From the NCBI GenBank assembly GCA_002898255.1, contig BEIE01000003.1, positions 1 to 64,000 of the forward strand: a stretch of 64,000 nucleotides of DNA, in the 5' to 3' direction. Every line of letters begins with the position of its first letter. Within the stretch, counting starts at the first letter, position 1. The notes beneath the pieces are model-generated. The model saw only the letters and a list, made by a program, of their open reading frames with translations, did not search any database and had not been told where the DNA came from. This stretch comes from a bacterium HR28. Its GTDB lineage: Bacteria; Chloroflexota; Chloroflexia; Thermomicrobiales; Thermomicrobiaceae. Position numbers and translations under genes: made by a program. This document shows, piece by piece, positions 1-64,000 of the stretch.

Positions 1-114
1 CGGCGGGACGACCGGATAGACCCGCGCTCCCGTCGGATTGTTGTACAAAAGCTCCTGGATGTTCGGTGCTCGGTCGAGCACCTCTTGGAGGTTCCGCGCA
101 GTTCCGTTCGCCAT
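1..114 (-). CDS. Aminomethyltransferase-family protein (GcvT/LigM-like), N-terminal fragment
   Basis: Only the first 38 codons are inside the window, so the gene continues off the left edge. The ATG at 114 is preceded by GGGAGG eight bases upstream, which supports this start. The visible N-terminus contains LQEVLDRAPNIQELLYNN followed by a YPVVPP segment. That pattern resembles the start of folate-dependent aminomethyltransferase-family proteins related to LigM and GcvT, where a similar segment leads into a conserved region. If so, it would move one-carbon or methyl groups to tetrahydrofolate in the cytoplasm. The assignment rests on a short recalled N-terminal pattern and is tentative. A minus-strand promoter and a long leader lie upstream. 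Confidence 0.45.
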   Translation of the reverse strand, partial: MANGTARNLQEVLDRAPNIQELLYNNPTGARVYPVVPP

Positions 115-256
115 GGATACTGCCTCCCTGTCCAATCGGCGACTACTCGCACCGCACACGGATAGGGGGAACGTGACCGGCCTCCTTCTCAGCCGCCGCA
201 GAGGCGGCGGCTTGCGGTATCCCGGACAGCGCTCCCCTGGAGTCGCTCCCCGTGCT
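115..256 (-). other. Structured 5' leader of the partial gene at 1-114
   Basis: About 140 bases separate the predicted transcription start near 256 from the ATG at 114. Read on the minus strand, the leader contains two hairpins. One is a long-range GACAGC/GCTGTC pair. The other is a strong GCCGCCGC-CTCT-GCGGCGGC hairpin at about 191-210. A GGGGAGCG unit occurs twice near the 5' end, and the leader ends with a GGGAGG ribosome site. It does not match the consensus of the TPP, SAM, glycine, cobalamin or THF riboswitches as far as can be told by eye. It may be a regulatory leader or merely a long untranslated region. Confidence 0.3.
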
Positions 257-262
257 GTCGGC

Positions 263-291
263 AGTGTAATCTTTTAGGCATAATCTCGCAA
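263..291 (-). promoter_or_regulatory. Sigma-70-like promoter for the gene at 1-114
   Basis: On the minus strand, TTGCGA (291-286) and TACACT (268-263) are separated by exactly 17 bases. This places transcription start near 256, reading toward the partial gene. Motif match and spacing are the only evidence. Confidence 0.45.
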
Positions 292-427
292 GTTGCTCGT
301 TCAGGAGTATGGAACAGCGACGTAAGGCCCGCTGCGGGATTGCTCGCTTGTGCTCGACAGTAGCGCAGGGAAACAGTGGTATGCTGGAAAGTGCACGTCG
401 GCTGACGAGAGCCGGCAGGAGGGCGAT

Positions 428-691
428 GTGGCGACATTAGTCTGCCCGAAATGCTTAGGCCGAATGCAGACGGTGGAGCGGAACGGAGTCGTCTTCGAGC
501 GTTGTGAGGAGTGCGGTGGGATCTTTCTCGACCGCGGTGAGCTGGAACAGCTCGTGCGTGCCGAGAGTATGTACTACCGAGCTGCCTCTTCGCGTTGGGC
601 TTCCGAACGCGAAGATGAAGAAGAGTGGCATAGGAAGCGCAAGCCAAAGAAGTTTCGGCACTTCCTCGAGGAGATTTTGGATTTCGATTGA
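428..691 (+). CDS. Small Zn-ribbon (TFIIB-type) protein
   Basis: This 87-residue protein begins with LVCPKC, followed about 20 residues later by CEECGG, giving the CxxC...CxxC arrangement of the zf-TFIIB zinc-ribbon family. A Tyr/Trp-containing linker and a very basic segment (RKRKPKKFRHF) with an acidic end follow. The GTG at 428 is chosen because AGGAGG lies five bases upstream; longer readings have no such site. Family members are small cytoplasmic proteins of unknown role, probably binding nucleic acid or protein partners through one structural zinc. It lies 19 bases upstream of uvrC and may be cotranscribed with it. Confidence 0.8.
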   Translation: MATLVCPKCLGRMQTVERNGVVFERCEECGGIFLDRGELEQLVRAESMYYRAASSRWASEREDEEEWHRKRKPKKFRHFLEEILDFD

Positions 692-710
692 ACAGTGAGC
701 GATCGTCGGC

Positions 711-2579
711 ATGGTGAAGAAGGCGGCGACCTCGGCACTCCGCCAGCGTGAGTTGTTGCGTGAGCGTCTCGCAGCAGTCGAGGCGGCCCCAGGGGTCTAC
801 TTGATGAAGGACGCTCGCGGGCAGGTCATCTACGTCGGGAAGGCGAGTTCGTTGCGGAGTCGCTTACGGTCGTATTTCGGCTCGCAGGCTGGCATGGATG
901 CGAAAACGCGCGAACTCGTCGAACAGGTCGCCGACTTTGAGGTTATTCGTACCGATACACCGACCGAAGCATTGATCCTCGAAAACGAGCTGATTAAACG
1001 GTATCGCCCACGCTTCAACATCATGCTTCGCGATGACAAGACTTACCCATTTATCCGAATTACAAATGAGCCGTTCCCTCGAGTGATTGCGACGCGCCGG
1101 GTTGTCCACGACGGCAGTCGGTACTTTGGGCCCTATCCGAGTGCTGGGGCCGTCCACCGCACGCTCGATCTTTTGAAGCGGCTCTTCCCGTACCGCGCGT
1201 GCGACATCGAGATCACCGGTCAGGCAGCCCGTCCTTGCCTCTACTACCACATTGGGCGGTGTGTGGGACCGTGTATTGGCGCGGTCACTGCCGATGAGTA
1301 CCGCGCAGTGATCGAAAATGTGGTGCTTTTCCTAGAAGGCCGGGCGGACGATGTGATCAGGCGGCTTCGCCAAGAAATGGAGGCGGCGGCCGAACGGTTG
1401 GAGTTCGAACGGGCAGCACGCCTGCGAGACGAGCTCCGGGCGATTGAGCACGTTCTCCAACAGCAGAAGGTCGTAACTGGTACCGATGAGTCGTTCGATG
1501 TGCTTGCGGTCGCCCAGAGCGCCGGCGGTGATGCCTGTGTGCAGGTTGGGTTCGTACGCAACGGCAAGTTGCTCGGCTCGGAGCATTACCTCATGACAGG
1601 GGCTCGAATCGACGACCCGCCGAGCGCGATCCTTACCTCGTTTGTCCAGCAGTATTACGCGCAAGCATCGAGTATTCCCCCCGAATTGGTGCTGCACTAT
1701 CCGCTGGAGGAAATGGAGACGATCACCGAGTGGCTGAGCCAGCGCCGCGGTGGGCCGGTAGAGGTTGTTGTCCCAACCGAGGGGCTTCGTCGGGAACTGG
1801 TCGAAATGATCGCGAAGAGCGCTGTACAGAACCTCGAGCAGCATCGGGTGCGCTGGCTCAATGACGAGCAGCGCACAACGCTCGCGCTTGAGGAACTCGC
1901 CGAAGCGCTCGCACTGGATCGTCTCCCGCGGCGCATCGAATGCTTTGATGTCTCCCAACTCCAAGGGACAAACGTCGTGGCGAGCATGGTTGTGTTCGAA
2001 CATGGTAAGCCTAAGAAGAGCGACTACCGGAAATTCCAGATTAAGACGGTGGAAGGGCAGGACGATTTCGCGGCGATTCACGAAGCGGTGCTTCGCAGAT
2101 ACCGCCGAGCTCTGAGCGCCGAACAGACGGAGGCATGGCAGGCTCTGCCGGATCTTGTGCTGATCGATGGTGGGAAGGGACAGCTCCACGCGGCGCGGGC
2201 AGCGCTGTCCGAGCTTGGTTTGGATCTTCCGATTGCTGCATTAGCCAAAGAGCATGAAGAACTGTACCTCCCTGATCGTAGTGAGCCGATCGTGTTGCCG
2301 CGAGACTCACAGGCATTGTTCCTGGTCCAGCGCGTTCGCGATGAGGCACATCGTTTCGCTGTGACTTTCCATCGGACACGCCGGACGCGGACCGCGTTGC
2401 GCTCGGCGCTGGACGATATTCCGGGGATCGGTCCACGCCGACGACGGGAGCTCTTGCGGCGCTTCGGGTCAGTGGAAGGAATCCGCCGGGCTAGCGTAGA
2501 AGAGATTGCCGCTGTACCTGGCATCAGCCGGGCCCTCGCCGAGCGGATCAAGAGCGAACTGGGAGAAGGAGGGAACTGA
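711..2579 (+). CDS. uvrC: UvrABC system protein C
   Basis: UvrC makes the two incisions flanking a DNA lesion during nucleotide excision repair, acting with UvrB on damage located by UvrA. The 622-residue length is normal. The N-terminal GIY-YIG nuclease domain shows GVYLMKD and VIYVGKA near residues 25-45. A UVR motif (LEFERAARLRDEL) lies near residues 225-245. The RNase H-like endonuclease domain begins near residue 405 (ECFDVSQLQG) and includes LVLIDGGKGQL. Tandem helix-hairpin-helix motifs (IPGIGPRRRREL, VPGISRALAERI) close the protein. It starts at ATG 711 and is followed after three bases by the YrdC/Sua5 gene, so the two are probably cotranscribed. Confidence 0.97.
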   Translation: MVKKAATSALRQRELLRERLAAVEAAPGVYLMKDARGQVIYVGKASSLRSRLRSYFGSQAGMDAKTRELVEQVADFEVIRTDTPTEALILENELIKRYRPRFNIMLRDDKTYPFIRITNEPFPRVIATRRVVHDGSRYFGPYPSAGAVHRTLDLLKRLFPYRACDIEITGQAARPCLYYHIGRCVGPCIGAVTADEYRAVIENVVLFLEGRADDVIRRLRQEMEAAAERLEFERAARLRDELRAIEHVLQQQKVVTGTDESFDVLAVAQSAGGDACVQVGFVRNGKLLGSEHYLMTGARIDDPPSAILTSFVQQYYAQASSIPPELVLHYPLEEMETITEWLSQRRGGPVEVVVPTEGLRRELVEMIAKSAVQNLEQHRVRWLNDEQRTTLALEELAEALALDRLPRRIECFDVSQLQGTNVVASMVVFEHGKPKKSDYRKFQIKTVEGQDDFAAIHEAVLRRYRRALSAEQTEAWQALPDLVLIDGGKGQLHAARAALSELGLDLPIAALAKEHEELYLPDRSEPIVLPRDSQALFLVQRVRDEAHRFAVTFHRTRRTRTALRSALDDIPGIGPRRRRELLRRFGSVEGIRRASVEEIAAVPGISRALAERIKSELGEGGN

Positions 2580-2582
2580 ACA

Positions 2583-3212
2583 GTGCGAGTCATTCGCGCG
2601 GAGGAACCTGATGCCGTGGAGCAGGCGGCGCGCGTGTTGCGTGAGGGTGGCCTTGTGGTCTTCCCGACTGACACTGTGTACGGGGTGGGTGCGGCGGTGG
2701 ATCGACCGGATGCCGTCGCGCGGCTATACGTGGTAAAGGGACGGCCGCTCGATCGACCAATTCCTGTTCTGATCGCGGACATGAAGCAACTGGAGCGGTT
2801 GGCGAGTGAGATTACGGAGGAGGTGCGGCTGCTCGCACGCCGCTTTTGGCCAGGAGCTCTCACAATTGTTGTTCCAGCCCAGTCGTGGTTACCAAGAGAA
2901 ATCGTCCGTGACACTGGGGCGGTCGGTCTCCGTATGCCGGATCATCCCGTGGCGTTGGCAATTATTCGCGCCGCTGACGGGGCAGTCGCGACGACCTCGG
3001 CGAACCGCTCTGGCGAACGAGAAGCATGCACGGTCGACGATGCAATCGCAGCGCTCGGCGACGCAGTCGATCTCTACATCGATGGGGGACAGACTCCCGG
3101 TGGAGTTCCGTCGACAGTTGTGGCGTTGGAGCAGGGGACACTTCGCGTTTTCCGGCATGGAGCACTGCCGCCAGAGTTGATCGAGCGAGTGTTACAGGAA
3201 CACCATCGTTGA
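2583..3212 (+). CDS. tsaC: L-threonylcarbamoyladenylate synthase (YrdC/Sua5 family)
   Basis: This enzyme makes threonylcarbamoyl-AMP from threonine, bicarbonate and ATP, the first step of the t6A37 modification of ANN-decoding tRNAs. The 209-residue protein is essentially a single YrdC domain. Visible family features include the FPTDTVYGVGA segment near residue 30, the KGRPLDRPIPVLI region near residues 50-62, and TTSANRSGE near residue 140. It starts at GTG 2583, three bases after the uvrC stop, inside the uvrC-led operon. It lacks the C-terminal Sua5 extension and is therefore closer to the short TsaC form. Confidence 0.93.
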   Translation: MRVIRAEEPDAVEQAARVLREGGLVVFPTDTVYGVGAAVDRPDAVARLYVVKGRPLDRPIPVLIADMKQLERLASEITEEVRLLARRFWPGALTIVVPAQSWLPREIVRDTGAVGLRMPDHPVALAIIRAADGAVATTSANRSGEREACTVDDAIAALGDAVDLYIDGGQTPGGVPSTVVALEQGTLRVFRHGALPPELIERVLQEHHR

Positions 3213-3283
3213 TCTCTTGACGTCGCCGAGCCATGTGGCCAGACTGCCCTCGGTCGAGTGGCCGAGATGCGAAGTGGTGAGGG

Positions 3284-4591
3284 GTGGTGTTGGCGATGGT
3301 CCTCGAGGAGTTGATGCTCTTAATGGGAGCGGCCGGGGTACTGGCCGCAAGCGGCGCGACACGACTGCGCCAGCACCATCGCGCGCTGCGCCGCATGGCT
3401 GCCACGTTGCAGTTGTCTGGCCAAGGCCCGCGAGTGCTTATCCTCTCGGCGTCGATTGGCGGTGGACACAATGCTGCAGCGGCGGTGCTCCGTGCAGAAC
3501 TCGAGCAGGCCGGATACAGTGTTGCAGTACTCGACGGATTTGCCTCCGCTACCCCGTTACTAAGCCGTTATTTTGCGTGGTCGTACCCGGTGCAACTTCG
3601 GTATACCCCGTGGCTCTATGATTGGGAATTCTGGTCGTCGCACCGTCGCCTCTTCGCGAAGATGTGGCGGCGAATCTACGCGACAATGAGCGGGGAAGCC
3701 TTCCGGACATTGGTCGAGCTCTTACAGCCACAGCTTGTGATTTCGACCTATCCACTGGTCACTCAAGCGCTCGGTGTTCTTCGTCGAAAAGGAATACTGC
3801 AGATTCCCGCGGTTGCAGTTATCACCGATTATGGTGTCCACCGGTTGTGGACTGCGCCGGGCATAGACCTTCACCTCGTTCCTTCTCGGGTATCAGCCGC
3901 TCAGATCGACGAAGCGACTGGAAGTGTTCGGATCATGCGGCCATTGGTGCGCGCCGCGTTTCTGGAGCCCCGGGACCGCGAGTTGTTACGGCAGCGATAC
4001 GGGTTTGCACCGAAGGAGTTTGTCGCACTCATCGTCGCTGGCGCGTGGGGCATCGGGCGTGTCGAGCTTATTGTCCGCGATGTGGTGGCCTGCGGTGTGC
4101 GTACCGTAGTCGTCTGTGGGCGAAACCGCGAGTTGGCGACGCGGCTGCAAAGGGAGTATGCCGGTCACCCGGCGGTCTGGATTCTGGGCTGGACGGACGA
4201 ACTTCCCGAGCTGATGGCTGCTGCGGACTGTCTCGTGCAGAATGCAGGTGGTTTGACCTGCCTTGAAGCAATCGCGAGCCGGCTTCCAATCATCATGTAT
4301 CGACCGATAACCGGGCATGGGGTCTTCAATGCGCTCACCATGGAGCGGGCGGGTGTGGCACGCTGGATTCGGAGCAGCGCTGAACTGCGAGACGTGTTGA
4401 GCCGGGCAGCCAACGGAAGCGTACCGCTTCCTGTACCGCGGATCGATGAGGAGGCCGTGCCAGCGATAGCGGCGATTCTCGAGTTGTTAGATGGACACAC
4501 ACAGCATTCTCGTCCGACAGTCGGCCAGTCGGAAATGGTGCTGAGTGGTGAGAAACACGTGATGCTCGGTTCGGACGGTCACCGATGGTGA
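3284..4591 (+). CDS. MGDG synthase-like glycosyltransferase (GT28)
   Basis: The 435-residue protein matches the monogalactosyldiacylglycerol synthase/processive diacylglycerol glycosyltransferase type. It has an N-terminal hydrophobic segment, then SASIGGGHNAAA near residue 52. The second Rossmann half has QNAGGLTCLEAIA near residue 320 and a GHGVFNA segment, as in MurG-like GT28 enzymes. Such enzymes transfer a sugar from a nucleotide sugar to diacylglycerol on the inner face of the membrane, which suggests a role in glycolipid synthesis. The start is uncertain between GTG 3284 and ATG 3296. The stop overlaps the ATG of the downstream membrane protein, so the two are probably translated together. 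Confidence 0.8.
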   Translation: MVLAMVLEELMLLMGAAGVLAASGATRLRQHHRALRRMAATLQLSGQGPRVLILSASIGGGHNAAAAVLRAELEQAGYSVAVLDGFASATPLLSRYFAWSYPVQLRYTPWLYDWEFWSSHRRLFAKMWRRIYATMSGEAFRTLVELLQPQLVISTYPLVTQALGVLRRKGILQIPAVAVITDYGVHRLWTAPGIDLHLVPSRVSAAQIDEATGSVRIMRPLVRAAFLEPRDRELLRQRYGFAPKEFVALIVAGAWGIGRVELIVRDVVACGVRTVVVCGRNRELATRLQREYAGHPAVWILGWTDELPELMAAADCLVQNAGGLTCLEAIASRLPIIMYRPITGHGVFNALTMERAGVARWIRSSAELRDVLSRAANGSVPLPVPRIDEEAVPAIAAILELLDGHTQHSRPTVGQSEMVLSGEKHVMLGSDGHRW

Positions 4592-5442
4592 TGCGCCCGC
4601 TTGTCACTCGCATGATCGCGGGTAGCCTTCTCGGCGCTGCACTCCTCGCTGGATTGGCGTTCCTGGCGGCGAGGGAACGGCCACCGATCGGTGCGGTGCC
4701 GCTGTTGACTCCTGAGGGCCGCACGTTTTGGCTTGTCGCCCTGGCGGTGTGTGTTCTTGGAGCAGCTGTCTTCCAAGTGTTGGATCGAATTCCGCAGGTC
4801 GCGGCTGCGACCGCATCACGACGGGCAATTCGCTATGACCCCGTACCAGAGTGGCCGACAGGGTGGGTACTTCCGTTCGGAACGCTGGCTGCAGGCTCTT
4901 TACTCTTGTGTGCCTATAACACTGCGTTGGCCGGAATGGCGGTGGTATTGTTTGGCTTCATTGCACTTCTGGTCGGGCAGCTGGCTCGACTGGCTCTCTA
5001 TAGTGCCGAGTCGAGGACACGGACAGTCGGACGTGTAGCCCATACCGTCCTACTGTACGGGCTTGCGTTCGTCGCCTTCGCGATGGTCTACGTGCACAAG
5101 TTGCGGAGCCTGTACTCTGCCACCGCGATCTTCCTGCTCGCTGGGATCTTCTTGCTTCAATTGACGGAAGGAGAAGACGTCCAGCTAGACCGACGCGTCC
5201 TCTACGCAATGGTGGGTGGGCTTGTATTAGCTGAAGCAACGTGGGTGCTCAATTACTGGCCGGCAACAGGGTGGTTGGGTGGAGCAACGCTCCTTGCTGT
5301 CTTCCATTTTTTGGCGGGTTTGGTGCTCGCGCGAAGTGAGCGAACGCTGACTTGGCGTACCGCTCTCGAGTACGGCACGATGGCCGCGATCGCCGTGGCC
5401 GTCATCGTGTGGGGAACACTCCGAACGCGAGGTGGCTTGTGA
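4585..5442 (+). CDS. Polytopic membrane protein of unknown function
   Basis: This 285-residue protein consists mostly of hydrophobic helices, about eight by eye, separated by short loops rich in Arg and acidic residues. No catalytic motif or known transporter signature was recognised. It starts with ATG 4585, overlapping the last seven bases of the glycosyltransferase gene. Its stop overlaps the GTG of the next gene in a GTGA junction. The tight coupling suggests a membrane partner in the same process as the glycosyltransferase, possibly lipid export or anchoring, but that is inference from position only. Confidence 0.7.
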   Translation: MVMRPLVTRMIAGSLLGAALLAGLAFLAARERPPIGAVPLLTPEGRTFWLVALAVCVLGAAVFQVLDRIPQVAAATASRRAIRYDPVPEWPTGWVLPFGTLAAGSLLLCAYNTALAGMAVVLFGFIALLVGQLARLALYSAESRTRTVGRVAHTVLLYGLAFVAFAMVYVHKLRSLYSATAIFLLAGIFLLQLTEGEDVQLDRRVLYAMVGGLVLAEATWVLNYWPATGWLGGATLLAVFHFLAGLVLARSERTLTWRTALEYGTMAAIAVAVIVWGTLRTRGGL

Positions 5443-5720
5443 GCAGTGCGGACGAGGCGGAACTGTACGAGCTGTTGATGCGAATGGATGCCCTCGAGGA
5501 ACTCCTCGAGGAACTCGAAGAGCGTGGACTTGCGTCGCTTGCGGATCTCCAGGAACAACTCGTTGCAGAACCGGATTACGAGGACCTATGGACGCTGGTT
5601 CAGGAACTTCGAGCACGTGGGATCAGTTCACCAGCGGATATCGAGCAGGAACTCGCGGAGTTAGAGCGGCAGATCGAGGAGTTGGGAGCCCCGGGTTCTG
5701 AATGGGCTCAACCAAATTAG
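5439..5720 (+). CDS. Small acidic coiled-coil protein
   Basis: The 93-residue protein is very rich in Glu and Leu with heptad-like spacing, for example [20 protein letters not shown] near the N-terminus and [16 protein letters not shown] near the C-terminus. A central helix-turn segment ([20 protein letters not shown]) separates the two. No membrane segment is seen. The GTG at 5439 overlaps the preceding stop codon in a GTGA junction, which decides the start. It sits between a membrane protein and rarA. It may be an adaptor or oligomerisation factor; no specific function is recognised. Confidence 0.7.
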
Positions 5721-5736
5721 CGAGTGGGCAAGGAAG

Positions 5737-7089
5737 ATGGAAAGCCTCTTCGAGGCGCACCGGCGCGAACAACTGCGACAGGTTGCTCCGCTTGCAGAGC
5801 GGATGCGCCCACGCTCACTGGATGAGTTCGTGGGGCAAGAGCACCTGGTTGGTCCGGGATCCTTGCTGCGCACAATGATCGAGCAGGATCGGCTTGTCTC
5901 GCTCATCCTCTGGGGTCCACCCGGCTGCGGGAAGACGACGCTCGCGCGCATCATCGCGGAGCAGACACGGGCGTGGGTGGTCTCGCTTTCAGCTGTCAGT
6001 GCGACGGTCGCTGATGTTCGTCGAGCTGTCCAAGAAGCGAGCGAGCGACTGGCTCGCCACGGCCAACGAACGATCGTCTTCATTGACGAAATCCATCGTT
6101 TCAATCGGGCACAGCAAGACGGACTGTTGCCGGCTGTGGAAGACGGTACGATCGTGCTTATCGGCGCGACAACGGAGAATCCATCGTTCGAAGTGAATGC
6201 ACCACTTCTCTCGCGTTGTCGTGTCGTCGTGCTCGAGCCGCTCTCGGACGAGGCCATTCGGACACTTGTGGAACGAGCGTTGGCTGATCGTGAGCGTGGT
6301 CTTGGAGGATTGAATCTTCGTATCGAACCGGCGGCTCTGGAGCTCCTTGTCAATTTGGCGAACGGTGACGCGCGGATGGCACTCAACACGCTCGAACTGG
6401 CGGCTGCTGGGGCACGGAATGGGATCATCACTCCTGACATCGTCCGTCGTGCCGCAATGCGGCGAGCGAGCGTGTATGATCGCGCGGGGGACGCCCACTA
6501 CGATGCAATCTCAGCTCTGCACAAGTCGATCCGCGGTTCGGATCCAGACGCAGCCTTGTACTGGCTTGCCCGAATGCTCGAAAATGGTGAGGATCCCCTG
6601 TATATCGCGCGCCGCCTTGTGCGCGCGGCGAGTGAGGACATCGGGCTAGCAGATCCACAGGCACTTGTGGTTGCTGTTGCAGCCCAGCAGGCAGTGCACT
6701 TTGTCGGGATGCCCGAGGGTGCCTTGGCTCTGGCTGAAGCGGCGGTTTATCTGGCGCTCGCCCCGAAGAGCAACGCGGTGTACCGCGCGTATGAGGCGGC
6801 CTGCCGGGATGTCGCCGAGACACGGAACGATCCGGTGCCGCTCCACCTGCGGAATGCGCCGACAAAACTCCTGCGGGAACTTGGATGGGGAGCAGGCTAC
6901 CAGTATCCCCATGACGAGCCGGATGCGATCGGGCGGCAAGAATACTTGCCGCCGCGTCTGCGTGGTCGTCGCTACTACGAGCCGACGGAGCGTGGTTGGG
7001 AATCCCGGTTGCGGGAACGGTTGGCGGCCATCCGCGCACGCCGCGAGGCTGAATCCCAGCGCTTCGGCTCAGGAGAGGGGCAGCAGTGA
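5737..7089 (+). CDS. rarA: Replication-associated recombination ATPase RarA (MgsA)
   Basis: RarA is an AAA+ ATPase related to clamp-loader subunits that acts at stalled replication forks. The 450-residue length is typical. The N-terminus has [14 protein letters not shown], Walker [10 protein letters not shown] near residue 60 and Walker [10 protein letters not shown] near residue 113. These are followed by sensor 1 ([13 protein letters not shown]) and the C-terminal oligomerisation region with [19 protein letters not shown]. The ATG at 5737 has an AGGAAG site upstream. Its stop overlaps the start of the RNase PH gene. Confidence 0.95.
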
Positions 7090-7817
7090 ACGAGGCAGAA
7101 ACGCCTGTTCGGCAAGGTCGCGCGAACGACGAGCTCCGGCCGGTGGAGATCGTCCCGGACTACATTCCGTATGCCGAGGGTTCGGCGCTGATCATGCTTG
7201 GCGGCACGCATGTGCTCTGCGCCGCGACGGTTGAGGAGCGCGTCCCAGGTTTTCTGGTTGGGAGCGGCCAGGGCTGGATCACCGCTGAGTATGGAATGCT
7301 GCCGAGAAGCGGACGCGAACGAATTCCACGCGAGCGGGCCGGTCCGGGCGGTCGGACCGCTGAGATCCAGCGATTGATCGGACGCTCTCTGCGTGCAGCG
7401 GTGGATCTTACGGCGCTCGGCGAGCGAACGATTATCATCGACTGCGACGTCATTCGGGCTGATGGTGGGACTCGGACAGCCGCCATTACTGGAGGGTGGG
7501 TGGCGTTGTATCTCGCGCTGGACCGGCTTGTCCGCGCGGGGCATCTGCCAGTACTACCGATCGTCCGACAAGTTGCGGCGGTCAGCGTTGGGATTGTGGG
7601 AGGCGAGCCGCGGCTCGACCTCGAGTATGCCGAGGATAGCCGCGCCGAAGTGGACATGAACGTCGTAATGACGGATCGCGGCGAGTTTGTCGAGTTGCAA
7701 GGCACCGCAGAAGGGCAGCCGTTCGGCCGGGAGCGTCTCGATCAGCTGCTGGAACTTGCCGAGCGAGGAATTAGCGAGTTGATGGTGGCACAGCGACGCG
7801 CACTCCGTCTCGATTGA
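7086..7817 (+). CDS. rph: Ribonuclease PH
   Basis: RNase PH is a phosphate-dependent 3'-5' exoribonuclease that trims the 3' ends of tRNA precursors. The 243-residue length fits the family. Characteristic segments are [13 protein letters not shown] near the N-terminus, the [13 protein letters not shown] segment, and the [20 protein letters not shown] phosphate-binding Arg-rich region. [19 protein letters not shown] follows, then the C-terminal [14 protein letters not shown]. The GTG start at 7086 overlaps the rarA stop in a GTGA junction. It ends five bases from the convergent hisB gene. Confidence 0.95.
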
Positions 7818-7822
7818 CTTCG

Positions 7823-8431
7823 TTAACTCTCGATTTCTAAGTGTTCCTTCGTGCTCGGAACCTGCCCGGCAATGCGCGGATCCAGTTCGGTGGCGCGGTC
7901 GAGTGCACGGGCGAGCGCCTTGAAGACAGCCTCGATCTGATGGTGTGCGTTCTGCCCGTAGAGTTTCACTAGATGGATCGTGATACGGGCCTCGCGGGCC
8001 AGCGTCTCCAAAAAATGGCGCACGAGGTCACACTCGAGCTGTCCGACGGCGCCGGCGGGAAAGGGGTCGCGGTGGATAAAGATGCCGCGGCCACTTAGAT
8101 CGATGGCGATGTGCGCAAGCGCCTCGTCCATGGGCACAGCAGCGTCACCCATGCGTCGCAGGCCACGCCAGTCGCCGAGGGCCCGGCGCAGTGCTTGGCC
8201 AAGGCAAATTGCGACGTCCTCGACTGTGTGGTGTGCATCCACGTGCAAGTCACCACGCGCACGAACCGTGAGATCGAAGCGACCATGTCGCGCGAAGAGC
8301 GTTAGAAAGTGGTCAAGCGCGCCAATTCCGGTCTCGACACTGGCGTGCCCTGTCCCATCGACAGTCAGTTCCAGCGCAACGGCAGTCTCTGCAGTTGTGC
8401 GCTCGACACTCGCTCGTCGCTGTTCGGTCAT
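7823..8431 (-). CDS. hisB: Imidazoleglycerol-phosphate dehydratase
   Basis: HisB dehydrates imidazole-glycerol phosphate to imidazole-acetol phosphate in histidine biosynthesis, using two manganese ions. The protein is monofunctional, with no phosphatase domain. Both metal-binding repeats are present: the HHTVED motif near residue 68 and HHQIEA near residue 165. GALDHFLTLFARHG near the N-terminus is also typical. The ATG at 8431 is chosen over one at 8455 because a GGGAGG site lies at the correct distance (eight bases). It lies directly downstream of hisC and is probably cotranscribed with it. Confidence 0.95.
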   Translation of the reverse strand: MTEQRRASVERTTAETAVALELTVDGTGHASVETGIGALDHFLTLFARHGRFDLTVRARGDLHVDAHHTVEDVAICLGQALRRALGDWRGLRRMGDAAVPMDEALAHIAIDLSGRGIFIHRDPFPAGAVGQLECDLVRHFLETLAREARITIHLVKLYGQNAHHQIEAVFKALARALDRATELDPRIAGQVPSTKEHLEIES

Positions 8432-8451
8432 ACGTTCGTTCCTCCCACCTT

Positions 8452-9540
8452 TCATCGGAATTCGTCGAGCGCAGCCAGGATGCGATCAGTATGCTCAGGG
8501 GTACCGACCGTGATGCGGAGATAATCGCGAAGCCACTCGTCGTCGTAACGACGCACGACGATTGCCGAGCGGAGTAGATGCGCATGAAGCTCGTGTGCGC
8601 GCCCGTCGTGGATGCGGCAGAGGATGAAATTCCCGTGCGAGGGGAACGGTGTCAGGAACGGGTACCGTCGCAGTGCGCGATACAGCCGACCACGCTCGAG
8701 GCGGATCTGCATCACTCGCTGCATCAGCCAGGAGCGGTCTTCCAGCGCAGCCGCGACTGCTGCCTGCGCAGCGACGCTCACATTGAATGGTTGCTTGACC
8801 CGCCACAGCGCTGACGCGAGGCGAAGCGGAAAGATGCCGTACCCGATCCGCAAACCAGCCAGACCCGCCCACTTACTGAAGGTCCGTAAGATGACGAGAT
8901 TGTCAAATTCGTCGGCGAATCGCTGCAGCGTCTGGCCAGCAAACTCGTAATAAGCCTCATCCAAGACGACGAGCGTCCCTGTGCGTAGGATCTGGGTGAG
9001 TTGCTGCGGTGTAACCAGGTTGCCGGTCGGATTATTAGGCGAGGCGAGGAAAATAAGCTTAGTACGGGAGGAGACAGCGGCTTCGATTGCGTCAACGTCG
9101 AGATCGAAGTTGGGCATACGCGGCACCGTCACGACGCGGGCGCCAAACAGTGGCGGTCGAGACAGATAGACACCGAAGCTTGGCACAGGAACGATAACCT
9201 CGTCGCCAGGTTCGATTGTCACCAGCAAAAGGAGATCGATCAGTTCGTCTGACCCATTGCCGAGCAAAATGCGCTCGACCGGAGCTCCGGTGTAGGCTGC
9301 GAGTGCGGCCCGTGCGCGTCGCTGATCGGGGTCGGGGTAGAGATGCAGGTCGGTGAGCGAGGCCAACGTCGCGATGACAGAAGGTGGTGGCCCGTAGGGA
9401 TTCTCATTGGCGTCCAACTTGGCGACGAATTCTGGTGGTACGCCCAAGCGTTCAGCAATCGCGTCACGGCTTTCTACTGGCAGATATTCGACCGCGTTCT
9501 CTGCGCTTGCTCTCAACTGCACCGACCTTTTCGCTTCCAC
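8452..9540 (-). CDS. hisC: Histidinol-phosphate aminotransferase
   Basis: HisC is a PLP-dependent fold-type I aminotransferase. It converts imidazole-acetol phosphate and glutamate to histidinol phosphate, directly after the HisB step. Visible features are KLDANENPYGPP at the N-terminus, GNGSDELIDLL, the ASPNNPTGNLV loop, VLDEAYYEF, and the PLP-lysine motif TFSKWAGLAGLRIGYG. The GTG at 9540 has GGAGG five bases upstream. An ATG at 9564 in the same frame is the alternative. The gene is divergent from the D,D-carboxypeptidase and couples to hisB after a 20-base gap. Confidence 0.95.
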   Translation of the reverse strand: MEAKRSVQLRASAENAVEYLPVESRDAIAERLGVPPEFVAKLDANENPYGPPPSVIATLASLTDLHLYPDPDQRRARAALAAYTGAPVERILLGNGSDELIDLLLLVTIEPGDEVIVPVPSFGVYLSRPPLFGARVVTVPRMPNFDLDVDAIEAAVSSRTKLIFLASPNNPTGNLVTPQQLTQILRTGTLVVLDEAYYEFAGQTLQRFADEFDNLVILRTFSKWAGLAGLRIGYGIFPLRLASALWRVKQPFNVSVAAQAAVAAALEDRSWLMQRVMQIRLERGRLYRALRRYPFLTPFPSHGNFILCRIHDGRAHELHAHLLRSAIVVRRYDDEWLRDYLRITVGTPEHTDRILAALDEFR

Positions 9541-9609
9541 ACTTGCCTCCTCCGTCGCGACCATGCCTGGCCGGAAGAGTATCGTCGGGAGCCACGCGCT
9601 TGCCAAGCG

Positions 9610-10749
9610 GTGAGACGTGTGGTGCTCTCCACCGTGCTCGCCTTGGCGCTTGTCACATGGGCCACTGCCGGCGTGACTGCTGCTCCCGAGAGATCGGTGG
9701 GTGTAGCGGAGAGTACCGGAACACAGCTGACCGATACCCCTGGAGTCACAGCCCGTGCCACCTTCGTTGTCGATATCACAGCGGGAGGAGCGTTGTGGTC
9801 GGACAACGCGGACGTACCGCTTCCACCGGCAAGTACAACGAAGATCATCACCGCGCTGACCGCACGGCGCGTGCTTGCTCCGGATGAGTGGGTGATGATC
9901 GAGCCGAGTGACCTTGTGGATCCAGCGATTTACTCGAATGCTGGTCTTCAAGTCGGTGATCGACTTCGAGTTCGCGACCTGCTTGCCGCACTCCTGGTCG
10001 CCTCAGCCGGCGACGCAGCGCTGGCGTTAGCGCGTGTTGGCGGTGAGCGGGTCGCGACGGGTGGGGAGACTCCTCAAGCGGCGTTCGTGGCTGCGATGAA
10101 CGAGGAAGCGCGTCGTATCGGGCTTCGTTCCTCATACTTTCTCACTCCGGACGGCCGCGATGTTCCTGGGCAAGTGGCGACTGCCCGTGACCTGGCGATC
10201 GCTGCCATGCATCTCCTGTCCGACCCGTTGCTTGCAGATCTCGTCGCAGCTCCGTCCATCGAGGTCGAAATCGACGGTCCCCAGGCAAGAAAGGTCACGC
10301 TGACGAATACGAACCAGCTTCTGACTGCGTCCGACGTGATCGGCGTAAAGACCGGTACGAGTCCGGCGGCGGGGCAATGCCTTGTCGCTGCCGTTCGCCG
10401 CGGTCATGACATCGTGGTGCTTGTGATTCTCGGAAGCCAGGATCGGTACCGAGATGCGCATGTGCTGCTCAGCTGGCTCGATCAGCACTATCGTTGGCTG
10501 ACGCTCGATGGGAGCACCTTCCCCGAGCTTGCGGTGCTAAGGAGATTCCGCATCGTTCCGGCACTAACGCCGACTGTTGTGGTCCCAGCTGACCGTGCTC
10601 AGGAAGTTGAACTCGACGTCACCTATCGTCCCGCTGCGTGGGGAACGGTCGGTACGGTACGATTGCGCATTGGAATCGTCGACCTGGTCGCTGTACCGCT
10701 GGTTCGCGTCGACCAGCTCGGCTTCGTACCGATTAGCGAGCGAGCGTGA
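9610..10749 (+). CDS. D-alanyl-D-alanine carboxypeptidase family (S11), variant second motif
   Basis: The protein begins with a signal peptide (RRVVLSTVLALALVTWA, cleavage near AGVTA). The S11 catalytic Ser-Lys motif is STTK near residue 77 and the third motif is KTGT. At the second motif, where the family has S-x-N, it reads SAGDA, so Asn is replaced by Gly. S11 enzymes trim the terminal D-Ala of peptidoglycan stem peptides outside the membrane. The missing Asn could reduce activity or mark a subfamily. The start is taken at GTG 9610, where the signal peptide begins; no strong ribosome site is seen. The C-terminal third resembles the beta-rich domain that follows the S11 catalytic domain. 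Confidence 0.82.
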   Translation: MRRVVLSTVLALALVTWATAGVTAAPERSVGVAESTGTQLTDTPGVTARATFVVDITAGGALWSDNADVPLPPASTTKIITALTARRVLAPDEWVMIEPSDLVDPAIYSNAGLQVGDRLRVRDLLAALLVASAGDAALALARVGGERVATGGETPQAAFVAAMNEEARRIGLRSSYFLTPDGRDVPGQVATARDLAIAAMHLLSDPLLADLVAAPSIEVEIDGPQARKVTLTNTNQLLTASDVIGVKTGTSPAAGQCLVAAVRRGHDIVVLVILGSQDRYRDAHVLLSWLDQHYRWLTLDGSTFPELAVLRRFRIVPALTPTVVVPADRAQEVELDVTYRPAAWGTVGTVRLRIGIVDLVAVPLVRVDQLGFVPISERA

Positions 10750-10752
10750 GCG

Positions 10753-11589
10753 ATGGGTGAGCAGCGATTGCAACGCGTTCTGGCCGCACACGGTGTCGCC
10801 TCGCGGCGGAAAGCAGAAGAGTTGATTCGCGCCGGCCGCGTCACAGTCGACGGCGTGGTCGTGCGGGAGCTCGGGACCAAGGTCGATCCGCAGCGACAAG
10901 AGATCCGGGTTGACGGCAAGCCGCTTCGGCCAGAGCCGCGGCGGTACATCATGCTGCACAAGCCGGTTGGATACATCACGACCACTGCGGACGAATTTGG
11001 GCGAAAGACGGTTCTTGATCTCGTCCAAGTGCCAGAGCGCGTGGTCCCCGTGGGACGCTTAGACCGAGATTCTTCCGGGTTACTGCTGCTCACGAATGAC
11101 GGGGACCTGATTTATCGCATCACGCATCCTCGGTACGAGCTGGAGAAGGAGTACGAAGTACTCGTCGACGGATTTCCCCCGGCCGACGTTGAGGAAGCGT
11201 TGCGTCGGGGGGTGCCGGTGGACGGGCGCCCGGTGGCGATCCGACGACTGGAGGCGATTCGTACCGAACCCGAGGGTACGGTCTATCGTGTGGTGATCCA
11301 CGAGGGCCGAAATCGGATTATCCGGCGCGTCTTCGAGCGAGTGGGATATCCCGTCTTGCGGCTGCATCGGGTGCGCGTTGGCCCGCTCCGTCTTGGTGAC
11401 TTGCCGCCAGGCCAGTGGCGTGACCTGACGCCGGGCGAACTTGCGGCCTTGCGCCGCGCGGTCGGCTTACCCGAAACTCCGAGTGAGCAGGTGCGAAGGG
11501 ATCGGGAGCGTCGTGGTCGGGAAAGAATGCCAGTTCGTGGTGGCGATCGACGGTCCGGCCGGATCAGGAAAGAGCACCGTCGGCGCTGA
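10753..11589 (+). CDS. rluB: Ribosomal RNA pseudouridine synthase (RsuA/RluB family)
   Basis: This 278-residue enzyme isomerises specific uridines of rRNA to pseudouridine. The N-terminal S4 RNA-binding domain is visible as RLQRVLAAHGVASRRKAEEL. The catalytic segment is GRLDRDSSGLLLLTNDGDL near residue 100, with Asp as the active residue, and EGRNRIIRRVF lies further on. The specificity between RluB, RluE and RsuA cannot be settled by eye; RluB is the best guess. The extreme C-terminus is Arg-rich and overlaps cmk by 77 bases. It starts at ATG 10753, just after the carboxypeptidase stop. Confidence 0.88.
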   Translation: MGEQRLQRVLAAHGVASRRKAEELIRAGRVTVDGVVVRELGTKVDPQRQEIRVDGKPLRPEPRRYIMLHKPVGYITTTADEFGRKTVLDLVQVPERVVPVGRLDRDSSGLLLLTNDGDLIYRITHPRYELEKEYEVLVDGFPPADVEEALRRGVPVDGRPVAIRRLEAIRTEPEGTVYRVVIHEGRNRIIRRVFERVGYPVLRLHRVRVGPLRLGDLPPGQWRDLTPGELAALRRAVGLPETPSEQVRRDRERRGRERMPVRGGDRRSGRIRKEHRRR

Positions 11590-12265
11590 GGTCGCGCGAC
11601 GGCTGGGCGCGCTGTATTTCGACACGGGTGTCGTCTACCGGACACTCGCACTCGTCGCATCGGAGCAAGGGATTCCGCCGGACGACGCCGAGCGACTTGC
11701 TCAACTCGCGCAAACACTGTCTCTGCGGGTCGGTCCGCCATCGGTCGATGATGGCCGACTCTACGACGTGTGGCTCGATGGGCGTGATGTCACCTGGGCG
11801 ATTCGATCACCCGAGATCGATCGTCTGGCGTCGCTGGTTTCTGCTCACCCACCGGTGCGGCAAGCGCTCCTTCGTCTCCAGCGGGAACTCGCGCGGAACG
11901 GTCGCGTGGTCATGGCTGGACGTGACATCGGTACGGTCGTCATGCCCGATGCACCGGTGAAAATCTGGCTCTACGCCTCTCTTGAGGAACGAGCTCGGCG
12001 ACGGCAACGGGATCTCGCCAAGCGTGGTATCGTGCAGTCGCTCGACGAGCTTATCGCCGAGCTGGCCGAGCGTGATCGTCGGGACGCGACGCGTGCCGTC
12101 GCGCCGATGCGTCCAGCTGACGATGCGATTATCATCGATACAGACAACCGGTCGATTGAGGAAGTTGTCGAGGCGGTTCTGGCCATTGTCCGAGAGCGAT
12201 GTGAGTGTACCGAGCATGGAGCAGATTCCCACAGCGTGGCGTCTGTCACGACGACGCAAAATTAA
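11513..12265 (+). CDS. cmk: Cytidylate kinase
   Basis: CMP kinase phosphorylates CMP and dCMP with ATP in pyrimidine nucleotide metabolism. The P-loop is IDGPAGSGKSTVG near residue 10, followed by LGALYFDTGVVYRTLA, the CMP-binding GRDIGTVVMPDAP region and the lid segment RRRQRDLAKRG. GTG 11513 is chosen because a GGGAG site lies five bases upstream. This makes the gene overlap the end of the rluB-like gene by 77 bases, in a different frame. The C-terminus extends a little beyond the usual length and overlaps the plsC start. The rluB-cmk-plsC order suggests a single operon. Confidence 0.93.
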   Translation: MVGKECQFVVAIDGPAGSGKSTVGAEVARRLGALYFDTGVVYRTLALVASEQGIPPDDAERLAQLAQTLSLRVGPPSVDDGRLYDVWLDGRDVTWAIRSPEIDRLASLVSAHPPVRQALLRLQRELARNGRVVMAGRDIGTVVMPDAPVKIWLYASLEERARRRQRDLAKRGIVQSLDELIAELAERDRRDATRAVAPMRPADDAIIIDTDNRSIEEVVEAVLAIVRERCECTEHGADSHSVASVTTTQN

Positions 12266-12965
12266 GACGCTTATCTTTCTCACGGCACGACTTTTTGTTG
12301 TGCCATTGTTGCGACTTCTGATCCGCTTTCGGATTGAGGGACTCCAACATGTGCCACGGATCGGGCCAGCGATCGTTGCGGCCAACCATCTCCACAATGC
12401 GGATCCTGTACTCATCATTGCTGCGTTCACGCGTCCAGTCCTGTTCATGGCAAAGAAGGAGCTCTTCGCTGTGCCCGTCGTCCGGTGGTTCGTGCGGCAG
12501 TCGGGGGCGTTCCCTGTGGATCGTGGGAGACCGGATCGACAGGCTTTGCGTCACGCGGAGCGGCTCCTGCACGAGGGGATGCTGGTGGGAATCTTTCCAG
12601 AAGGGACGCGAAGCATCACCGGTGAACTCCAGCCGCCTCATCCAGGGGTTGGTCTTTTGATCCGCCGCAACCCGTTCGTGCCGGTCCTGCCCGTCGCGAT
12701 TTGGGGAACTGAAGTCTTGCCGTTCAATGGCGCGAAGGGACGAAAGCCCTTGCGTGGCTGGCCACGCGTGACGGTACGGATCGGGGCACCCATCACCGTC
12801 ATGCTCCGAACCCCAGAGGGTCGGGAGCGATCCCCAGAGGAGATCGCGGACGATGTGATGCTGGCCATCGCGCGGTTGTTGCCAGAGGAGTACCGGGGGC
12901 TGTACCGCGAGCGCTTGCGAGACCGCAACATCGTCCGGGAACCTTCCACGGTTCAGTCGAGCTGA
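12216..12965 (+). CDS. plsC: 1-acyl-sn-glycerol-3-phosphate acyltransferase
   Basis: PlsC acylates lysophosphatidic acid to phosphatidic acid at the membrane, a central step in phospholipid synthesis. A hydrophobic segment (LIFLTARLFVVPLLRLLI) anchors the N-terminus. The acyltransferase motif H-x4-D appears as NHLHNAD, and FPEGTRS is the second glycerophosphate-binding motif. VAIWGTEVLPF lies in the C-terminal half. The start is taken at ATG 12216, which overlaps the end of cmk; a GTG at 12201 is possible. At 249 residues the length is normal for bacterial PlsC. Confidence 0.9.
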   Translation: MEQIPTAWRLSRRRKIKTLIFLTARLFVVPLLRLLIRFRIEGLQHVPRIGPAIVAANHLHNADPVLIIAAFTRPVLFMAKKELFAVPVVRWFVRQSGAFPVDRGRPDRQALRHAERLLHEGMLVGIFPEGTRSITGELQPPHPGVGLLIRRNPFVPVLPVAIWGTEVLPFNGAKGRKPLRGWPRVTVRIGAPITVMLRTPEGRERSPEEIADDVMLAIARLLPEEYRGLYRERLRDRNIVREPSTVQSS

Positions 12966-12968
12966 GCA

Positions 12969-13574
12969 GTGAGTTTGTCTATGACAGTTTTGGGGCCGTT
13001 TTGCGCGTGGTGGCATGGTGATCCGCTTTCACTGTTCAGTTCTCTCCCCGGTTGGGAAGTCATTCCCGACGCCGCGGATGAACTCCTCCAATCTCTCACC
13101 GATTCGGAAGCAAGCGAACTCCAGGATCGGCGCCGAAATGGCCACCGACCATACGTTGCGCTCCTCAACGGCAAGGCCGTCGCGTACGGCTGGGTCGCGA
13201 CACGCACGGCGGAGATCGGCGCACTCGGTCTCTCACTCGTGCTGTCTCCCGGTGACCGCTACCTTTGGGACTTCTTCACGCACCCTGACTGGCGAGGGCG
13301 AGGAATTTATCCACGTTTGCTCCGGGCCGTCCTGGGAATGGAGAAAGACGGAGAACGTTTCTGGATCGGCTATGACGCGCCGAACGTTGCTTCAGCGCGG
13401 GGAATTGCCAAAGTCGGATTCCAGATCGTTGTCCAGATCGTGCGTCTGAACAATGGTTCGCTCGCCCTCGTGCCGGTGGGCCCACCAGAGCGTGTGGCTG
13501 CTGCGGCACGGGTGCTCGGCCTCCCGGTGCTCGATCGACCTAGCGACGGTTGCGGAACCAGCGGAGGGCGCTGA
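12969..13574 (+). CDS. GNAT-family N-acetyltransferase
   Basis: The 201-residue protein carries a GNAT fold in its central and C-terminal part. The acetyl-CoA pyrophosphate-binding motif is HPDWRGRGIYPRLLRAVL near residue 105. It is preceded by LWDFFTHP and followed by an ASARGIAKVGFQ segment, typical of the final strand-helix. The substrate is unknown. It starts at GTG 12969, close behind plsC. Its last 35 bases overlap the convergent DUF362 gene on the other strand. Confidence 0.78.
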   Translation: MSLSMTVLGPFCAWWHGDPLSLFSSLPGWEVIPDAADELLQSLTDSEASELQDRRRNGHRPYVALLNGKAVAYGWVATRTAEIGALGLSLVLSPGDRYLWDFFTHPDWRGRGIYPRLLRAVLGMEKDGERFWIGYDAPNVASARGIAKVGFQIVVQIVRLNNGSLALVPVGPPERVAAAARVLGLPVLDRPSDGCGTSGGR

Positions 13575-14748
13575 TCGACCCCACGACGAGCGCGCCAAGG
13601 CTACCCAGGACGAAAGCAGTTCCCACCGGATCCGGACCAGGGAGCACAACCTTCCCGTCATCGTAACTGAGGAACAGCTGCCCCCACTTCGTCTGTAGGG
13701 CTTGCTTGACGCGTCGTCTGCCGTGCACTGGATACCAATAAACATTGTGATAGACGTTCGACGCGACGTACGACCAGGGAACAAGAGGGGAGCGCAAAAG
13801 CAGGTTCTCGAACGGCTTGAGAGGACCGTGGTAGATGAGCTTTTGTCCGCGACTTGCAAACGTGTCTCCAGCGACGAACCCCCAGGACTCATTGGAGATG
13901 TCCTCGCCAACAACCTCGATTTCGCGTGGGTCACCAACCCCCAGCCCACGTTCGTGGGCGATCCTGATAAACGGAATCGAGAGCGGGTCGAACCCCTGGA
14001 GTTTGGCGCTAATAGCGTCGATCGCGACCTGATCAGCACTGGCTAAGATGATGTCTTTCTCATGCGGCCGCATTGCGCGTGGTCCAGGGCCATCACCAGC
14101 AAAAGTTCCATCCATGACCGCAAAGATGCCCGGATGGATCTCTTGCTGAATCGTCAGGAGATCAACCAGCGTCTCGTGGATAACGGCATGTGTCCAGTGG
14201 CGCCGCTCGTTCAGAAGGCCACCGAACGCGTTCTTCATCGCACCAGTTATTGTGGTGAACACGTGAGTCTTGACTGTCGGTAGGTGAATAATGTTGCGAC
14301 CGATGAACAGTTTGGGAATGCGGATTCCCTCTGGGAAGATCTTGTGGAGGACAAGGAGCTCACCCTTTGGCTCGTATGGTACCCACTCTACCTGTGGCTC
14401 GTAGAGGTGGATATTCTCCACTCCGTACTTATCTACGACGTACTTGTGCTTATTATTGCGCTCGCCTTTATACGCATCGACGACAACCGTGCGGTTGTGG
14501 GCCGCAATGAGATGACCGTAACCGTCAGCTTTCAGCCGCCGGATGACTCCTTCGAGTTGCCACGGAGTTGTCGAGCAGCCTGGATACCACGTATCCCAGG
14601 TGATGTTGATCTTCAGAATCGTCTCGCGGTCGCGGGGCAGGGCCTCACGGTATCCCGCCATCACCATTGCCCGCCCGATGTCAGCGAGAACCGTTTCTGG
14701 TGTCGTTCGTAGAACTGCGACTTTGCCTTTCCCAGGGAAGTCGGCCAT
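13540..14748 (-). CDS. DUF362 domain protein with C-terminal membrane anchor
   Basis: The 402-residue protein matches the DUF362 family. LKINITWDTWYPGCSTTPW and the later LPTVKTHVFTTITGAMKN are typical of these uncharacterised proteins, some of which are linked to iron-sulfur or metal chemistry. No ferredoxin-type Cys cluster is present. A single hydrophobic helix (AFVLGSLGALVVGSISAL) near the C-terminus, ending in RRFRNRR-like basic residues, suggests membrane attachment. The start at ATG 14748 is clear. No function can be stated beyond the family. Confidence 0.75.
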   Translation of the reverse strand: MADFPGKGKVAVLRTTPETVLADIGRAMVMAGYREALPRDRETILKINITWDTWYPGCSTTPWQLEGVIRRLKADGYGHLIAAHNRTVVVDAYKGERNNKHKYVVDKYGVENIHLYEPQVEWVPYEPKGELLVLHKIFPEGIRIPKLFIGRNIIHLPTVKTHVFTTITGAMKNAFGGLLNERRHWTHAVIHETLVDLLTIQQEIHPGIFAVMDGTFAGDGPGPRAMRPHEKDIILASADQVAIDAISAKLQGFDPLSIPFIRIAHERGLGVGDPREIEVVGEDISNESWGFVAGDTFASRGQKLIYHGPLKPFENLLLRSPLVPWSYVASNVYHNVYWYPVHGRRRVKQALQTKWGQLFLSYDDGKVVLPGPDPVGTAFVLGSLGALVVGSISALRWFRNRR

Positions 14749-14903
14749 CGGTCGCCTCCAATTCCGTTGAGGATGATGCTAGCACGGGTGAGCGTAGGCT
14801 GCTACTCGTCAGAAGATCCCTTGTCCGTACACCCTCCGGCTGCTAGGATGTGCCCAGTAGTCAGAGCGACGGAGAGTGATTCCTGACGCGGAGGAGTGCG
14901 TTG

Positions 14904-16463
14904 GTGGGGGTACGCGCATGCTTCGTGGTTGCCATGCTGTCCTGCTGGTTGATCATTCCAGTTGCCGGGGCCCAGGCGGCAATCGGAGAGCCACAGCTTG
15001 TGGCGGCATCCGCCATCGCGCTCGATGGAGAGACGGGGCGAGTGTTGTACGCGAAGGCCGCCGATGTCCCGCGTGCTCCAGCCAGTCTGACCAAGCTGGC
15101 GACAGCGCTGACCGCCGTTGATCTTGCCCCGCTTGATACGGTGCTGCATGTCCAGCCCCAGGATCTCGTCGGTGAAGCATCGATGGGGCTCCGTCCTGGC
15201 GACGAGCTCACACTTGAAACGGCCCTCTATGGCCTATTGCTTGCCTCGGGCAATGACGCCGCCATGGTGATTGCGCGCAACTTAAGTGCCCTGCCCGGGG
15301 AGAGCCCGGAAGCCTCGGTCGAACGGTTTGTCCGGCAGATGAATCTCGTCGCGCAGCGGCTCGGCATGCAGCGGACAACATTCCGCAACCCACACGGCCT
15401 TGATGAGGAGGGGCACGTCAGCACTGCACGGGATCTGGCGACGCTCACGCGTGCGGTGCTGCAACGCCCTGAGCTGCGGCGGATTTTGCAGACACCGTCC
15501 TATTCAAACGGACCCTATGTGGTCGAGACGACCAACCGGCTTGTCGGGCAATACCCGGGGTTGATTGGCGGGAAGACGGGTATCACTGACGCAGCTGGGT
15601 ATTCCCTCATTGAGGCAGCAGAACGTGATGGGCATACCGTCATCGTCGTGATTCTTGGTAGCACCCGTGAGGCCTGGTACAACGATGCGGTTCAGCTACT
15701 CGACTATGCCTTTGACCAGCTGGCAAGTGGGGGGATCGGGAACGAGCCAGTAAACGAGCGAACTCTCGGAGTCGCCAGGACGGCCACAGCTGAGGGAGCG
15801 GATGCGATGGAACCGCGAGCGCTAATGGTGCACGTCCCAACGTCGGACTCGCGCTCCACGCAGCTCTGGATTTGGCCTGCCTCGGCACTGACTGCGGCTG
15901 CAGTGACCGGTGTCTTGTTGATGAGTCTCCCAGTCCTTGCGGCTATGGTGGTGGCTCGCCGCTCGTCCCCAACTGCAGCGCGAGCGCGCCGGCTGCACTC
16001 CCCGCGCGTCGCTCGACATGCCAGTCGTCCGCGGTCAGGAAATGGACGCGGCGGGACAGCCCGCGCCCTGCGGGGACAAACGAGTGCGGTCGAACCAGCG
16101 CGAGGAGCGGCTCTCGTCTCGTTCGACCCTGCAGTGGCTGTTGCACAACGGGGCGTTCGTGCAGGGCGACGTGGCGATATCGCGGTGGCCGAGGAAGAGT
16201 TTGTAAATGCTTTACGACTCAATCCAGCGTTCGACCTTACCCGGACACCGGAGTTCTGGACACTGTCCCCGCTGGGTGTGGTTGCGGCAGCGAGAGCCTA
16301 TCGGAGAGTGGGCCGTGTCCGCGATGCACGGACGTTGTTGACTGTGGCCCAGTTAAGTTTCGGGAGGGTGCCGGTTATCCAGGCTGCCCTGAGCGAGCTC
16401 CCACCGCAGTGGGCGGTGATGGCACGCCTCCAAAACGATTCGTCGCACGTCCCGCATCCTTGA
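14904..16463 (+). CDS. D,D-carboxypeptidase (S11) with membrane segment and TPR-like tail
   Basis: A signal peptide (VRACFVVAMLSCWLIIPVAGA) leads into an S11 domain with the intact motifs SLTK, SGN and KTG, so a peptidoglycan D-Ala carboxypeptidase is well supported. Near residues 317-352 a long hydrophobic segment (TAAAVTGVLLMSLPVLAAMV) follows the catalytic region. A basic, Ser/Arg/Pro-rich linker of about 60 residues comes next. The C-terminal ~110 residues form alpha-helical, TPR-like repeats (RRGDIAVAEEEFVNALRLNP). This places the catalytic domain outside and the tail inside the cell. GTG 14904 is taken as start from a GGAGGAG site; TTG 14901 is possible. Confidence 0.85.
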   Translation: MGVRACFVVAMLSCWLIIPVAGAQAAIGEPQLVAASAIALDGETGRVLYAKAADVPRAPASLTKLATALTAVDLAPLDTVLHVQPQDLVGEASMGLRPGDELTLETALYGLLLASGNDAAMVIARNLSALPGESPEASVERFVRQMNLVAQRLGMQRTTFRNPHGLDEEGHVSTARDLATLTRAVLQRPELRRILQTPSYSNGPYVVETTNRLVGQYPGLIGGKTGITDAAGYSLIEAAERDGHTVIVVILGSTREAWYNDAVQLLDYAFDQLASGGIGNEPVNERTLGVARTATAEGADAMEPRALMVHVPTSDSRSTQLWIWPASALTAAAVTGVLLMSLPVLAAMVVARRSSPTAARARRLHSPRVARHASRPRSGNGRGGTARALRGQTSAVEPARGAALVSFDPAVAVAQRGVRAGRRGDIAVAEEEFVNALRLNPAFDLTRTPEFWTLSPLGVVAAARAYRRVGRVRDARTLLTVAQLSFGRVPVIQAALSELPPQWAVMARLQNDSSHVPHP

Positions 16464-16517
16464 TACGAGTCATATCAGGTGGTATACTCCGGGCGAGTGC
16501 AGGAGGAGAAGCACTCG
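16460..16517 (+). promoter_or_regulatory. hspR-clpB promoter with two dyads
   Basis: TTGATA (16460-16465) and TATACT (16483-16488) are exactly 17 bases apart, a near-consensus promoter. Its -35 box overlaps the stop codon of the upstream carboxypeptidase gene. Two inverted repeats flank or overlap the -10. TGATA-N7-TATCA (16461-16477) lies between the boxes. CGAGTGC-N10-GCACTCG (16494-16517) lies just downstream. HspR in other bacteria represses its own operon from HAIR elements (CTTGAGT-N7-ACTCAAG). These dyads differ from HAIR in sequence, so they are candidate operators only. Confidence 0.6.
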
Positions 16518-16527
16518 GGAGGTTAGG

Positions 16528-16884
16528 ATGCGCCGATCCGAACCGCTGTATGTGATCAGTGTCGCCGCACGGCTGCTCGAACTGCACCCGCAGACGCTGC
16601 GCAAGTATGAGCGCGAGGGATTTGTAACGCCGTCGCGCACGCGCGGAAATCTCCGTCTTTATTCAGCGGAAGATCTGGAGCGCTTGCGCCAGGTCAAATA
16701 CCTCGTTGAGGAGCGTGGGGTCAACCTCGCGGGGGTTCAGCTTGCACTGGCACTGACGGAGCAGCTGCGGCGACTACGGGAACGCTGCCTGGCAATCTCC
16801 GAGCAGTATGACCGGATCTTCGACTCGGTCGTCGCTGATATCGATATGATGCTCGGCATGCTGGGAGCTCCACAAGAGCCGTGA
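16528..16884 (+). CDS. hspR: Heat-shock repressor HspR (MerR family)
   Basis: The 118-residue protein has the MerR-type winged-helix opening: YVISVAARLLELHPQTLRKYEREGFV fragments match HspR closely. RTRGNLRLYSAEDLERLRQV and NLAGVQLALAL follow, and a short dimerisation helix closes the protein. HspR represses chaperone operons and is released by protein-folding stress, usually through competition by DnaK. The ATG at 16528 has GGGAGG upstream. clpB follows after 52 bases, the arrangement used in several Gram-positive lineages and Chloroflexota for autoregulated clpB expression. No DnaK gene is in view. Confidence 0.92.
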   Translation: MRRSEPLYVISVAARLLELHPQTLRKYEREGFVTPSRTRGNLRLYSAEDLERLRQVKYLVEERGVNLAGVQLALALTEQLRRLRERCLAISEQYDRIFDSVVADIDMMLGMLGAPQEP

Positions 16885-16936
16885 TGAGCTGCCCTCCTCC
16901 TGTCTCACAAGATAACTTCGGTACGCAGGATGGGGA

Positions 16937-19552
<2,616 letters not shown>

Positions 19553-19555
19553 AGA

Positions 19556-19586
19556 CCAGGGGCAGCTCAATCTGAGCTGCCCCTGG
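19556..19586 (+). terminator. Terminator-like hairpin after clpB
   Basis: A perfect 14-bp stem, CCAGGGGCAGCTCA paired with TGAGCTGCCCCTGG around an ATC loop, starts four bases after the clpB stop. It is followed by a weak T-containing tail (ATCTTT). It likely terminates or stabilises the clpB transcript. Confidence 0.75.
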
Positions 19587-19608
19587 CACAATCTTTGAGG
19601 AGGGAGCG

Positions 19609-19740
19609 ATGGAGGGTACAGCGGAAGTTGCCAAGCTGATCCTCATGGTGCTGCTCGTCTTGCTCGTCCCCTTCCTCTTCATGTTGATCTTCGACTTGGC
19701 TACGCATCTCGGTGAACTTTTTGGACAGCGCCGTTCATGA
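19609..19740 (+). CDS. Small single-pass membrane protein, 43 residues
   Basis: The reading frame begins with ATG 19609 behind a strong AGGAGGGAG ribosome site. It encodes 43 residues dominated by one hydrophobic helix (LIMVLLVLLVPFLFMLIF-like run). The end overlaps the region of the following DUF2905 gene. It lies just after the clpB terminator and is translated with the next gene. The strong ribosome site and hydrophobic pattern support it as real, but no family is recognised. Confidence 0.55.
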   Translation: MEGTAEVAKLILMVLLVLLVPFLFMLIFDLATHLGELFGQRRS

Positions 19741-19756
19741 GGGGGCCGCGGAGGCG

Positions 19757-19981
19757 ATGGAATCGCTGCAGGCGTTCGGGCGAATGCTCATTATCTTTGG
19801 CTTACTGCTCGTCGCATTCGGTATTGTCCTACTCCTCGCTGGTCGCGTGCCTTTCCTCGGACGTCTCCCTGGGGACATCGTGTATCAGCGTGGGAACTTC
19901 ACGATCTACATTCCGCTCATGACGATGCTCTTATTGAGTCTCATCCTAACCTTGCTCCTCAACCTGCTGTTCCGCCGCTAG
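19757..19981 (+). CDS. DUF2905 family small membrane protein
   Basis: The protein has two hydrophobic helices around the conserved loop GRLPGDIVYQRGNFTIYIPL, which is the hallmark of the DUF2905 family of unknown function. The start is uncertain. ATG 19757 (MESLQAF) gives the usual family length of about 74 residues, although its GGAGG site is only two bases away. A GTG at 19712 would give 89 residues. It is adjacent to and coupled with the 43-residue membrane protein. Confidence 0.75.
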   Translation: MESLQAFGRMLIIFGLLLVAFGIVLLLAGRVPFLGRLPGDIVYQRGNFTIYIPLMTMLLLSLILTLLLNLLFRR

Positions 19982-20479
19982 CAGGTGTTACCCTGCGGGG
20001 CCGGAGAAAAGCCTACAGAGAATCTGTTGCAACGGACGTGGTTGCTGCTCCTGCACGGCTGCTCGGATGACGCGCTGCACTGACTCACCATGCGACGCGC
20101 CTAGCCTAAGTCAGGGCATCGCCGGACATTGCCTGCTCTCTGTGGGGGCTGGTGTTGCGAAGGTGACGCTGAGGCTGACAGTCACTTTTCGCCGTAGAAG
20201 CGGAACTTCTCTCTGAGTCATGACGGTGATGCGCGGCCCATCCGCCTCCGATGGGACGAGCTCCGGAGTCGGTCAGCGCGGGTGAAACTGGCATTCCATC
20301 ACCGTTCGGAGGGAGTTCTTCCCGTCATCACGCTCAACTGGCGTGCCCGAAGGCTCTCCCGTGCTCGTGGACACGTTCACCTAAAGAGTTGCTGGTTCGG
20401 CATTACCAATCAGGTCACACTGGGTGGGACGAGTGGCTCTGTCCGGGACGTGGCAACCGGTGTGATGGACGCGAAAGAG
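19982..20479. other. Intergenic stretch, no convincing gene
   Basis: About 500 bases lie between the DUF2905 gene and the terminator of the MetE-like gene. Short hairpins occur (for example GCAGG/CCTGC just after 19980), but no reading frame has a good ribosome site and protein-like composition. No RNA gene was recognised. Confidence 0.4.
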
Positions 20480-20521
20480 CAGTGCGCCGCCGGCGGTGAT
20501 CAGCTTGCCAGCGGCGCACTG
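20480..20521 (-). terminator. Terminator-like hairpin for the MetE-like gene
   Basis: CAGTGCGCCGC (20480-20490) pairs with GCGGCGCACTG (20511-20521) across a 20-base loop, an 11-bp perfect stem. On the minus strand it is followed by CTCTTTCG, a weak T tract. It lies 14 bases downstream of the stop of the minus-strand gene. Confidence 0.55.
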
Positions 20522-20534
20522 TTCACGGTGTCGT

Positions 20535-21626
20535 TCAGCCCCACACAGCCTTCGCGGTGCGAGCTACCAGCTCCAGCTTCTGCCGCTGCACTTCTGGCGT
20601 GATGCGATTTCCTTCCCACGTGGAGGCAAAGCCGCACTGTGGACTCAATGCCAATCGATCGAGTGGGACGTACTTGGCTGCCTCCATGATGCGTCGAATC
20701 AGTTCGTCTTGACTCTCGAGCCGCATCTTCTTCGTCGTCACAAGTCCCAGGACGACGACGCGATCTTCCGGGACGAAGCGCAATGGCTCGAAGGTGCCTG
20801 ATCGCTCGTCATCGTACTCCAAAAGGAAGCGGTGAAACTTGGTCTTTCGGAAGACCTTTTCTGCAATTGGATCGTAGCCACCCGAGGCATAGAACATGCT
20901 CTGGTTGTTGCCACGGCAAATGTGGAGTCCAAAGATGACGCCCTGCTTGTCGAAGCCGTCGAGGACGGCGTTATCGAGCTCAATCGTCTGATCGACAATG
21001 CGATCCGGATCCATACCGCGGATACGGTATCCTTCACGGATCTTTGGGTCCAAAAGCGCCGCGTACTGTGGGGCATCAATTTGGATGTAGGTGCAGCCGA
21101 GCCGGATCAGTTCTTCGATCTCGCGGCGGGTGATGTCGACCACATCGGCGAGGTAACTTTCCACCGTCGGGTAGGCACCAACCGACCGGTTCTTATCCCA
21201 GTACACCGCGGCCTGCATCGTGCTGATGAGTGTCACTTTGGCCACCCGGTTCGTGCGGGCACGAAGGTACGTAAACTCCTCGGCGCACATGTTTCGGCGC
21301 CAACGGAGTTTGTCCACAACGATCGGCCGCCGCACGAGATTCTCGTTCCCCTGCTCGTCGCGGAAGGTAATGGCCCAGCCGCCGAATTTGTCGAAGCCTT
21401 CCATCGCCTCGACCAGATGCCCGAAGAAGGCATAACGGCGCTGTTCGCCGTCGGTCACGACCTCGAGACCAGCCTCCTCTTGGAGGCGGATTGCTTCGTC
21501 GACTGCGCGGTCCTCGATCCGCTTAAACTCGGCGGCGGAGAGTTGTCCGGCCTCATACTGCTGGCGGGCCTCAACAAGATAGGATGGTCGGAGAAGGCTT
21601 CCGACGACGTCACTGCGATAGAACAC
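20535..21626 (-). CDS. MetE C-terminal-domain-like methyltransferase
   Basis: The 363-residue protein resembles the C-terminal catalytic half of cobalamin-independent methionine synthase, without the N-terminal half. The four zinc ligands are visible: His and Cys in LHIC, Glu in FLLEYDDE, and Cys in SPQCGFAS. FYRSDVVGSLLRP at the start and DGEQRRYAFFG near residue 60 are typical of stand-alone family members. It would use a zinc-bound thiolate to accept a methyl group; the methyl donor in this protein is unknown. The GTG at 21626 has an AAAGGATGGG site upstream. A dyad lies in the upstream divergent spacer. Confidence 0.82.
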   Translation of the reverse strand: MFYRSDVVGSLLRPSYLVEARQQYEAGQLSAAEFKRIEDRAVDEAIRLQEEAGLEVVTDGEQRRYAFFGHLVEAMEGFDKFGGWAITFRDEQGNENLVRRPIVVDKLRWRRNMCAEEFTYLRARTNRVAKVTLISTMQAAVYWDKNRSVGAYPTVESYLADVVDITRREIEELIRLGCTYIQIDAPQYAALLDPKIREGYRIRGMDPDRIVDQTIELDNAVLDGFDKQGVIFGLHICRGNNQSMFYASGGYDPIAEKVFRKTKFHRFLLEYDDERSGTFEPLRFVPEDRVVVLGLVTTKKMRLESQDELIRRIMEAAKYVPLDRLALSPQCGFASTWEGNRITPEVQRQKLELVARTAKAVWG

Positions 21627-21761
21627 GATCCCATCCTTTCGTCTGTTGCTCTCCTGCGCCAGTGTGGCGCTCGCCGAATAGGATAACTGACTCGGGTGAG
21701 TGCTGAACAGAAGGGGACGGCTCGCCTCCGGCATATCAGAAAGACGAGAGTGCACCCCAGT

Positions 21762-21775
21762 GATCAACATTGATC
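21762..21775. promoter_or_regulatory. Candidate operator, GATCAA-CA-TTGATC
   Basis: A perfect inverted repeat with a two-base centre sits in the divergent spacer between the MetE-like gene and the alcohol dehydrogenase. Such short symmetric sites are typical of dimeric regulators, but no regulator can be assigned. The rest of the spacer (21627-21982) holds additional short repeats, including CTGTT-N9-AACAG near 21920, and no gene. Confidence 0.3.
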
Positions 21776-21982
21776 GGAAGGTGTGGGGACGAAACTGGGA
21801 TCGGCCGTAGGGGATAGCCCGACGCTGACTGCAAGCGCCTGGAAAAGAGCATGAGCGATAGCGTGCCCGGGTGTTCAGCTATGGTGAACGTGCGTGTTGA
21901 AGGAGCTCAGGACGCCTGTTACCGTACCGAACAGACGAAGTTGTTTCATGTCTAAAGACAGGCGATGTAGGGAAGGTGCTCC

Positions 21983-23098
21983 ATGAAGACGCGTGCGGCG
22001 GTTCTCTACGGCCCGACCCGATCGTTCAGTATCGAAGAGCTTGAGTTGGACGAGCCGAAGGAGGGCGAGGTCCTGGTCAAACTGGTGGCGACCGGACTCT
22101 GTCACTCCGACTGGCACTTCGCCAAAGGCGAGGCACCGGTGCGTTTCCCGATGGTCGTGGGCCATGAAGGTGCGGGGATCATCGAGAAGGTCGGACCCGG
22201 TGTCACCGACCTCAAGCCTGGCGACCATGTCGTCCTCTGCTACATCCCAGCTTGTGGCAAGTGCCGCTGGTGCTTGAGCGGGCTGGCCGCCATTTGTGAT
22301 CGTGGCATTTTGATTGCTCAAGGGACGCAACTGGACGGCACGTTCCGCTTGCACAACCAAGCTGGTGAAGACATTGCCCAGTTTGCACTCGTTTCGGCGT
22401 TCAGTGAGTACACGGTCTGCCCGGTGGACTCGGTCATTAAGATCGATCCGGATCTCCCGTTGGATCGGGCGTGTCTTGTCGGCTGCGCGGTCCCCACCGG
22501 CTGGGGTGCAGCCGTCAACCGCGCCCGTGTCCGCCCTGGAGAGACGGTGGCGATCTTCGGCACTGGTGGAGTCGGGATGAACGCGGTGCAGGGTGCCGCC
22601 ATGGCCGGGGCGGAGAAGGTGATCGCGATCGATCTGGTCGACTGGAAGTTGGAGAAGGCCAAGGAGTTTGGGGCCACACACACCATCAACCCCACGCGGG
22701 AGGATCCAGTCCAGCGGATCATGGACATTACCCACGGCGTCGGCGCCGACGCCACAATCTTGACGGTTTCGTTGGTGACTGCCGATGTGATTGGTACTGC
22801 GGTTCGGGCAACCCGCAAAGCGGGACGAACCGTGATTGTTGGGGCATCAGACCGACGGATGCAGCGTATGAACATTACTCCGGTCGATTTCATGCTACTC
22901 GCGAAGGAAATTGTCGGGACAATCTTCGGCCACAATGTGCCGCGTGTGGATATCCCGCGCTTGCTGAGTCTCTATCGCGACGGAAAGCTGAAGCTGGACG
23001 AGCTCGTGACGAAGCGTTATCGGCTGGACGAAATTAATCAGGCTTTCCTGGATCTCGAGGAAGGTCGGTTAATTCGGGGTGTTCTAGTCTTTGATTGA
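21983..23098 (+). CDS. Zinc-dependent alcohol dehydrogenase (NDMA-dependent type)
   Basis: The 371-residue protein is a medium-chain dehydrogenase. The catalytic zinc Cys and His occur in GLCHSDWH and GHEGAG. The structural zinc cluster is CGKCRWC followed by a distant Cys. The NAD-binding motif is GTGGVGMNAVQG with an acidic residue after VIAID, favouring NAD. Sequence style matches the class III-like, NDMA-dependent alcohol dehydrogenases of actinobacteria and Chloroflexota. These bind NAD tightly and may use mycofactocin or another acceptor, though no mycofactocin genes are in view. It oxidises primary alcohols or formaldehyde adducts. The ATG at 21983 lies downstream of a long spacer. Confidence 0.88.
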   Translation: MKTRAAVLYGPTRSFSIEELELDEPKEGEVLVKLVATGLCHSDWHFAKGEAPVRFPMVVGHEGAGIIEKVGPGVTDLKPGDHVVLCYIPACGKCRWCLSGLAAICDRGILIAQGTQLDGTFRLHNQAGEDIAQFALVSAFSEYTVCPVDSVIKIDPDLPLDRACLVGCAVPTGWGAAVNRARVRPGETVAIFGTGGVGMNAVQGAAMAGAEKVIAIDLVDWKLEKAKEFGATHTINPTREDPVQRIMDITHGVGADATILTVSLVTADVIGTAVRATRKAGRTVIVGASDRRMQRMNITPVDFMLLAKEIVGTIFGHNVPRVDIPRLLSLYRDGKLKLDELVTKRYRLDEINQAFLDLEEGRLIRGVLVFD

Positions 23099-23419
23099 GG
23101 AGGACGCAAAGCGGTTATGGCCAACGTTGCGCGCTGTGGCCTGGAAGGTTGGCACGAGCGAGGCCAGATCGTGTTCGCTCATACCGTTTGCGTCTGACGG
23201 GATGTGCACGGTAAGACGAAGTGTCTCTTTTGGCCCCTGGGCAAGTGAGGTGAAGTGTCGGTGGCGGACGGAGCAACGGTAGCTGGACGAGGAGTCAGTC
23301 AGCTGGCGATGTGCCATACGTGAACTCGGGAGTTCTATCTGCGCTTCGGATCCCAAGTGGTGCTGCGTAGGATGGGCTGTATGGGACAGGCATTGAGATC
23401 CGGAGGACGAAGAACTCCC
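23099..23419. other. Spacer upstream of the aroF leader, no supported gene
   Basis: About 320 bases lie between the alcohol dehydrogenase stop and the aroF promoter. A GAGGAGG site near the alcohol dehydrogenase stop is followed by a short 26-codon frame from ATG 23117. A long minus-strand frame also exists. Neither shows protein-like patterns or conservation that can be judged by eye, so no gene is called. Confidence 0.3.
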
Positions 23420-23448
23420 TTGACAGCGGGAGCTGTGAGGGCTATAGT
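23420..23448 (+). promoter_or_regulatory. aroF promoter, TTGACA-N17-TATAGT
   Basis: TTGACA (23420-23425) and TATAGT (23443-23448) are separated by exactly 17 bases, which is close to the sigma-70 optimum. Transcription would start near 23455, only about four bases upstream of the leader-peptide ATG at 23459. No Shine-Dalgarno lies in that short space, so the leader peptide would be translated from a nearly leaderless transcript. Confidence 0.7.
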
Positions 23449-23458
23449 GATCAACGCT

Positions 23459-23551
23459 ATGGGTAGTGTGTCGCTTCAGCACCAGGTTTGGTTTGCGTAC
23501 TACTTTACCCCGCCGGCGTTGCTGGCGGGGCGCCGGGTGTTGAAGCGCTGA
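23459..23551 (+). CDS. Aromatic leader peptide of aroF
   Basis: This 30-residue frame contains the segment VWFAYYFTPPALLAGRRVLK. Trp11, Phe12, Tyr14, Tyr15 and Phe16 place five aromatic residues within six positions, exactly the codons that would sense tryptophan, phenylalanine and tyrosine. The two Pro codons that follow and the rest of the peptide lie over RNA that can form alternative helices. It ends with TGA 30 bases before an intrinsic terminator and 98 bases upstream of aroF. This is the arrangement of classical attenuation leaders. The sequence shows the frame, the codon cluster and the RNA structures; the regulatory outcome is inferred. Confidence 0.75.
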   Translation: MGSVSLQHQVWFAYYFTPPALLAGRRVLKR

Positions 23552-23583
23552 CCCCGTAGCCCGAAAAGCCAGTAACGCCGGCG
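23508..23583 (+). promoter_or_regulatory. Attenuator helix arms upstream of aroF
   Basis: CGCCGGCGTTGCTGGC (23511-23526), inside the leader frame, pairs with GCCAGTAACGCCGGCG (23568-23583) over 16 consecutive pairs with one G-U wobble. The 5' arm begins a few bases after the Tyr-Tyr-Phe codons. A competing local hairpin pairs CCCCGCC (23508-23514) with GGCGGGG (23524-23530). The 3' arm shares its last three bases with the foot of the downstream terminator stem. Forming the long helix would therefore remove three G-C pairs next to the U-run and weaken termination. Which state follows ribosome stalling cannot be settled from sequence alone. Confidence 0.65.
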
Positions 23584-23618
23584 AGCAGAGGTCGTCACCT
23601 CTGCTCGCTTCGTTTTAT
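23581..23618 (+). terminator. Intrinsic terminator of the aroF attenuator
   Basis: GCGAGCAGAGGT (23581-23592) and ACCTCTGCTCGC (23597-23608) form a 12-bp stem with a CGTC loop, followed by TTCGTTTTAT. It precedes the aroF start by about 30 bases and cannot be the end of any upstream gene, so it is a within-operon attenuator. The foot of the stem overlaps the 3' arm of the long-range helix. Confidence 0.85.
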
Positions 23619-23648
23619 GGAGAACCATAAGGGAAGGGAGCTGAGGCG

Positions 23649-24671
23649 ATGATTCTTCGGCTGCGGCCCGATGTTGATCCGCATCACCAGCAGGCACTGT
23701 TGGACGACTTACACCGTTGGGGTTTCACAGTCACGACACTGACGCGGGGCGGCCAACCGGTCTTTGCAGTGAATGGGCAGGGAATGCCGGCAGATGTTGC
23801 AGCGGAACTCGCAAGTTACCCGGGCGTCGAGGCAGTCGTGACTCCTTCTCAGCCATACCGTTTGGCGGCTCGCGCGAGTCGACCGCGAGGAACGATCGTA
23901 CGAGTTGGTGACGTTGTCATCGGAAGTCATGAGCCGGTTATCATCGCCGGGCCCTGCACGGTTGAGAATCGAGAGCAGCTGCTCCGTACTGCAGAAGCGG
24001 TGCGGGAAGCAGGTGCATCGTTACTGCGAGGGGGCGCATTCAAGCCACGAACTTCCCCATACAGCTTCCAAGGCCTCGGCGAGCGTGGCTTGGAACTCCT
24101 AGCGGAGGCACGGGAGCGGACCGGACTACCGATCGTGACGGAGGTCTTGGATACCGAGCAGGTCGATCTTGTCGCTCAATATGCAGACATGCTCCAGATT
24201 GGCAGCCGGAACATGATGAACTTCGCACTTCTGCGGAAGGTGGCGGCAACTGGGAAACCGGTTCTCCTGAAGCGGGGTTTTGCCGCCACCATTGAGGAAT
24301 GGCTGCTCGCTGCGGAATACCTCCTTGCTGGAGGGAACGATCAGGTGGTCCTCTGCGAGCGAGGGGTGCGGAGTTTCGAGCCAGCCACGCGATTCATGCT
24401 CGATCTCAATGCAGTCCCGCTGGTGCGCCAGTTGAGCCATCTGCCAGTGATTGTCGACCCGAGTCATGGGACGGGGCGGCGTGAACTGGTGCCTCCTATG
24501 TCGCTTGCAGCGATTGCTGCTGGAGCGCATGGCCTTCTCGTTGAGGTTCATGTCGAACCAGATGCCGCGCTCGTCGATGGTCGCCAGTCGATCGATCCCG
24601 CCACGCTTGCGAGCATCGTTCGGCGAGTGCGGGCGCTCAGCGAGCTCGCTGAGGAACTTGTGACTGCCTGA
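23649..24671 (+). CDS. aroF: 3-deoxy-7-phosphoheptulonate (DAHP) synthase, type I-beta
   Basis: DAHP synthase condenses phosphoenolpyruvate and erythrose 4-phosphate, the committed step of the shikimate pathway to aromatic amino acids. The N-terminal ~70 residues form the small ferredoxin-like domain typical of the I-beta class. The barrel follows with AGPCTVENREQ (metal Cys), GGAFKPRTSPYSFQG, QIGSRNMMNF, KRGFAATIEEW and VDPSHGTGRRE (metal His). VEVHVEPDAA follows. The 340-residue length is normal. The ATG at 23649 has AAGGGAGCTGAGGCG upstream. The upstream leader peptide and terminator provide transcriptional control. It ends one base before the convergent stop of the kinase-like gene. Confidence 0.95.
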   Translation: MILRLRPDVDPHHQQALLDDLHRWGFTVTTLTRGGQPVFAVNGQGMPADVAAELASYPGVEAVVTPSQPYRLAARASRPRGTIVRVGDVVIGSHEPVIIAGPCTVENREQLLRTAEAVREAGASLLRGGAFKPRTSPYSFQGLGERGLELLAEARERTGLPIVTEVLDTEQVDLVAQYADMLQIGSRNMMNFALLRKVAATGKPVLLKRGFAATIEEWLLAAEYLLAGGNDQVVLCERGVRSFEPATRFMLDLNAVPLVRQLSHLPVIVDPSHGTGRRELVPPMSLAAIAAGAHGLLVEVHVEPDAALVDGRQSIDPATLASIVRRVRALSELAEELVTA

Positions 24672-24672
24672 A

Positions 24673-25656
24673 TCAGAGGTACGCCATTGCGGCCAGTCCA
24701 GAGCGCGCGGCCCGATGGGCGCTCTCGAGGGTCCGCACTACCCCGAGCGGATCGCGGGGCCCCCCACTGAACGCGTGCGAGGCGCGGGCGGTCCAGGCGA
24801 TGAGAGTTCGCTCGACGATATCGAGCAACGCGCGGGCGGGTGCATCAGCCAGAGTCGAGCCACCTGCCTGTAAGTAGCTGGCTTGCACAACGGAGAGAAA
24901 AAGCGCGCGGACGGCGGAGTCAAATGGCGCAAGTTCAAAGAGTAGGCCCGCAAAGTCTGCGGCCGCGGGGCGAAGAGCGAGCTGCTCCCAACCGAAAGCG
25001 CAGCTCACCTCACCGCTCTCAACAAAGACAGTCGTCAGCGGAAAGTGTCCGAGCGTTGGTACAAGGGGTGCGCTGACATGTAATTGGTCGTCGATCCAGT
25101 CGAGGATGCCCTCGAGCGTGCCCCGCAACGAGTCTGGAGCGTCGCGTATTACCTCGCGGAGTGTCGCAATGCGGCTACGGTCGCGCTCAGCAGTACGCTC
25201 TGCGGTTGCCTCGATGCCGAGTGCGCTGGACGGGGTGCGATGCAGCTGTACCAAGAACCGGGCCAGGCTTACCGCGGCGGCACTGATCTGCCATGGAGCA
25301 TCACACTCGCGCAAGACCTCGGTGAGTGCGGTTCCCGAAGGGAGCGAGCAGAGGAAGAGCACGTTTTCAGGGCCTTCAGCCACGCTGCGGATCGTTGGCG
25401 TCGGTAATCCGGCAGACGTCGCGATGGCGTACGAGGTTGTGGGAGTGGAGTACTCCAATGTTCGGGGAACGAGAAGTGCCAGCAGAGAAAGGGTACTCCG
25501 ACTCTTGTCGGAGCGGTCACGGAAGATGACGTGCCAGGCGTTCCGTCGGAATGAGGGCAGCGGGCGAAATTCTGTAAGTATCACCTGCTGCGCGGGGATG
25601 AGACGAGCGAGGGCGGCGTCCAAAAGTTCGGGGTGCGGGAACGTGTGTGACTCCAT
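24673..25656 (-). CDS. Aminoglycoside-phosphotransferase-fold protein, likely inactive
   Basis: The 327-residue protein has the overall pattern of APH/choline-kinase-like proteins, with a LARFLVQLHRTPSSALG helix before the catalytic loop. At the positions expected for the catalytic HGD and the later DWE, it reads GHFPLTTVFV and FGWEQLALRPAAADFAGL. The catalytic Asp and the metal-binding Asp are therefore both absent. It is probably a pseudokinase or a heavily diverged member rather than an active enzyme. The ATG at 25656 has a GAGGAG site. It is convergent with aroF with only one base between the stop codons. The fold assignment is itself tentative. Confidence 0.45.
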   Translation of the reverse strand: MESHTFPHPELLDAALARLIPAQQVILTEFRPLPSFRRNAWHVIFRDRSDKSRSTLSLLALLVPRTLEYSTPTTSYAIATSAGLPTPTIRSVAEGPENVLFLCSLPSGTALTEVLRECDAPWQISAAAVSLARFLVQLHRTPSSALGIEATAERTAERDRSRIATLREVIRDAPDSLRGTLEGILDWIDDQLHVSAPLVPTLGHFPLTTVFVESGEVSCAFGWEQLALRPAAADFAGLLFELAPFDSAVRALFLSVVQASYLQAGGSTLADAPARALLDIVERTLIAWTARASHAFSGGPRDPLGVVRTLESAHRAARSGLAAMAYL

Positions 25657-25797
25657 AATAGACTCCTCGTAATTCAACGACACGAATCGGCTTCACTGCC
25701 GAGGATAACCTGTTCACGCATACTTTCCCACCGACTCGTTACAATGACGCGGCGGTGGAAGAGATGGAGTTTTGAGAAAGGAAACGCGGAGATCTCG

Positions 25798-27009
25798 TTG
25801 CGCGTCCTGGTTGTTTCGCCATTATTGCCCTACCCAGTGAGAACGGGGGGAGCGCTGCGTATCTGGCAGCTACTCCGCGCTCTCGCGTTGGAGCATGATG
25901 TCACGCTACTGGCCAGTACTCCACCCGCGGTACAGTGGGATGAGGCTTGCGAGGCACTAGCTCCGATTCGTCTCCTCCGGGTACCAAGCGCCTGGACTCC
26001 GGGTGAGGGACCAACGCTCGCGAAGCGAGTTCGTCAACTGCGCTCGCTTTTCTCGCGGCGATCCGCCTTTTACTGGACGTTCGCGTGGCCGCTTGCTCCT
26101 GTCGTCCGGAAACTAGGGGAGCATGCATTCGATGTGGTGCAGGTGGAATATGGACCTTTAGGCCTGTTGCCATTTTCACCGGAGATGCCGCTTGTCCTCG
26201 ACGCGCACAACGTGGAGTACCGGGTGCTGGAGCGTATTGCTGGGCAAGCCTCCGTGTGGCGCCGACTGTGGCTACGCCTGGAGACTGCTCGTGTTCGGCG
26301 GGATGAGCGGGCGGCTTGGCGACGAGCGACGTGGTGTCTTGCCACGTCCCGTGTCGATGCACAAGAGATTGCTGCGGTCAGCGAAGCACGCGTAGCGGTC
26401 GTGCCGAACGGCGTCGAGTTGGACCGTTATCCATTGCAACCCCCTGAACTTGCGGAGCCAGATCATGTGCTTTTTGTCGGGAGCTTTCGGTACTGGCCGA
26501 ACGTGGACGGAATACGCTGGTTCGCCGAACAGGTCTGGCCGCGCATCGTCCGGTGTCGGCCAGCGGCGCGGCTAAGCCTAGTCGGCTTCGATCCTCCTGC
26601 GGAGGTGCGGCGTCTCGAAAGGATACCCGGGGTTGTGGTCGTCGGAACCGTGCCGGACGTACGGCCCTGGCTCGCCCGGGCGAGTGTCGTCGTCGTGCCG
26701 CTGCGCGCGGGAAGCGGGACGCGCCTGAAACTCCTGGAGGCGCTCGCAGTGGGGAAAGCTGTGGTCTCCACGCGGCTTGGGGCCGAGGGGGTGGAGTGCG
26801 AACATGGGCGCCATCTCCTCCTCGCGGACGAGCCGCAGGCATTCGCCGAGAGTGTCTTGTCCTTGCTGGCTTCTCCGGAACAGCGGCTGGCGCTCGGTAG
26901 GGCGGGGCGGCGGCTTGTTGTGGAGGAGTACGCTTGGGAGCGGATTGCCGAGAAACTTCTCGCTGTCTACCGCCGCCTTGCGAGCGAAAATGGTGGTTCC
27001 GGCACGTAG
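25798..27009 (+). CDS. GT4-family glycosyltransferase
   Basis: The protein shows a two-Rossmann GT-B layout. The N-terminus reads RVLVVSPLLPYPVRTGGALR, and the donor-binding half carries FVGSFRYWPNVDGIRWF, VVVPLRAGSGTRLKLLEALA and GKAVVSTRLGAEGVE. The RLKLLEALA Glu region is the typical EX7E-like donor site of GT4 enzymes. It likely adds a sugar to a cell-surface polymer or lipid in the cytoplasm. TTG 25798 is chosen since GGAG lies six bases upstream and the family motif starts there; ATG 25744 is an in-frame alternative. The last 43 bases overlap the convergent broken DUF429 gene. Confidence 0.82.
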   Translation: MRVLVVSPLLPYPVRTGGALRIWQLLRALALEHDVTLLASTPPAVQWDEACEALAPIRLLRVPSAWTPGEGPTLAKRVRQLRSLFSRRSAFYWTFAWPLAPVVRKLGEHAFDVVQVEYGPLGLLPFSPEMPLVLDAHNVEYRVLERIAGQASVWRRLWLRLETARVRRDERAAWRRATWCLATSRVDAQEIAAVSEARVAVVPNGVELDRYPLQPPELAEPDHVLFVGSFRYWPNVDGIRWFAEQVWPRIVRCRPAARLSLVGFDPPAEVRRLERIPGVVVVGTVPDVRPWLARASVVVVPLRAGSGTRLKLLEALAVGKAVVSTRLGAEGVECEHGRHLLLADEPQAFAESVLSLLASPEQRLALGRAGRRLVVEEYAWERIAEKLLAVYRRLASENGGSGT

Positions 27010-27803
27010 ATCCACCCCTCTCGACTGGCTTCAGCCGGTAGGTTTGACGGCGGAGGGTTCCGCATCGTCACGAGCCAGGCGGTCACGGCAGCCACGATGC
27101 TATCGAGTGCATCACCCCCAGGTTGCGCGATTACAGTAGCGGAGAGAGCCGGCGAGAGCGTGACACCAAGGCCCTGGAGGCCCCTGAGGATCTGCTCCCG
27201 GGTAGCTTGTGCGTAAGCCGTCCTTCCCTTGTAACCACGGTGTGGCAGAGCGAGTGCGCGGAGTGATACCGCAGGGCATACCTCCATCAGATAGGGCCGA
27301 TCCGCGGCACGTGGGTGAAACGGGGCGACCGCGACCACGCGTTGCTCAACGAGGGGGTGGAGAACTTCTCTTAACCACGCATCAGTCTAGCGAAAAAGGC
27401 GCAGGTTGGTCGGTGCAAAGGGAGCGTGTACGAGGCGATCCGTGAGTCGCTTGCGCTCGCGGCCAGAGATGTCTCGCCCGGCGCGTCGGAGGGCATCAGG
27501 ATCGGGAAAACGACGGGGATACGTGCACAACCAGTCCTCCCAGGTTGTATCCACGAGCGGAAGCGGCAAACTGAAGCAGGCATCACAGCCAATGACGCTT
27601 GGTCCGCTCCGTGCGATGAAGGAAACAAGTGCTGTCGGAACCGGCTGGGATGGATATTCGAGTAACGTCCGCACTGGTCGGCATTCTGCCACCGCGAGTT
27701 GGTCGTGATCTCCGGAAGCGACAGTGACCCAAGTTCGATCGGCAGCGTCTCGGGCAGCACTAAAGTCGATACCGATGAAGCGCGTGTGCGGTTCTACTTC
27801 CAT
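26967..27803 (-). pseudogene. DUF429 (predicted RNase H-like) gene interrupted by an in-frame TAG
   Basis: Two pieces in the same frame make one 278-residue DUF429-type protein. The N-terminal piece starts with FIGIDFSAARDAADRTWV. The C-terminal piece continues through RPYLMEVCPAVSLRALALP, YKGRTAYAQ and GGDALDSIVAAVTAWL, as in predicted RNase H-like DUF429 nucleases. They are separated only by a TAG at 27389-27387, placed after NLRLFR and before TDAWLREVL. This is what a single CAG-to-TAG change would give. The ATG at 27803 overlaps the end of the preceding gene on the minus strand. It may be a pseudogene, a sequencing error or a read-through gene. Confidence 0.75.
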
Positions 27804-28189
27804 GCGCGTTCTTCGAGTTCTCGCTCCAATGCGGCAGCGAGACGGGCAAAGGCGGGAGGGTGCTGTCGCGCGAGAATAGCCCGGACAAGAGGCAAGAGTT
27901 CCAGGTCGACTGCTTCCGCGAGCCGGAGAACTGGTCCACTTGGCCGCTCGATCCACCTGCCTCCAAAGGCCAACCGAATAGTCTCGCCGACGTAGGCGGC
28001 AAGCGGCTGCGCGAGCTCTGTGAGGTCCTGTGGACGCTCGCCGCCATAGACCTCGGCGAGATGCAACCACTCGTCGAGGAGGTCATCGAGCACGGCAAGC
28101 GAGTCCAGCGAGAAATCGAGTTCCTGACCTGTTGCTTCGCGAACTCGCTCGGCAAACTCTCGTGCCAGGCGAGACCGATCCTGTGTCAT
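27794..28189 (-). CDS. Hypothetical protein, DUF3806-like
   Basis: The 131-residue protein has a helical pattern, with an N-terminal LAREFAERVREATG segment, LAVLDDLLDEWLHLAE and YVGETIRLAFGGRW. The AYVGE...GGRW pattern recalls DUF3806-type small proteins, which carry no assigned activity. The ATG at 28189 has a GGGAGA site. Its last bases overlap the ATG of the DUF429 gene, so the two were probably translated together. The family assignment is weak. Confidence 0.6.
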   Translation of the reverse strand: MTQDRSRLAREFAERVREATGQELDFSLDSLAVLDDLLDEWLHLAEVYGGERPQDLTELAQPLAAYVGETIRLAFGGRWIERPSGPVLRLAEAVDLELLPLVRAILARQHPPAFARLAAALERELEERAWK

Positions 28190-28466
28190 CACTCTCCCTG
28201 AGGCCAGTGTACCGCATGTTGGAAGGGATCTGACTGGACGAGTACGTAAAGACACAACGGCCTTGCAGAGATTCTCGCTTTTGAGGGCGGGGTATGCGAA
28301 CTCCCTTGGCGCTTGTCTGGATATCCCCCGTGATTGGCGACGTAGGGACCTGGCTGTAGGGTCAATTGTGTAGCGATGGCATCGGATAACACAGAAGAGG
28401 TGACAGTGGAGCCGCTCGTGCTCTATCCTGCGCCTGGAGAAGGACAAGAGGAGAAAGGAGTTGACG

Positions 28467-29384
28467 GTGCTGCATCCGGAGCGAAGCGTCCTTTCCGTTC
28501 CCGGTTCACGGCCAGAACTCTTCGAGAAAGCGTTGCGTTCTGAAGCGGATCTCGTTTTTCTCGATCTTGAAGATTCGGTCGCGGAGACTGCAAAGGCGGA
28601 GGCGCGCCGTCATGTCGCGCGGGCCTTGCAGGAACTGGATTGGCTGGGACGTCCACGAGCTGTGCGGATTAACCCACTGGACTCACCACACTGCTATCGT
28701 GATCTGGTCGAACTTGTCGAATCGGCTGGCAATCGCCTCAACATCATCATTCTGCCCAAGGTTGACCACCCCGACGAGGTCCGTGCGGTTTGCCTACTGT
28801 TGAACCAGCTGGAAACTGCGGGTGGTATTGGGCATCGCATCGAGTTAGAAGTTCAGCTTGAAACGGCGAGTGGGATTCTGCATGCGGCAGCGATTGCCGC
28901 AGCGAGCGATCGGCTGCGCAGTCTCGTTTTCGGTCCGGGCGACTACGCAGCCTCGGTCGGAATGCCGATGACTGCGATCGGAATGACCGATCGCTGGGAC
29001 GAGGTTTACGGTGGTTCCCGGCTCCACTATCCGATGCACCAATTGCTCGTCGCCGCGCGGGCTTATGGACTCCGGGCGATCGATGGTCCCTACGCCGATT
29101 ATCGGGATCTTGACGGATTGCGCCGTGCTGCTCTTCAGGCGAGGGCGCTCGGGTATGACGGCAAGTGGTGCATCCATCCAGCGCAGATCTCGGTCGTAAA
29201 CGAGGTGTTCACACCGACAGAAGATGAAATCGCGTGGGCAAAGGAAGTGCTGCGTGCCTATCACGAAGCTGAGCAGCAGCGCCGTGGCGCGACGGCAATT
29301 GGGACGACGATGATCGATGCGGCGAGCTTGCGGATGGCCGAGAGCACGTTGGCACGTGCTCGCGCGGCAGGTCTGGGGTTCTGA
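28467..29384 (+). CDS. CitE-like HpcH/HpaI aldolase (CoA ester lyase)
   Basis: The 305-residue protein matches the citrate-lyase beta/malyl-CoA lyase family. Visible elements include RSVLSVPGSRPELFEKAL, FLDLEDSVAETAKAEAR, INPLDSPHCYRDL, LPKVDHPDEV, LEVQLETASGILHAAAI (metal-binding Glu) and VFGPGDYAASVG. Such enzymes cleave or form (3S)-malyl- or citramalyl-CoA-type esters with magnesium. No citrate lyase alpha or gamma subunit lies nearby, so a stand-alone CoA ester lyase is likely. GTG 28467 is chosen since AGGAG lies six bases upstream. Confidence 0.85.
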   Translation: MLHPERSVLSVPGSRPELFEKALRSEADLVFLDLEDSVAETAKAEARRHVARALQELDWLGRPRAVRINPLDSPHCYRDLVELVESAGNRLNIIILPKVDHPDEVRAVCLLLNQLETAGGIGHRIELEVQLETASGILHAAAIAAASDRLRSLVFGPGDYAASVGMPMTAIGMTDRWDEVYGGSRLHYPMHQLLVAARAYGLRAIDGPYADYRDLDGLRRAALQARALGYDGKWCIHPAQISVVNEVFTPTEDEIAWAKEVLRAYHEAEQQRRGATAIGTTMIDAASLRMAESTLARARAAGLGF

Positions 29385-29646
29385 CCCTGACACATCAAGC
29401 CTTTGTGCGACTATAGGGCAAGGAGCAGCTAGCAGACTGACTCAACTTTTGCCCGATTTCCAAGCGTGAGGGCGCCTGCTGCTCAAGGGTGGCTCCGGGC
29501 GATGCGGTACCTTGCATTGCGCTTTCAGCTCATTTAATGGGCGATTGCCGGGGTTCGCGGTTCATGGTAGGGTAACGCTCGGCTAGAGCACACCGCGAAG
29601 CGGTCGTGCAGGTAGGGTATGCCCATGCACGGGCGGGAGGCGGGTC

Positions 29647-30105
29647 GTGTCTTTCGACCTGCGGCTCTGGTTGCTTGTTCTGGTGAGCGCACTGCTGCTG
29701 GTAACCATCGAGTTGACAGAAGACTATTTAGAACGGAGTTGGCCGCGCGTCCGTCGGCCAGCTGACGGATGGGCTTCGTCGGAGGGGGTGCGGCAACTTT
29801 GGACGGTAGTAGGGGCGCTGGTTTTTCCAGGTATTGTTTTGCTCCTCTTGAATCTTGCGGTGCTCGTCTGGCGTGACCTGTCGCTGGCGCCGGTACTTGT
29901 GCTTGGCGGAATGTTAATTGGCCTCGGCTGGGCCGGATACCTCCTACTGATCAGTCAAATCGGCGGGCTAGATGATTATCTCGAAGGGATTGGAGCAACA
30001 CTTCCGCTCGCACTGATGGCTGTACTACTTGTCGGCGATCTCCTCCTCCTGATTGCTTTACTTAGCTCGTTACCGGACGTCTCTCTGCGGCGATTGTTGC
30101 CTTAA
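29647..30105 (+). CDS. Four-helix membrane protein of unknown function
   Basis: The 152-residue protein has about four hydrophobic helices, starting with LRLWLLVLVSALLLVTIELT and ending with MAVLLVGDLLLLIALL. A Trp/Arg-rich linker (EDYLERSWPRVRRPADGW) follows the first helix. No family or catalytic motif was recognised. GTG 29647 has a GGGAGG site. The 3' end overlaps the convergent rex gene by 44 bases. Confidence 0.65.
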   Translation: MSFDLRLWLLVLVSALLLVTIELTEDYLERSWPRVRRPADGWASSEGVRQLWTVVGALVFPGIVLLLLNLAVLVWRDLSLAPVLVLGGMLIGLGWAGYLLLISQIGGLDDYLEGIGATLPLALMAVLLVGDLLLLIALLSSLPDVSLRRLLP

Positions 30106-30775
30106 GCTCTGGAACTGAGGTCGCGTGTCCGTTCTCCTCTGAGCGATATCCATTTTCGCGAACATAGTACGTCATGCTCTGGAGCATGCTGATCGGGTCG
30201 ATTTCGCGTACTGTGACATCGGGGGGAACGTGTAGCACGACGGGAGCATAGTTGAGGATGGCTCGCACTCCTCCTGCCACAAGACGGTTGGCGACTTCTT
30301 GCGCCGCTTCTGCCGGAACAGCGATGATGCCGATGCGGATGCCGAGTTCTCTGATGACTCGTTCGATCTCGGTCTCGGGCAGGACAACTATTCCATTGAC
30401 GACCTGACCGACGTGCTCAGGATTCTTGGCGAAGATCGCCGCGATCCGGAAGCCGTTCGGCTCGAAGCCGCGATAATGGGCGATGGCTTGGCCAAGATTT
30501 CCATATCCAACGAGCGCCACGTCCCAGAGCCGATCGAGTTGCAGGACACCTTCGAGTTCGCGGATTAGTGCCTCGACCGAATAGCCGTAGCCCTGCTTGC
30601 CGAAACGGCCAAAGTAGGAGAGGTCGCGTCGGATCTGTGCTGCAGTCGAGCCGAGTTGCTGGGCGAGCTCTTCCGACGAGATGGTTCGCCAGCCTTCACG
30701 TTGCAGCTGGCGGAGAGTCCGCAAGTACAGTGGTAGGCGTCTGATGACGATATCAGGAACCGCTCCGTTGCGCAC
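30062..30775 (-). CDS. rex: Redox-sensing transcriptional repressor Rex
   Basis: Rex is a dimeric repressor that releases DNA when NADH rises, controlling respiratory and fermentative genes. The 237-residue protein has the N-terminal winged helix (LPLYLRTLRQLQREGW, STAAQIRRDLSYFGRFGKQG). A Rossmann domain (VALVGYGNLGQAIAHYRGF) follows, then the C-terminal dimer helix. A sequence-like Rex site (TTGTGAA/TTCACAA) was not found near any promoter in view. Start is GTG 30775. nadE follows upstream on the same strand. Confidence 0.93.
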   Translation of the reverse strand: MRNGAVPDIVIRRLPLYLRTLRQLQREGWRTISSEELAQQLGSTAAQIRRDLSYFGRFGKQGYGYSVEALIRELEGVLQLDRLWDVALVGYGNLGQAIAHYRGFEPNGFRIAAIFAKNPEHVGQVVNGIVVLPETEIERVIRELGIRIGIIAVPAEAAQEVANRLVAGGVRAILNYAPVVLHVPPDVTVREIDPISMLQSMTYYVRENGYRSEENGHATSVPELKATIAAERRPVTS

Positions 30776-30872
30776 CGCTCGCTCGCCTTCCCTCGGTCGA
30801 GTTCATCCCAAATCCATGCTCACGATGAGTCGTGTGGCGCAACTGTACCAATTCTGTGAGGAACGCGGCAAC

Positions 30873-32633
30873 TCAACCGCGGAACCAGTTCGCGATAGGC
30901 AATCGGCGATCGCGGCCGAATGCACGCGGCGTAAGCTTGACCCCTGGCGGGGCTTGACGCCGCTTGTATTCCGCTCGATCGACCATTGCGATGACACGAT
31001 CGACAATCTCGGGATCAAACCCTTCACGGATCAGTTCTTCTCGCCCCATGTCGTGCTCGACGTAAAGTTCGAGCAATGGGTCGAGGATCTCGAACGGCGG
31101 CAGGGTGTCGACATCTTTCTGATTGGGGCGGAGTTCCGCGGAAGGGGGCTTCGTGAACACGCGCTCGGGAATGACAGGCGAAATACTGTTGCGATACCGT
31201 GCCAGTTCGTAGACGAGAAGCTTCGGAACGTCTTTGAGTACGCCGAATCCCCCAGCCATGTCGCCATACAATGTGGCGTAACCACAGGCCATCTCAGACT
31301 TGTTGCCGGTTGTCAGGACAATAGGGCCAAAGCGATTGGAATAGGTCATCAGGATGGTGCCACGGATACGGGCCTGGAGATTCTCGTCGGCGACATCGGG
31401 TTCTTCGGGTTGGTTACCCAACGGTGCAAGCACCTCGCGGAAGACGCGGTGTACGGGCTCGATGGGAATGACGATAAAGCGGATTCCCAGATTCCGGGCG
31501 AGCGCTTCAGCATCCTCGATGCTGTGCCGCGAAGAATACCGGCTCGGCATCGAAAGACCGGTCACATTCTCCGGCCCAAGGGCGTCTGCTGCGATGCAGG
31601 CCGTCAATGATGAGTCGATCCCACCCGAGAGGCCGATGACCGCGGTACGGAAACCCGTCTTGCGGACATAGTCACGGACGCCGGTAACCAGTGCTTGGTA
31701 AATCTCGGCGGTTCCCTCAAGGGGTATCCGTTGTCGGCGGACATGCTCCGGCAGCGGTGGTAGCTGTCCATCTGGCACCGGCAGCGGGATCTCACGGTCG
31801 ATGACAGGTAGCGTGGGATGCGGCTCGGAACGTGCAAGCCACCGTCGTCGGGGATCGTGGAGCCAACTGGAAAGCACACGTGTGACAGGCAGATCGACGA
31901 TAACAAGGTCCTCTTCGAACGAGGCACCTCGGGCGAGGACTGTCCCGTTCGGGTCAAGGACGATACTGTTCCCGTCGAAAACAAGCTCGTCCTGACCACC
32001 GACCATATTGACGTACGCGAGATAGCAGCCGCAATCCGAGGCGCGAGTTTGTAGCATAGTCTGACGCTGTTGCCACTTCCCACGGTGATATGGGGAACCG
32101 TTGATGTTGACCAGAAGGTCGATTCCCTGCGTCGCGAGGCTGCTGGCTGGTCCCACGGGGTACCAGATATCCTCGCAGATCGTCACGCCAAAGCGCAGAT
32201 TCCCCCAGAGGAATCGATACGTCTGCGTCCCGCGAGCAAAATAGCGATCTTCGTCGAAGACACCATACGTCGGCAGGTGGTGCTTGGGCACGACGGCAAC
32301 GAGCTCGCCGCGGGCGAGGACGGCCGCTCCGTTGTAGAGCATGCCGCCTTCCACCCAGGGGACGCCGACGATGAGCACTCGATCAGGAACGACATCGAGG
32401 AGTTGGAGGAGTGCACGGCGGGCTGCCTCGATGAAGCTCACCTTGAGGAGGAGGTCTTCTGGCGGATAGCCAGTGATGACAAGCTCTGGGAAGGCGATAA
32501 TAGAGCTGCCGAGTTCTGCTGCCTGCCGTGCCAGGTCACGAATCAATCGGACGTTCCCAGGAAAGTCCCCAACCGTTGGATCGACTTGTGCCAGTGCAAT
32601 CCGCCAGGTATCGCGTGTCACCTCGTCTGCCAC
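30873..32633 (-). CDS. nadE: Glutamine-dependent NAD+ synthetase
   Basis: The 586-residue enzyme makes NAD from deamido-NAD, ATP and glutamine. The N-terminal nitrilase-like glutaminase domain shows its Glu-Lys-Cys triad in FPELVITGYPPEDL, VPKHHLPTYGVFDE and FGVTICEDIWYP. The C-terminal synthetase domain has the ATP-binding SGGIDSSLTACIA near residue 325 and TTGNKSEMACGYATLYGD. Start is GTG 32633, with AAGGA upstream. It lies upstream of rex on the same strand, linking NAD synthesis to NADH sensing. Confidence 0.96.
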   Translation of the reverse strand: MADEVTRDTWRIALAQVDPTVGDFPGNVRLIRDLARQAAELGSSIIAFPELVITGYPPEDLLLKVSFIEAARRALLQLLDVVPDRVLIVGVPWVEGGMLYNGAAVLARGELVAVVPKHHLPTYGVFDEDRYFARGTQTYRFLWGNLRFGVTICEDIWYPVGPASSLATQGIDLLVNINGSPYHRGKWQQRQTMLQTRASDCGCYLAYVNMVGGQDELVFDGNSIVLDPNGTVLARGASFEEDLVIVDLPVTRVLSSWLHDPRRRWLARSEPHPTLPVIDREIPLPVPDGQLPPLPEHVRRQRIPLEGTAEIYQALVTGVRDYVRKTGFRTAVIGLSGGIDSSLTACIAADALGPENVTGLSMPSRYSSRHSIEDAEALARNLGIRFIVIPIEPVHRVFREVLAPLGNQPEEPDVADENLQARIRGTILMTYSNRFGPIVLTTGNKSEMACGYATLYGDMAGGFGVLKDVPKLLVYELARYRNSISPVIPERVFTKPPSAELRPNQKDVDTLPPFEILDPLLELYVEHDMGREELIREGFDPEIVDRVIAMVDRAEYKRRQAPPGVKLTPRAFGRDRRLPIANWFRG

Positions 32634-32771
32634 CGTCGCTTCCTTCCCCCATCTTGGCGATTGTCGCTTGTCTCTCAGTGTAACAACGGTCAGCTGTGCT
32701 CGGTGCCGTACAATTTGGACCAGCATCCGGAACGAAGCGGCCCGAGCGGGCTCGGATGGATCGTTAGGACA

Positions 32772-34517
32772 ATGTTGCTGCAACTCACAATCCGAAACAT
32801 TGCAATCATCCGCGAAGTCCAATTGGAGTTCGGCCCGGGTTTCACTGCGCTGACCGGGGAGACAGGCGCTGGGAAGTCAATCCTCATCGATGCATTGGGG
32901 CTCGTGCTCGGAGCACGTGCCTCGAGTGATCTCGTGCGAAGCGGCGCGTCGCGCGCCTGGGTCGAGGCGATCTTCGATGTCTCTCAGCTCAGTGCGCCCG
33001 GGTTGGCCGCGACACTCGCTGAGTATGGAATCGTGCCGGAGGACGATCAATTGATCCTTTCCCGAGAAGTGCAAGCGAACGGGCGCAGTCTCGCTCGAGT
33101 GAACGGGCAGGCTGTGCCGGCGGGGGTGCTCGCGACGATCGGCGCAGCTCTGGTCGATATCCATGGGCAGAGTGACCATCTCTCGCTTCTCAAGACCGAA
33201 CGGCAGCTCGAGCTCCTCGATCGGTTTGGCGGATTGCTCCCGCTGCGCAGTGAATTGGCACGGGCAGTTCGTGAGTTTCGCGCGACACTGCGCGAACTTG
33301 ACCAGTTACGCGCCCAGGAGCGCGATCGAGCGCATCGCATCGACTTGCTGCGGTACCAGCTCCAAGAGATTACGGGTGCTCGGCTGCGGCCGGACGAAGA
33401 GGAAGAACTACAGCGAGAGCGAGCTCGTCTGCAGAATGCTGAGCGTCTCGCGATGCTCGCCCAAGAGGTCGTCACGAATTTGGACGGCGAAGACTACGCA
33501 CCGTTGGACGCACTGCGGCGTGCAAGCTTGCGATTGGAGGAGCTTGCACGTCTGGATCCCGAACAGCAAGGGCTTGTTGGGCAGCTCCGAGAAGCGCTCT
33601 ATAGCATTGAAGATGTCGTGCGAACGATGCGCGTGTACGCGGAGACGGTCGAGTCTGATCCCGATCGCCTGGCAGCGATTGAAGACCGACTTGAATTGCT
33701 CAGACGCCTCAAGCGCAAGTATGGCGGAACGGTCGAAGAGATCTTAAGCTACGCTGAGCGGGCGCGACGAGAGTTGGAGACGCTGGAATCGAGCGATGAG
33801 CGGATCGCTGAGCTGGAGGCGCGGGCCGAGGCGCTTGCGGCTGAGGTTGTTCAGCGGGCTGAGGAGTTGAGCCAGCGTCGGCGCAGAGCGGCTGTCGACT
33901 TGGAACGCGCGATGAGCGAGGCGATGCGGGCGCTGCGGCTTGGTCAAGGAATATTTACTGTGCTCTTTGACGATTCGGCTCGCCCGGAGTCGCTTGTCGA
34001 GCGTGCTGCGACCTGCAGCGAAAGCGGATGGGATCGGGCGGAATTTCTCATCGCGCCGAATCCCGGTCAGGAACCGCGGCCACTCGCGCGGATTGCTTCT
34101 GGTGGTGAGATGGCACGGTTGATGTTGGCCTTGAAATCGATCTTGTCCGAGGTGGATGAGACGCCGACACTGGTATTTGACGAAGTTGATGTGGGGATCG
34201 GAAGCCGGAGCGCACAAGTCGTGGGTGAACGGTTGTGGGAACTCGCCCAACGACATCAGGTCATTGTGATCAGCCACCTTCCACAGATCGCAGCGTTTGC
34301 GGATCGACACTATAAAATCACGAAGCATGTCGAGGAAGGAACGACGGAAACTCTTGTCCACGAGCTCCGTGGAGAAGCGCGCCTGGAGGAGCTGGCAGCG
34401 ATGATGGATGGCGTGCCGATCACCCCAGAGTCGCTGGCGAATGCACGGGCGATGGTGGAGCGCGTGGAGCAACGGAAGGCGGCGCTCGCGGGCATCCGTG
34501 TCGGCTCGAACCGGTGA
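32772..34517 (+). CDS. recN: DNA repair protein RecN
   Basis: RecN is an SMC-like ATPase acting early in double-strand-break repair. The protein begins MLLQLTIRNIAIIREVQLEF and has Walker A GETGAGKSILIDALGLVLGA near residue 36. A long coiled coil from about residue 160 to 370 follows. The C-terminal ABC signature is ARIASGGEMARLMLALK and Walker B is TLVFDEVDVGIG. The 581-residue length is typical. ATG 32772 is chosen from the conserved start. ybaB follows after a gap of 44 bases. Confidence 0.96.
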   Translation: MLLQLTIRNIAIIREVQLEFGPGFTALTGETGAGKSILIDALGLVLGARASSDLVRSGASRAWVEAIFDVSQLSAPGLAATLAEYGIVPEDDQLILSREVQANGRSLARVNGQAVPAGVLATIGAALVDIHGQSDHLSLLKTERQLELLDRFGGLLPLRSELARAVREFRATLRELDQLRAQERDRAHRIDLLRYQLQEITGARLRPDEEEELQRERARLQNAERLAMLAQEVVTNLDGEDYAPLDALRRASLRLEELARLDPEQQGLVGQLREALYSIEDVVRTMRVYAETVESDPDRLAAIEDRLELLRRLKRKYGGTVEEILSYAERARRELETLESSDERIAELEARAEALAAEVVQRAEELSQRRRRAAVDLERAMSEAMRALRLGQGIFTVLFDDSARPESLVERAATCSESGWDRAEFLIAPNPGQEPRPLARIASGGEMARLMLALKSILSEVDETPTLVFDEVDVGIGSRSAQVVGERLWELAQRHQVIVISHLPQIAAFADRHYKITKHVEEGTTETLVHELRGEARLEELAAMMDGVPITPESLANARAMVERVEQRKAALAGIRVGSNR

Positions 34518-34561
34518 AGGTGCGGTCAGGGCCCGTATGGGCAAGTGAAGGAAGGTGCGTC

Positions 34562-34873
34562 GTGCAGCCGAATTTGCGTCTTTTGAAGCAGGTTCAAGAG
34601 CAGCTAGCAAAGGTTCAGGCTGAATTATCTGAATTGGTGGTCGAGGGCTCGGCTGGCGGCGGGGCGGTGCGCGTTGAAGTGGACGGGTTACGGCACGTGC
34701 GTCGTGTGAGACTTGATCCAGCAGTGGTCCAGACAGGTGATACGGAAATGCTGGAGGACCTCATTGCAGCGGCGGTAAACGACGCGCTGCGCCGCGTCGA
34801 TGAGGCGGTCACGGCAAAGGTCGGTGCACTGGCGGGTGGGCTTGGTCTCCCGTTTCCCAGTGGATCTCTGTGA
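34562..34873 (+). CDS. Nucleoid-associated protein, YbaB/EbfC family
   Basis: The 103-residue protein matches the YbaB/EbfC family: an N-terminal helix (NLRLLKQVQEQLAKVQAEL), a central beta region (AVRVEVDGLRHVRRVRLDP) and a C-terminal helix (DLIAAAVNDALRRVDEAV). These small dimers bind and bridge DNA. GTG 34562 has GGAAGG six bases upstream. recR and dnaX, the usual neighbours, are absent; it is coupled to recN and precedes the first LLM gene. Confidence 0.88.
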   Translation: MQPNLRLLKQVQEQLAKVQAELSELVVEGSAGGGAVRVEVDGLRHVRRVRLDPAVVQTGDTEMLEDLIAAAVNDALRRVDEAVTAKVGALAGGLGLPFPSGSL

Positions 34874-34882
34874 GGAAGAGCC

Positions 34883-35857
34883 ATGAAGCTCGGGATCATG
34901 GTGGAGGGGCAAGAAGACGTTACCTGGGAGCGCTGGCTGCGCGTTGTGGATCTCGCTGAGGCCCTAGGTTTCGATTCCATTTGGCGCTCCGATCACCTCA
35001 CTTCGGTCGTTGGTGCTTCAGAGCGAGCTTCGCTTGCACTTTGGCCGTCGTTGACCGCCGCTGCGCTTCGTACAAAGCGGATTCGCTTCGGACAGCTCGT
35101 CTCTCCGGTCACTTTTCGCCATCCCGTGGAACTCGCCCAGCATGCGGTCGCGCTCGACCATCTCTCTGGAGGACGCTACGTGCTAGGCATTGGTGCGGGA
35201 TGGTTCGAACGGGAACATCGGGCGTTCGGGTTTGTTCTGCCGCCAGTCCGTGAGCGTTCAGAGCGCCTGCGCGAGGCGCTGGAGGTGATTCGGCTGCTGT
35301 GGAGTGGAGAGCCAATAACCTATCGTGGGCAATATTTCTGTCTTGAACAAGCTGTTCTCCGGCCACGGCCGCTTCGTCCGAGTGGTGTCCCCATCATGAT
35401 TGGGGGAGGTGGAGAGCGTAAGACGCTACGCCTCGTAGCTCAGTTCGCTGACGAGTGGAATCCAGGATTCACCGATCCAGATGGATTCCGTCGAAAGGAC
35501 GAGCGTCTTCGCGCCTACTGTTCGGAGTTGGGCCGTGATCCTGCGACTATCCGGCGAACCTTGATGGCAGGATACGTAATCGGCCGGACGGAGGTAGAGC
35601 TCCGGAAGCGAGCGATGCGGCTCCAAGAATATTTGACTGGGGAGCAACCACTGTACTTTACGCGACGTTACGAGGCAGATGAATTCTTAGCCGAGTTGCG
35701 CCGGCGTTCGTGGTTCGTCGGGCGGCCTGCGGAGATTGTCGATCAGCTGCGAACATGGGCTGCACTCGGCGTCGACCTGGTCATGCTACAGACGCTTGAT
35801 CTCGACGATATCGACCAGATTGAACTGATCGCCCGCGAAGTCCTACCGCACGTGTGA
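34883..35857 (+). CDS. LLM-class oxidoreductase (F420 or FMN), tandem copy 1
   Basis: The 324-residue protein is a bacterial-luciferase-like TIM barrel. Family features are the N-terminal GIMVEGQEDVTWERWLRVV and LGFDSIWRSDHL. RHPVELAQHAVALDHLSGGR, LGIGAGWFEREHRAFG, PIMIGGGGERKTLRLVAQFADEWN and LRRRSWFVGRPAEIVDQL follow. Such enzymes use FMN or F420 to oxidise or reduce small molecules; the substrate is unknown. The GGxGERxTL loop is a cofactor phosphate site in many F420-dependent members. It is the first of three closely related tandem genes and starts ten bases after ybaB. Confidence 0.82.
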   Translation: MKLGIMVEGQEDVTWERWLRVVDLAEALGFDSIWRSDHLTSVVGASERASLALWPSLTAAALRTKRIRFGQLVSPVTFRHPVELAQHAVALDHLSGGRYVLGIGAGWFEREHRAFGFVLPPVRERSERLREALEVIRLLWSGEPITYRGQYFCLEQAVLRPRPLRPSGVPIMIGGGGERKTLRLVAQFADEWNPGFTDPDGFRRKDERLRAYCSELGRDPATIRRTLMAGYVIGRTEVELRKRAMRLQEYLTGEQPLYFTRRYEADEFLAELRRRSWFVGRPAEIVDQLRTWAALGVDLVMLQTLDLDDIDQIELIAREVLPHV

Positions 35858-35985
35858 GTTCGGAAAGTGCGTCCAGTGGTCAGGACAGGGTTTTTGCGCG
35901 TTTTATAAAGTTCTAAAATAGTGAGATGCCTGCGTTGGAATGGTGATGCTCGGGACGCGTCGGGGGTTGGGAAGAGGACAGTTTC

Positions 35986-36954
35986 ATGCAGCTCGGTGTG
36001 ATGGTGGCCATCCAGGAAGACGTAACTTGGGAAGGTTGGCTACGGGTTGTCAAGCATGCTGAGCGGCTAGGATTCGAGTCGGTCTGGACCTCCGATCACT
36101 TATGGACCGTCTTTCCAGGAGCTGCACGCCAATCGTTGGCGATGTGGCCGGCGCTCACAGCGGCGGCGCTGCTGACCTCGCGGGTGCGCATTGGGCAGCT
36201 TGTCTCACCGATCACCTATCGGCACCCTGTCGAACTCGCGCAAAATGCAGTCGCGCTGGATCACCTCTCGGGCGGACGGTACATCCTTGGGATCGGAGCA
36301 GGTTGGCAGGAGCGAGAGCATCGAGCGTTTGGATTTCAACTCCCGCCGCCTGGTACGCGGGTCGAGCGGCTACGGGAGACTCTGCAAATAATCCGGGCGT
36401 TGTGGCGTGGTGCGCCGGTGCACCACACAGGCCGCTTCTTCTCGCTGGACGGTGCGGTGCTTCGTCCGACTCCCCTCCGTGGTGAAGGGGTGCCGATTCT
36501 GATTGGAGGTGGAGGAGAACGGCGCACACTACGCGTGGTGGCCGAGTTTGCCGACGAATGGAACCCGGGATTCGTCGATCCGGAGTCGTATCTACGGAAG
36601 AATTCGATACTTGAAGAATTCTGCCGGGAATTGGGTCGGGATCCAGCGTCGATCCGCCGAACGCTCATGATTCCCTATGTTATCGGTCGCTCCCAAGCCG
36701 AGCTCCGAGAGAAGGCATTACGGTTCGCGCACTGGCGAGGAGAAGACCGAGATGGACTCGATCCAGAGCGAGTTCTTGAGGAGCTACGGCGGCGGTGGTG
36801 GCTCGTCGGCACACCGCGGGAGATCGCCAGCCAAATTCGGGGTTGGGCAGCATTGGGTATTCAGCGAATCATGCTGCATATGTTCGATCTGGACGATCTG
36901 GACGGCTTGGAGCTGATGGCGCGAGAAGTGCTCCCCGCTGTTAGTGGTTCATAG
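35986..36954 (+). CDS. LLM-class oxidoreductase, tandem copy 2
   Basis: The 322-residue copy shares the same barrel and motifs as its neighbours. It has VMVAIQEDVTWEGWLRVV, LGFESVWTSDHL, HPVELAQNAVALDHLSGGR, LGIGAGWQEREHRAFG and GVPILIGGGGERRTLRVVAEFADEWNP. It differs at the first motif (VAIQ instead of VEGQ) and in the C-terminal third, so it may accept another substrate. A 128-base AT-rich spacer precedes it, which could hold a separate promoter. The start ATG 35986 follows GGAAGAGGA. Confidence 0.8.
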   Translation: MQLGVMVAIQEDVTWEGWLRVVKHAERLGFESVWTSDHLWTVFPGAARQSLAMWPALTAAALLTSRVRIGQLVSPITYRHPVELAQNAVALDHLSGGRYILGIGAGWQEREHRAFGFQLPPPGTRVERLRETLQIIRALWRGAPVHHTGRFFSLDGAVLRPTPLRGEGVPILIGGGGERRTLRVVAEFADEWNPGFVDPESYLRKNSILEEFCRELGRDPASIRRTLMIPYVIGRSQAELREKALRFAHWRGEDRDGLDPERVLEELRRRWWLVGTPREIASQIRGWAALGIQRIMLHMFDLDDLDGLELMAREVLPAVSGS

Positions 36955-37044
36955 AGAGTGCCGGCGGCAGAAGTGGGCGCTCCGGCCTGATCGCACGGGG
37001 CAGGCACTCCTATACACGAGTCGGCTTCGGGAAGGGAGTAGCGA

Positions 37045-38007
37045 ATGCGTATTGGCATCATGGTCGAGGGTCAGGAGGATGTTACGTGGGAGCGCTGGTT
37101 CCGCGTCGTAGCGCTTGCGGAGGAGTTCGGCTTTGATTCGCTGTGGCGTTCCGATCATCTCTTCTCGGTTATCGGCGTGGTCGAGCGCGAGACCCTCGCG
37201 CTCTGGCCATCACTCACCGCGGTGGCGCTGCGCACGAGTCGGATCACATTCGGACAACTCGTTTCACCGGTGAGTTTCCGGCATCCGGTCGAACTCGCTC
37301 AGCATGCGGTGGCACTCGACCATCTTTCCGGTGGGCGATACGTCCTCGGAGTGGGGGCCGGGTGGTACGGACGAGAGCACGAGGCATTCGGATTTCCGTT
37401 GCTCTCGGTGCGGGAACGGATGGAGCGCCTGGCTGAAGCACTCGAGGTGATCCGCCTGCTCTGGACGGGTGAGGTAGTTTCTTATCGAGGGACATACTAC
37501 CAGCTTGAAGAGGCGCAGCTTCGTCCTCGGCCGTTACGTGAGACTGGCGTGCCCATCGTGATTGGTGGGAGAGGAGAGCGCCGTACTCTGCCGCTTGCAG
37601 CGAGGTATGCGGCCGAGTGGAACGTCACGAATGTCGGCGTGGAGGAGCACGCGCGCAAGATCGCCCTTTTGCACGAGCATTGCCGGGCGATCGGGCGAGA
37701 TCCGGAGGCGGTTGTCTGTTCGTGGATGGTAGCGCACCTTAGCGGTCGCGATAGCTCGGAGCTGGAGGAACGAGCTCACCGGTTGCGGCGGTGGTTCCCC
37801 TTCTGGAATACGCTGAGCCCCGCAGAGGTGATCGCGGAGGCGAAGCGGCGTCATTGGCTCGTTGGTACGCCTGGGGAGGTTCTTGAGCAGATCCAGGCAC
37901 GTGCCGCGATCGGTGTCCGCCGTATCATGCTCCAAACCTTCGATCTCGACGACGTCGATGCACTGCGCTTGATCGCTACGGAGATCGTGCCGGCTGTCGC
38001 CGAGTGA
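37045..38007 (+). CDS. LLM-class oxidoreductase, tandem copy 3
   Basis: The 320-residue copy is nearest to copy 1 in its N-terminal half. GIMVEGQEDVTWERWFRVV, FGFDSLWRSDHL, HPVELAQHAVALDHLSGGR and LGVGAGWYGREHEAFG are shared. In the second half GGRGERRTLPLAARYAAEWN replaces the GGGGER loop of the others, and the region around residues 200-250 has no counterpart. This suggests a different cofactor contact or substrate. It ends just before a hairpin that also carries the stop of the convergent gene. Confidence 0.8.
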   Translation: MRIGIMVEGQEDVTWERWFRVVALAEEFGFDSLWRSDHLFSVIGVVERETLALWPSLTAVALRTSRITFGQLVSPVSFRHPVELAQHAVALDHLSGGRYVLGVGAGWYGREHEAFGFPLLSVRERMERLAEALEVIRLLWTGEVVSYRGTYYQLEEAQLRPRPLRETGVPIVIGGRGERRTLPLAARYAAEWNVTNVGVEEHARKIALLHEHCRAIGRDPEAVVCSWMVAHLSGRDSSELEERAHRLRRWFPFWNTLSPAEVIAEAKRRHWLVGTPGEVLEQIQARAAIGVRRIMLQTFDLDDVDALRLIATEIVPAVAE

Positions 38008-38011
38008 GGAA

Positions 38012-38043
38012 GAGCACCGCGGGGATCATCCCCCGCGGTGCTC
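38012..38043. terminator. Bidirectional hairpin with a stop codon in its loop
   Basis: GAGCACCGCGGGG (38012-38024) and CCCCGCGGTGCTC (38031-38043) form a perfect 13-bp stem around ATCATC. The stop codon of the convergent minus-strand gene (38028-38026) lies in the loop, and its last five codons are in the stem. No T-run follows on either strand. It separates two convergent transcripts. Confidence 0.7.
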
Positions 38044-39591
38044 AAGATCAGCGATGACTTGCAACGCGCAGTTTCGACCCGGTGCGCCGAAGACGGCTCC
38101 ACCTGGCCAGGCCCCCGAGCCGCACAAGTAGAGCCGTTCGATAGCTGATTCATAGCCCGAAAAGCCTGGTGCAGGGCGAAAAGCGAACATCTGGTCGGGC
38201 GTAATTTCGCCGTGGAAAATGTTCCCACCGGTGATGCCGATGATCTCTTCGATATCGCGTGGCCCGAGGACGGCCATGTGGTCGATAGCGTCCCAGATGT
38301 TCGGAGCGTATTCGGCAAGGGTATCGATGATGTTCCGCCCGATTTCGTCCTTCCGCTCTTCCCAGGTACCTTCGGCCAGATCGTACGGGGCGTACTGCAC
38401 GTAGAGCGACATGACATGCTTGCCTGGAGGGGCGAGGCCATCCTCCGTGGCGGATTGGATATAGCAATCCATGAACGGACGTGCCGAAGGACGTCCATGC
38501 TTGCAGTCCTCCCAGGCCCGCTCGAGATAATCGATCGATGGGTTGATCACGATGCCGCCCGTATGCTGCGGTCCAACCTGCGTACCAGGATAGCAACGGA
38601 AGTTAGGCAGTTGGTTGAGACCAAGCAGGACTTTCACCACTGACCCCTTGACTTTCATCCGCGCGATCGCTTCGCGGAACGACGCTGGCAGGTGGTGGGC
38701 GGGTACCATGCGGAGAAATGTTCGCTGCGGGTCAGCGTTGGAAAGAATCGCGCGGGCGGTGAAACGGCGGCCGTCGACAAGCCGCACACCTCGCGCTACG
38801 CCGTCGATAACGTCGATCTCCGCCACTTCGGCGTCCGTGAGGATGCTGACACCGTGGTCGCGACAAAAGCCGGCGAGGGCTTCGGCGATCGTACCCATCC
38901 CGCCGCGGACGAAACCCCAGGCTCCTTGATGGCCGTTGAGATTCCCAAGCAAATGGTGAAACTTCACATAGGCAGTGCCCGGTGACTTGGGACCGAGGTT
39001 TACACCGATGACCCCGCCCGTGCAGAGAGGGGCCTTGATTTCTTCACTTTCGAAGAAGAAATCAAGCACCTCAGCGATGCTCTTCATCAGGAGGGTACGG
39101 AGATCCGCGAGTCCTTCTGGCCCCTGGAACGCCTGCTCGAGTTCAGCAAGCGTGGGAGCAGGTCGCAGGAGGAAGGGACGGAAACGGGCGATCATGCGGT
39201 TCCACATTGCCCAGTAATCGTCCCAGCGTTCGGCGTCGCGACGCGAGAACTTCCGGAGCTCCTCGCGAGTGCGGCGTTCGTCCAGGAAAACCATGAGATA
39301 GCGGCCGTCTGGGAAGGGGACGAAGTATTGTGGATCAAAGGGACGCACCTCATAACCGTACTTTGGGAGCTCGAGATCACGTACCACTTCTGGGAGGAGT
39401 AAGCTGCAAACATACGAGCAAGTCGAGAGCCGGTATCCGGGAAAGTGCTCCTCGGTCACGGTCGCGCCGCCGATGATGGAACGCCGTTCGAGCACGAGTA
39501 CGCGCTTCCCGGCCCGGGCCAGATAACCAGCTGCGATGAGGCCATTGTGGCCGGAGCCAATGACAATTGCGTCGTAGTCCGGTCTCGTCAT
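38026..39591 (-). CDS. FAD-dependent oxidoreductase, phytoene-desaturase-like
   Basis: The 521-residue protein begins with the dinucleotide-binding motif DAIVIGSGHNGLIAAGYLARAG followed by VLVLERRSIIGGATVTEE, as in phytoene desaturase and PYROXD2-type flavoproteins. GGMGTIAEALAGFCRDHGV is the conserved central loop. The C-terminal CGSGAWPGGAVFGAPGRNCA is the second FAD-binding motif of the same group. The substrate is unknown; carotenoid-like or other hydrophobic substrates are typical. No crtB or carotenoid gene is near. The ATG at 39591 has a GGAGGG site. The stop lies in a hairpin loop. Confidence 0.85.
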   Translation of the reverse strand: MTRPDYDAIVIGSGHNGLIAAGYLARAGKRVLVLERRSIIGGATVTEEHFPGYRLSTCSYVCSLLLPEVVRDLELPKYGYEVRPFDPQYFVPFPDGRYLMVFLDERRTREELRKFSRRDAERWDDYWAMWNRMIARFRPFLLRPAPTLAELEQAFQGPEGLADLRTLLMKSIAEVLDFFFESEEIKAPLCTGGVIGVNLGPKSPGTAYVKFHHLLGNLNGHQGAWGFVRGGMGTIAEALAGFCRDHGVSILTDAEVAEIDVIDGVARGVRLVDGRRFTARAILSNADPQRTFLRMVPAHHLPASFREAIARMKVKGSVVKVLLGLNQLPNFRCYPGTQVGPQHTGGIVINPSIDYLERAWEDCKHGRPSARPFMDCYIQSATEDGLAPPGKHVMSLYVQYAPYDLAEGTWEERKDEIGRNIIDTLAEYAPNIWDAIDHMAVLGPRDIEEIIGITGGNIFHGEITPDQMFAFRPAPGFSGYESAIERLYLCGSGAWPGGAVFGAPGRNCALQVIADLEHRGG

Positions 39592-40063
39592 CTTGCCCTC
39601 CTTGCCAATTGAGTGCCACCTCCAGCTACACGTCATCGTCGCTGACGACGGAGTGGTTTGCAAGAGCGCGGCGGCTCCGCGGTACTCCCTTGATGACGGC
39701 CAGCATGGAACGACTTCGGGACACTCCGTTCTCCATCCGCTCGTCCTTCAACGAGTGCGGTTGGAGTGGTTGGACGGTATAGGGGCCCTGGTGTGGCCAC
39801 AGATGTGGCAGTGGGGCAACTATGCTGTGGCAAGCTGTGGATGTCTGGGGGACTGACTCTTTGCCTGCCAGCAGTCTACCTCCCTGACAGCGCTGAAGTT
39901 GTGCGGGGTGCGAGGGGGCGCACTGTGCGTACAAAAAGCAGTGCTGCCGTCGACACTGTTCGGGTCGAGAAAGGGCGTGAAACAGCGCACGAGGGGCTGG
40001 AATGGGACTGACACCGCGATGCGGTGAGGAATGCGTACTGTGTCACGGAGTCCGAAAGAATGC
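39592..40063. other. Intergenic stretch upstream of the flavoprotein gene
   Basis: About 470 bases between the flavoprotein start and the ACIII terminator. It contains several TTGG-rich and TGTGG-rich segments and short frames, but nothing with a good ribosome site and protein-like composition. A promoter for the flavoprotein gene should be here, but no clean -35/-10 pair was found. Confidence 0.35.
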
Positions 40064-40091
40064 GACGCCCAGCCGTGAACGGCTGGGCGTC
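40064..40091 (-). terminator. Terminator-like hairpin of the ACIII operon
   Basis: GACGCCCAGCC (40064-40074) and GGCTGGGCGTC (40081-40091) form an 11-bp perfect stem around GTGAAC. On the minus strand the stem is followed by GCATTCTTTCGG, a weak T tract. It lies 30 bases past the stop of the last ACIII gene. Confidence 0.65.
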
Positions 40092-40120
40092 TGACGGAGG
40101 TGCGGTCCCTGAGGGTGAAC

Positions 40121-40717
40121 TTATGGCTGCTGTTGGAGCTGACGGATGTAGCTGACCAGCGCCCAACGCTGCTCGGGAGTGAGCAACTTGCCGAACGCGG
40201 GCATGTTCGTTAGGCCACCTGGATATTGGGTCTGGTGCTGGGGTGAGGTGTAGCCATTGGTCAGGATCCAGTACAACTCTCCATCGGTGCGGGCGACGAC
40301 TGCTGGATCCTTAAGGTTGGCTGGTGGTACTGCGCCCTGCACGAGTCCCCAGTAGACCGCGAGTGGCCCCTTACCGTCCCCCTGCGGACCATGGCAGGCA
40401 ACACAGTTCACCTGGAAGAGCTGTTGCCCACGAGCCGCAGCTTGTGGATCATTAGCCAGGGGATTCTGGAGATTGCGCGCTTCTTCGAAGGTGTACTGCG
40501 GCTCCCCACCAGTGATCGGGACAACCCCAGCAGGGATGTCAAGTCGGGGTGGCTCCTGGGCACGGAACGATTTCTGGTAATGCATTTCGCTAAAAAAGTC
40601 GATAGGATAAGTGTTGCTCGAGACACAGGCACTGCCGAGAATGGTGAGCAGCGAGCCTGCCAGCACTCCGAGCAGGAAACGGCGGCTCAGACGTGAGCTG
40701 AAGAACTGCCACATCAT
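40121..40717 (-). CDS. actE: ACIII monoheme cytochrome c lipoprotein subunit ActE
   Basis: The 198-residue protein has a lipoprotein signal peptide with lipobox LGSAC and one heme-binding CVACH motif, with a plausible axial Met in NMPAFG. The pattern matches the monoheme ActE subunit of alternative complex III, which receives electrons from ActA on the outer side. It is the last gene of the operon. The start ATG is at 40717. The next upstream gene is ActD. Confidence 0.85.
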   Translation of the reverse strand: MMWQFFSSRLSRRFLLGVLAGSLLTILGSACVSSNTYPIDFFSEMHYQKSFRAQEPPRLDIPAGVVPITGGEPQYTFEEARNLQNPLANDPQAAARGQQLFQVNCVACHGPQGDGKGPLAVYWGLVQGAVPPANLKDPAVVARTDGELYWILTNGYTSPQHQTQYPGGLTNMPAFGKLLTPEQRWALVSYIRQLQQQP

Positions 40718-40737
40718 TCTGTCTCCCTCTCACCCCG

Positions 40738-41277
40738 CTAGCCCCGTGCCGGCTGTTGCCCGGCCTTGCCACCCTCGGTGAGGATGTCCTCAGGATTTGC
40801 CTTGCGGAGCGCTTCGATGGCGCGTGCTTCGCGCTCCGGCGCGGTACGGACCAGGATACCGATGTATCCCTGAGTAATGCGCGGGTCGTAGAGTGCGCGA
40901 CCGATCCAAGGGAGGCGCGATTCAAAGAGCACGCCGAGTACCGTGAAGATGAGGGCACCGAGCATCGTTCCCTCGTACATGATGATGATCATTGGAGGAA
41001 TGGACAGGAGTGGTTTCCCTCCCGTCATGAGAGGGAAGGAGAGCTGCGTGCCGCCAGTGATGAGGAGACCCGCCGCGAAGCCGCAGGCAGCTCCGATCAG
41101 GGGGAAGACGAAGAGTCGGTGGATACCAGACTCTTCACCGAAGGTCCCCTCAGGGTACGGTGCATTGGAGAGCACCTCGAATTCGTTCCGGCTGAACCCA
41201 GCCTCGCGGAGCGCATCGGCTGCAGCCACTGCCGAATCGAGATCGCGGTAGAGTCCGAGAACTTCGCGAATTGCCAT
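40738..41277 (-). CDS. actD: ACIII membrane subunit ActD (DUF3341)
   Basis: The 179-residue protein is of the DUF3341 type found as ActD in alternative complex III. It has an N-terminal soluble part (LDSAVAAADALREAGF) and two hydrophobic helices (FVFPLIGAACGFAAGLLI, MIIIMYEGTMLGALIFTVLG). A C-terminal domain (YIGILVRTAPEREARAIEAL) completes it. It anchors the complex and carries no cofactor. It lies between ActC and ActE. Confidence 0.85.
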   Translation of the reverse strand: MAIREVLGLYRDLDSAVAAADALREAGFSRNEFEVLSNAPYPEGTFGEESGIHRLFVFPLIGAACGFAAGLLITGGTQLSFPLMTGGKPLLSIPPMIIIMYEGTMLGALIFTVLGVLFESRLPWIGRALYDPRITQGYIGILVRTAPEREARAIEALRKANPEDILTEGGKAGQQPARG

Positions 41278-41310
41278 CGTCGCCTCGCTTTCCCTTGCCT
41301 GCCCGCCGAC

Positions 41311-42684
41311 CTAGAACTCCCGCACGATCGCGTTGACCACGCGCTTACCCACTTGCAGCTGCTGTGCGAAGTGCTGTCCTTCTTTCTCCTCCCAAACCGA
41401 AATCGGTGGGAAGATCTTGGAGAACACGAGCAAGAGGAACCCGACGAGCGCGAAGGATCCAAGGACGATGCTGATCTCAACGATCGATGGCCGGTACCAG
41501 TTCCAATCGAAGGTCCATTCGTACTTTCGCATGAGCCCCGGCTTGATAAGCCAGTAGCGTTCGGCCCACATGCCGACGTTCACGAGGATCGAGGTCCAGA
41601 ACATAATCTTCACGTTGCGGCGGAAGCGCTGAAAGATCCAGATAGGAACTGGGATGAAGTACCCGAAGATGAAGATGAGCGCTGTGAGGACATTAAACGG
41701 CCACTGGAAGAGGCGGAATTGCATGATTTCCAGTTCACGAGCCTCCTGCGGGTAGATTGCGAAGAAGATGTCGAGGAGGAAGAACCAGAGCCAGCCGGTC
41801 CCGACGGCGATGAGGAGCCGGCCGATCGCGTCGAAGTGCTCGAGCCGGATGTAATGATCGAACCGGAACAACCAGCGCATCAAAGCCATAAGCGTGACAA
41901 CCGCGGAGACACCAGAGTGAATAGCTCCGATAACGAAGTACGGTGCGAAAACTGTGGCATGCCAGGTTGGAACCAGCGAAACAGCGAAGTCCCAGGACAC
42001 GATGGAGTGGACGGAGACGAAAACCGGCAAGATGAGACCGGAAAGCAGGAATCCGGCAATCGTCTGCATCTTCCACTGGCGTTCGTTCCCACGCCACCCC
42101 AGTGCGAGGATGGTGTAAAGCACCTTGCGCCAGCCGGTGGTGCGGTCGCGGGCGAGTGCCATGTCGGGGATCATCGTCGTGTAGAGGAAAAGCGTCGAAC
42201 CGGTGAGGTATGTCAAGATCGCGCTCGGATCCCAGACGAGTGGGCCGCGGACGTCCGGCCAGAGGTTGCGCCAGAAGTCGTAGGGGAAGACCCAGTAAAG
42301 GGTCCGCCAGGGACGGCCGGTGTGGATAACAGGGTGGAGCATCGCAGTCATGAGGCTAAATATCGTCATCACCTCGGCGGCGCGGGTGACCGGTCGGCGC
42401 CACTCTGCCTGGGTGAGGCGAAGAATTGCCGAAATCATCACGCCGGCGTGACTAATACCGATCCAGAACACGAAGTTGACGATCATGAAGCCCCACATGT
42501 TCGGGCGTTGGAGGCCAGTGACGCCGAGGCCCCAGTAGAACATCCAGCTCACTGCGAACACAAAGATGGCGAGTACGGCACCCAGGCCGATGAACCCGAC
42601 CCACATCATCGGGGTCGTTGTGACAAGCGGTCGTAGGAGTTCTCGCGTAATTTCCTCTTCACCGAGCCGATGACGCTCTTGCAT
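41311..42684 (-). CDS. actC: ACIII NrfD-family quinol-site subunit ActC
   Basis: The 457-residue integral membrane protein has about ten helices. The NrfD-type signature appears as FWIGISHAGVMISAILRLT, EVMTIFSLMTAMLHPVIHTG and YGWVFP-like residues after the third helix. These regions lie near the quinol site in known ACIII structures. It best matches ActC in these positions. The ATG at 42684 has a GGGGGA site. The gene lies between ActF-like and ActD. Confidence 0.85.
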   Translation of the reverse strand: MQERHRLGEEEITRELLRPLVTTTPMMWVGFIGLGAVLAIFVFAVSWMFYWGLGVTGLQRPNMWGFMIVNFVFWIGISHAGVMISAILRLTQAEWRRPVTRAAEVMTIFSLMTAMLHPVIHTGRPWRTLYWVFPYDFWRNLWPDVRGPLVWDPSAILTYLTGSTLFLYTTMIPDMALARDRTTGWRKVLYTILALGWRGNERQWKMQTIAGFLLSGLILPVFVSVHSIVSWDFAVSLVPTWHATVFAPYFVIGAIHSGVSAVVTLMALMRWLFRFDHYIRLEHFDAIGRLLIAVGTGWLWFFLLDIFFAIYPQEARELEIMQFRLFQWPFNVLTALIFIFGYFIPVPIWIFQRFRRNVKIMFWTSILVNVGMWAERYWLIKPGLMRKYEWTFDWNWYRPSIVEISIVLGSFALVGFLLLVFSKIFPPISVWEEKEGQHFAQQLQVGKRVVNAIVREF

Positions 42685-42727
42685 CGCAGTCCCCCAGCCT
42701 CGCTCTCCCGCACTCAACCGACGAGCT

Positions 42728-44122
42728 TCACTCCGGCTTACCGACGACAATCAACCGCGCATGCTTGAATGGCTTGTGTGCGCGGAGCCATAGACCACCG
42801 ACCACCTCAGCAACCGAGGGGAAGGGCAAATACCGAACCGCCCAGAGGACCAGCATAAGGGCTCCAGCGAGCATCCCCACAAGAATCAGGAGATCGCTGA
42901 TGCCTGGGACGTAGGCAGCAGGAATTTCGTGGAGTTCGTGCGCATTACCCATGAGGGCGCTGTCCGGCTGGGAAAAGGCAGCAGAAGTCAACCGGATCCG
43001 ATCAATCAGGTTGCCGAGCAGCACGATTGTGGCAACCACGGTCGGGCCAGCGATACTCCGGCGAATTGGATTCCACATGAGGATCAAGAGCGGTAACGCA
43101 AAGTTCATAGCGAAGGAGAGCACGAAGGGCCAACGATAGGTTTCAGCCATAAGAAGCTTCAGGACACTGATCTCTCGCGGCGTGCGGCCATACCAGAAGA
43201 TAATGAACTCCGACCACCAGAAGTAGAACCAGAGGAGTGAGAAGGCGAGCAGAAGCTTCCCAAGTGCCCAGAACTGCTCACGGCCGAGGTAGTCTGCTTG
43301 CCCGCCCCAGCGTCGCAAGACCGCCATCGTCACAATGGTCAAGGCGATACCAGCCTGAAAGGATGTGATGGTGAAGTACGCCGGAAAGACGGCGGTGAAA
43401 TACCCTGGAATAAGCGCGATGATGAAGTCTGACGAGAGGACGGTCATGACTGGGACATAGATGAGCACATACAAGACACCGATATTGTTGACGACCTTCT
43501 CGTAGATGCGCCACTGGCGGTGCGAGCCGACCCAACCACGGCTTAGCCAGGCCGCCAGGCCCCGCTGTGCCGGCGCGCCGTGGTCTCGCACGATAGCGAG
43601 ATCCGGCAAGCTACTGAACCAGGCGAAGAGATAGCCGGCGCCAGTGAGTGTGAGCATCAAAATGGCTCCCCAGAGCCACGGCGAGAGTGGCCAGCCGAAC
43701 CAGATCGAGAGCCGGTCCTCGGTGCCGGGAAAGGTTGGAAGCAAGAGGAGATACAGCAAGAAGGGGATGATCAGTGTCACACCCCAGATCTCCGACGCCC
43801 GGTTGACTGGCCGGCGCCAGTGGCTGCGTGCCACCCGGAGTGCCGTGGAGAGAGCCGGCGCCGCGGCTGCGGTCGACATCAGGTACAGAAATGCCGCAGC
43901 CACGTACGTCCAGGCTTGTCGGTTTGCGAACCCCTGCCGCAGAGGGGCCGCCACGATCGCGACGATCCCGAGGACGAACAGGACTAGACAAATTAGGAGG
44001 GGTGTGCGTAGGCGCCGTCCGACCTCTCGGAGCCAGCCGAGCGCGCTCCCAAGGACGTCGGACGGTGTCAGCTCCCAAGTTCGCTGAAGTTCGTGTCCAT
44101 GCGCGTGACCGTGCGTCGCCAT
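42728..44122 (-). CDS. actF: ACIII NrfD-family membrane subunit ActF-like
   Basis: The 464-residue protein is a second NrfD-type membrane protein with about ten helices. The N-terminus is His-rich (HGHAHGHE), and AWTYVAAAFLYLMSTAAAAP leads the first helices. SHWRRPVNRASEIW parallels the WRRPVTRAAEVM motif of ActC. It is the expected second NrfD subunit of ACIII. Here it precedes ActC instead of following ActE, so naming it ActF relies on content, not order. It could be named ActC2. Confidence 0.7.
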   Translation of the reverse strand: MATHGHAHGHELQRTWELTPSDVLGSALGWLREVGRRLRTPLLICLVLFVLGIVAIVAAPLRQGFANRQAWTYVAAAFLYLMSTAAAAPALSTALRVARSHWRRPVNRASEIWGVTLIIPFLLYLLLLPTFPGTEDRLSIWFGWPLSPWLWGAILMLTLTGAGYLFAWFSSLPDLAIVRDHGAPAQRGLAAWLSRGWVGSHRQWRIYEKVVNNIGVLYVLIYVPVMTVLSSDFIIALIPGYFTAVFPAYFTITSFQAGIALTIVTMAVLRRWGGQADYLGREQFWALGKLLLAFSLLWFYFWWSEFIIFWYGRTPREISVLKLLMAETYRWPFVLSFAMNFALPLLILMWNPIRRSIAGPTVVATIVLLGNLIDRIRLTSAAFSQPDSALMGNAHELHEIPAAYVPGISDLLILVGMLAGALMLVLWAVRYLPFPSVAEVVGGLWLRAHKPFKHARLIVVGKPE

Positions 44123-44153
44123 AAGCTCTCACCCCGTTCTGCTCTGCCGCACA

Positions 44154-44882
44154 TCAGTGCGCCTCTGCCGCTGTGGCAGTGGCCTCGACATCAACCTTCT
44201 TTAGGTAGTACACGTTCGGCTCCGTGCCGAGATCTTCGAGGAGCCGATAGACTCGGTGTTCTCGCTCGGCTTGCGCAAGGAGCTGGCTCACGGCGCTGTT
44301 CGGATCGTCCAGGTCGCCGAAGACGATCGCATTGGTGGGGCATGCCTGCGCGCATGCCGTTGTCACCTCATCGGTTCGCAGAGCACGCCCTTCCACTTTC
44401 GCCTTCTGCTCGGCTTTGACGATCCGGTGCACACAGAAGTTGCACTTCTCCATCACGCCACGGCTACGCACTGTCACGTCAGGATTGAGCTGGTTCTTAA
44501 GTGAGTCGGGCCACTTGGGCTCCCAGAAGTTGAAAAACCGGACATGCCAGTGGCAGTTGATTGAACAATAGCGAGTACCGATGCAGCGGTTATACACCTG
44601 CATGTTGATGCCTTCGGTTGTGTGATAGGTCGCATAAACCGGGCAGACCGGCTCACAGGGGGCGTTGGTGCACTGCATGCACGGCACCGGGATGTAGCGC
44701 GCCTTGACGTTGGGAAACTCGCCCTCCCAATAGCGCTCAAGGCGAATCCAGGCAATAGCACGGCGTTGGTGATAGACGTCTTCGGTATTGATGGGAACAT
44801 TGTTCTCTGCCTGACAGGCGACGACGCAGGCGCCGCAGCCGATACATCGATCGAGGTCGATCACCATTCCCCAGCGTGGCAT
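44154..44882 (-). CDS. actB2: ACIII iron-sulfur subunit ActB2
   Basis: The 242-residue protein is a ferredoxin-type subunit with four Cys clusters: CIGCGACVVAC, CMQCTNAPCEPVCPV, CIGTRYCSINC and CNFCVHR/CAQACPTNA. It matches the C-terminal part of ActB in other species and related NrfC/PsrB subunits. It carries electrons from ActC to ActA. Here it is encoded as a separate gene after ActB1. It is preceded by GGAGGGACGG-like bases. Confidence 0.88.
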   Translation of the reverse strand: MPRWGMVIDLDRCIGCGACVVACQAENNVPINTEDVYHQRRAIAWIRLERYWEGEFPNVKARYIPVPCMQCTNAPCEPVCPVYATYHTTEGINMQVYNRCIGTRYCSINCHWHVRFFNFWEPKWPDSLKNQLNPDVTVRSRGVMEKCNFCVHRIVKAEQKAKVEGRALRTDEVTTACAQACPTNAIVFGDLDDPNSAVSQLLAQAEREHRVYRLLEDLGTEPNVYYLKKVDVEATATAAEAH

Positions 44883-44918
44883 GCGTTCCGTCCCTCTCCC
44901 TTTGCCCGCTTGACGCGT

Positions 44919-47162
44919 TCACGCCGACGGAGCCATGACGCGCACGATCGGGAACTCCTCCAATTGGAACGCTGGCACCATACCCTCGAATCGAGCCAGT
45001 CGTGCGCGCCGTCCCGTCTTCTCGATCCGACAACGCGTCGCGCACCAGGCCAGCGTACCGGCATCGCTATCATTCTCAGGTGCGACCAGTGTGAGTGGGT
45101 TGACGCCTCGGCCTTCGGCATAGCGGCCGAGAGCGGTATGACCCTGCCCGAATGGGATCGCGACGAGGCCTGGTTGACCTGCCGGGTTGACGTACACCGG
45201 AAGCTCGACAGTTGCCTGCGGAGTGATCAGACGGACGACGTCGCCGGTCGAGAGGCCGAGTTCGTCGGCTGTCCGTTGAGCGACCTCCACCCAACTCTGC
45301 CAGACGTTGGTGCTAATCGGTTCCGGCAACGCTTGGAGCCACGGCAAATGCGCGAGCTCTCCGTAGCCGATCGAGGGGAGCGGGTAGGGAACAAGGAGAT
45401 AGGGAAACTGAGCACTGTCCCCAGCGAAAGACGGCTCGCGAGGTTGCACAACGGGAGAGCTCGGCACGGTACCGCTGCCGCGTGACTGCTCGTCCCACCA
45501 TCCACCTTGGGCTTGGAGGGTGACGAGGAATTGCTTGTCGTCCGCTGCCTGGATATTGCCCCTCCCAAGTCGGCGAAGCTGGAGAGCGAGCGTCTTTGTC
45601 GCCTCTTCTTGGGACGCCCAGGGGAGCGGCTGGCCAAGCTGCGTAGCCAGCTGGATGAGAACGTCACCGAAGGCGCGGGCATCGACGAACGGTTGGACGA
45701 CGGGCTGTCGGACGGCAACCGCAGCAAAGCCAGGGCCTGGGTCGGGAACCTCGAGCCCCCACTGTTCCAGCCAGGCTTGGTCGGGTAGCACGATATCCGC
45801 GAGTTGCGTCGTTTCATCCACAAAGGGGGAGAAGCTCACGACGTGCTGAGCCGCGCGCAGGGCTTCCGCGGCACCGGTCGCTGGCGGAAGGGCGTAGACC
45901 GGGTTTGCACGGTAGACGAGAACCGTGCTAATTGCGCCCGACTGGATCTGTTGGAAGAGCTCAGCCCACTGTCTCTGCGTCAAGATTGCGTCGTCCATAA
46001 TGCGGAGTTCGGGCAGCGGTGGCTCCGGATTCAGCAGCAGCCCTCCCGGCTGGTTCAATGAGTCGAGAAGAAGATTGAGACCCAGGGTAGCGACCAGGTT
46101 GAAGAGACCATTCGTCGATGCTGCAGCATTCGTTCCGGCGATGACGACTGCCGGCTCGTGCTCGACCAACGCGTGCGCCAGGTCACGGATCTGTTCCGCG
46201 GTCAGTCCGCTTGTCGTGGCGACCCGCTCAGGGCTGTAGTCGTTGGTTAATCGTGCCTCGTCGAGGCCGAGTGCGGCGAAGTATGGGGCGAATCGATCAC
46301 GCGGCACGGCACCCTCGGTGAGGAGGACGTTGGCAATGGCGAGAGCAATGAGCCCCTCGGTGCCTGGCACGATAGGGAACCATCGGTCAGCGTTGGCTGC
46401 TGTCGCGGAAAGACGCGGCCCCACATGGTAATAGAGGCCACGCTGACCTGGACGTCCCTGCCGAAACTCTCCGTAGGCTCGTGCGAGTTGGACCGGCGCG
46501 ATCCAACCGTGGAGAAACTCGGCGCCGAAGTTCAAAAGGAAGGACGCATTCGCGAGATCTGGGATCGGCAGCGTGCTGACGCCAAAGAGCCGGCGCACAA
46601 CTGAACGCAGCACGACCAGCTCGTCAGGTTCCAAAATGGCGTGCCGTATTCCCGTCACACGCTGGAATGCCGCAATGATTGCCGCCTGCGAGCTGCTCGG
46701 CCGAGTGGTGATGAGAACAGCGCGCTCACCGCCCGCATCGCGAAGGATCTGGGCGACCTCCTGTAGTGCACTGTCCCAACTAATCGGCTGGAACTGCCCA
46801 CTGCCGCGTGTGGCCGCACGCTGTGGTCCGGCGAGGCGATCCGGGTGATAGAGCTCCTGAACGAGCGCCTGAGCGCGCGCGTCGCTCTTACCGAGAACTC
46901 CAGGAAAGTCAGGGTTTCCGTCGACCTTCTTCGCGCGCCCCTCGAATACCCGGACGATGAGGCCGTACCCCCCCTGATCCGGCGGCGCGGCGGTCGCGAA
47001 CCAGGCATCGCGACCGAAAGCCCAATCGTTCGGGGTATAGACCGGCTGTGCAATCTTGAATTCGGTTTCCGGCACACCGTCCCCAATGCGCCCACAGCCA
47101 GCGAAAAGGACGGCGCCCGTCGCGGAAGTTGCTGCGACCTTTAGGAAATCTCGTCGCCGCAT
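44919..47162 (-). CDS. actB1: ACIII molybdopterin-oxidoreductase-like subunit ActB1
   Basis: The 747-residue protein begins with a Tat-type signal (RRRDFLKVAATSATGAVLF) and a lipobox-like FAGC. The body has the fold pattern of molybdopterin oxidoreductases (WDSALQEVAQIL, FSPFVDETTQLADIVLPDQAWLEQWG). The N-terminal Fe-S cysteines are missing and no molybdenum ligand is evident, as in ActB1 of alternative complex III, which lacks Mo. It functions structurally in the extracytoplasmic arm. The ATG at 47162 has a GGAGAAGG site. It is split from ActB2 here. Confidence 0.85.
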   Translation of the reverse strand: MRRRDFLKVAATSATGAVLFAGCGRIGDGVPETEFKIAQPVYTPNDWAFGRDAWFATAAPPDQGGYGLIVRVFEGRAKKVDGNPDFPGVLGKSDARAQALVQELYHPDRLAGPQRAATRGSGQFQPISWDSALQEVAQILRDAGGERAVLITTRPSSSQAAIIAAFQRVTGIRHAILEPDELVVLRSVVRRLFGVSTLPIPDLANASFLLNFGAEFLHGWIAPVQLARAYGEFRQGRPGQRGLYYHVGPRLSATAANADRWFPIVPGTEGLIALAIANVLLTEGAVPRDRFAPYFAALGLDEARLTNDYSPERVATTSGLTAEQIRDLAHALVEHEPAVVIAGTNAAASTNGLFNLVATLGLNLLLDSLNQPGGLLLNPEPPLPELRIMDDAILTQRQWAELFQQIQSGAISTVLVYRANPVYALPPATGAAEALRAAQHVVSFSPFVDETTQLADIVLPDQAWLEQWGLEVPDPGPGFAAVAVRQPVVQPFVDARAFGDVLIQLATQLGQPLPWASQEEATKTLALQLRRLGRGNIQAADDKQFLVTLQAQGGWWDEQSRGSGTVPSSPVVQPREPSFAGDSAQFPYLLVPYPLPSIGYGELAHLPWLQALPEPISTNVWQSWVEVAQRTADELGLSTGDVVRLITPQATVELPVYVNPAGQPGLVAIPFGQGHTALGRYAEGRGVNPLTLVAPENDSDAGTLAWCATRCRIEKTGRRARLARFEGMVPAFQLEEFPIVRVMAPSA

Positions 47163-47210
47163 GCCCTTCTCCAACGTCTGCCTCCTCACACCGAGACAGT
47201 CTATGTCGAA

Positions 47211-47744
47211 CTAGTAATGGCACACCGAACAGTCAGTCCGTGCTCCGTTCTGCTGGTGACACGTAATGCAGTCACCCATGCGGAGGTCACGTACCTGCTT
47301 GACCCCAGGCTTGCCCATGGCACCAACGTCGCCGTGGCACGTCGAGCACTGGAATCCGAAACTGAGATGTACCGAGTGGACGAAGTGGGTGTGGTCAGGA
47401 AGCTGGTGCACCTTGTTCCAGAGGATGGGCTGGTTCTGTTGGAATGCCGCGACGAGCTTTTCGAGTTCAGGGCGTCCTTGGGAGGGAATGATCTTGTGGC
47501 ACTGCATGCAGAGTTCGAGGGCGGGAAGGGTCGCTTGAGCGGAGGTCGTTGCGTTGCGGTGGCAATAGGTACAGTCCAGTCCAATTGCTTGAACGTGGAC
47601 TTGGTGTGGGAACTGGATCGGCTGTGCCTTGACCGGCTGAGCCGTTGGGGACAGGAAATACGTGCGTGCCAGTACCAGAGCGAGCGGAATCGCCATGACA
47701 ACCAGCACGACCAACACGAACAAGATCAATCGGATGTACCGCAT
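47211..47744 (-). CDS. actA: ACIII pentaheme cytochrome c subunit ActA
   Basis: The protein has an N-terminal membrane helix (RYIRLILFVLVVLVVMAIPL) and five CxxCH heme motifs: CTYCH, CMQCH, CSTCH, CITCH and CSVCH. This is the pentaheme ActA subunit, which passes electrons from ActB to ActE or to a soluble acceptor outside the membrane. His residues suitable as axial ligands are abundant. ATG 47744 is chosen because it begins the membrane helix and has GGAG eight bases upstream. Confidence 0.88.
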   Translation of the reverse strand: MRYIRLILFVLVVLVVMAIPLALVLARTYFLSPTAQPVKAQPIQFPHQVHVQAIGLDCTYCHRNATTSAQATLPALELCMQCHKIIPSQGRPELEKLVAAFQQNQPILWNKVHQLPDHTHFVHSVHLSFGFQCSTCHGDVGAMGKPGVKQVRDLRMGDCITCHQQNGARTDCSVCHY

Positions 47745-47806
47745 CCTCTCGGCTCCGTTCCTCAACCAAACCCGCCGACAACGCAGGCGATTCGGCACAC
47801 CGTGGC

Positions 47807-48097
47807 TTAGATCCAGCGGTGCGGCCAGATCTCATACAGAACCTGGATCCCGTTGACAATGTTCACGAAAGCGTAGAGCGCGGCAAGAAAGAAGAGCGCG
47901 GCGAGAGCGAAGAGGATGGGACGAATAGCGCCGACCTTTGCTGGGAGATCACGGGTCGAAATCAACGAGGGGATGATGGCGTAGGCTACAAGCATATTCG
48001 CGGCGAACGCGACCACGCAGGCGAGAAAGGCCCAGAACCAGATCAGCGTTTGGCTGATCTGCTGCCATTGCTCTGCCGTCACATTTGCCGGTGTCAT
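47807..48097 (-). CDS. Small membrane protein heading the ACIII operon
   Basis: The 96-residue protein has three hydrophobic helices (LIWFWAFLACVVAFAANMLV, IRPILFALAALFFLAALYAF). No family is recognised. It is the first gene of the ACIII operon, with a GGAGGAGCGGAG ribosome site at ATG 48097. Its position suggests a membrane accessory or assembly factor of ACIII. It is not identical to the known Act subunits. Confidence 0.7.
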   Translation of the reverse strand: MTPANVTAEQWQQISQTLIWFWAFLACVVAFAANMLVAYAIIPSLISTRDLPAKVGAIRPILFALAALFFLAALYAFVNIVNGIQVLYEIWPHRWI

Positions 48098-48242
48098 CTC
48101 CGCTCCTCCACGTCGCCCGAGCGGGGAGCTCGGCCTGTCCCTTCCCTCCAAAGACCACAGCGGATCTTTGTGGCGCGAGTATCCACCGTGGTCTTGCCGT
48201 CGTCGAGGCGCCGCATCTGTGAGCGCCTTCACAACCACACGT

Positions 48243-48271
48243 AGGATGCTCAGCAAGGCATCCTGTGTCAA
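48243..48271 (-). promoter_or_regulatory. ACIII operon promoter region with dyad
   Basis: On the minus strand a consensus TTGACA (48271-48266) is followed after 17 bases by CATCCT, a poor -10. The spacer and -10 contain the inverted repeat AGGATGC-N8-GCATCCT (48243-48264). A weak promoter with an operator over it is plausible for a regulated respiratory operon. The divergent gene at 48320 begins on the other side. Confidence 0.35.
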
Positions 48272-48319
48272 GGGTGAAGTGTGTGTTTGTGCAGTGCAAG
48301 GTGTGAGGGGAAAAGTTCG

Positions 48320-48700
48320 ATGCGCATTCCGTCGCAATCCTACGTCTCCCTTTGCCAGCGTTACCGACGTTGGCTCACCGCCGACCTTCGTCCCGAGCCA
48401 GGTGATTGGGTGGCTCCGAAAGATGGTCATCCCGACACGGTTCGACTGGTGATGGCGCCGACCGAGTCAATCCCTGAGCAGGAAGTTCTGGTTCCCAAGT
48501 TGGAGCGGCTGCTGGCCCAACTCGCGCAGGAGTGCGCCTCATTTGTCCTCGACTATTCGGCCGGCGAGTTCGCCTGTGTGGCGTTCGACGAGCATGGACG
48601 GACGCTTGCCAACGTGGTCGCTCCCGAACCCTCCAGTGCTGTCGCTCAAGCGTTGGTTTTCATCCGAGCAGAACGATCAGCGCATGAGCGCGGATCGTAG
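48320..48700 (+). CDS. Hypothetical protein divergent from the ACIII operon
   Basis: The 126-residue protein starts with MRIPSQSYVSLCQRYRRWL at ATG 48320 behind GAGGGG. LERLLAQLAQECASFVLDYS and VAFDEHGRTLANVVAPE look like folded elements. No family is recognised. Its end shares a hairpin with the convergent winged-helix gene. Confidence 0.6.
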   Translation: MRIPSQSYVSLCQRYRRWLTADLRPEPGDWVAPKDGHPDTVRLVMAPTESIPEQEVLVPKLERLLAQLAQECASFVLDYSAGEFACVAFDEHGRTLANVVAPEPSSAVAQALVFIRAERSAHERGS

Positions 48701-48719
48701 AGACGTGTATGGTCACGGC

Positions 48720-48753
48720 CACCGCGTTGACATCCGTTAGGGTCAACGCGGTG
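48720..48753. terminator. Bidirectional hairpin containing a stop codon
   Basis: CACCGCGTTGAC (48720-48731) pairs with GTCAACGCGGTG (48742-48753) in a perfect 12-bp stem with a ten-base loop. The stop codon of the convergent minus-strand gene (48745-48743) lies in the stem. Neither strand has a T-run. It separates two convergent transcripts. Confidence 0.65.
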
Positions 48754-50683
48754 TGCTGTGTTCGTTGGCCCCGGTCGACCAGTCGAGCACGAAACCAGCG
48801 CGACGAAGGAGCGATACGAGCCGAGCTCGGTGCCGTGCCTCAAAGTCGACGACGAGCAAATCGAATTGACCGAGCGGGGCGACGTGCCACCGTGCGGCCT
48901 CTAAGGCTGCGCGAGCACGCTCGCGGTCCTCGCTGCTGCTGAAACGGAGGTGAAGTGCCGCACGAGCTAACGCCGGTCGGCTCTGTGCGAACCAGGTGAG
49001 GAGGGTGTCTCGCCAAACCGATGGCAGTGGGCGACCGTATGCTGCCTCGAGCGTGCGCAGCACCACATGGCCGAGCTCCTCGGGTGCTCGCGGCGCTGAC
49101 TCACTCCGGACTGCCGCAACGACGTAGCGAGCGACCGACTGCGGGGTTACCTGCCAGCCGGGTTCTCGCTCTGTTTGGCGTAGGTCGCCAAGACGCAGAA
49201 GAAGCCAAGCGAGTTCCGGGGTGAGTGCCGCCAGTTCAATTGGCGGACAACCCTTGGCACTGAGGTTTGCGGTGACGGAATGTGCCGGAGGGTCAGTTCG
49301 GAGTCCGAGGAGCCAAGCGCCCCACGGCGTTACGCGAATGGCGAGTGTACCCGCCGTCGTCTGGCCGCGCGCAAGAACCCCCACCCAATCGAGCTCGCGC
49401 GCGAGGCGCTCGTGACGATATTCGGGCTTACCGGACAGCGGGCGATGACCGACGATCGCTGCCCACTCATACCAGGTATCGATTGCAAGGGAGCGAAGCG
49501 TCCTGAGAATGCGGTCTGCTTCGGCACGCTGTCCTGGATCCAACGTGAAGCGCCAGGCGCGGAGCAGTCGCCGTCCCTGTTCAGGGAACGAAAGTCGGAG
49601 CCAACTCGCATGTCGCGCCCGGTCGACCGTTCCCTCAGACCCAACCAGACCGAGTACGCGAACGATGCGCTGGAGAAACTCGACATATAAGGCTTGTTCG
49701 CTGGGCTCGTGCCGGAACCAGCGATGAGTGGCCGCTCGAGCACTGTCATCCTTGGTACTGGAGCCAGCTGAACCTGCTGCGCCGCTCTCCCGATGAACGC
49801 GTGCCAGGAGCGAAAGGAGATCGAGAAGAGTCACTATTGGCAGCCAGTGTGTCATCGACTCGGCAAGATCGATCGGCTGCGGGTGGGTGGGCCCGACGCG
49901 GACGCTGGTCAGTAATGACGGAAGGAGCAAAGAGAGTCGCCCACTTTCCTCTGTGCGCCAGACAAGTCCCCAACGAGCTAGTTCCGCGATGGTCCGCCGT
50001 AGTTCGCCGAATGACCAGTGTGGCTCGGCGAGCAGGACGGCGACGGGGAGCGGTCGCTGGTCACTGCTCAGACGGTCGAGAAGTTGCTGTGCACGCGGAG
50101 AGAGCGAGGTGCGGATATCGCGTTGTAGTGCAGGATCTGCGAGTCGCGTGGTGAGATAGGTGACAGCCTCCTCGCGAGTCGTCACGGTCGGCAGAACCCG
50201 CATCCCGTATCGTTCGGCAAGCTCCAAGAGTTCGTGGTCAGTGAGCCGGTCCAAGAGTTCACTGATACCGGCCTCGACGGAAAGTGGGTCGTCGCGTTCC
50301 TGTTGGAGCCGGGTGGCGAGGCGAGCAAGTTCGGTGGGCAGATAGAGCGTTGGTCCGTCCTCTGTCGATTGGCTCGCCACAATGGCAGCACTGTACAGTT
50401 TGCGAAGAATGGGGAGAACCACGGACTCGTCAGCACCAAGTTCCCTTGCCAAATCGGTAGGGCGGAGCGCGGTACGAAGGCGCGCCAGCAAAGCGACTGT
50501 CTTCCAGGCCAGGGGGCCGATTCGTTCCAGTCCAAGCGCAAGTTGCCAGGGATCGGTCAGCAATGGATAGAGCGAACCAACGAGATCAGATGCCCCACTC
50601 GTATTGGGCAGATCCCAGAATCGGGCCGCGGCAGTCAAGCTCTGCAGTGCGCGCTCGTGCAGGACGACCAGCAAAGGACGCAT
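48743..50683 (-). CDS. Large winged-helix protein, Helicase_C_3/XPB-N-like
   Basis: The 646-residue protein consists of repeated helical and winged-helix segments (LTDHELLELAERYGMRV, FGELRRTIAELARWGLVWRTEESGRLSLLLP). A C-terminal LVVDFEARHRARLVSLLRRAGFVL completes it. This recalls the helicase-associated domain that precedes the XPB/Ssl2-type helicase of actinobacteria and Chloroflexota. No Walker A motif or helicase motif occurs anywhere, so it is a stand-alone version. It may bind DNA or partner a helicase encoded elsewhere. Start is ATG 50683. Confidence 0.55.
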   Translation of the reverse strand: MRPLLVVLHERALQSLTAAARFWDLPNTSGASDLVGSLYPLLTDPWQLALGLERIGPLAWKTVALLARLRTALRPTDLARELGADESVVLPILRKLYSAAIVASQSTEDGPTLYLPTELARLATRLQQERDDPLSVEAGISELLDRLTDHELLELAERYGMRVLPTVTTREEAVTYLTTRLADPALQRDIRTSLSPRAQQLLDRLSSDQRPLPVAVLLAEPHWSFGELRRTIAELARWGLVWRTEESGRLSLLLPSLLTSVRVGPTHPQPIDLAESMTHWLPIVTLLDLLSLLARVHRESGAAGSAGSSTKDDSARAATHRWFRHEPSEQALYVEFLQRIVRVLGLVGSEGTVDRARHASWLRLSFPEQGRRLLRAWRFTLDPGQRAEADRILRTLRSLAIDTWYEWAAIVGHRPLSGKPEYRHERLARELDWVGVLARGQTTAGTLAIRVTPWGAWLLGLRTDPPAHSVTANLSAKGCPPIELAALTPELAWLLLRLGDLRQTEREPGWQVTPQSVARYVVAAVRSESAPRAPEELGHVVLRTLEAAYGRPLPSVWRDTLLTWFAQSRPALARAALHLRFSSSEDRERARAALEAARWHVAPLGQFDLLVVDFEARHRARLVSLLRRAGFVLDWSTGANEHSTPR

Positions 50684-50751
50684 CGAGTCGCTCCGCTCAT
50701 CGTTGTGGTCAAGAGCAACTGTAGGTTGCGGGGGCCGAAGCGGCAAGCTCC

Positions 50752-51756
50752 TCAGTCTTGACCCTCAACTGCAAAGTCGAGCGCTGGGGCCGAGGCTGGG
50801 GCGGCGACCGGGCGACGCCGGAGCTCGACAAGGAGGTGATGGTAGCGGAGGACAAGAATGAGTAGCCCCACCATGGTTCGGAAGCCGAGTCCCAAGGCGC
50901 GGTACGTGACCGCGATGGCAGTTGCTCGTGCAAAGCCGATGCCGACAACGTTGAGTAGGCCGACGAGGCTCAGTTCGCTTGTGCCAAACCCGTTCGGGAT
51001 CGGTAGGAGCAGGTGAGCCAGCATAGTCATGCCATGGACATAGAGGGCTTCGTGGGGGCCGAGACCACGGAGCGTCATGGCATCTGCGAGCAGAAGGAGA
51101 ATCGCCACAGCGATGAGGGAGGAGAAGATGCTTGCGGCGATACCAGGCCCCAGGGCGTGCGGACGGCAAAGCAGAAGCAGCGTCCTGCGTGCGTCCTCTT
51201 CCGCCGGAACGATGCGACGTGTCAGCCGCCGCTTGCCGAGTGCCTGAGTCAAGGCCGAGGCGATGCGTTCACTGCGGATCGCCGCTACAGCGAGGACTGC
51301 AACGAGGACACCTCCGACTGGAACAGTAAACTGCAGGCTCGACTGTGCGGTGAGAGCGATCCCGGTAGCTGCCACGAGAGAGACGGCGATGAGATCGCCA
51401 AGGCCTTGGGCGAGGAGTGGCGGTGTGGTATGTCGCAAGCGGACCTGGCCATCCCCATGTTCTTCGGCGAGACGTGCTGAAAGCAGTGCCCCACCAGGTA
51501 CCGCACTGGCAGCCTGCGCGGCGAGATAGCTCGTGAGGCCATCGAAAAGCCGGATCGGAAGGCGGGCGGCCCGCAGATACCACGCCCAGCGTAATCCCTT
51601 AATCAGCTCGTTGGCCCCGAGCAGTGCCAGCAGCATGAATGCGACGGTGGGCGAAAGGCGGCTGAGTGTGGTCGTGATGACGTCCGGGTCTCTGAATGCC
51701 CAGACCGCACAACCGAAAGCGATAGCGAGCACTAGGAGAACGAGCATTCGGCGCAT
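50752..51756 (-). CDS. Lysylphosphatidylglycerol synthase/flippase-like membrane protein
   Basis: The 334-residue protein matches the LPG_synthase_TM (UPF0104) family with about eight to nine helices. Features include LIKGLRWAWYLRAARLP, QAASAVPGGALLSARL and LLPIPNGFGTSELSLVGLL. No soluble synthase domain is present, so it is a flippase-like or unrelated membrane member. The ATG start is at 51756. Confidence 0.78.
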   Translation of the reverse strand: MRRMLVLLVLAIAFGCAVWAFRDPDVITTTLSRLSPTVAFMLLALLGANELIKGLRWAWYLRAARLPIRLFDGLTSYLAAQAASAVPGGALLSARLAEEHGDGQVRLRHTTPPLLAQGLGDLIAVSLVAATGIALTAQSSLQFTVPVGGVLVAVLAVAAIRSERIASALTQALGKRRLTRRIVPAEEDARRTLLLLCRPHALGPGIAASIFSSLIAVAILLLLADAMTLRGLGPHEALYVHGMTMLAHLLLPIPNGFGTSELSLVGLLNVVGIGFARATAIAVTYRALGLGFRTMVGLLILVLRYHHLLVELRRRPVAAPASAPALDFAVEGQD

Positions 51757-51964
51757 CTAGAACCTCACAGAGACGAGAAATAGCCCGAACTCGGGCGACG
51801 CCCAGCGTGTTGCGTCGTCCGCCCGGGCCGTTGTACGACCGTCCATCTGGTAGGGAAGCCGTTCTTCCGAGTGCCTATGCCCGAGGCGAAGGACTCGGCA
51901 GGAAGTATACGGAGCACCGCCGCGACCGGCAAGCCGCGTGCTCGCTCCTTCACTGTTCAACGTT

Positions 51965-53395
51965 TCACCAGCCACTAGCAACGATCAGCTCGGCAACAAG
52001 ACGACCACGTGTGATCTCGTCTGGCTGCCCGATCCGATCGGGCCACCACTCAAGCCGGGCACGCTCGAAGAGCTGAGCCACGTACCAACGTCCATCAGGG
52101 AGATCGACTCGGAATTCCTCGGTGATGGGCAGGCCAAAGACCTCGCGGCCACCGTGAGCGAGCCAATACGCTTTGAAACCGTGGCTCAGTGAGTGTCCAG
52201 TCTCGTCAAAGTACAGGCGGTCATCGGAATCAGGGAACGGCTCGATTGGCTGCCATGCTTCGAACGGAGCAGGCGCATAGTATCCGATCGGAAGTTCCCG
52301 AACTGTGTTCGCAGCAACGTCGTAGATGAGCACTGCTCGCTCGAAATACTGGACGAAGCGCACTGAGCCATCAATCTGCACCTCGCGGAAGAACTCGCTC
52401 AGCGGCAGCCCATACCGTTGCCAGCCGCCCCCACGTTCCCAGGCCTCGAACAGAAAACGTGGTACGTTGTGACCGGTTTCCGGGAAATGCACATAACGAG
52501 TGGGATCCTGAGGGGGAACAGGATCAAGTGGCGGACGTTCTCCAGGATGGACGGTGACCGTGTCCTCATATCCGGTCGGTGGTGCAGGCAAGGGAGAGGG
52601 AGGATCGCCGACCATCCACAAGAACGTCACCGTGACCCAGTCAGACTGCGTCATGCCCAGTGCTGCGAATGCCCCATCGGCGATGTCCATACCAGCGGGA
52701 CTGGCAACGACCCGCCCCCAGCCGTCCTTGCCACCGTTGTAGCCATCGAAGTACGCCGCCTGTGCTGCCGGGATGCCCTGGGGCAGGCCTTTCCATCGGC
52801 GGACCTCGGGTGGGTTCCAAAAGTCGTCGTCAACATTCCATGGACCCACGTCCCAGACTGGCAGGACGAGCCTTCGTCCACGATATTCCACCAGAACCTG
52901 GAACTCCTGGCCGCCATTACTGGAGAGTGCGCAGCTACAAGGGAGCGTAACAAAAAAGTCGTTTGGCTGTATCACGTGCCCGTTTGCCGTGCGCTCGCCT
53001 ACTAAGCCAAGCCGGTGCGCGTAGATGCGGAATGTCGCCTTGCGCTGTAAGCTCGAACCCAGTCGAGCTTGCCCGCCAGCGGGCGCCAAATAGTCAGCAA
53101 GCGCCCAACCAGTGTAGCTTCCCCACTGGACGTTCCACCATTGATTTCCAGCACTGTCTCGTTGGGGACCAGCGAGAATCTGGACGGTCGTACCTTCCGG
53201 CATGACGACAAGCACTGCATAGTGATAGCCGGGGCCGGAGCGCAGGTTGAGTCCGTCTCCGTTTGTCCCGGCGACGCGAGCTGGCTGGCCGATACTGAGA
53301 AACACCTCGGCACGAGCCCGAACAGGAGGAAGCAGGAGAAGTGCGAGAATGAGCACGAGAGCAACCCTTGAGATCACCCGCGTCCGTTCGCGCAC
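51965..53395 (-). CDS. Secreted SH3 and double-psi-barrel protein with C-terminal repeats
   Basis: The 476-residue protein begins with a signal peptide (VISRVALVLILALLLLPP). A bacterial SH3 domain follows (GLNLRSGPGYHYAVLVVMPEG, WWNVQWGSYTGWALADYL). Next is a double-psi-beta-barrel-like region with VWDVGPWN at about residue 200, as in RlpA/expansin-type folds. The C-terminal third holds two copies of a repeat of the form FPETGHNVPRFLFEAW and YFDETGHSLSHGFKAYW. Each copy is followed by a YGLPLSEFFR or FGLPITEEFR unit. It is probably a cell-wall-associated protein. GTG 53395 has GGAGG eight bases upstream. Confidence 0.78.
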   Translation of the reverse strand: MRERTRVISRVALVLILALLLLPPVRARAEVFLSIGQPARVAGTNGDGLNLRSGPGYHYAVLVVMPEGTTVQILAGPQRDSAGNQWWNVQWGSYTGWALADYLAPAGGQARLGSSLQRKATFRIYAHRLGLVGERTANGHVIQPNDFFVTLPCSCALSSNGGQEFQVLVEYRGRRLVLPVWDVGPWNVDDDFWNPPEVRRWKGLPQGIPAAQAAYFDGYNGGKDGWGRVVASPAGMDIADGAFAALGMTQSDWVTVTFLWMVGDPPSPLPAPPTGYEDTVTVHPGERPPLDPVPPQDPTRYVHFPETGHNVPRFLFEAWERGGGWQRYGLPLSEFFREVQIDGSVRFVQYFERAVLIYDVAANTVRELPIGYYAPAPFEAWQPIEPFPDSDDRLYFDETGHSLSHGFKAYWLAHGGREVFGLPITEEFRVDLPDGRWYVAQLFERARLEWWPDRIGQPDEITRGRLVAELIVASGW

Positions 53396-53441
53396 TGAGC
53401 CCACCTCCGCGTCCGAACGCCTCCATGAGCGGTTGCAGCCA

Positions 53442-53470
53442 ATCTAGCAGACTCGACCGCGGTTGACAAG
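53442..53470 (-). promoter_or_regulatory. Promoter of the SH3 protein gene
   Basis: On the minus strand TTGTCA (53470-53465) and TAGATT (53447-53442) are exactly 17 bases apart. This places transcription start near 53435, about 40 bases upstream of the start codon. Confidence 0.55.
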
Positions 53471-53840
53471 CTGATCGTTGTGATTCGGTGTTCCCCGCAC
53501 CAACGCGTTGCCGCTCCGTGCGATACCGTGTCCGCGGCTGTGCCAATTGGGCAAGTGTCGTCGGTGCATTCTACGCCCCAAGACGAGCGAGTGCGTGCCG
53601 AAGCAGGCGGGGATGCACTCGGGCAACATCTGGCCACGTTACAGTGTGGGCAAGCACCTTACTGCACAGTGGTTTTGCGTGCTCCATGACTCTCGGGTCG
53701 AGACTCGGTCGCGCAGACCGCCATGAGGCGCGGAGTGACTACTGGCGCGCGACAGCTCGTTTGGTGTTCGTTACGGTATTGCGATGAGAGCTCGGGCTAC
53801 AATCGGGAGCGTGTCAGGTACTGGGGAGCAGGGGGTATCC
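53471..53840. other. Spacer between the SH3 gene promoter and the transketolase genes
   Basis: About 370 bases with no supported gene. Several short frames exist on both strands without good ribosome sites. A TACAAT near 53799 may be a -10 element for the transketolase genes, but no -35 was found at the right distance. Confidence 0.35.
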
Positions 53841-54683
53841 GTGACGACGCTCGATGGACGACTGAAACCGGAGGACTTGGATCGGTTGGAAGCGCTTGCG
53901 CGGCAGTTGCGCCGCGAGGTGCTCATCATGACGAGTGAGGCGGGTTCAGGGCACCCGACAAGTTCGTTTTCGGCGGTCGAAATCCTTGTCGCACTCTATT
54001 TTGGTGGGATTCTCCGCTACGATCCAGCGCAGCCGCACTGGCCGGATCGCGATCGCTTCATTCTTTCCAAGGGGCACGCCGCCCCGATTCTATACGCCGT
54101 TCTTGCCGAGGCGGGTTTCTTTCCGAAAGACCTCCTGCGGACACTGCGTCGGCTCGGTAGCCCGCTGGAAGGCCATCCAAACATGCGTCGACTTCCCGGG
54201 GTGGAAGCCTCGACCGGTAGCCTTGGCCAAGGGTTGTCGATCGGTCTGGGTCATGCCGTCGCGGCCCGGCTCGACGGTCGGGATTACCATGTGTTTGTCC
54301 TCCTCGGTGACGGTGAGATTGAGGAGGGACAAATCTGGGAAGCCGCGATGGCGGCTGCCCAATGGCGCGTGCACAACCTGGTCGCGATCGTCGACCACAA
54401 CGGCTATCAGCAGACAGCTCCAGTCTCAGCAATCACTGATCCGCGGGGCTATGTCGATAAGTGGCGCGCGTTCGGGTGGCACGTCAGCGAGGTGGACGGA
54501 CACGATCTCGCTGCCGTGCACGAAGCGTTGCGCTTCGCAAAGGCATACCGCGACGGCCCGGCCTGTATTATCGCCCATACTGTCAAGGGTAAGGGGGTCT
54601 CATTCCTCGAACGCGACTTCACTTGGCACGGTCGTGCCGTCCCGCGGGATCGGCTCGAAAGAGCACTGGAGGAGCTAGCATGA
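53841..54683 (+). CDS. tktN: Transketolase, N-terminal (TPP-binding) subunit
   Basis: This 280-residue subunit carries the thiamine-diphosphate site of a split transketolase, which moves two-carbon units in the pentose phosphate pathway. SEAGSGHPTSSFSAVEILVALY, SKGHAAPILYAVL and the TPP motif LGDGEIEEGQIWEAAM followed by VDHNGYQ are present. GTG 53841 is chosen because a G-rich AGGGGG site precedes it; ATG 53784 and GTG 53811 are possible. It couples to the second subunit by an ATGA overlap. Confidence 0.9.
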   Translation: MTTLDGRLKPEDLDRLEALARQLRREVLIMTSEAGSGHPTSSFSAVEILVALYFGGILRYDPAQPHWPDRDRFILSKGHAAPILYAVLAEAGFFPKDLLRTLRRLGSPLEGHPNMRRLPGVEASTGSLGQGLSIGLGHAVAARLDGRDYHVFVLLGDGEIEEGQIWEAAMAAAQWRVHNLVAIVDHNGYQQTAPVSAITDPRGYVDKWRAFGWHVSEVDGHDLAAVHEALRFAKAYRDGPACIIAHTVKGKGVSFLERDFTWHGRAVPRDRLERALEELA

Positions 54684-55642
54684 ATCTCGGAACGCGAGCT
54701 GGACTTCGGCTGGGCAAGGCCACGCGTGACGCATTCGGAGAGGCGTTGCGCGAGCTCGGTCGGGAGTTTCCCGATCTTGTTGTTGTCGATGGTGACGTGA
54801 GCAATTCGACGCGGACAGAATATTTTGCCCAAGCATTTCCCGAGCGCTTCTTTAATGTCGGCATCGCTGAATCGAACCTTGTCGGAGTTGCCTCCGGTCT
54901 GGCAGCAAGCGGCAAGCGGGTGGTTGCTGCAAGCTTTGCCTGCTTTCTCCTCTGCAATGCATTTGATCAAATTCGTATGGGTGTCGCATTTCCGCGGCTC
55001 AACGTGAAGTTGGTCGGCAGTCATGCTGGCATCAGTATCGGCGAGGATGGCCCCTCACAGATGGGGATCGAAGACGTGGCACTTGCGCTCGCGCTGCCAG
55101 GCGTAGCGGTGTTGGTGCCAGCAGACGAGCATGCAACACGAGCAGCGACTCGAGCGATGCTCACCTGGGAGGGGCCGACCTATCTGCGACTGGGTCGTCC
55201 ACCGGTACCAGTCATCTACGAGCCGTCGGTCGAGTTTGTCATCGGCCGCGCATTTCGCCTTCGCGAGGGAAACGACATCACACTAATCGCGAACGGTCTG
55301 ATGGTGGCTGCTGCGCTTGATGCTGCCGAGGAGCTGGCGGCGCGCGGTGTACAGGCACGCGTGCTGGACATGGCCACTGTTCGCCCGCTCGACGTGAAAG
55401 CGGTCGTGGAGGCAGCCCGGGAGACGCGCGGAATCGTCGTGGCCGAGGAACATCTCCACTATGGTGGGCTGGGAAGTGTCGTGGCGATGACGGTGGCGCA
55501 GCATCATCCCTGTCCGATGGCATTCGTCGATCTCGACGATACGTATGCCGAGTCGGGTGCGCCGGACGAACTCCTTCGGGCCTATGGCTTGACGAGTGAT
55601 CGGATCGTGGCCTCGGCTATCGAGCTTTTGGAACGGACGTGA
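54680..55642 (+). CDS. tktC: Transketolase, C-terminal subunit
   Basis: The 320-residue subunit contains the pyrimidine-binding and C-terminal domains. ATRDAFGEALRELG, VVDGDVSNSTRTEYF, FNVGIAESNLVGVASGLAA and the later HEATRAATRAML-like region match transketolase second subunits. The ATG at 54680 overlaps the stop of the first subunit, with GGAGGAG before it. Both subunits are needed for an active enzyme. rpiA follows with a four-base overlap. Confidence 0.9.
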   Translation: MNLGTRAGLRLGKATRDAFGEALRELGREFPDLVVVDGDVSNSTRTEYFAQAFPERFFNVGIAESNLVGVASGLAASGKRVVAASFACFLLCNAFDQIRMGVAFPRLNVKLVGSHAGISIGEDGPSQMGIEDVALALALPGVAVLVPADEHATRAATRAMLTWEGPTYLRLGRPPVPVIYEPSVEFVIGRAFRLREGNDITLIANGLMVAAALDAAEELAARGVQARVLDMATVRPLDVKAVVEAARETRGIVVAEEHLHYGGLGSVVAMTVAQHHPCPMAFVDLDDTYAESGAPDELLRAYGLTSDRIVASAIELLERT

Positions 55643-56337
55643 CGGTGCAAGCAGAGCGAGCGAAGGAACGCGCTGCGCAATATGCGGCCTCACTGGTCGA
55701 AGATGGCATGGTGGTTGGTCTTGGCTCCGGCTCGACGGCCGAGCTGGCGGTGCGCGCGCTCGGTGAGCGCGTTCGCACCGGGCTCCGCATCATCGGTGTA
55801 CCGACGTCACGTCGGACGGCTGCTCTTGCGCGCCGTGTGGGGCTGAAACTGTGCGACCCAGAGTCCGTCGACCGGGTTGATCTGGCGATCGATGGGGCCG
55901 ACGAAGTTGAAGAGCGGTCGTTGGCGCTCCTCAAGGGTCGCGGTGGCGCGCTTGTTCGCGAGAAGCTGGTGGCTCGAGCCGCTCAGCGTCTTGTCATCGT
56001 CGTTGACGAGACGAAGCTGGTGCCTTGCCTGGGCGCGCGCTCTCCTGTCCCCGTCGAGGTGGTGCCGTTCGGGTGGGTCTGGTGCGCGCACTGGCTGGAG
56101 GAACTCGGTGGGCAGCCGACGTTGCGTCGTCGACCGAATGGTCGTCCCTACCGCTCGGACAATGGAAACCTGATACTCGACGTGCAGTTCGGGCAAATTG
56201 AGGATCCTGAGCGGTTGGACGCACTGGTGAAGCGGCTGCCAGGTGTCGTCGACCATGGGCTCTTCCTCAACCTCGCGGATACGGTCGTGGTCGGCAGTGC
56301 GAGCGACGTACGGGTACTCCGACGGTCATCAAACTGA
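55639..56337 (+). CDS. rpiA: Ribose-5-phosphate isomerase A
   Basis: RpiA interconverts ribose 5-phosphate and ribulose 5-phosphate. The 232-residue protein has VVGLGSGSTAELAVRAL, DGADEVEERSLALLKGRGGAL, the active-site REKLVARAAQRLVIVVDETKLV and RRRPNGRPYRSDNGNLILD. The GTG start overlaps the transketolase stop. This forms an operon for the non-oxidative pentose phosphate pathway. Confidence 0.95.
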   Translation: MTVQAERAKERAAQYAASLVEDGMVVGLGSGSTAELAVRALGERVRTGLRIIGVPTSRRTAALARRVGLKLCDPESVDRVDLAIDGADEVEERSLALLKGRGGALVREKLVARAAQRLVIVVDETKLVPCLGARSPVPVEVVPFGWVWCAHWLEELGGQPTLRRRPNGRPYRSDNGNLILDVQFGQIEDPERLDALVKRLPGVVDHGLFLNLADTVVVGSASDVRVLRRSSN

Positions 56338-56529
56338 AATGATGGCCCGTCTCCCAAGAAAATTCGGCGGAGCTACTGCCCATGGAATTGCCTCGCCTGT
56401 GCCTGGGCTGGGTGGTGTGGCGTACCGCGGTGAGACACACAGGAGAGTGAGTCGCTGTCCTTACCCTCGCTCCATCACTAGGTCAGAGACCTGAGCCATC
56501 TTCTACCGCTCGCGGAGTCTGTGGCCCCC

Positions 56530-56569
56530 TTGGCGATCGGCGGCGGGAACGCTATAGTGTACGTACACA
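56530..56569 (+). promoter_or_regulatory. Promoter with palindrome upstream of the LysM/C39 gene
   Basis: TTGGCG (56530-56535) and TATAGT (56553-56558) are 17 bases apart. The perfect palindrome GTGTACGTACAC (56558-56569) begins at the end of the -10 and covers the expected start near 56565. A repressor bound there would block initiation. The regulator is unknown. Confidence 0.55.
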
Positions 56570-56601
56570 CTGTCCGTGCACGTCCACGGGAGGAGGATGC
56601 C

Positions 56602-57855
56602 GTGTCGTGCAGCTTGGTGGAGTACTACGTCAAGCGCGAGCGTTGGCGACGGCGACAACAACTCGAGTTGGCGGCACCGGTCGAGCCCGAACCAGCAAGG
56701 TGGTTCGGCAGACGAGTCCGACAGGAAAAACCGCGGGCACGGCGTGCCGTAGCAGGAATTGTGGCGACGTTGACGGCCCTCGCGGCACAGCGCGTGAGTG
56801 CAGCGACATTCCATGTGGTACAGCCGGGAGAGACCCTGAGCGGGATCGCTGCTCGCTATGGTGTTCCCATTGCGGAACTGGTCGCAATGAATCAGATCGC
56901 AAATCCGGATGTCATCTGGGCTGGGAGTCGGCTCGTCATCCCGGAGCCAGAGCGTGTCAGCGCACGCATCCACCGCGTGCAACCGGGTGAGACGCTCTCG
57001 GCGATTGCACGACGGTATGGTGTCTCGGTCGCTGCACTGGTCGCGGCCAATCGCCTCGCTGATCCCAATCGGATCCTGGTCGGCCAGACACTGGTGATCC
57101 CAGAGCGGGAGGACACGGGTCAACCCGACGAGATGGTTGGACGTTACGTCGTGCAGCCGGGCGACACACTGATGGCGCTGGCGGCACGGTTTCGTGTACC
57201 AGTACGCGAGCTCGCAGAAGCGAACGGACTGTCCGATCCTAATCGGATCACGGTCGGGCAGGTGTTGGTCATCCCCCATCAGGAAGAGGGTTCCGTCCGA
57301 TTGGAGGGCGTGCCGGCGTACCGTCAGTCGCTGCCGCTGAGCTGCGAAGCCGCGGCCTTGAGCATGGTGACGGCGTATTGGGGGCGTCCGATTTCGGAGT
57401 GGGTCTTCATCGAGAACATGCCGCGTCACCCGAATCCGCACCGTGGTTTCCGGGGTGATATGAATGGTCAATTTGGAGGCACGGACGATTACGGCATCTA
57501 TGCTGAACCCTTGGTTCCCTTGCTGCAACGCTACGGCTTTCAGGCCGAGGCCGTCTACGCGCAGGGGAACACCGAGCTTCTGAAGAGCGAACTTCGCGCC
57601 GGACGTCCAGTCGTAGTCTGGATAACGAACATGGCATCCGTGCAACCGCAGCTTGTCGGGGAATTTGAGGGCGAGCAGTTCGTGCTCGTACCGCAGGAGC
57701 ACGTGGTAGTCGTGTATGGCTACGACGAAGAGCGGGTCTACGTGGCGGATCCGGGCGATGGTCAGTATCGTGCCTTTGCGTGGGAGGATTTCGTCCGTTC
57801 ATGGGATTACTTTGACGGCATGATGCTCCGGATCCAGCCAGCTCCGTGGGGCTAG
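56602..57855 (+). CDS. LysM-repeat protein with C39-like peptidase domain
   Basis: The 417-residue protein has a membrane or signal segment (RRAVAGIVATLTALAAQRVS) near residue 50. Three LysM repeats follow (HVVQPGETLSGIAARYGVPI, HRVQPGETLSAIARRYGVSV, YVVQPGDTLMALAARFRVPV). The C-terminal domain is a C39-like papain-type fold with Cys in LSCEAAALSMVTAYWG, His in PQEHVVVVYGY and Asp in YVADPGDGQY. It probably binds peptidoglycan and cleaves peptides outside the membrane. GTG 56602 has GGGAGGAGG. Its stop overlaps the CopD-like gene by four bases. Confidence 0.85.
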   Translation: MSCSLVEYYVKRERWRRRQQLELAAPVEPEPARWFGRRVRQEKPRARRAVAGIVATLTALAAQRVSAATFHVVQPGETLSGIAARYGVPIAELVAMNQIANPDVIWAGSRLVIPEPERVSARIHRVQPGETLSAIARRYGVSVAALVAANRLADPNRILVGQTLVIPEREDTGQPDEMVGRYVVQPGDTLMALAARFRVPVRELAEANGLSDPNRITVGQVLVIPHQEEGSVRLEGVPAYRQSLPLSCEAAALSMVTAYWGRPISEWVFIENMPRHPNPHRGFRGDMNGQFGGTDDYGIYAEPLVPLLQRYGFQAEAVYAQGNTELLKSELRAGRPVVVWITNMASVQPQLVGEFEGEQFVLVPQEHVVVVYGYDEERVYVADPGDGQYRAFAWEDFVRSWDYFDGMMLRIQPAPWG

Positions 57856-58349
57856 GCGACGAGTCGCGCCGAGAGGAAGACGATCGCAAGCGTCAGCAGC
57901 AAGTTGAGTGCGGAGACGACAACAGAAAGACGGAGGAGGCGATGATACTGCTGGCGGTCCGCTGGCGCTCGCGATTGAGCAAGAGCGGCCAGACGTGGAC
58001 CGAAGATTCGACCATGCACCAGTGTGAGCAGGAGCAGGAGAGCAACGAGGAGAATTTTCGTTGCCAGAATGCGCCCGTAGGTGTTCCTTGGTTCGAGCAG
58101 TGTGCTCCAGACGATGCCTCGGTGTTCACCCGTAAGCCAGCCCGTCACGATAAGGAGTACTAGACTCATCCAGGCGAGTGGAGAAAAGCGCCGCCCGAGC
58201 GCGGCGGTGAGTGTTGTCTGCTGGGGACGGTCGAGCTCACGGCGCAGTATGGGTCGAACGACGAGGATGAGAAAAAGTTGCCCACCAAGCCAGAATGCCA
58301 TCGCCACAAGATGGATCCATCGAACGGTTGTCCACAGCCACTCGGTCAT
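57852..58349 (-). CDS. CopD-like membrane protein
   Basis: The 165-residue protein has four hydrophobic helices and the pattern WTTVRWIHLVAMAFWLGGQLF of CopD/DUF4149-like proteins. LVLLIVTGWLTGEH and ILATKILLVALLLLLTLVHG follow. Such proteins may handle copper or act in cytochrome-oxidase assembly, but this is uncertain. His residues in helices 1 and 3 could bind metal. The ATG start is at 58349. It ends within the stop region of the LysM gene. Confidence 0.65.
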   Translation of the reverse strand: MTEWLWTTVRWIHLVAMAFWLGGQLFLILVVRPILRRELDRPQQTTLTAALGRRFSPLAWMSLVLLIVTGWLTGEHRGIVWSTLLEPRNTYGRILATKILLVALLLLLTLVHGRIFGPRLAALAQSRAPADRQQYHRLLRLSVVVSALNLLLTLAIVFLSARLVA

Positions 58350-59001
58350 CGTCTAACCCCCAGTCGAGCTCCGCTGCGCATGCGTGTCGCGAAACGACAC
58401 GAACTGTGATCCTATGGAGACCGACGTCGAGGAGCAAGAGCAACCGAGCCCCTTTCCTCCATAGCGAGTTCATCTCGCACGCAGGTAGAGTGACGCTGCC
58501 CTCAAAAAAGGCAACTTGCGATCTTCTCGGGTACTGCTGGCCCCCAGGTTCGAGAGGAAGCGGGCGTCAGCCCCGGGGAGCGTCTTACACAAGTCTGTCG
58601 CTCGGTGAGCGAGAGGAGCGGGCAAAGAGTTCATTGTATCAACGTTCTTAGCGAAAACGGGGCGAGAGGTGTCTGGTCTGTATGAGTGAGGAAGTTCATG
58701 CACTTGCCGTTGGGTGCCCTGCGCGACCAGTGGCTGGAGCCGAGAGGCGGTCGTCGCTACACCGAATCGCAGCGGAGTTCGAGCGACTGCTCCAGTCTGT
58801 TGCACATCAGGCTATAGAGCACATGTAACGGTGGGTTGCCATGTCCCAGAGAGGCAGCATCCTGTGGGTGTGTTCCTGCCTGATGATGGTGAATGGACCG
58901 TCCAAATCTCATTCGGAGGACGTAGAGATGGAAGAACAGGTGGAGCTTGAGACGGTAGGGTGGGGCAGAAGCAGACGGTAGGCATCTGCGAGCGAGATGC
59001 G

Positions 59002-59142
59002 ATGACTGAAGAGCATCATGACCAGCAAGTGGGAAAATTTCTGTGGGAAAGTCCGTTCGTTCGTCAATACTGGACGGTCCTTGACTGGTTCGGCCGAGGG
59101 CGACTAGAGTTAGCTGAGACGCTGCGTATCCACTCGGGCTAG
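59002..59142 (+). CDS. Possible small protein, 46 residues
   Basis: A frame beginning with MTEEHHDQQVGKFLWE ends at TAG 59140-59142, inside a hairpin. The residues VRQYWTVLDWFGRGRLELAE look protein-like, but the ribosome site is weak and no family is known. It could be real and share a transcription boundary with pnt, or it could be chance. Confidence 0.25.
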   Translation: MTEEHHDQQVGKFLWESPFVRQYWTVLDWFGRGRLELAETLRIHSG

Positions 59143-59156
59143 AGCTCGAGCCCGAG
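59133..59156 (+). terminator. Hairpin before the transhydrogenase operon
   Basis: CTCGGGCT (59133-59140) pairs with AGCCCGAG (59149-59156) around AGAGCTCG. No T-run follows on the plus strand; an A-rich run does. It may terminate the small frame upstream or be a regulatory element of pnt. Confidence 0.4.
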
Positions 59157-59177
59157 AAAAGAAAATATAGAGAGAGC

Positions 59178-60383
59178 GTGGGCGGTCGTGTAGCGGACGT
59201 GCTCGATGAAAGGGCGGCGGCGGTGCAGCAGGTTTCGAGCGGTCCCCTTCGGACCATCGGCATTCCCCGAGAACGGGCACCCCGGGAGCGACGGGTTGCA
59301 GCGACGCCTGAAACGGTGAAACGGTTCAGGCGACTCGGGTTTCAGGTCTTGGTTGAGCGGGAAGCAGGGCTGGCCGCGGGATTTACGGACGACGAGTACA
59401 CCGAAGCGGGTGCGGAGCTCGTCGAAACAGGACCTGATATTTACCGGCGTGCCGACATCGTATTGAAGGTACAACGGCCGTTGCCGGAGGAAGTCGAGTT
59501 GCTCCGTCCGGGTCAAGTGGTCATCGGCTTCCTCCAGCCATTAATCGCACCGGAGCTCGTCGTTGCGCTGGCAGAACGAGGAGTCATCGCGGTCAGTATG
59601 GATACGATCCCGCGCATTACGCGGGCACAGCCGATGGACGCCTTGTCGTCCATGAGCACGGTTGCGGGGTACAAAGCTGTTTTGCTGGCGGCGAACGAGC
59701 TGCCGAAGTTTTTCCCACTGATGATGACGGCGGCGGGAACAATTCGCCCTGCCAAAGTGCTTGTCCTCGGAGCTGGCGTGGCAGGGCTGCAAGCGATCGC
59801 AACGGCACGGCGTCTGGGTGCGCTGGTCGAAGCGTTCGACACGCGGCCGGTGGTGAAAGAGCAAGTAGAGAGTCTTGGGGCGAAGTTCCTCGAACTCGGC
59901 GTGACGACCGAAGAGGTCGGAGGGTACGCGAAAGAACTAGCGGAAGAGCATCTGCGCCGAGAACAGGAGCTGATCCATAACCACTGTCTAGAAGCAGATG
60001 TTGTGATCACGACGGCGCTCGTTCCGGGGCGGCGTGCGCCATTACTGATCCGTGAGGAGACGGTGCGCCAGATGCGGCCACGGTCGGTGATCGTGGATCT
60101 TGCAGCGGAAATGGGAGGGAACTGCGAACTCACCGTACCTGGTGAGACGATCGTGCGCTATGGGGTCACGATCATGGGCCCGCTCAATCTCCCGAGCGAG
60201 ATGGCGTACACAGCAAGCCAAATGTACGCGCGGAATGTGGCTGCCTTGCTCGAGCACCTCGCGCCGAAGGGCGAGTTCGCGTGGAACTTTGAGGATGAAA
60301 TCACCCGCGGAGTTGTTCTGACCAAGGATGGTCAGATCCTGCACGGCCCAACGCTCGAGCGACTTAAGGAGGAAGTGCGGTGA
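59178..60383 (+). CDS. pntAa: NAD(P) transhydrogenase subunit alpha 1 (NAD-binding)
   Basis: PntAa is the cytoplasmic NAD(H)-binding subunit of proton-translocating transhydrogenase. The protein has TIGIPRERAPRERRVAATPETV near the start, then VDTIPRITRAQ-like residues, the Rossmann motif KVLVLGAGVAGLQAIATARRLG and RPVVKEQVESLGAKF. IVDLAAEMGGNCELTVPGE is also present. The start is uncertain: GTG 59178 gives 401 residues, but GTG 59223, right before the conserved region and behind an AAAGGGCGG site, is a good alternative. Its stop overlaps pntAb. Confidence 0.93.
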   Translation: MGGRVADVLDERAAAVQQVSSGPLRTIGIPRERAPRERRVAATPETVKRFRRLGFQVLVEREAGLAAGFTDDEYTEAGAELVETGPDIYRRADIVLKVQRPLPEEVELLRPGQVVIGFLQPLIAPELVVALAERGVIAVSMDTIPRITRAQPMDALSSMSTVAGYKAVLLAANELPKFFPLMMTAAGTIRPAKVLVLGAGVAGLQAIATARRLGALVEAFDTRPVVKEQVESLGAKFLELGVTTEEVGGYAKELAEEHLRREQELIHNHCLEADVVITTALVPGRRAPLLIREETVRQMRPRSVIVDLAAEMGGNCELTVPGETIVRYGVTIMGPLNLPSEMAYTASQMYARNVAALLEHLAPKGEFAWNFEDEITRGVVLTKDGQILHGPTLERLKEEVR

Positions 60384-60733
60384 ATCAGGAACTGCTGCTC
60401 GGTCTCTATGTACTCATGCTCACTATTTTCCTAGGTTTTGAGGTTATTTCTCGTGTTCCCACGTTGCTTCACACACCATTGATGTCGGGAACGAACGCCA
60501 TCCATGGAATTGTCTTGCTGGGTGGGATCCTTGTCGCGGGAACGGCTGATAACACGCTAACGCTCTTGCTTGGTCTCCTCGGTTGTCTCTTCGGAGCTGG
60601 CAACCTCTTCGGTGGAATTGTCGTCACCGATCGGATGCTCGAGATGTTCAAGAAGAAGGAGCCGGCGGCCACGAAGGCGGAAGCGCCGGCGCCGGCTGCG
60701 GTGCGTGAGAAGGAAGTGGTGGGGCAGCGGTGA
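60380..60733 (+). CDS. pntAb: NAD(P) transhydrogenase subunit alpha 2 (membrane)
   Basis: The 117-residue protein holds three hydrophobic helices (LLLGLYVLMLTIFLGFEVIS, AIHGIVLLGGILVAG, LLLGLLGCLFGAGNLFGG), the membrane part of the alpha subunit. A Lys/Ala/Pro-rich tail ends the protein. Its GTG start overlaps the pntAa stop in a GTGA junction. Its stop overlaps the pntB start in another. With pntB it forms the proton channel. Confidence 0.9.
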   Translation: MNQELLLGLYVLMLTIFLGFEVISRVPTLLHTPLMSGTNAIHGIVLLGGILVAGTADNTLTLLLGLLGCLFGAGNLFGGIVVTDRMLEMFKKKEPAATKAEAPAPAAVREKEVVGQR

Positions 60734-62133
60734 TCGAGAACCTGCGTGACGCGATCATCGATCTTGCGTATCTCGCCTGTGCGATTGTAATCATCCTTGG
60801 CCTCAAGCGGCTGAGTTCGCCGCGCACAGCGCGCTCCGGCAACCAACTCGTTGCGGCCGGACTCCTGGTTGCGGTTGCCGTGACATTACTCGATCCACAC
60901 ATTCATTGGCGACCCGCCAATATCGCGGTCATCCTTGTCGGTACCGTCGTGGGTGCCGCTGGGTCGATCTACTTGGCCCGCGTGGTTCCGATGACGGCCA
61001 TGCCACAGATGGTGGCGCTTTTCAATGGCATGGGCGGCGCAACTGCTGCACTGGTTGCGGTTGCAGAGTTTCAACGTTTCGTCGCCAGTGGCGCAGTGAC
61101 CAGCGGTGAGCGCGCATCCGTCGCCTTCGGAACCACCGTGGGAGCGATCGCTTTTACCGGGAGCGTGATCGCGTTCTTGAAACTGCAAGAGCTCATGACC
61201 GGGCGGCCGGTGCGCTTCCCGCTGCAGATTCCGGTCAATGTCGCGGTTGCGGCCGGGATCGTGGCAATGTGGATCTGGTTACTGGGGTTCGCTGGCTCGA
61301 CCCCTAGCGTCTGGATCATGTTTGGTCTGGCGCTCCTCTTTGGCATCTTGCTTGTGCTCCCCGTTGGCGGTGCCGATATGCCGGTAGTCATCTCGGTTCT
61401 GAACTCGATGACTGGCCTGGCAGCTGCCGCCGCGGGGTTTGTCCTTGAGAACCAGATCCTCGTTGTTGCGGGTGCGCTGGTGGGCGCTTCGGGTTCGCTG
61501 CTCACCATCTTGATGAGCCGCGCCATGAACCGCTCGCTTGCAAATGTGCTCTTCGGAGCGTACCGTGCCCGTGCCGCCGGGGCGGCCGTTGGTGAAGCCA
61601 AACCGATTCGCGAAACCACGGTCGACGATGCAGCAGTGCTTCTCGCCTATGCAAACCTTGTCATCATTGTTCCCGGCTATGGGCTGGCCGTGGCACAGGC
61701 GCAGCATGAACTCGCTGAACTGGCCAACGAACTTGAAAAGCGTGGCGTTGAGGTGAAGTTCGCAATCCATCCGGTCGCTGGTCGTATGCCTGGGCACATG
61801 AATGTGCTGTTGGCTGAAGCCAACATCCCCTATGACAAGTTGTACGAAATGGAGCAAATCAACGAGGAGTTCCAGCGCGCAGATGTCGCGCTTGTTGTGG
61901 GCGCGAATGATGTTGTCAATCCAGCGGCGCGGACGGATCCCTCCAGCCCCCTCTACGGCATGCCAATCCTCAACGCCGATCAGGCGAAGAACGTTATCGT
62001 GTTGAAGCGGAGCATGCGGCCAGGCTTTGCAGGTGTAGAGAACGAGCTCTTCCATATGCCGCAGACGCGCATGCTGTTCGGAGACGCAAAGGAAACGCTC
62101 AAGCGTCTCGTGGAAGCGGTGAAAACTGTCTGA
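60730..62133 (+). CDS. pntB: NAD(P) transhydrogenase subunit beta
   Basis: PntB (467 residues) has about nine hydrophobic helices followed by an NADP-binding domain. VIIVPGYGLAVAQAQHELAELANEL, KFAIHPVAGRMPGHMNVLLAEA, VALVVGANDVVNPAARTDPSSP and LKRSMRPGFAGVENELF match the family. The enzyme uses the proton gradient to make NADPH from NADH. A terminator-like hairpin follows 18 bases after its stop. Confidence 0.95.
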   Translation: MIENLRDAIIDLAYLACAIVIILGLKRLSSPRTARSGNQLVAAGLLVAVAVTLLDPHIHWRPANIAVILVGTVVGAAGSIYLARVVPMTAMPQMVALFNGMGGATAALVAVAEFQRFVASGAVTSGERASVAFGTTVGAIAFTGSVIAFLKLQELMTGRPVRFPLQIPVNVAVAAGIVAMWIWLLGFAGSTPSVWIMFGLALLFGILLVLPVGGADMPVVISVLNSMTGLAAAAAGFVLENQILVVAGALVGASGSLLTILMSRAMNRSLANVLFGAYRARAAGAAVGEAKPIRETTVDDAAVLLAYANLVIIVPGYGLAVAQAQHELAELANELEKRGVEVKFAIHPVAGRMPGHMNVLLAEANIPYDKLYEMEQINEEFQRADVALVVGANDVVNPAARTDPSSPLYGMPILNADQAKNVIVLKRSMRPGFAGVENELFHMPQTRMLFGDAKETLKRLVEAVKTV

Positions 62134-62151
62134 CGTTGGAGTACTTGTGGA

Positions 62152-62185
62152 GGACGGCCCAGCGATACTGCCGGCTGGGCCGTCC
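62152..62185 (+). terminator. Terminator-like hairpin of the pnt operon
   Basis: GGACGGCCCAGC (62152-62163) and GCTGGGCCGTCC (62174-62185) form a perfect 12-bp stem around a ten-base loop, followed by TTGCCTCTC. It lies 18 bases after the pntB stop. Confidence 0.7.
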
Positions 62186-62480
62186 TTGCCTCTCTGGTTG
62201 CCTGACTCTCCGATGTGTCAACACGGAAAAGCCCTCGCGAGAGTCGACGCAAAGAGGGTCGGCGGCCGGACAGGGCAGCAGGGGTCTTGCGTCTCGCCGC
62301 ATGCTTCCAGCTGGCTCTGCGAAGAGGGGCGAGTCGTTAGTGCTTGGCTGATTTCCATGCCTCCGGGGAGTGGCGGCGGAAGAGTTATTGCCGACGAGTG
62401 CACACAAGTTCACCGTTTGTCACAAGGTTGCTCTCGCGGTCGTACCAGTGAACCCGGGCGAAGGAAAGGGGTGTTTGGCG
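62186..62480. other. Spacer between the pnt terminator and the AhpD-like gene
   Basis: About 295 bases hold no supported gene. A GACGCAA/TTGCGTC dyad with a long centre occurs near 62240-62300. No clean promoter was identified. Confidence 0.3.
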
Positions 62481-62849
62481 ATGAGTGGCGAGAACCGGTT
62501 GGAGCAGTTCCGAGCCTACCGAACTCGGATGAACCAGCGAATCAGCGAGTTGGGGCATCGGGAGATGAACCGCTTCTTCGCCTTGGATAGCGCGACGTAT
62601 CGGGACGGAGCACTCGATGCCCGGACCAAGGAACTGCTGGGTCTAGTGGCTTCGCTCGTCCTGCGGTGCAACGATTGTGTCGATTATCACCTGGACCGTT
62701 GCGTGGAACTCGGATGGTCAGAGAGCGAACTCGCTGACGCTATGCAGGTGGCACTCATGGTAGGTGGAAGCATTGTGATCCCACATCTGCGTCACGCGGT
62801 GGAGACACTCGACCTTCTGCGTGCCGAGAAGGAGCAGCGTCTGTCCTGA
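62481..62849 (+). CDS. Carboxymuconolactone decarboxylase/AhpD-like protein
   Basis: The 122-residue protein has the AhpD-type helical layout with LDARTKELLGLVASLVLRCNDCVDYHLDRC, giving the CxxC-x-x-x-H redox motif. LADAMQVALMVGGSIVIPHL follows. Family members reduce peroxides or act on lactones; the CxxC suggests an AhpD-like peroxidase or disulfide protein. The ATG at 62481 is behind AAAGGGG. It may be cotranscribed with the downstream peptidase. Confidence 0.78.
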   Translation: MSGENRLEQFRAYRTRMNQRISELGHREMNRFFALDSATYRDGALDARTKELLGLVASLVLRCNDCVDYHLDRCVELGWSESELADAMQVALMVGGSIVIPHLRHAVETLDLLRAEKEQRLS

Positions 62850-62932
62850 AGGCCACGGGAAGCCGCAGTCCGCATGGTGACTGGCTATGCTTGTGCCCGT
62901 GGTTGTGGATCCCCCTCTCGTGGAGGCGAAGC

Positions 62933-64000
62933 GTGCAGACAACAAATGTTAACGAGAACCGGGCACGGCCACCGGCACCGCAAGGGCCCTGGATTCTGAT
63001 CTCGCTGGCGCTCTTCCTCGCCGGACTTTTGATCGGGCAGGCATGGCGGGAACCACTGGCTCCGGCAACAACTGCTGCCGAGGTGCCGACGCCCGTCGCG
63101 ATCTTCAGCGAGGCCTGGACGCTACTCCATGAGCACTATGTCGATCCGGCAGCGCTTGATGATAAGCGTCTTCTGGCTGGCGCGCTGCGAGGGCTTGCCG
63201 ATGCAGTAGGGGACAATGGTCATACACGGTATCTCACTCCGGAGGAGCTTGCGCAACACAGCGAGCAGCTTGCTGGCGAATATGCTGGGGTCGGCATCGA
63301 GATCGAAGAGCGGGACGGGCTCATCATCGTCCGTGATGTCTTTGAAGGGTCACCTGCGCAGCGGGCCGGTATTGCGGTCGGCGATGTCCTCGTTGCTGTG
63401 GACGGACTCCCGGTCCAAGAGCTTGGTCTCGATGGTGTGGTGCAGCATGTGCGAGGGCAAGAAGGAACACCGGTGACACTGACACTCGAACGGCCGAGCG
63501 AAAGTGTGACGTTCGAAGTCACCCTCGTGCGTGCCAAGATTCGGGCGCCGTTGGTACGCTGGGCGCTTCTCCCGGAACAGGTTGGCTTCGTACGGATCAG
63601 TTCGTTCTCTAGCGGCGCGACGGATGAAGCGCGTGCGGCGCTTGAGCGACTTGAGCAGGTCGGTGTGCGTGCCCTCATCCTTGATCTCCGAGGGAATCCT
63701 GGGGGACTGGTGGATGAGGCGGTCAACGTGAGCGGACTGTTCTTGCCGCCAGATACGGTTGTCTTTCGATCACGTGATCGGACCGGTAATGAGACGACTT
63801 ACCGGACGAAGCCGGACAGCCAGCCAACGATGCTCCCGCTCGTTGTCCTCGTGGACCGCGACTCTGCCTCAGCAGCGGAGATTGTCGCCGGAGCGCTCCA
63901 GGACTATGGTCGTGCCCGCATTGTCGGTGAACGCACGTTTGGCACAGGGACGGTGCTCATTGAATTCCGGTTGCAGGATGGTTCCGCACTCCTCATCGGT
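62933..64000 (+). CDS. S41 C-terminal processing peptidase family, 3' truncated, variant active site
   Basis: The gene runs off the right edge with 356 codons seen. After a membrane segment (WILISLALFLAGLLIGQAW) the N-terminal helical part is followed by a PDZ domain (GVGIEIEERDGLIIVRDVFE, AQRAGIAVGDVLVAVDG). The S41 domain follows with DLRGNPGGLVDEAV and the Ser motif RDSASAAEIVAGALQ. Where CtpA/Prc enzymes have the catalytic Lys and Gln in FGKGxVQ, this protein has FGTGTVLIEF. The second catalytic Lys and the Gln are absent from that motif. GTG 62933 has GGAGG seven bases upstream. Confidence 0.85.
   Translation, partial: MQTTNVNENRARPPAPQGPWILISLALFLAGLLIGQAWREPLAPATTAAEVPTPVAIFSEAWTLLHEHYVDPAALDDKRLLAGALRGLADAVGDNGHTRYLTPEELAQHSEQLAGEYAGVGIEIEERDGLIIVRDVFEGSPAQRAGIAVGDVLVAVDGLPVQELGLDGVVQHVRGQEGTPVTLTLERPSESVTFEVTLVRAKIRAPLVRWALLPEQVGFVRISSFSSGATDEARAALERLEQVGVRALILDLRGNPGGLVDEAVNVSGLFLPPDTVVFRSRDRTGNETTYRTKPDSQPTMLPLVVLVDRDSASAAEIVAGALQDYGRARIVGERTFGTGTVLIEFRLQDGSALLIG

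Follow-up and report, generated by a model that had tools for sequence, protein, structure and literature searches.

A probable leader-peptide attenuator upstream of aroF in bacterium HR28 belongs to an apparently undescribed RNA switch family of the Chloroflexota

The enterobacterial attenuators (thrL, trpL, pheL, hisL, and leuL) combine a short leader ORF containing codons for the pathway product with a 1:2 helix, an antiterminator, and an intrinsic terminator that precedes the structural gene. Outside the Proteobacteria, classical leader-peptide attenuation, involving Trp only, was described for actinobacterial trp attenuators, whose complementary triples share an antiterminator/terminator segment (PMC1262725). 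A survey published in 2010 added the Firmicutes to the Proteobacteria and Actinobacteria, from which alone leader-peptide systems were then known (PMC2965389). For aroF itself, an aromatic (FYF) leader peptide was reported upstream of the gene in Corynebacterium glutamicum (PMC4046766), and another study describes the uORFC-13-1 motif upstream of aroF in Acholeplasma, comprising a uORF with Phe codons and a terminator (PMC8632094). Our full-text literature search returned no account of leader-peptide attenuation in Chloroflexota; subscription papers lay mostly outside its scope, and an earlier report is possible.

The region upstream of aroF in the window analyzed here (the whole 64,000-nt stretch of contig BEIE01000003.1 from bacterium HR28) contains the same set of parts as the enterobacterial leaders, and probably functions as a ribosome-mediated transcription attenuator of aroF, responding to the charging of the tRNAs for Trp, Phe, and Tyr. 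It differs from the enterobacterial systems in that its antiterminator abuts the terminator, whereas theirs sequesters the 5′ arm of the terminator, and also in having either an additional hairpin (A) or a leader stop codon within the antiterminator arm, a probably leaderless leader, and no Rfam leader match. It likewise differs from the actinobacterial trp attenuators with their shared segment (PMC1262725). The C. glutamicum aroF leader (PMC4046766), from a different phylum, is alike in its aromatic codons; the likeness is by description, and the paper states no relation to the present structure. The motif uORFC-13-1 (PMC8632094), also from a different phylum and also likened by description, shares the uORF and terminator before aroF, with only Phe codons noted. 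The features of the locus are as follows.

23420–23448, plus strand: sigma-70-type promoter, TTGACA-17-TATAGT (motif match; kept in relatives)
23459–23551, plus strand: predicted leader peptide ORF of 30 aa with regulatory codons W11, F12, Y14, Y15, and F16 (found at 19/19 family loci with the same aroF copy)
23472–23486, plus strand: 5′ arm of helix 1:2 (inverted repeat; arms coevolve between genera)
23533–23547, plus strand: 3′ arm of helix 1:2 (inverted repeat; arms coevolve between genera)
23508–23530, plus strand: local hairpin A (23508–23517/23521–23530), 10 bp, loop GUU, −20.5 kcal/mol, predicted to sequester the 5′ arm of B
23511–23526, plus strand: 5′ arm of helix B, the putative antiterminator (inverted repeat, covariation)
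23568–23583, plus strand: 3′ arm of helix B, ending at the base of T (inverted repeat, covariation, B-T spacing)
23581–23617, plus strand: intrinsic terminator T, GCGAGCAGAGGU-CGUC-ACCUCUGCUCGC then UUCGUUUUA (inverted repeat, alignment)
23649–24671, plus strand: aroF, encoding a B. subtilis-type DAHP synthase of 340 aa, the regulated gene (PF00793, TIGR01361)

Most of these parts had been named in the initial annotation. The TTGACA-N17-TATAGT promoter described there matches the consensus at 11 of 12 positions and is the sole hit in 600 bp (0.2 expected), and the 30-residue leader with Trp-Phe-x-Tyr-Tyr-Phe codons translates as MGSVSLQHQVWFAYYFTPPALLAGRRVLKR, with the aromatic run WFAYYF. The claimed 16-bp helix, competing local hairpin, and 12-bp terminator were all located as inverted repeats (B, A, and T, respectively). 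Helix B spans 16 nt, with 15 Watson-Crick pairs and one G·U, while T has a perfect 12-nt stem (23581–23592/23597–23608) and a 4-nt loop; their overlap is exactly the three bases that had been claimed (23581–23583). The tail reported as T-rich is indeed present, in the form of an imperfect U-tract (UUCGUUUUAU), and the domain matches of the downstream gene agree with its assignment as a DAHP synthase. An intrinsic terminator thus lies between the leader and the structural gene. Helix 1:2 is an additional helix that was absent from the earlier list. As a whole, the region folds with z = −6.5 relative to dinucleotide shuffles, none of 200 shuffles being as good.

The source genome has two aroF copies. 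At all 19 family loci of the first copy, representing six genera, aroF is preceded by a leader in which (T/S)PPA comes after an aromatic run, together with B, T, and the coevolving 1:2 helix; the promoter is also conserved in relatives. The aromatic identity is constant and its order is variable (WFAYYF, WYYFYF, WYYVYF, and FYYWF), and the predicted leader is a short ORF with end-product codons in a conserved frame. In the family alignment, helix B has two-sided changes at three pairs and helix A is retained at 94% of cells. The arms of 1:2 average −37.0 kcal/mol with their own partner and −25.3 kcal/mol with partners from other genera, a difference that holds in five of six genera. This conservation across genera rules out chance as the source of the parts. 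The initial annotation had read the region as an aromatic attenuator, with conservation of the leader frame and of the stems, including compensatory changes, set beforehand as the condition for that reading, and such conservation is what the family displays. No leader was found at the second-copy aroF loci in the family. In the source genome, this second copy (contig 1, 907,863–908,855) has neither leader nor attenuator and appears 3′ of a chorismate-mutase-like gene.

A covariance model built from B and T was used for searches of further genomes, and matched in 52 of the 158 genomes searched within the class and, at a cut-off of E up to 0.1 where the weakest rows may be chance matches, in 121 of 400 genomes sampled from Chloroflexota. 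No model match was obtained in 30 genomes of other phyla reached through loci, in a search run without a positive control, and among 80 AroF loci from many phyla, strong matches were confined to the two closest Chloroflexota loci. AroF was the first downstream frame (BLAST) at 61 of the 91 loci examined. When 90 members are aligned, several pair types are seen at almost every position of B (e.g., GC 30, UA 26, and CG 20), up to four per pair, in an alignment that was fitted to the covariance model, such that the pair counts lean towards it; eight of the nine T pairs are formed in 88–90 of the 90 members. On these matches, the element is widespread in Chloroflexota (121/400 genomes) and not unusual there, as it had seemed in the initial annotation; known or predicted aromatic leaders of aroF exist in Corynebacterium (PMC4046766) and Acholeplasma (PMC8632094) as well. 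The RNA switch family, with members whose codons match the downstream pathway, is apparently undescribed.

A separate feature of the 90 members is that the T stem GCAGAGG/CCUCUGC and its G-interrupted tail (UUUUUUGUUU in most relatives) show more conservation than pairing requires, and do so across pathways, with no explanatory partner found. Retention of the GCAGAGG arm for pairing with the Tyr-Phe codons was rejected, since shuffled arms pair with these codons no less well (39 members, mean p 0.57). The idea that GCAGAGG..CCUCUGC is a genome-wide terminator sequence was also unsupported, since CAGAGG-N3-8-CCTCTG occurs at two sites only, T and one inside a gene.

Codon swaps across members act as natural experiments on the same scaffold, and the downstream genes of the swapped copies were confirmed by Pfam and NCBIfam. 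Copies before asd have Thr-rich leaders (MVTTTTPAG in relatives and TRTTTGTTATR in the source genome), and those before aspartate kinase genes have the leader TITSITTM. VYYYR is found in one of two tyrS copies, SSYY in the leader of a chorismate mutase copy, and FYYF in that of a second type of DAHP synthase, while pheS copies have a single Phe codon adjoining the helix, a point that counts against attenuation. Judged from sequence comparison, these swaps are the strongest evidence that sensing acts on the leader codons. The source genome showed nothing clear when searched for a Trp leader upstream of trpE. Among individual copies, the pheS members L082–L086 retain the aroF-like ACUUUAGCCCGCCGG and yet read SHHVHFSPPA, which may indicate a recent copy or a weak sensor. 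In the source genome, on contig 5 at ~60,920–61,056, the Thr-rich leader MNAVRSATRTTTGTTATRCAGVRSGSP, a B helix of the same type, and a terminator precede asd.

Folding was considered with an assumed ribosome footprint reaching 18 nt in the 5′ direction and 12 nt in the 3′ direction from the first base of the A-site codon, and under this assumption the ribosome position sets alternative upstream helices (1:2 or the antiterminator). In the window, the naked RNA folds into 1:2, A, and T, and a ribosome on W11, F12, Y14, or Y15 gives B at 0.80–0.94 and no 1:2; for a stall at F16, B reaches only 0.03. The last aromatic codon usually lies 7 nt before B, and all stalls except the last one or two leave the B 5′ arm free. 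Each of the 74 aromatic members has at least one stall position at which 75% or more of this arm is free, and in 72 of them this is true of more than half of the stalls. In one group, the leader stop codon is 5–8 nt into the B 5′ arm, such that a terminating ribosome covers the whole arm; in the other, it is mostly 28–41 nt further on, and hairpin A is stronger there (Spearman −0.58 for hairpin energy against stop position, uncorrected for relatedness). The T core forms in every state, with T at 0.82–0.85 in most stalled states containing B at equilibrium, and antitermination must therefore have a kinetic or steric basis. When the ribosome occupies the stop codon of the window, equilibrium favors B and not A; termination from that state requires A to survive as a kinetic trap. 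Hairpin A is at 1.0 in the intermediate preceding synthesis of the B 3′ arm.

We propose that, when all three tRNAs are charged, the ribosome would reach the stop codon, whereupon hairpin A, and then 1:2 after release, would hold the B 5′ arm and T would terminate transcription. With Trp, Phe, or Tyr in short supply, the ribosome would stall at W11, F12, Y14, or Y15, disrupting 1:2 and freeing all or most of the B 5′ arm, such that B could form. Helix B would end at the base of T, taking three basal pairs in the window and merely abutting T in most relatives, and would in this position prevent closure of the terminator hairpin from reaching the RNA-DNA hybrid, allowing aroF to be transcribed. 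Without a stall, B would be prevented by hairpin A in Thermomicrobium, or by the ribosome on the in-arm stop codon in other lineages. On physical reasoning, a duplex against the base of a terminator hairpin should impede closure of the final hairpin pairs within the RNA exit channel. Attenuation is well supported, while the direction of the response and the action of abutment as a block to termination are what we infer. More tentatively, and with somewhat less than even confidence, we suggest a single modular Chloroflexota attenuator scaffold, serving aroF, chorismate mutase, tyrS, pheS, asd, and aspartate kinase genes, in which the antiterminator blocks the terminator end to end at its base, without base-pair competition, and the hairpin is kept from closing at RNA polymerase. 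The family presents leader-peptide attenuation as a modular control layer across a phylum, and if abutment is the switch, the family would offer a clean test of terminator-hairpin closure at RNA polymerase, apart from strand competition.

The abutment, like the parts, their coevolution, and the match of codons to pathway, is read from the sequence and its comparison among members. The B end is 0 nt from the T core in 42 of 89 members and 0–3 nt from it in 76, with overlap in 11, and the span of B varies from 44 to 84 nt while the B-T distance stays narrow, a spacing partly selected by the finding model, which permits only small B-T inserts. These gaps were measured by contiguous-helix counting, the free folds of the intermediate being noisy, with weak pairs extending B. 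An unlikely alternative is the classic 2:3/3:4 competition, in which B, or B with further pairs, would sequester the T 5′ arm and T could not form. It would account for the three-base overlap in the window, the three to four bases in asd members, and the seven in one tyrS member, and for the minimum-energy fold of RNA ending just before the T 3′ arm, which often extends B weakly into the T 5′ arm through the aromatic codons. However, B stays outside the T core in 78 of 89 members, and the T 5′ arm finds an upstream partner no better than shuffled arms do (90 members, median p 0.58, 1% below 0.05). In the same test, E. coli leaders gave p 0.004 for thr and p 0.01 for phe, and the contrast rests on these two, trp, his, and leu being not significant; the test was used instead of free folds of the E. 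coli leaders, which yielded the 1:2 state and were unusable as an overlap yardstick. Pairing between the codons and T, as noted above for the 39 members, likewise fails to exceed that of shuffled arms. In the window, loss of the shared basal pairs changes T from −22.4 to −13.7 kcal/mol. Mutual exclusion of the classic trp type, with the antiterminator sequestering the terminator 5′ arm, was thus not found, and the T core still forms. The lack of a partner for the T 5′ arm beyond shuffles, together with the B-T abutment, points to a family without plain sequestration of the terminator arm, and bears out family-wide the departure from the 2:3/3:4 model that had been suspected from the single locus.

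The compatibility of B and T, which stack end to end, and the presence of T in both naked and stalled folds would also suit a role for B in promoting termination, with a stalled ribosome preventing B and starvation either turning the gene off or acting via an unseen third structure. We regard this as improbable, since stalls free the B 5′ arm, a ribosome at the stop codon masks half or more of that arm in 23 of 74 members, and a fall in biosynthesis on starvation, as would follow if B then formed and promoted termination, is opposite in sign to what biosynthetic and tRNA-synthetase genes call for. Conservation of the (T/S)PPALL(V/A)G motif at the amino-acid level in the family could alternatively reflect a nascent chain that arrests the ribosome; this is very improbable, as the same stretch is the B 5′ arm and its third codon positions are conserved too, leaders of other lineages stop at SPPA while the arm continues beyond the stop, the order of the aromatic residues is variable, and the scaffold also carries Thr or Tyr leaders. 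That the element is some other known RNA device (a T-box, a riboswitch, or an amino-acid leader family of Rfam) and the ORF incidental is scarcely credible, there being no supporting evidence and, in an Rfam scan of the whole window that included amino-acid leader families and T-box, no family at gathering score, while the ORF, its codons, and the codon-to-B distance are all conserved.

Translation of the attenuator leader is, from its sequence context, probably leaderless, because the predicted transcription start is only a few bases ahead of its ATG. In the window, the start codon lies 10 nt past the −10 box (23443–23461), and there is no Shine-Dalgarno sequence. The distance from the −10 end to the leader ATG is 6–10 nt in about half of 88 members, whose start sites were chosen by script and are wrong in some cases, and a second group of members has long spacers of 47–73 nt between the −10 box and the start. 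It is worth noting that outer pairs of the 1:2 helix, 23456–23464 with 23550–23559 (GCUAUGGGU with ACCCCGUAGC), would make the leader start codon inaccessible in the absence of a ribosome.
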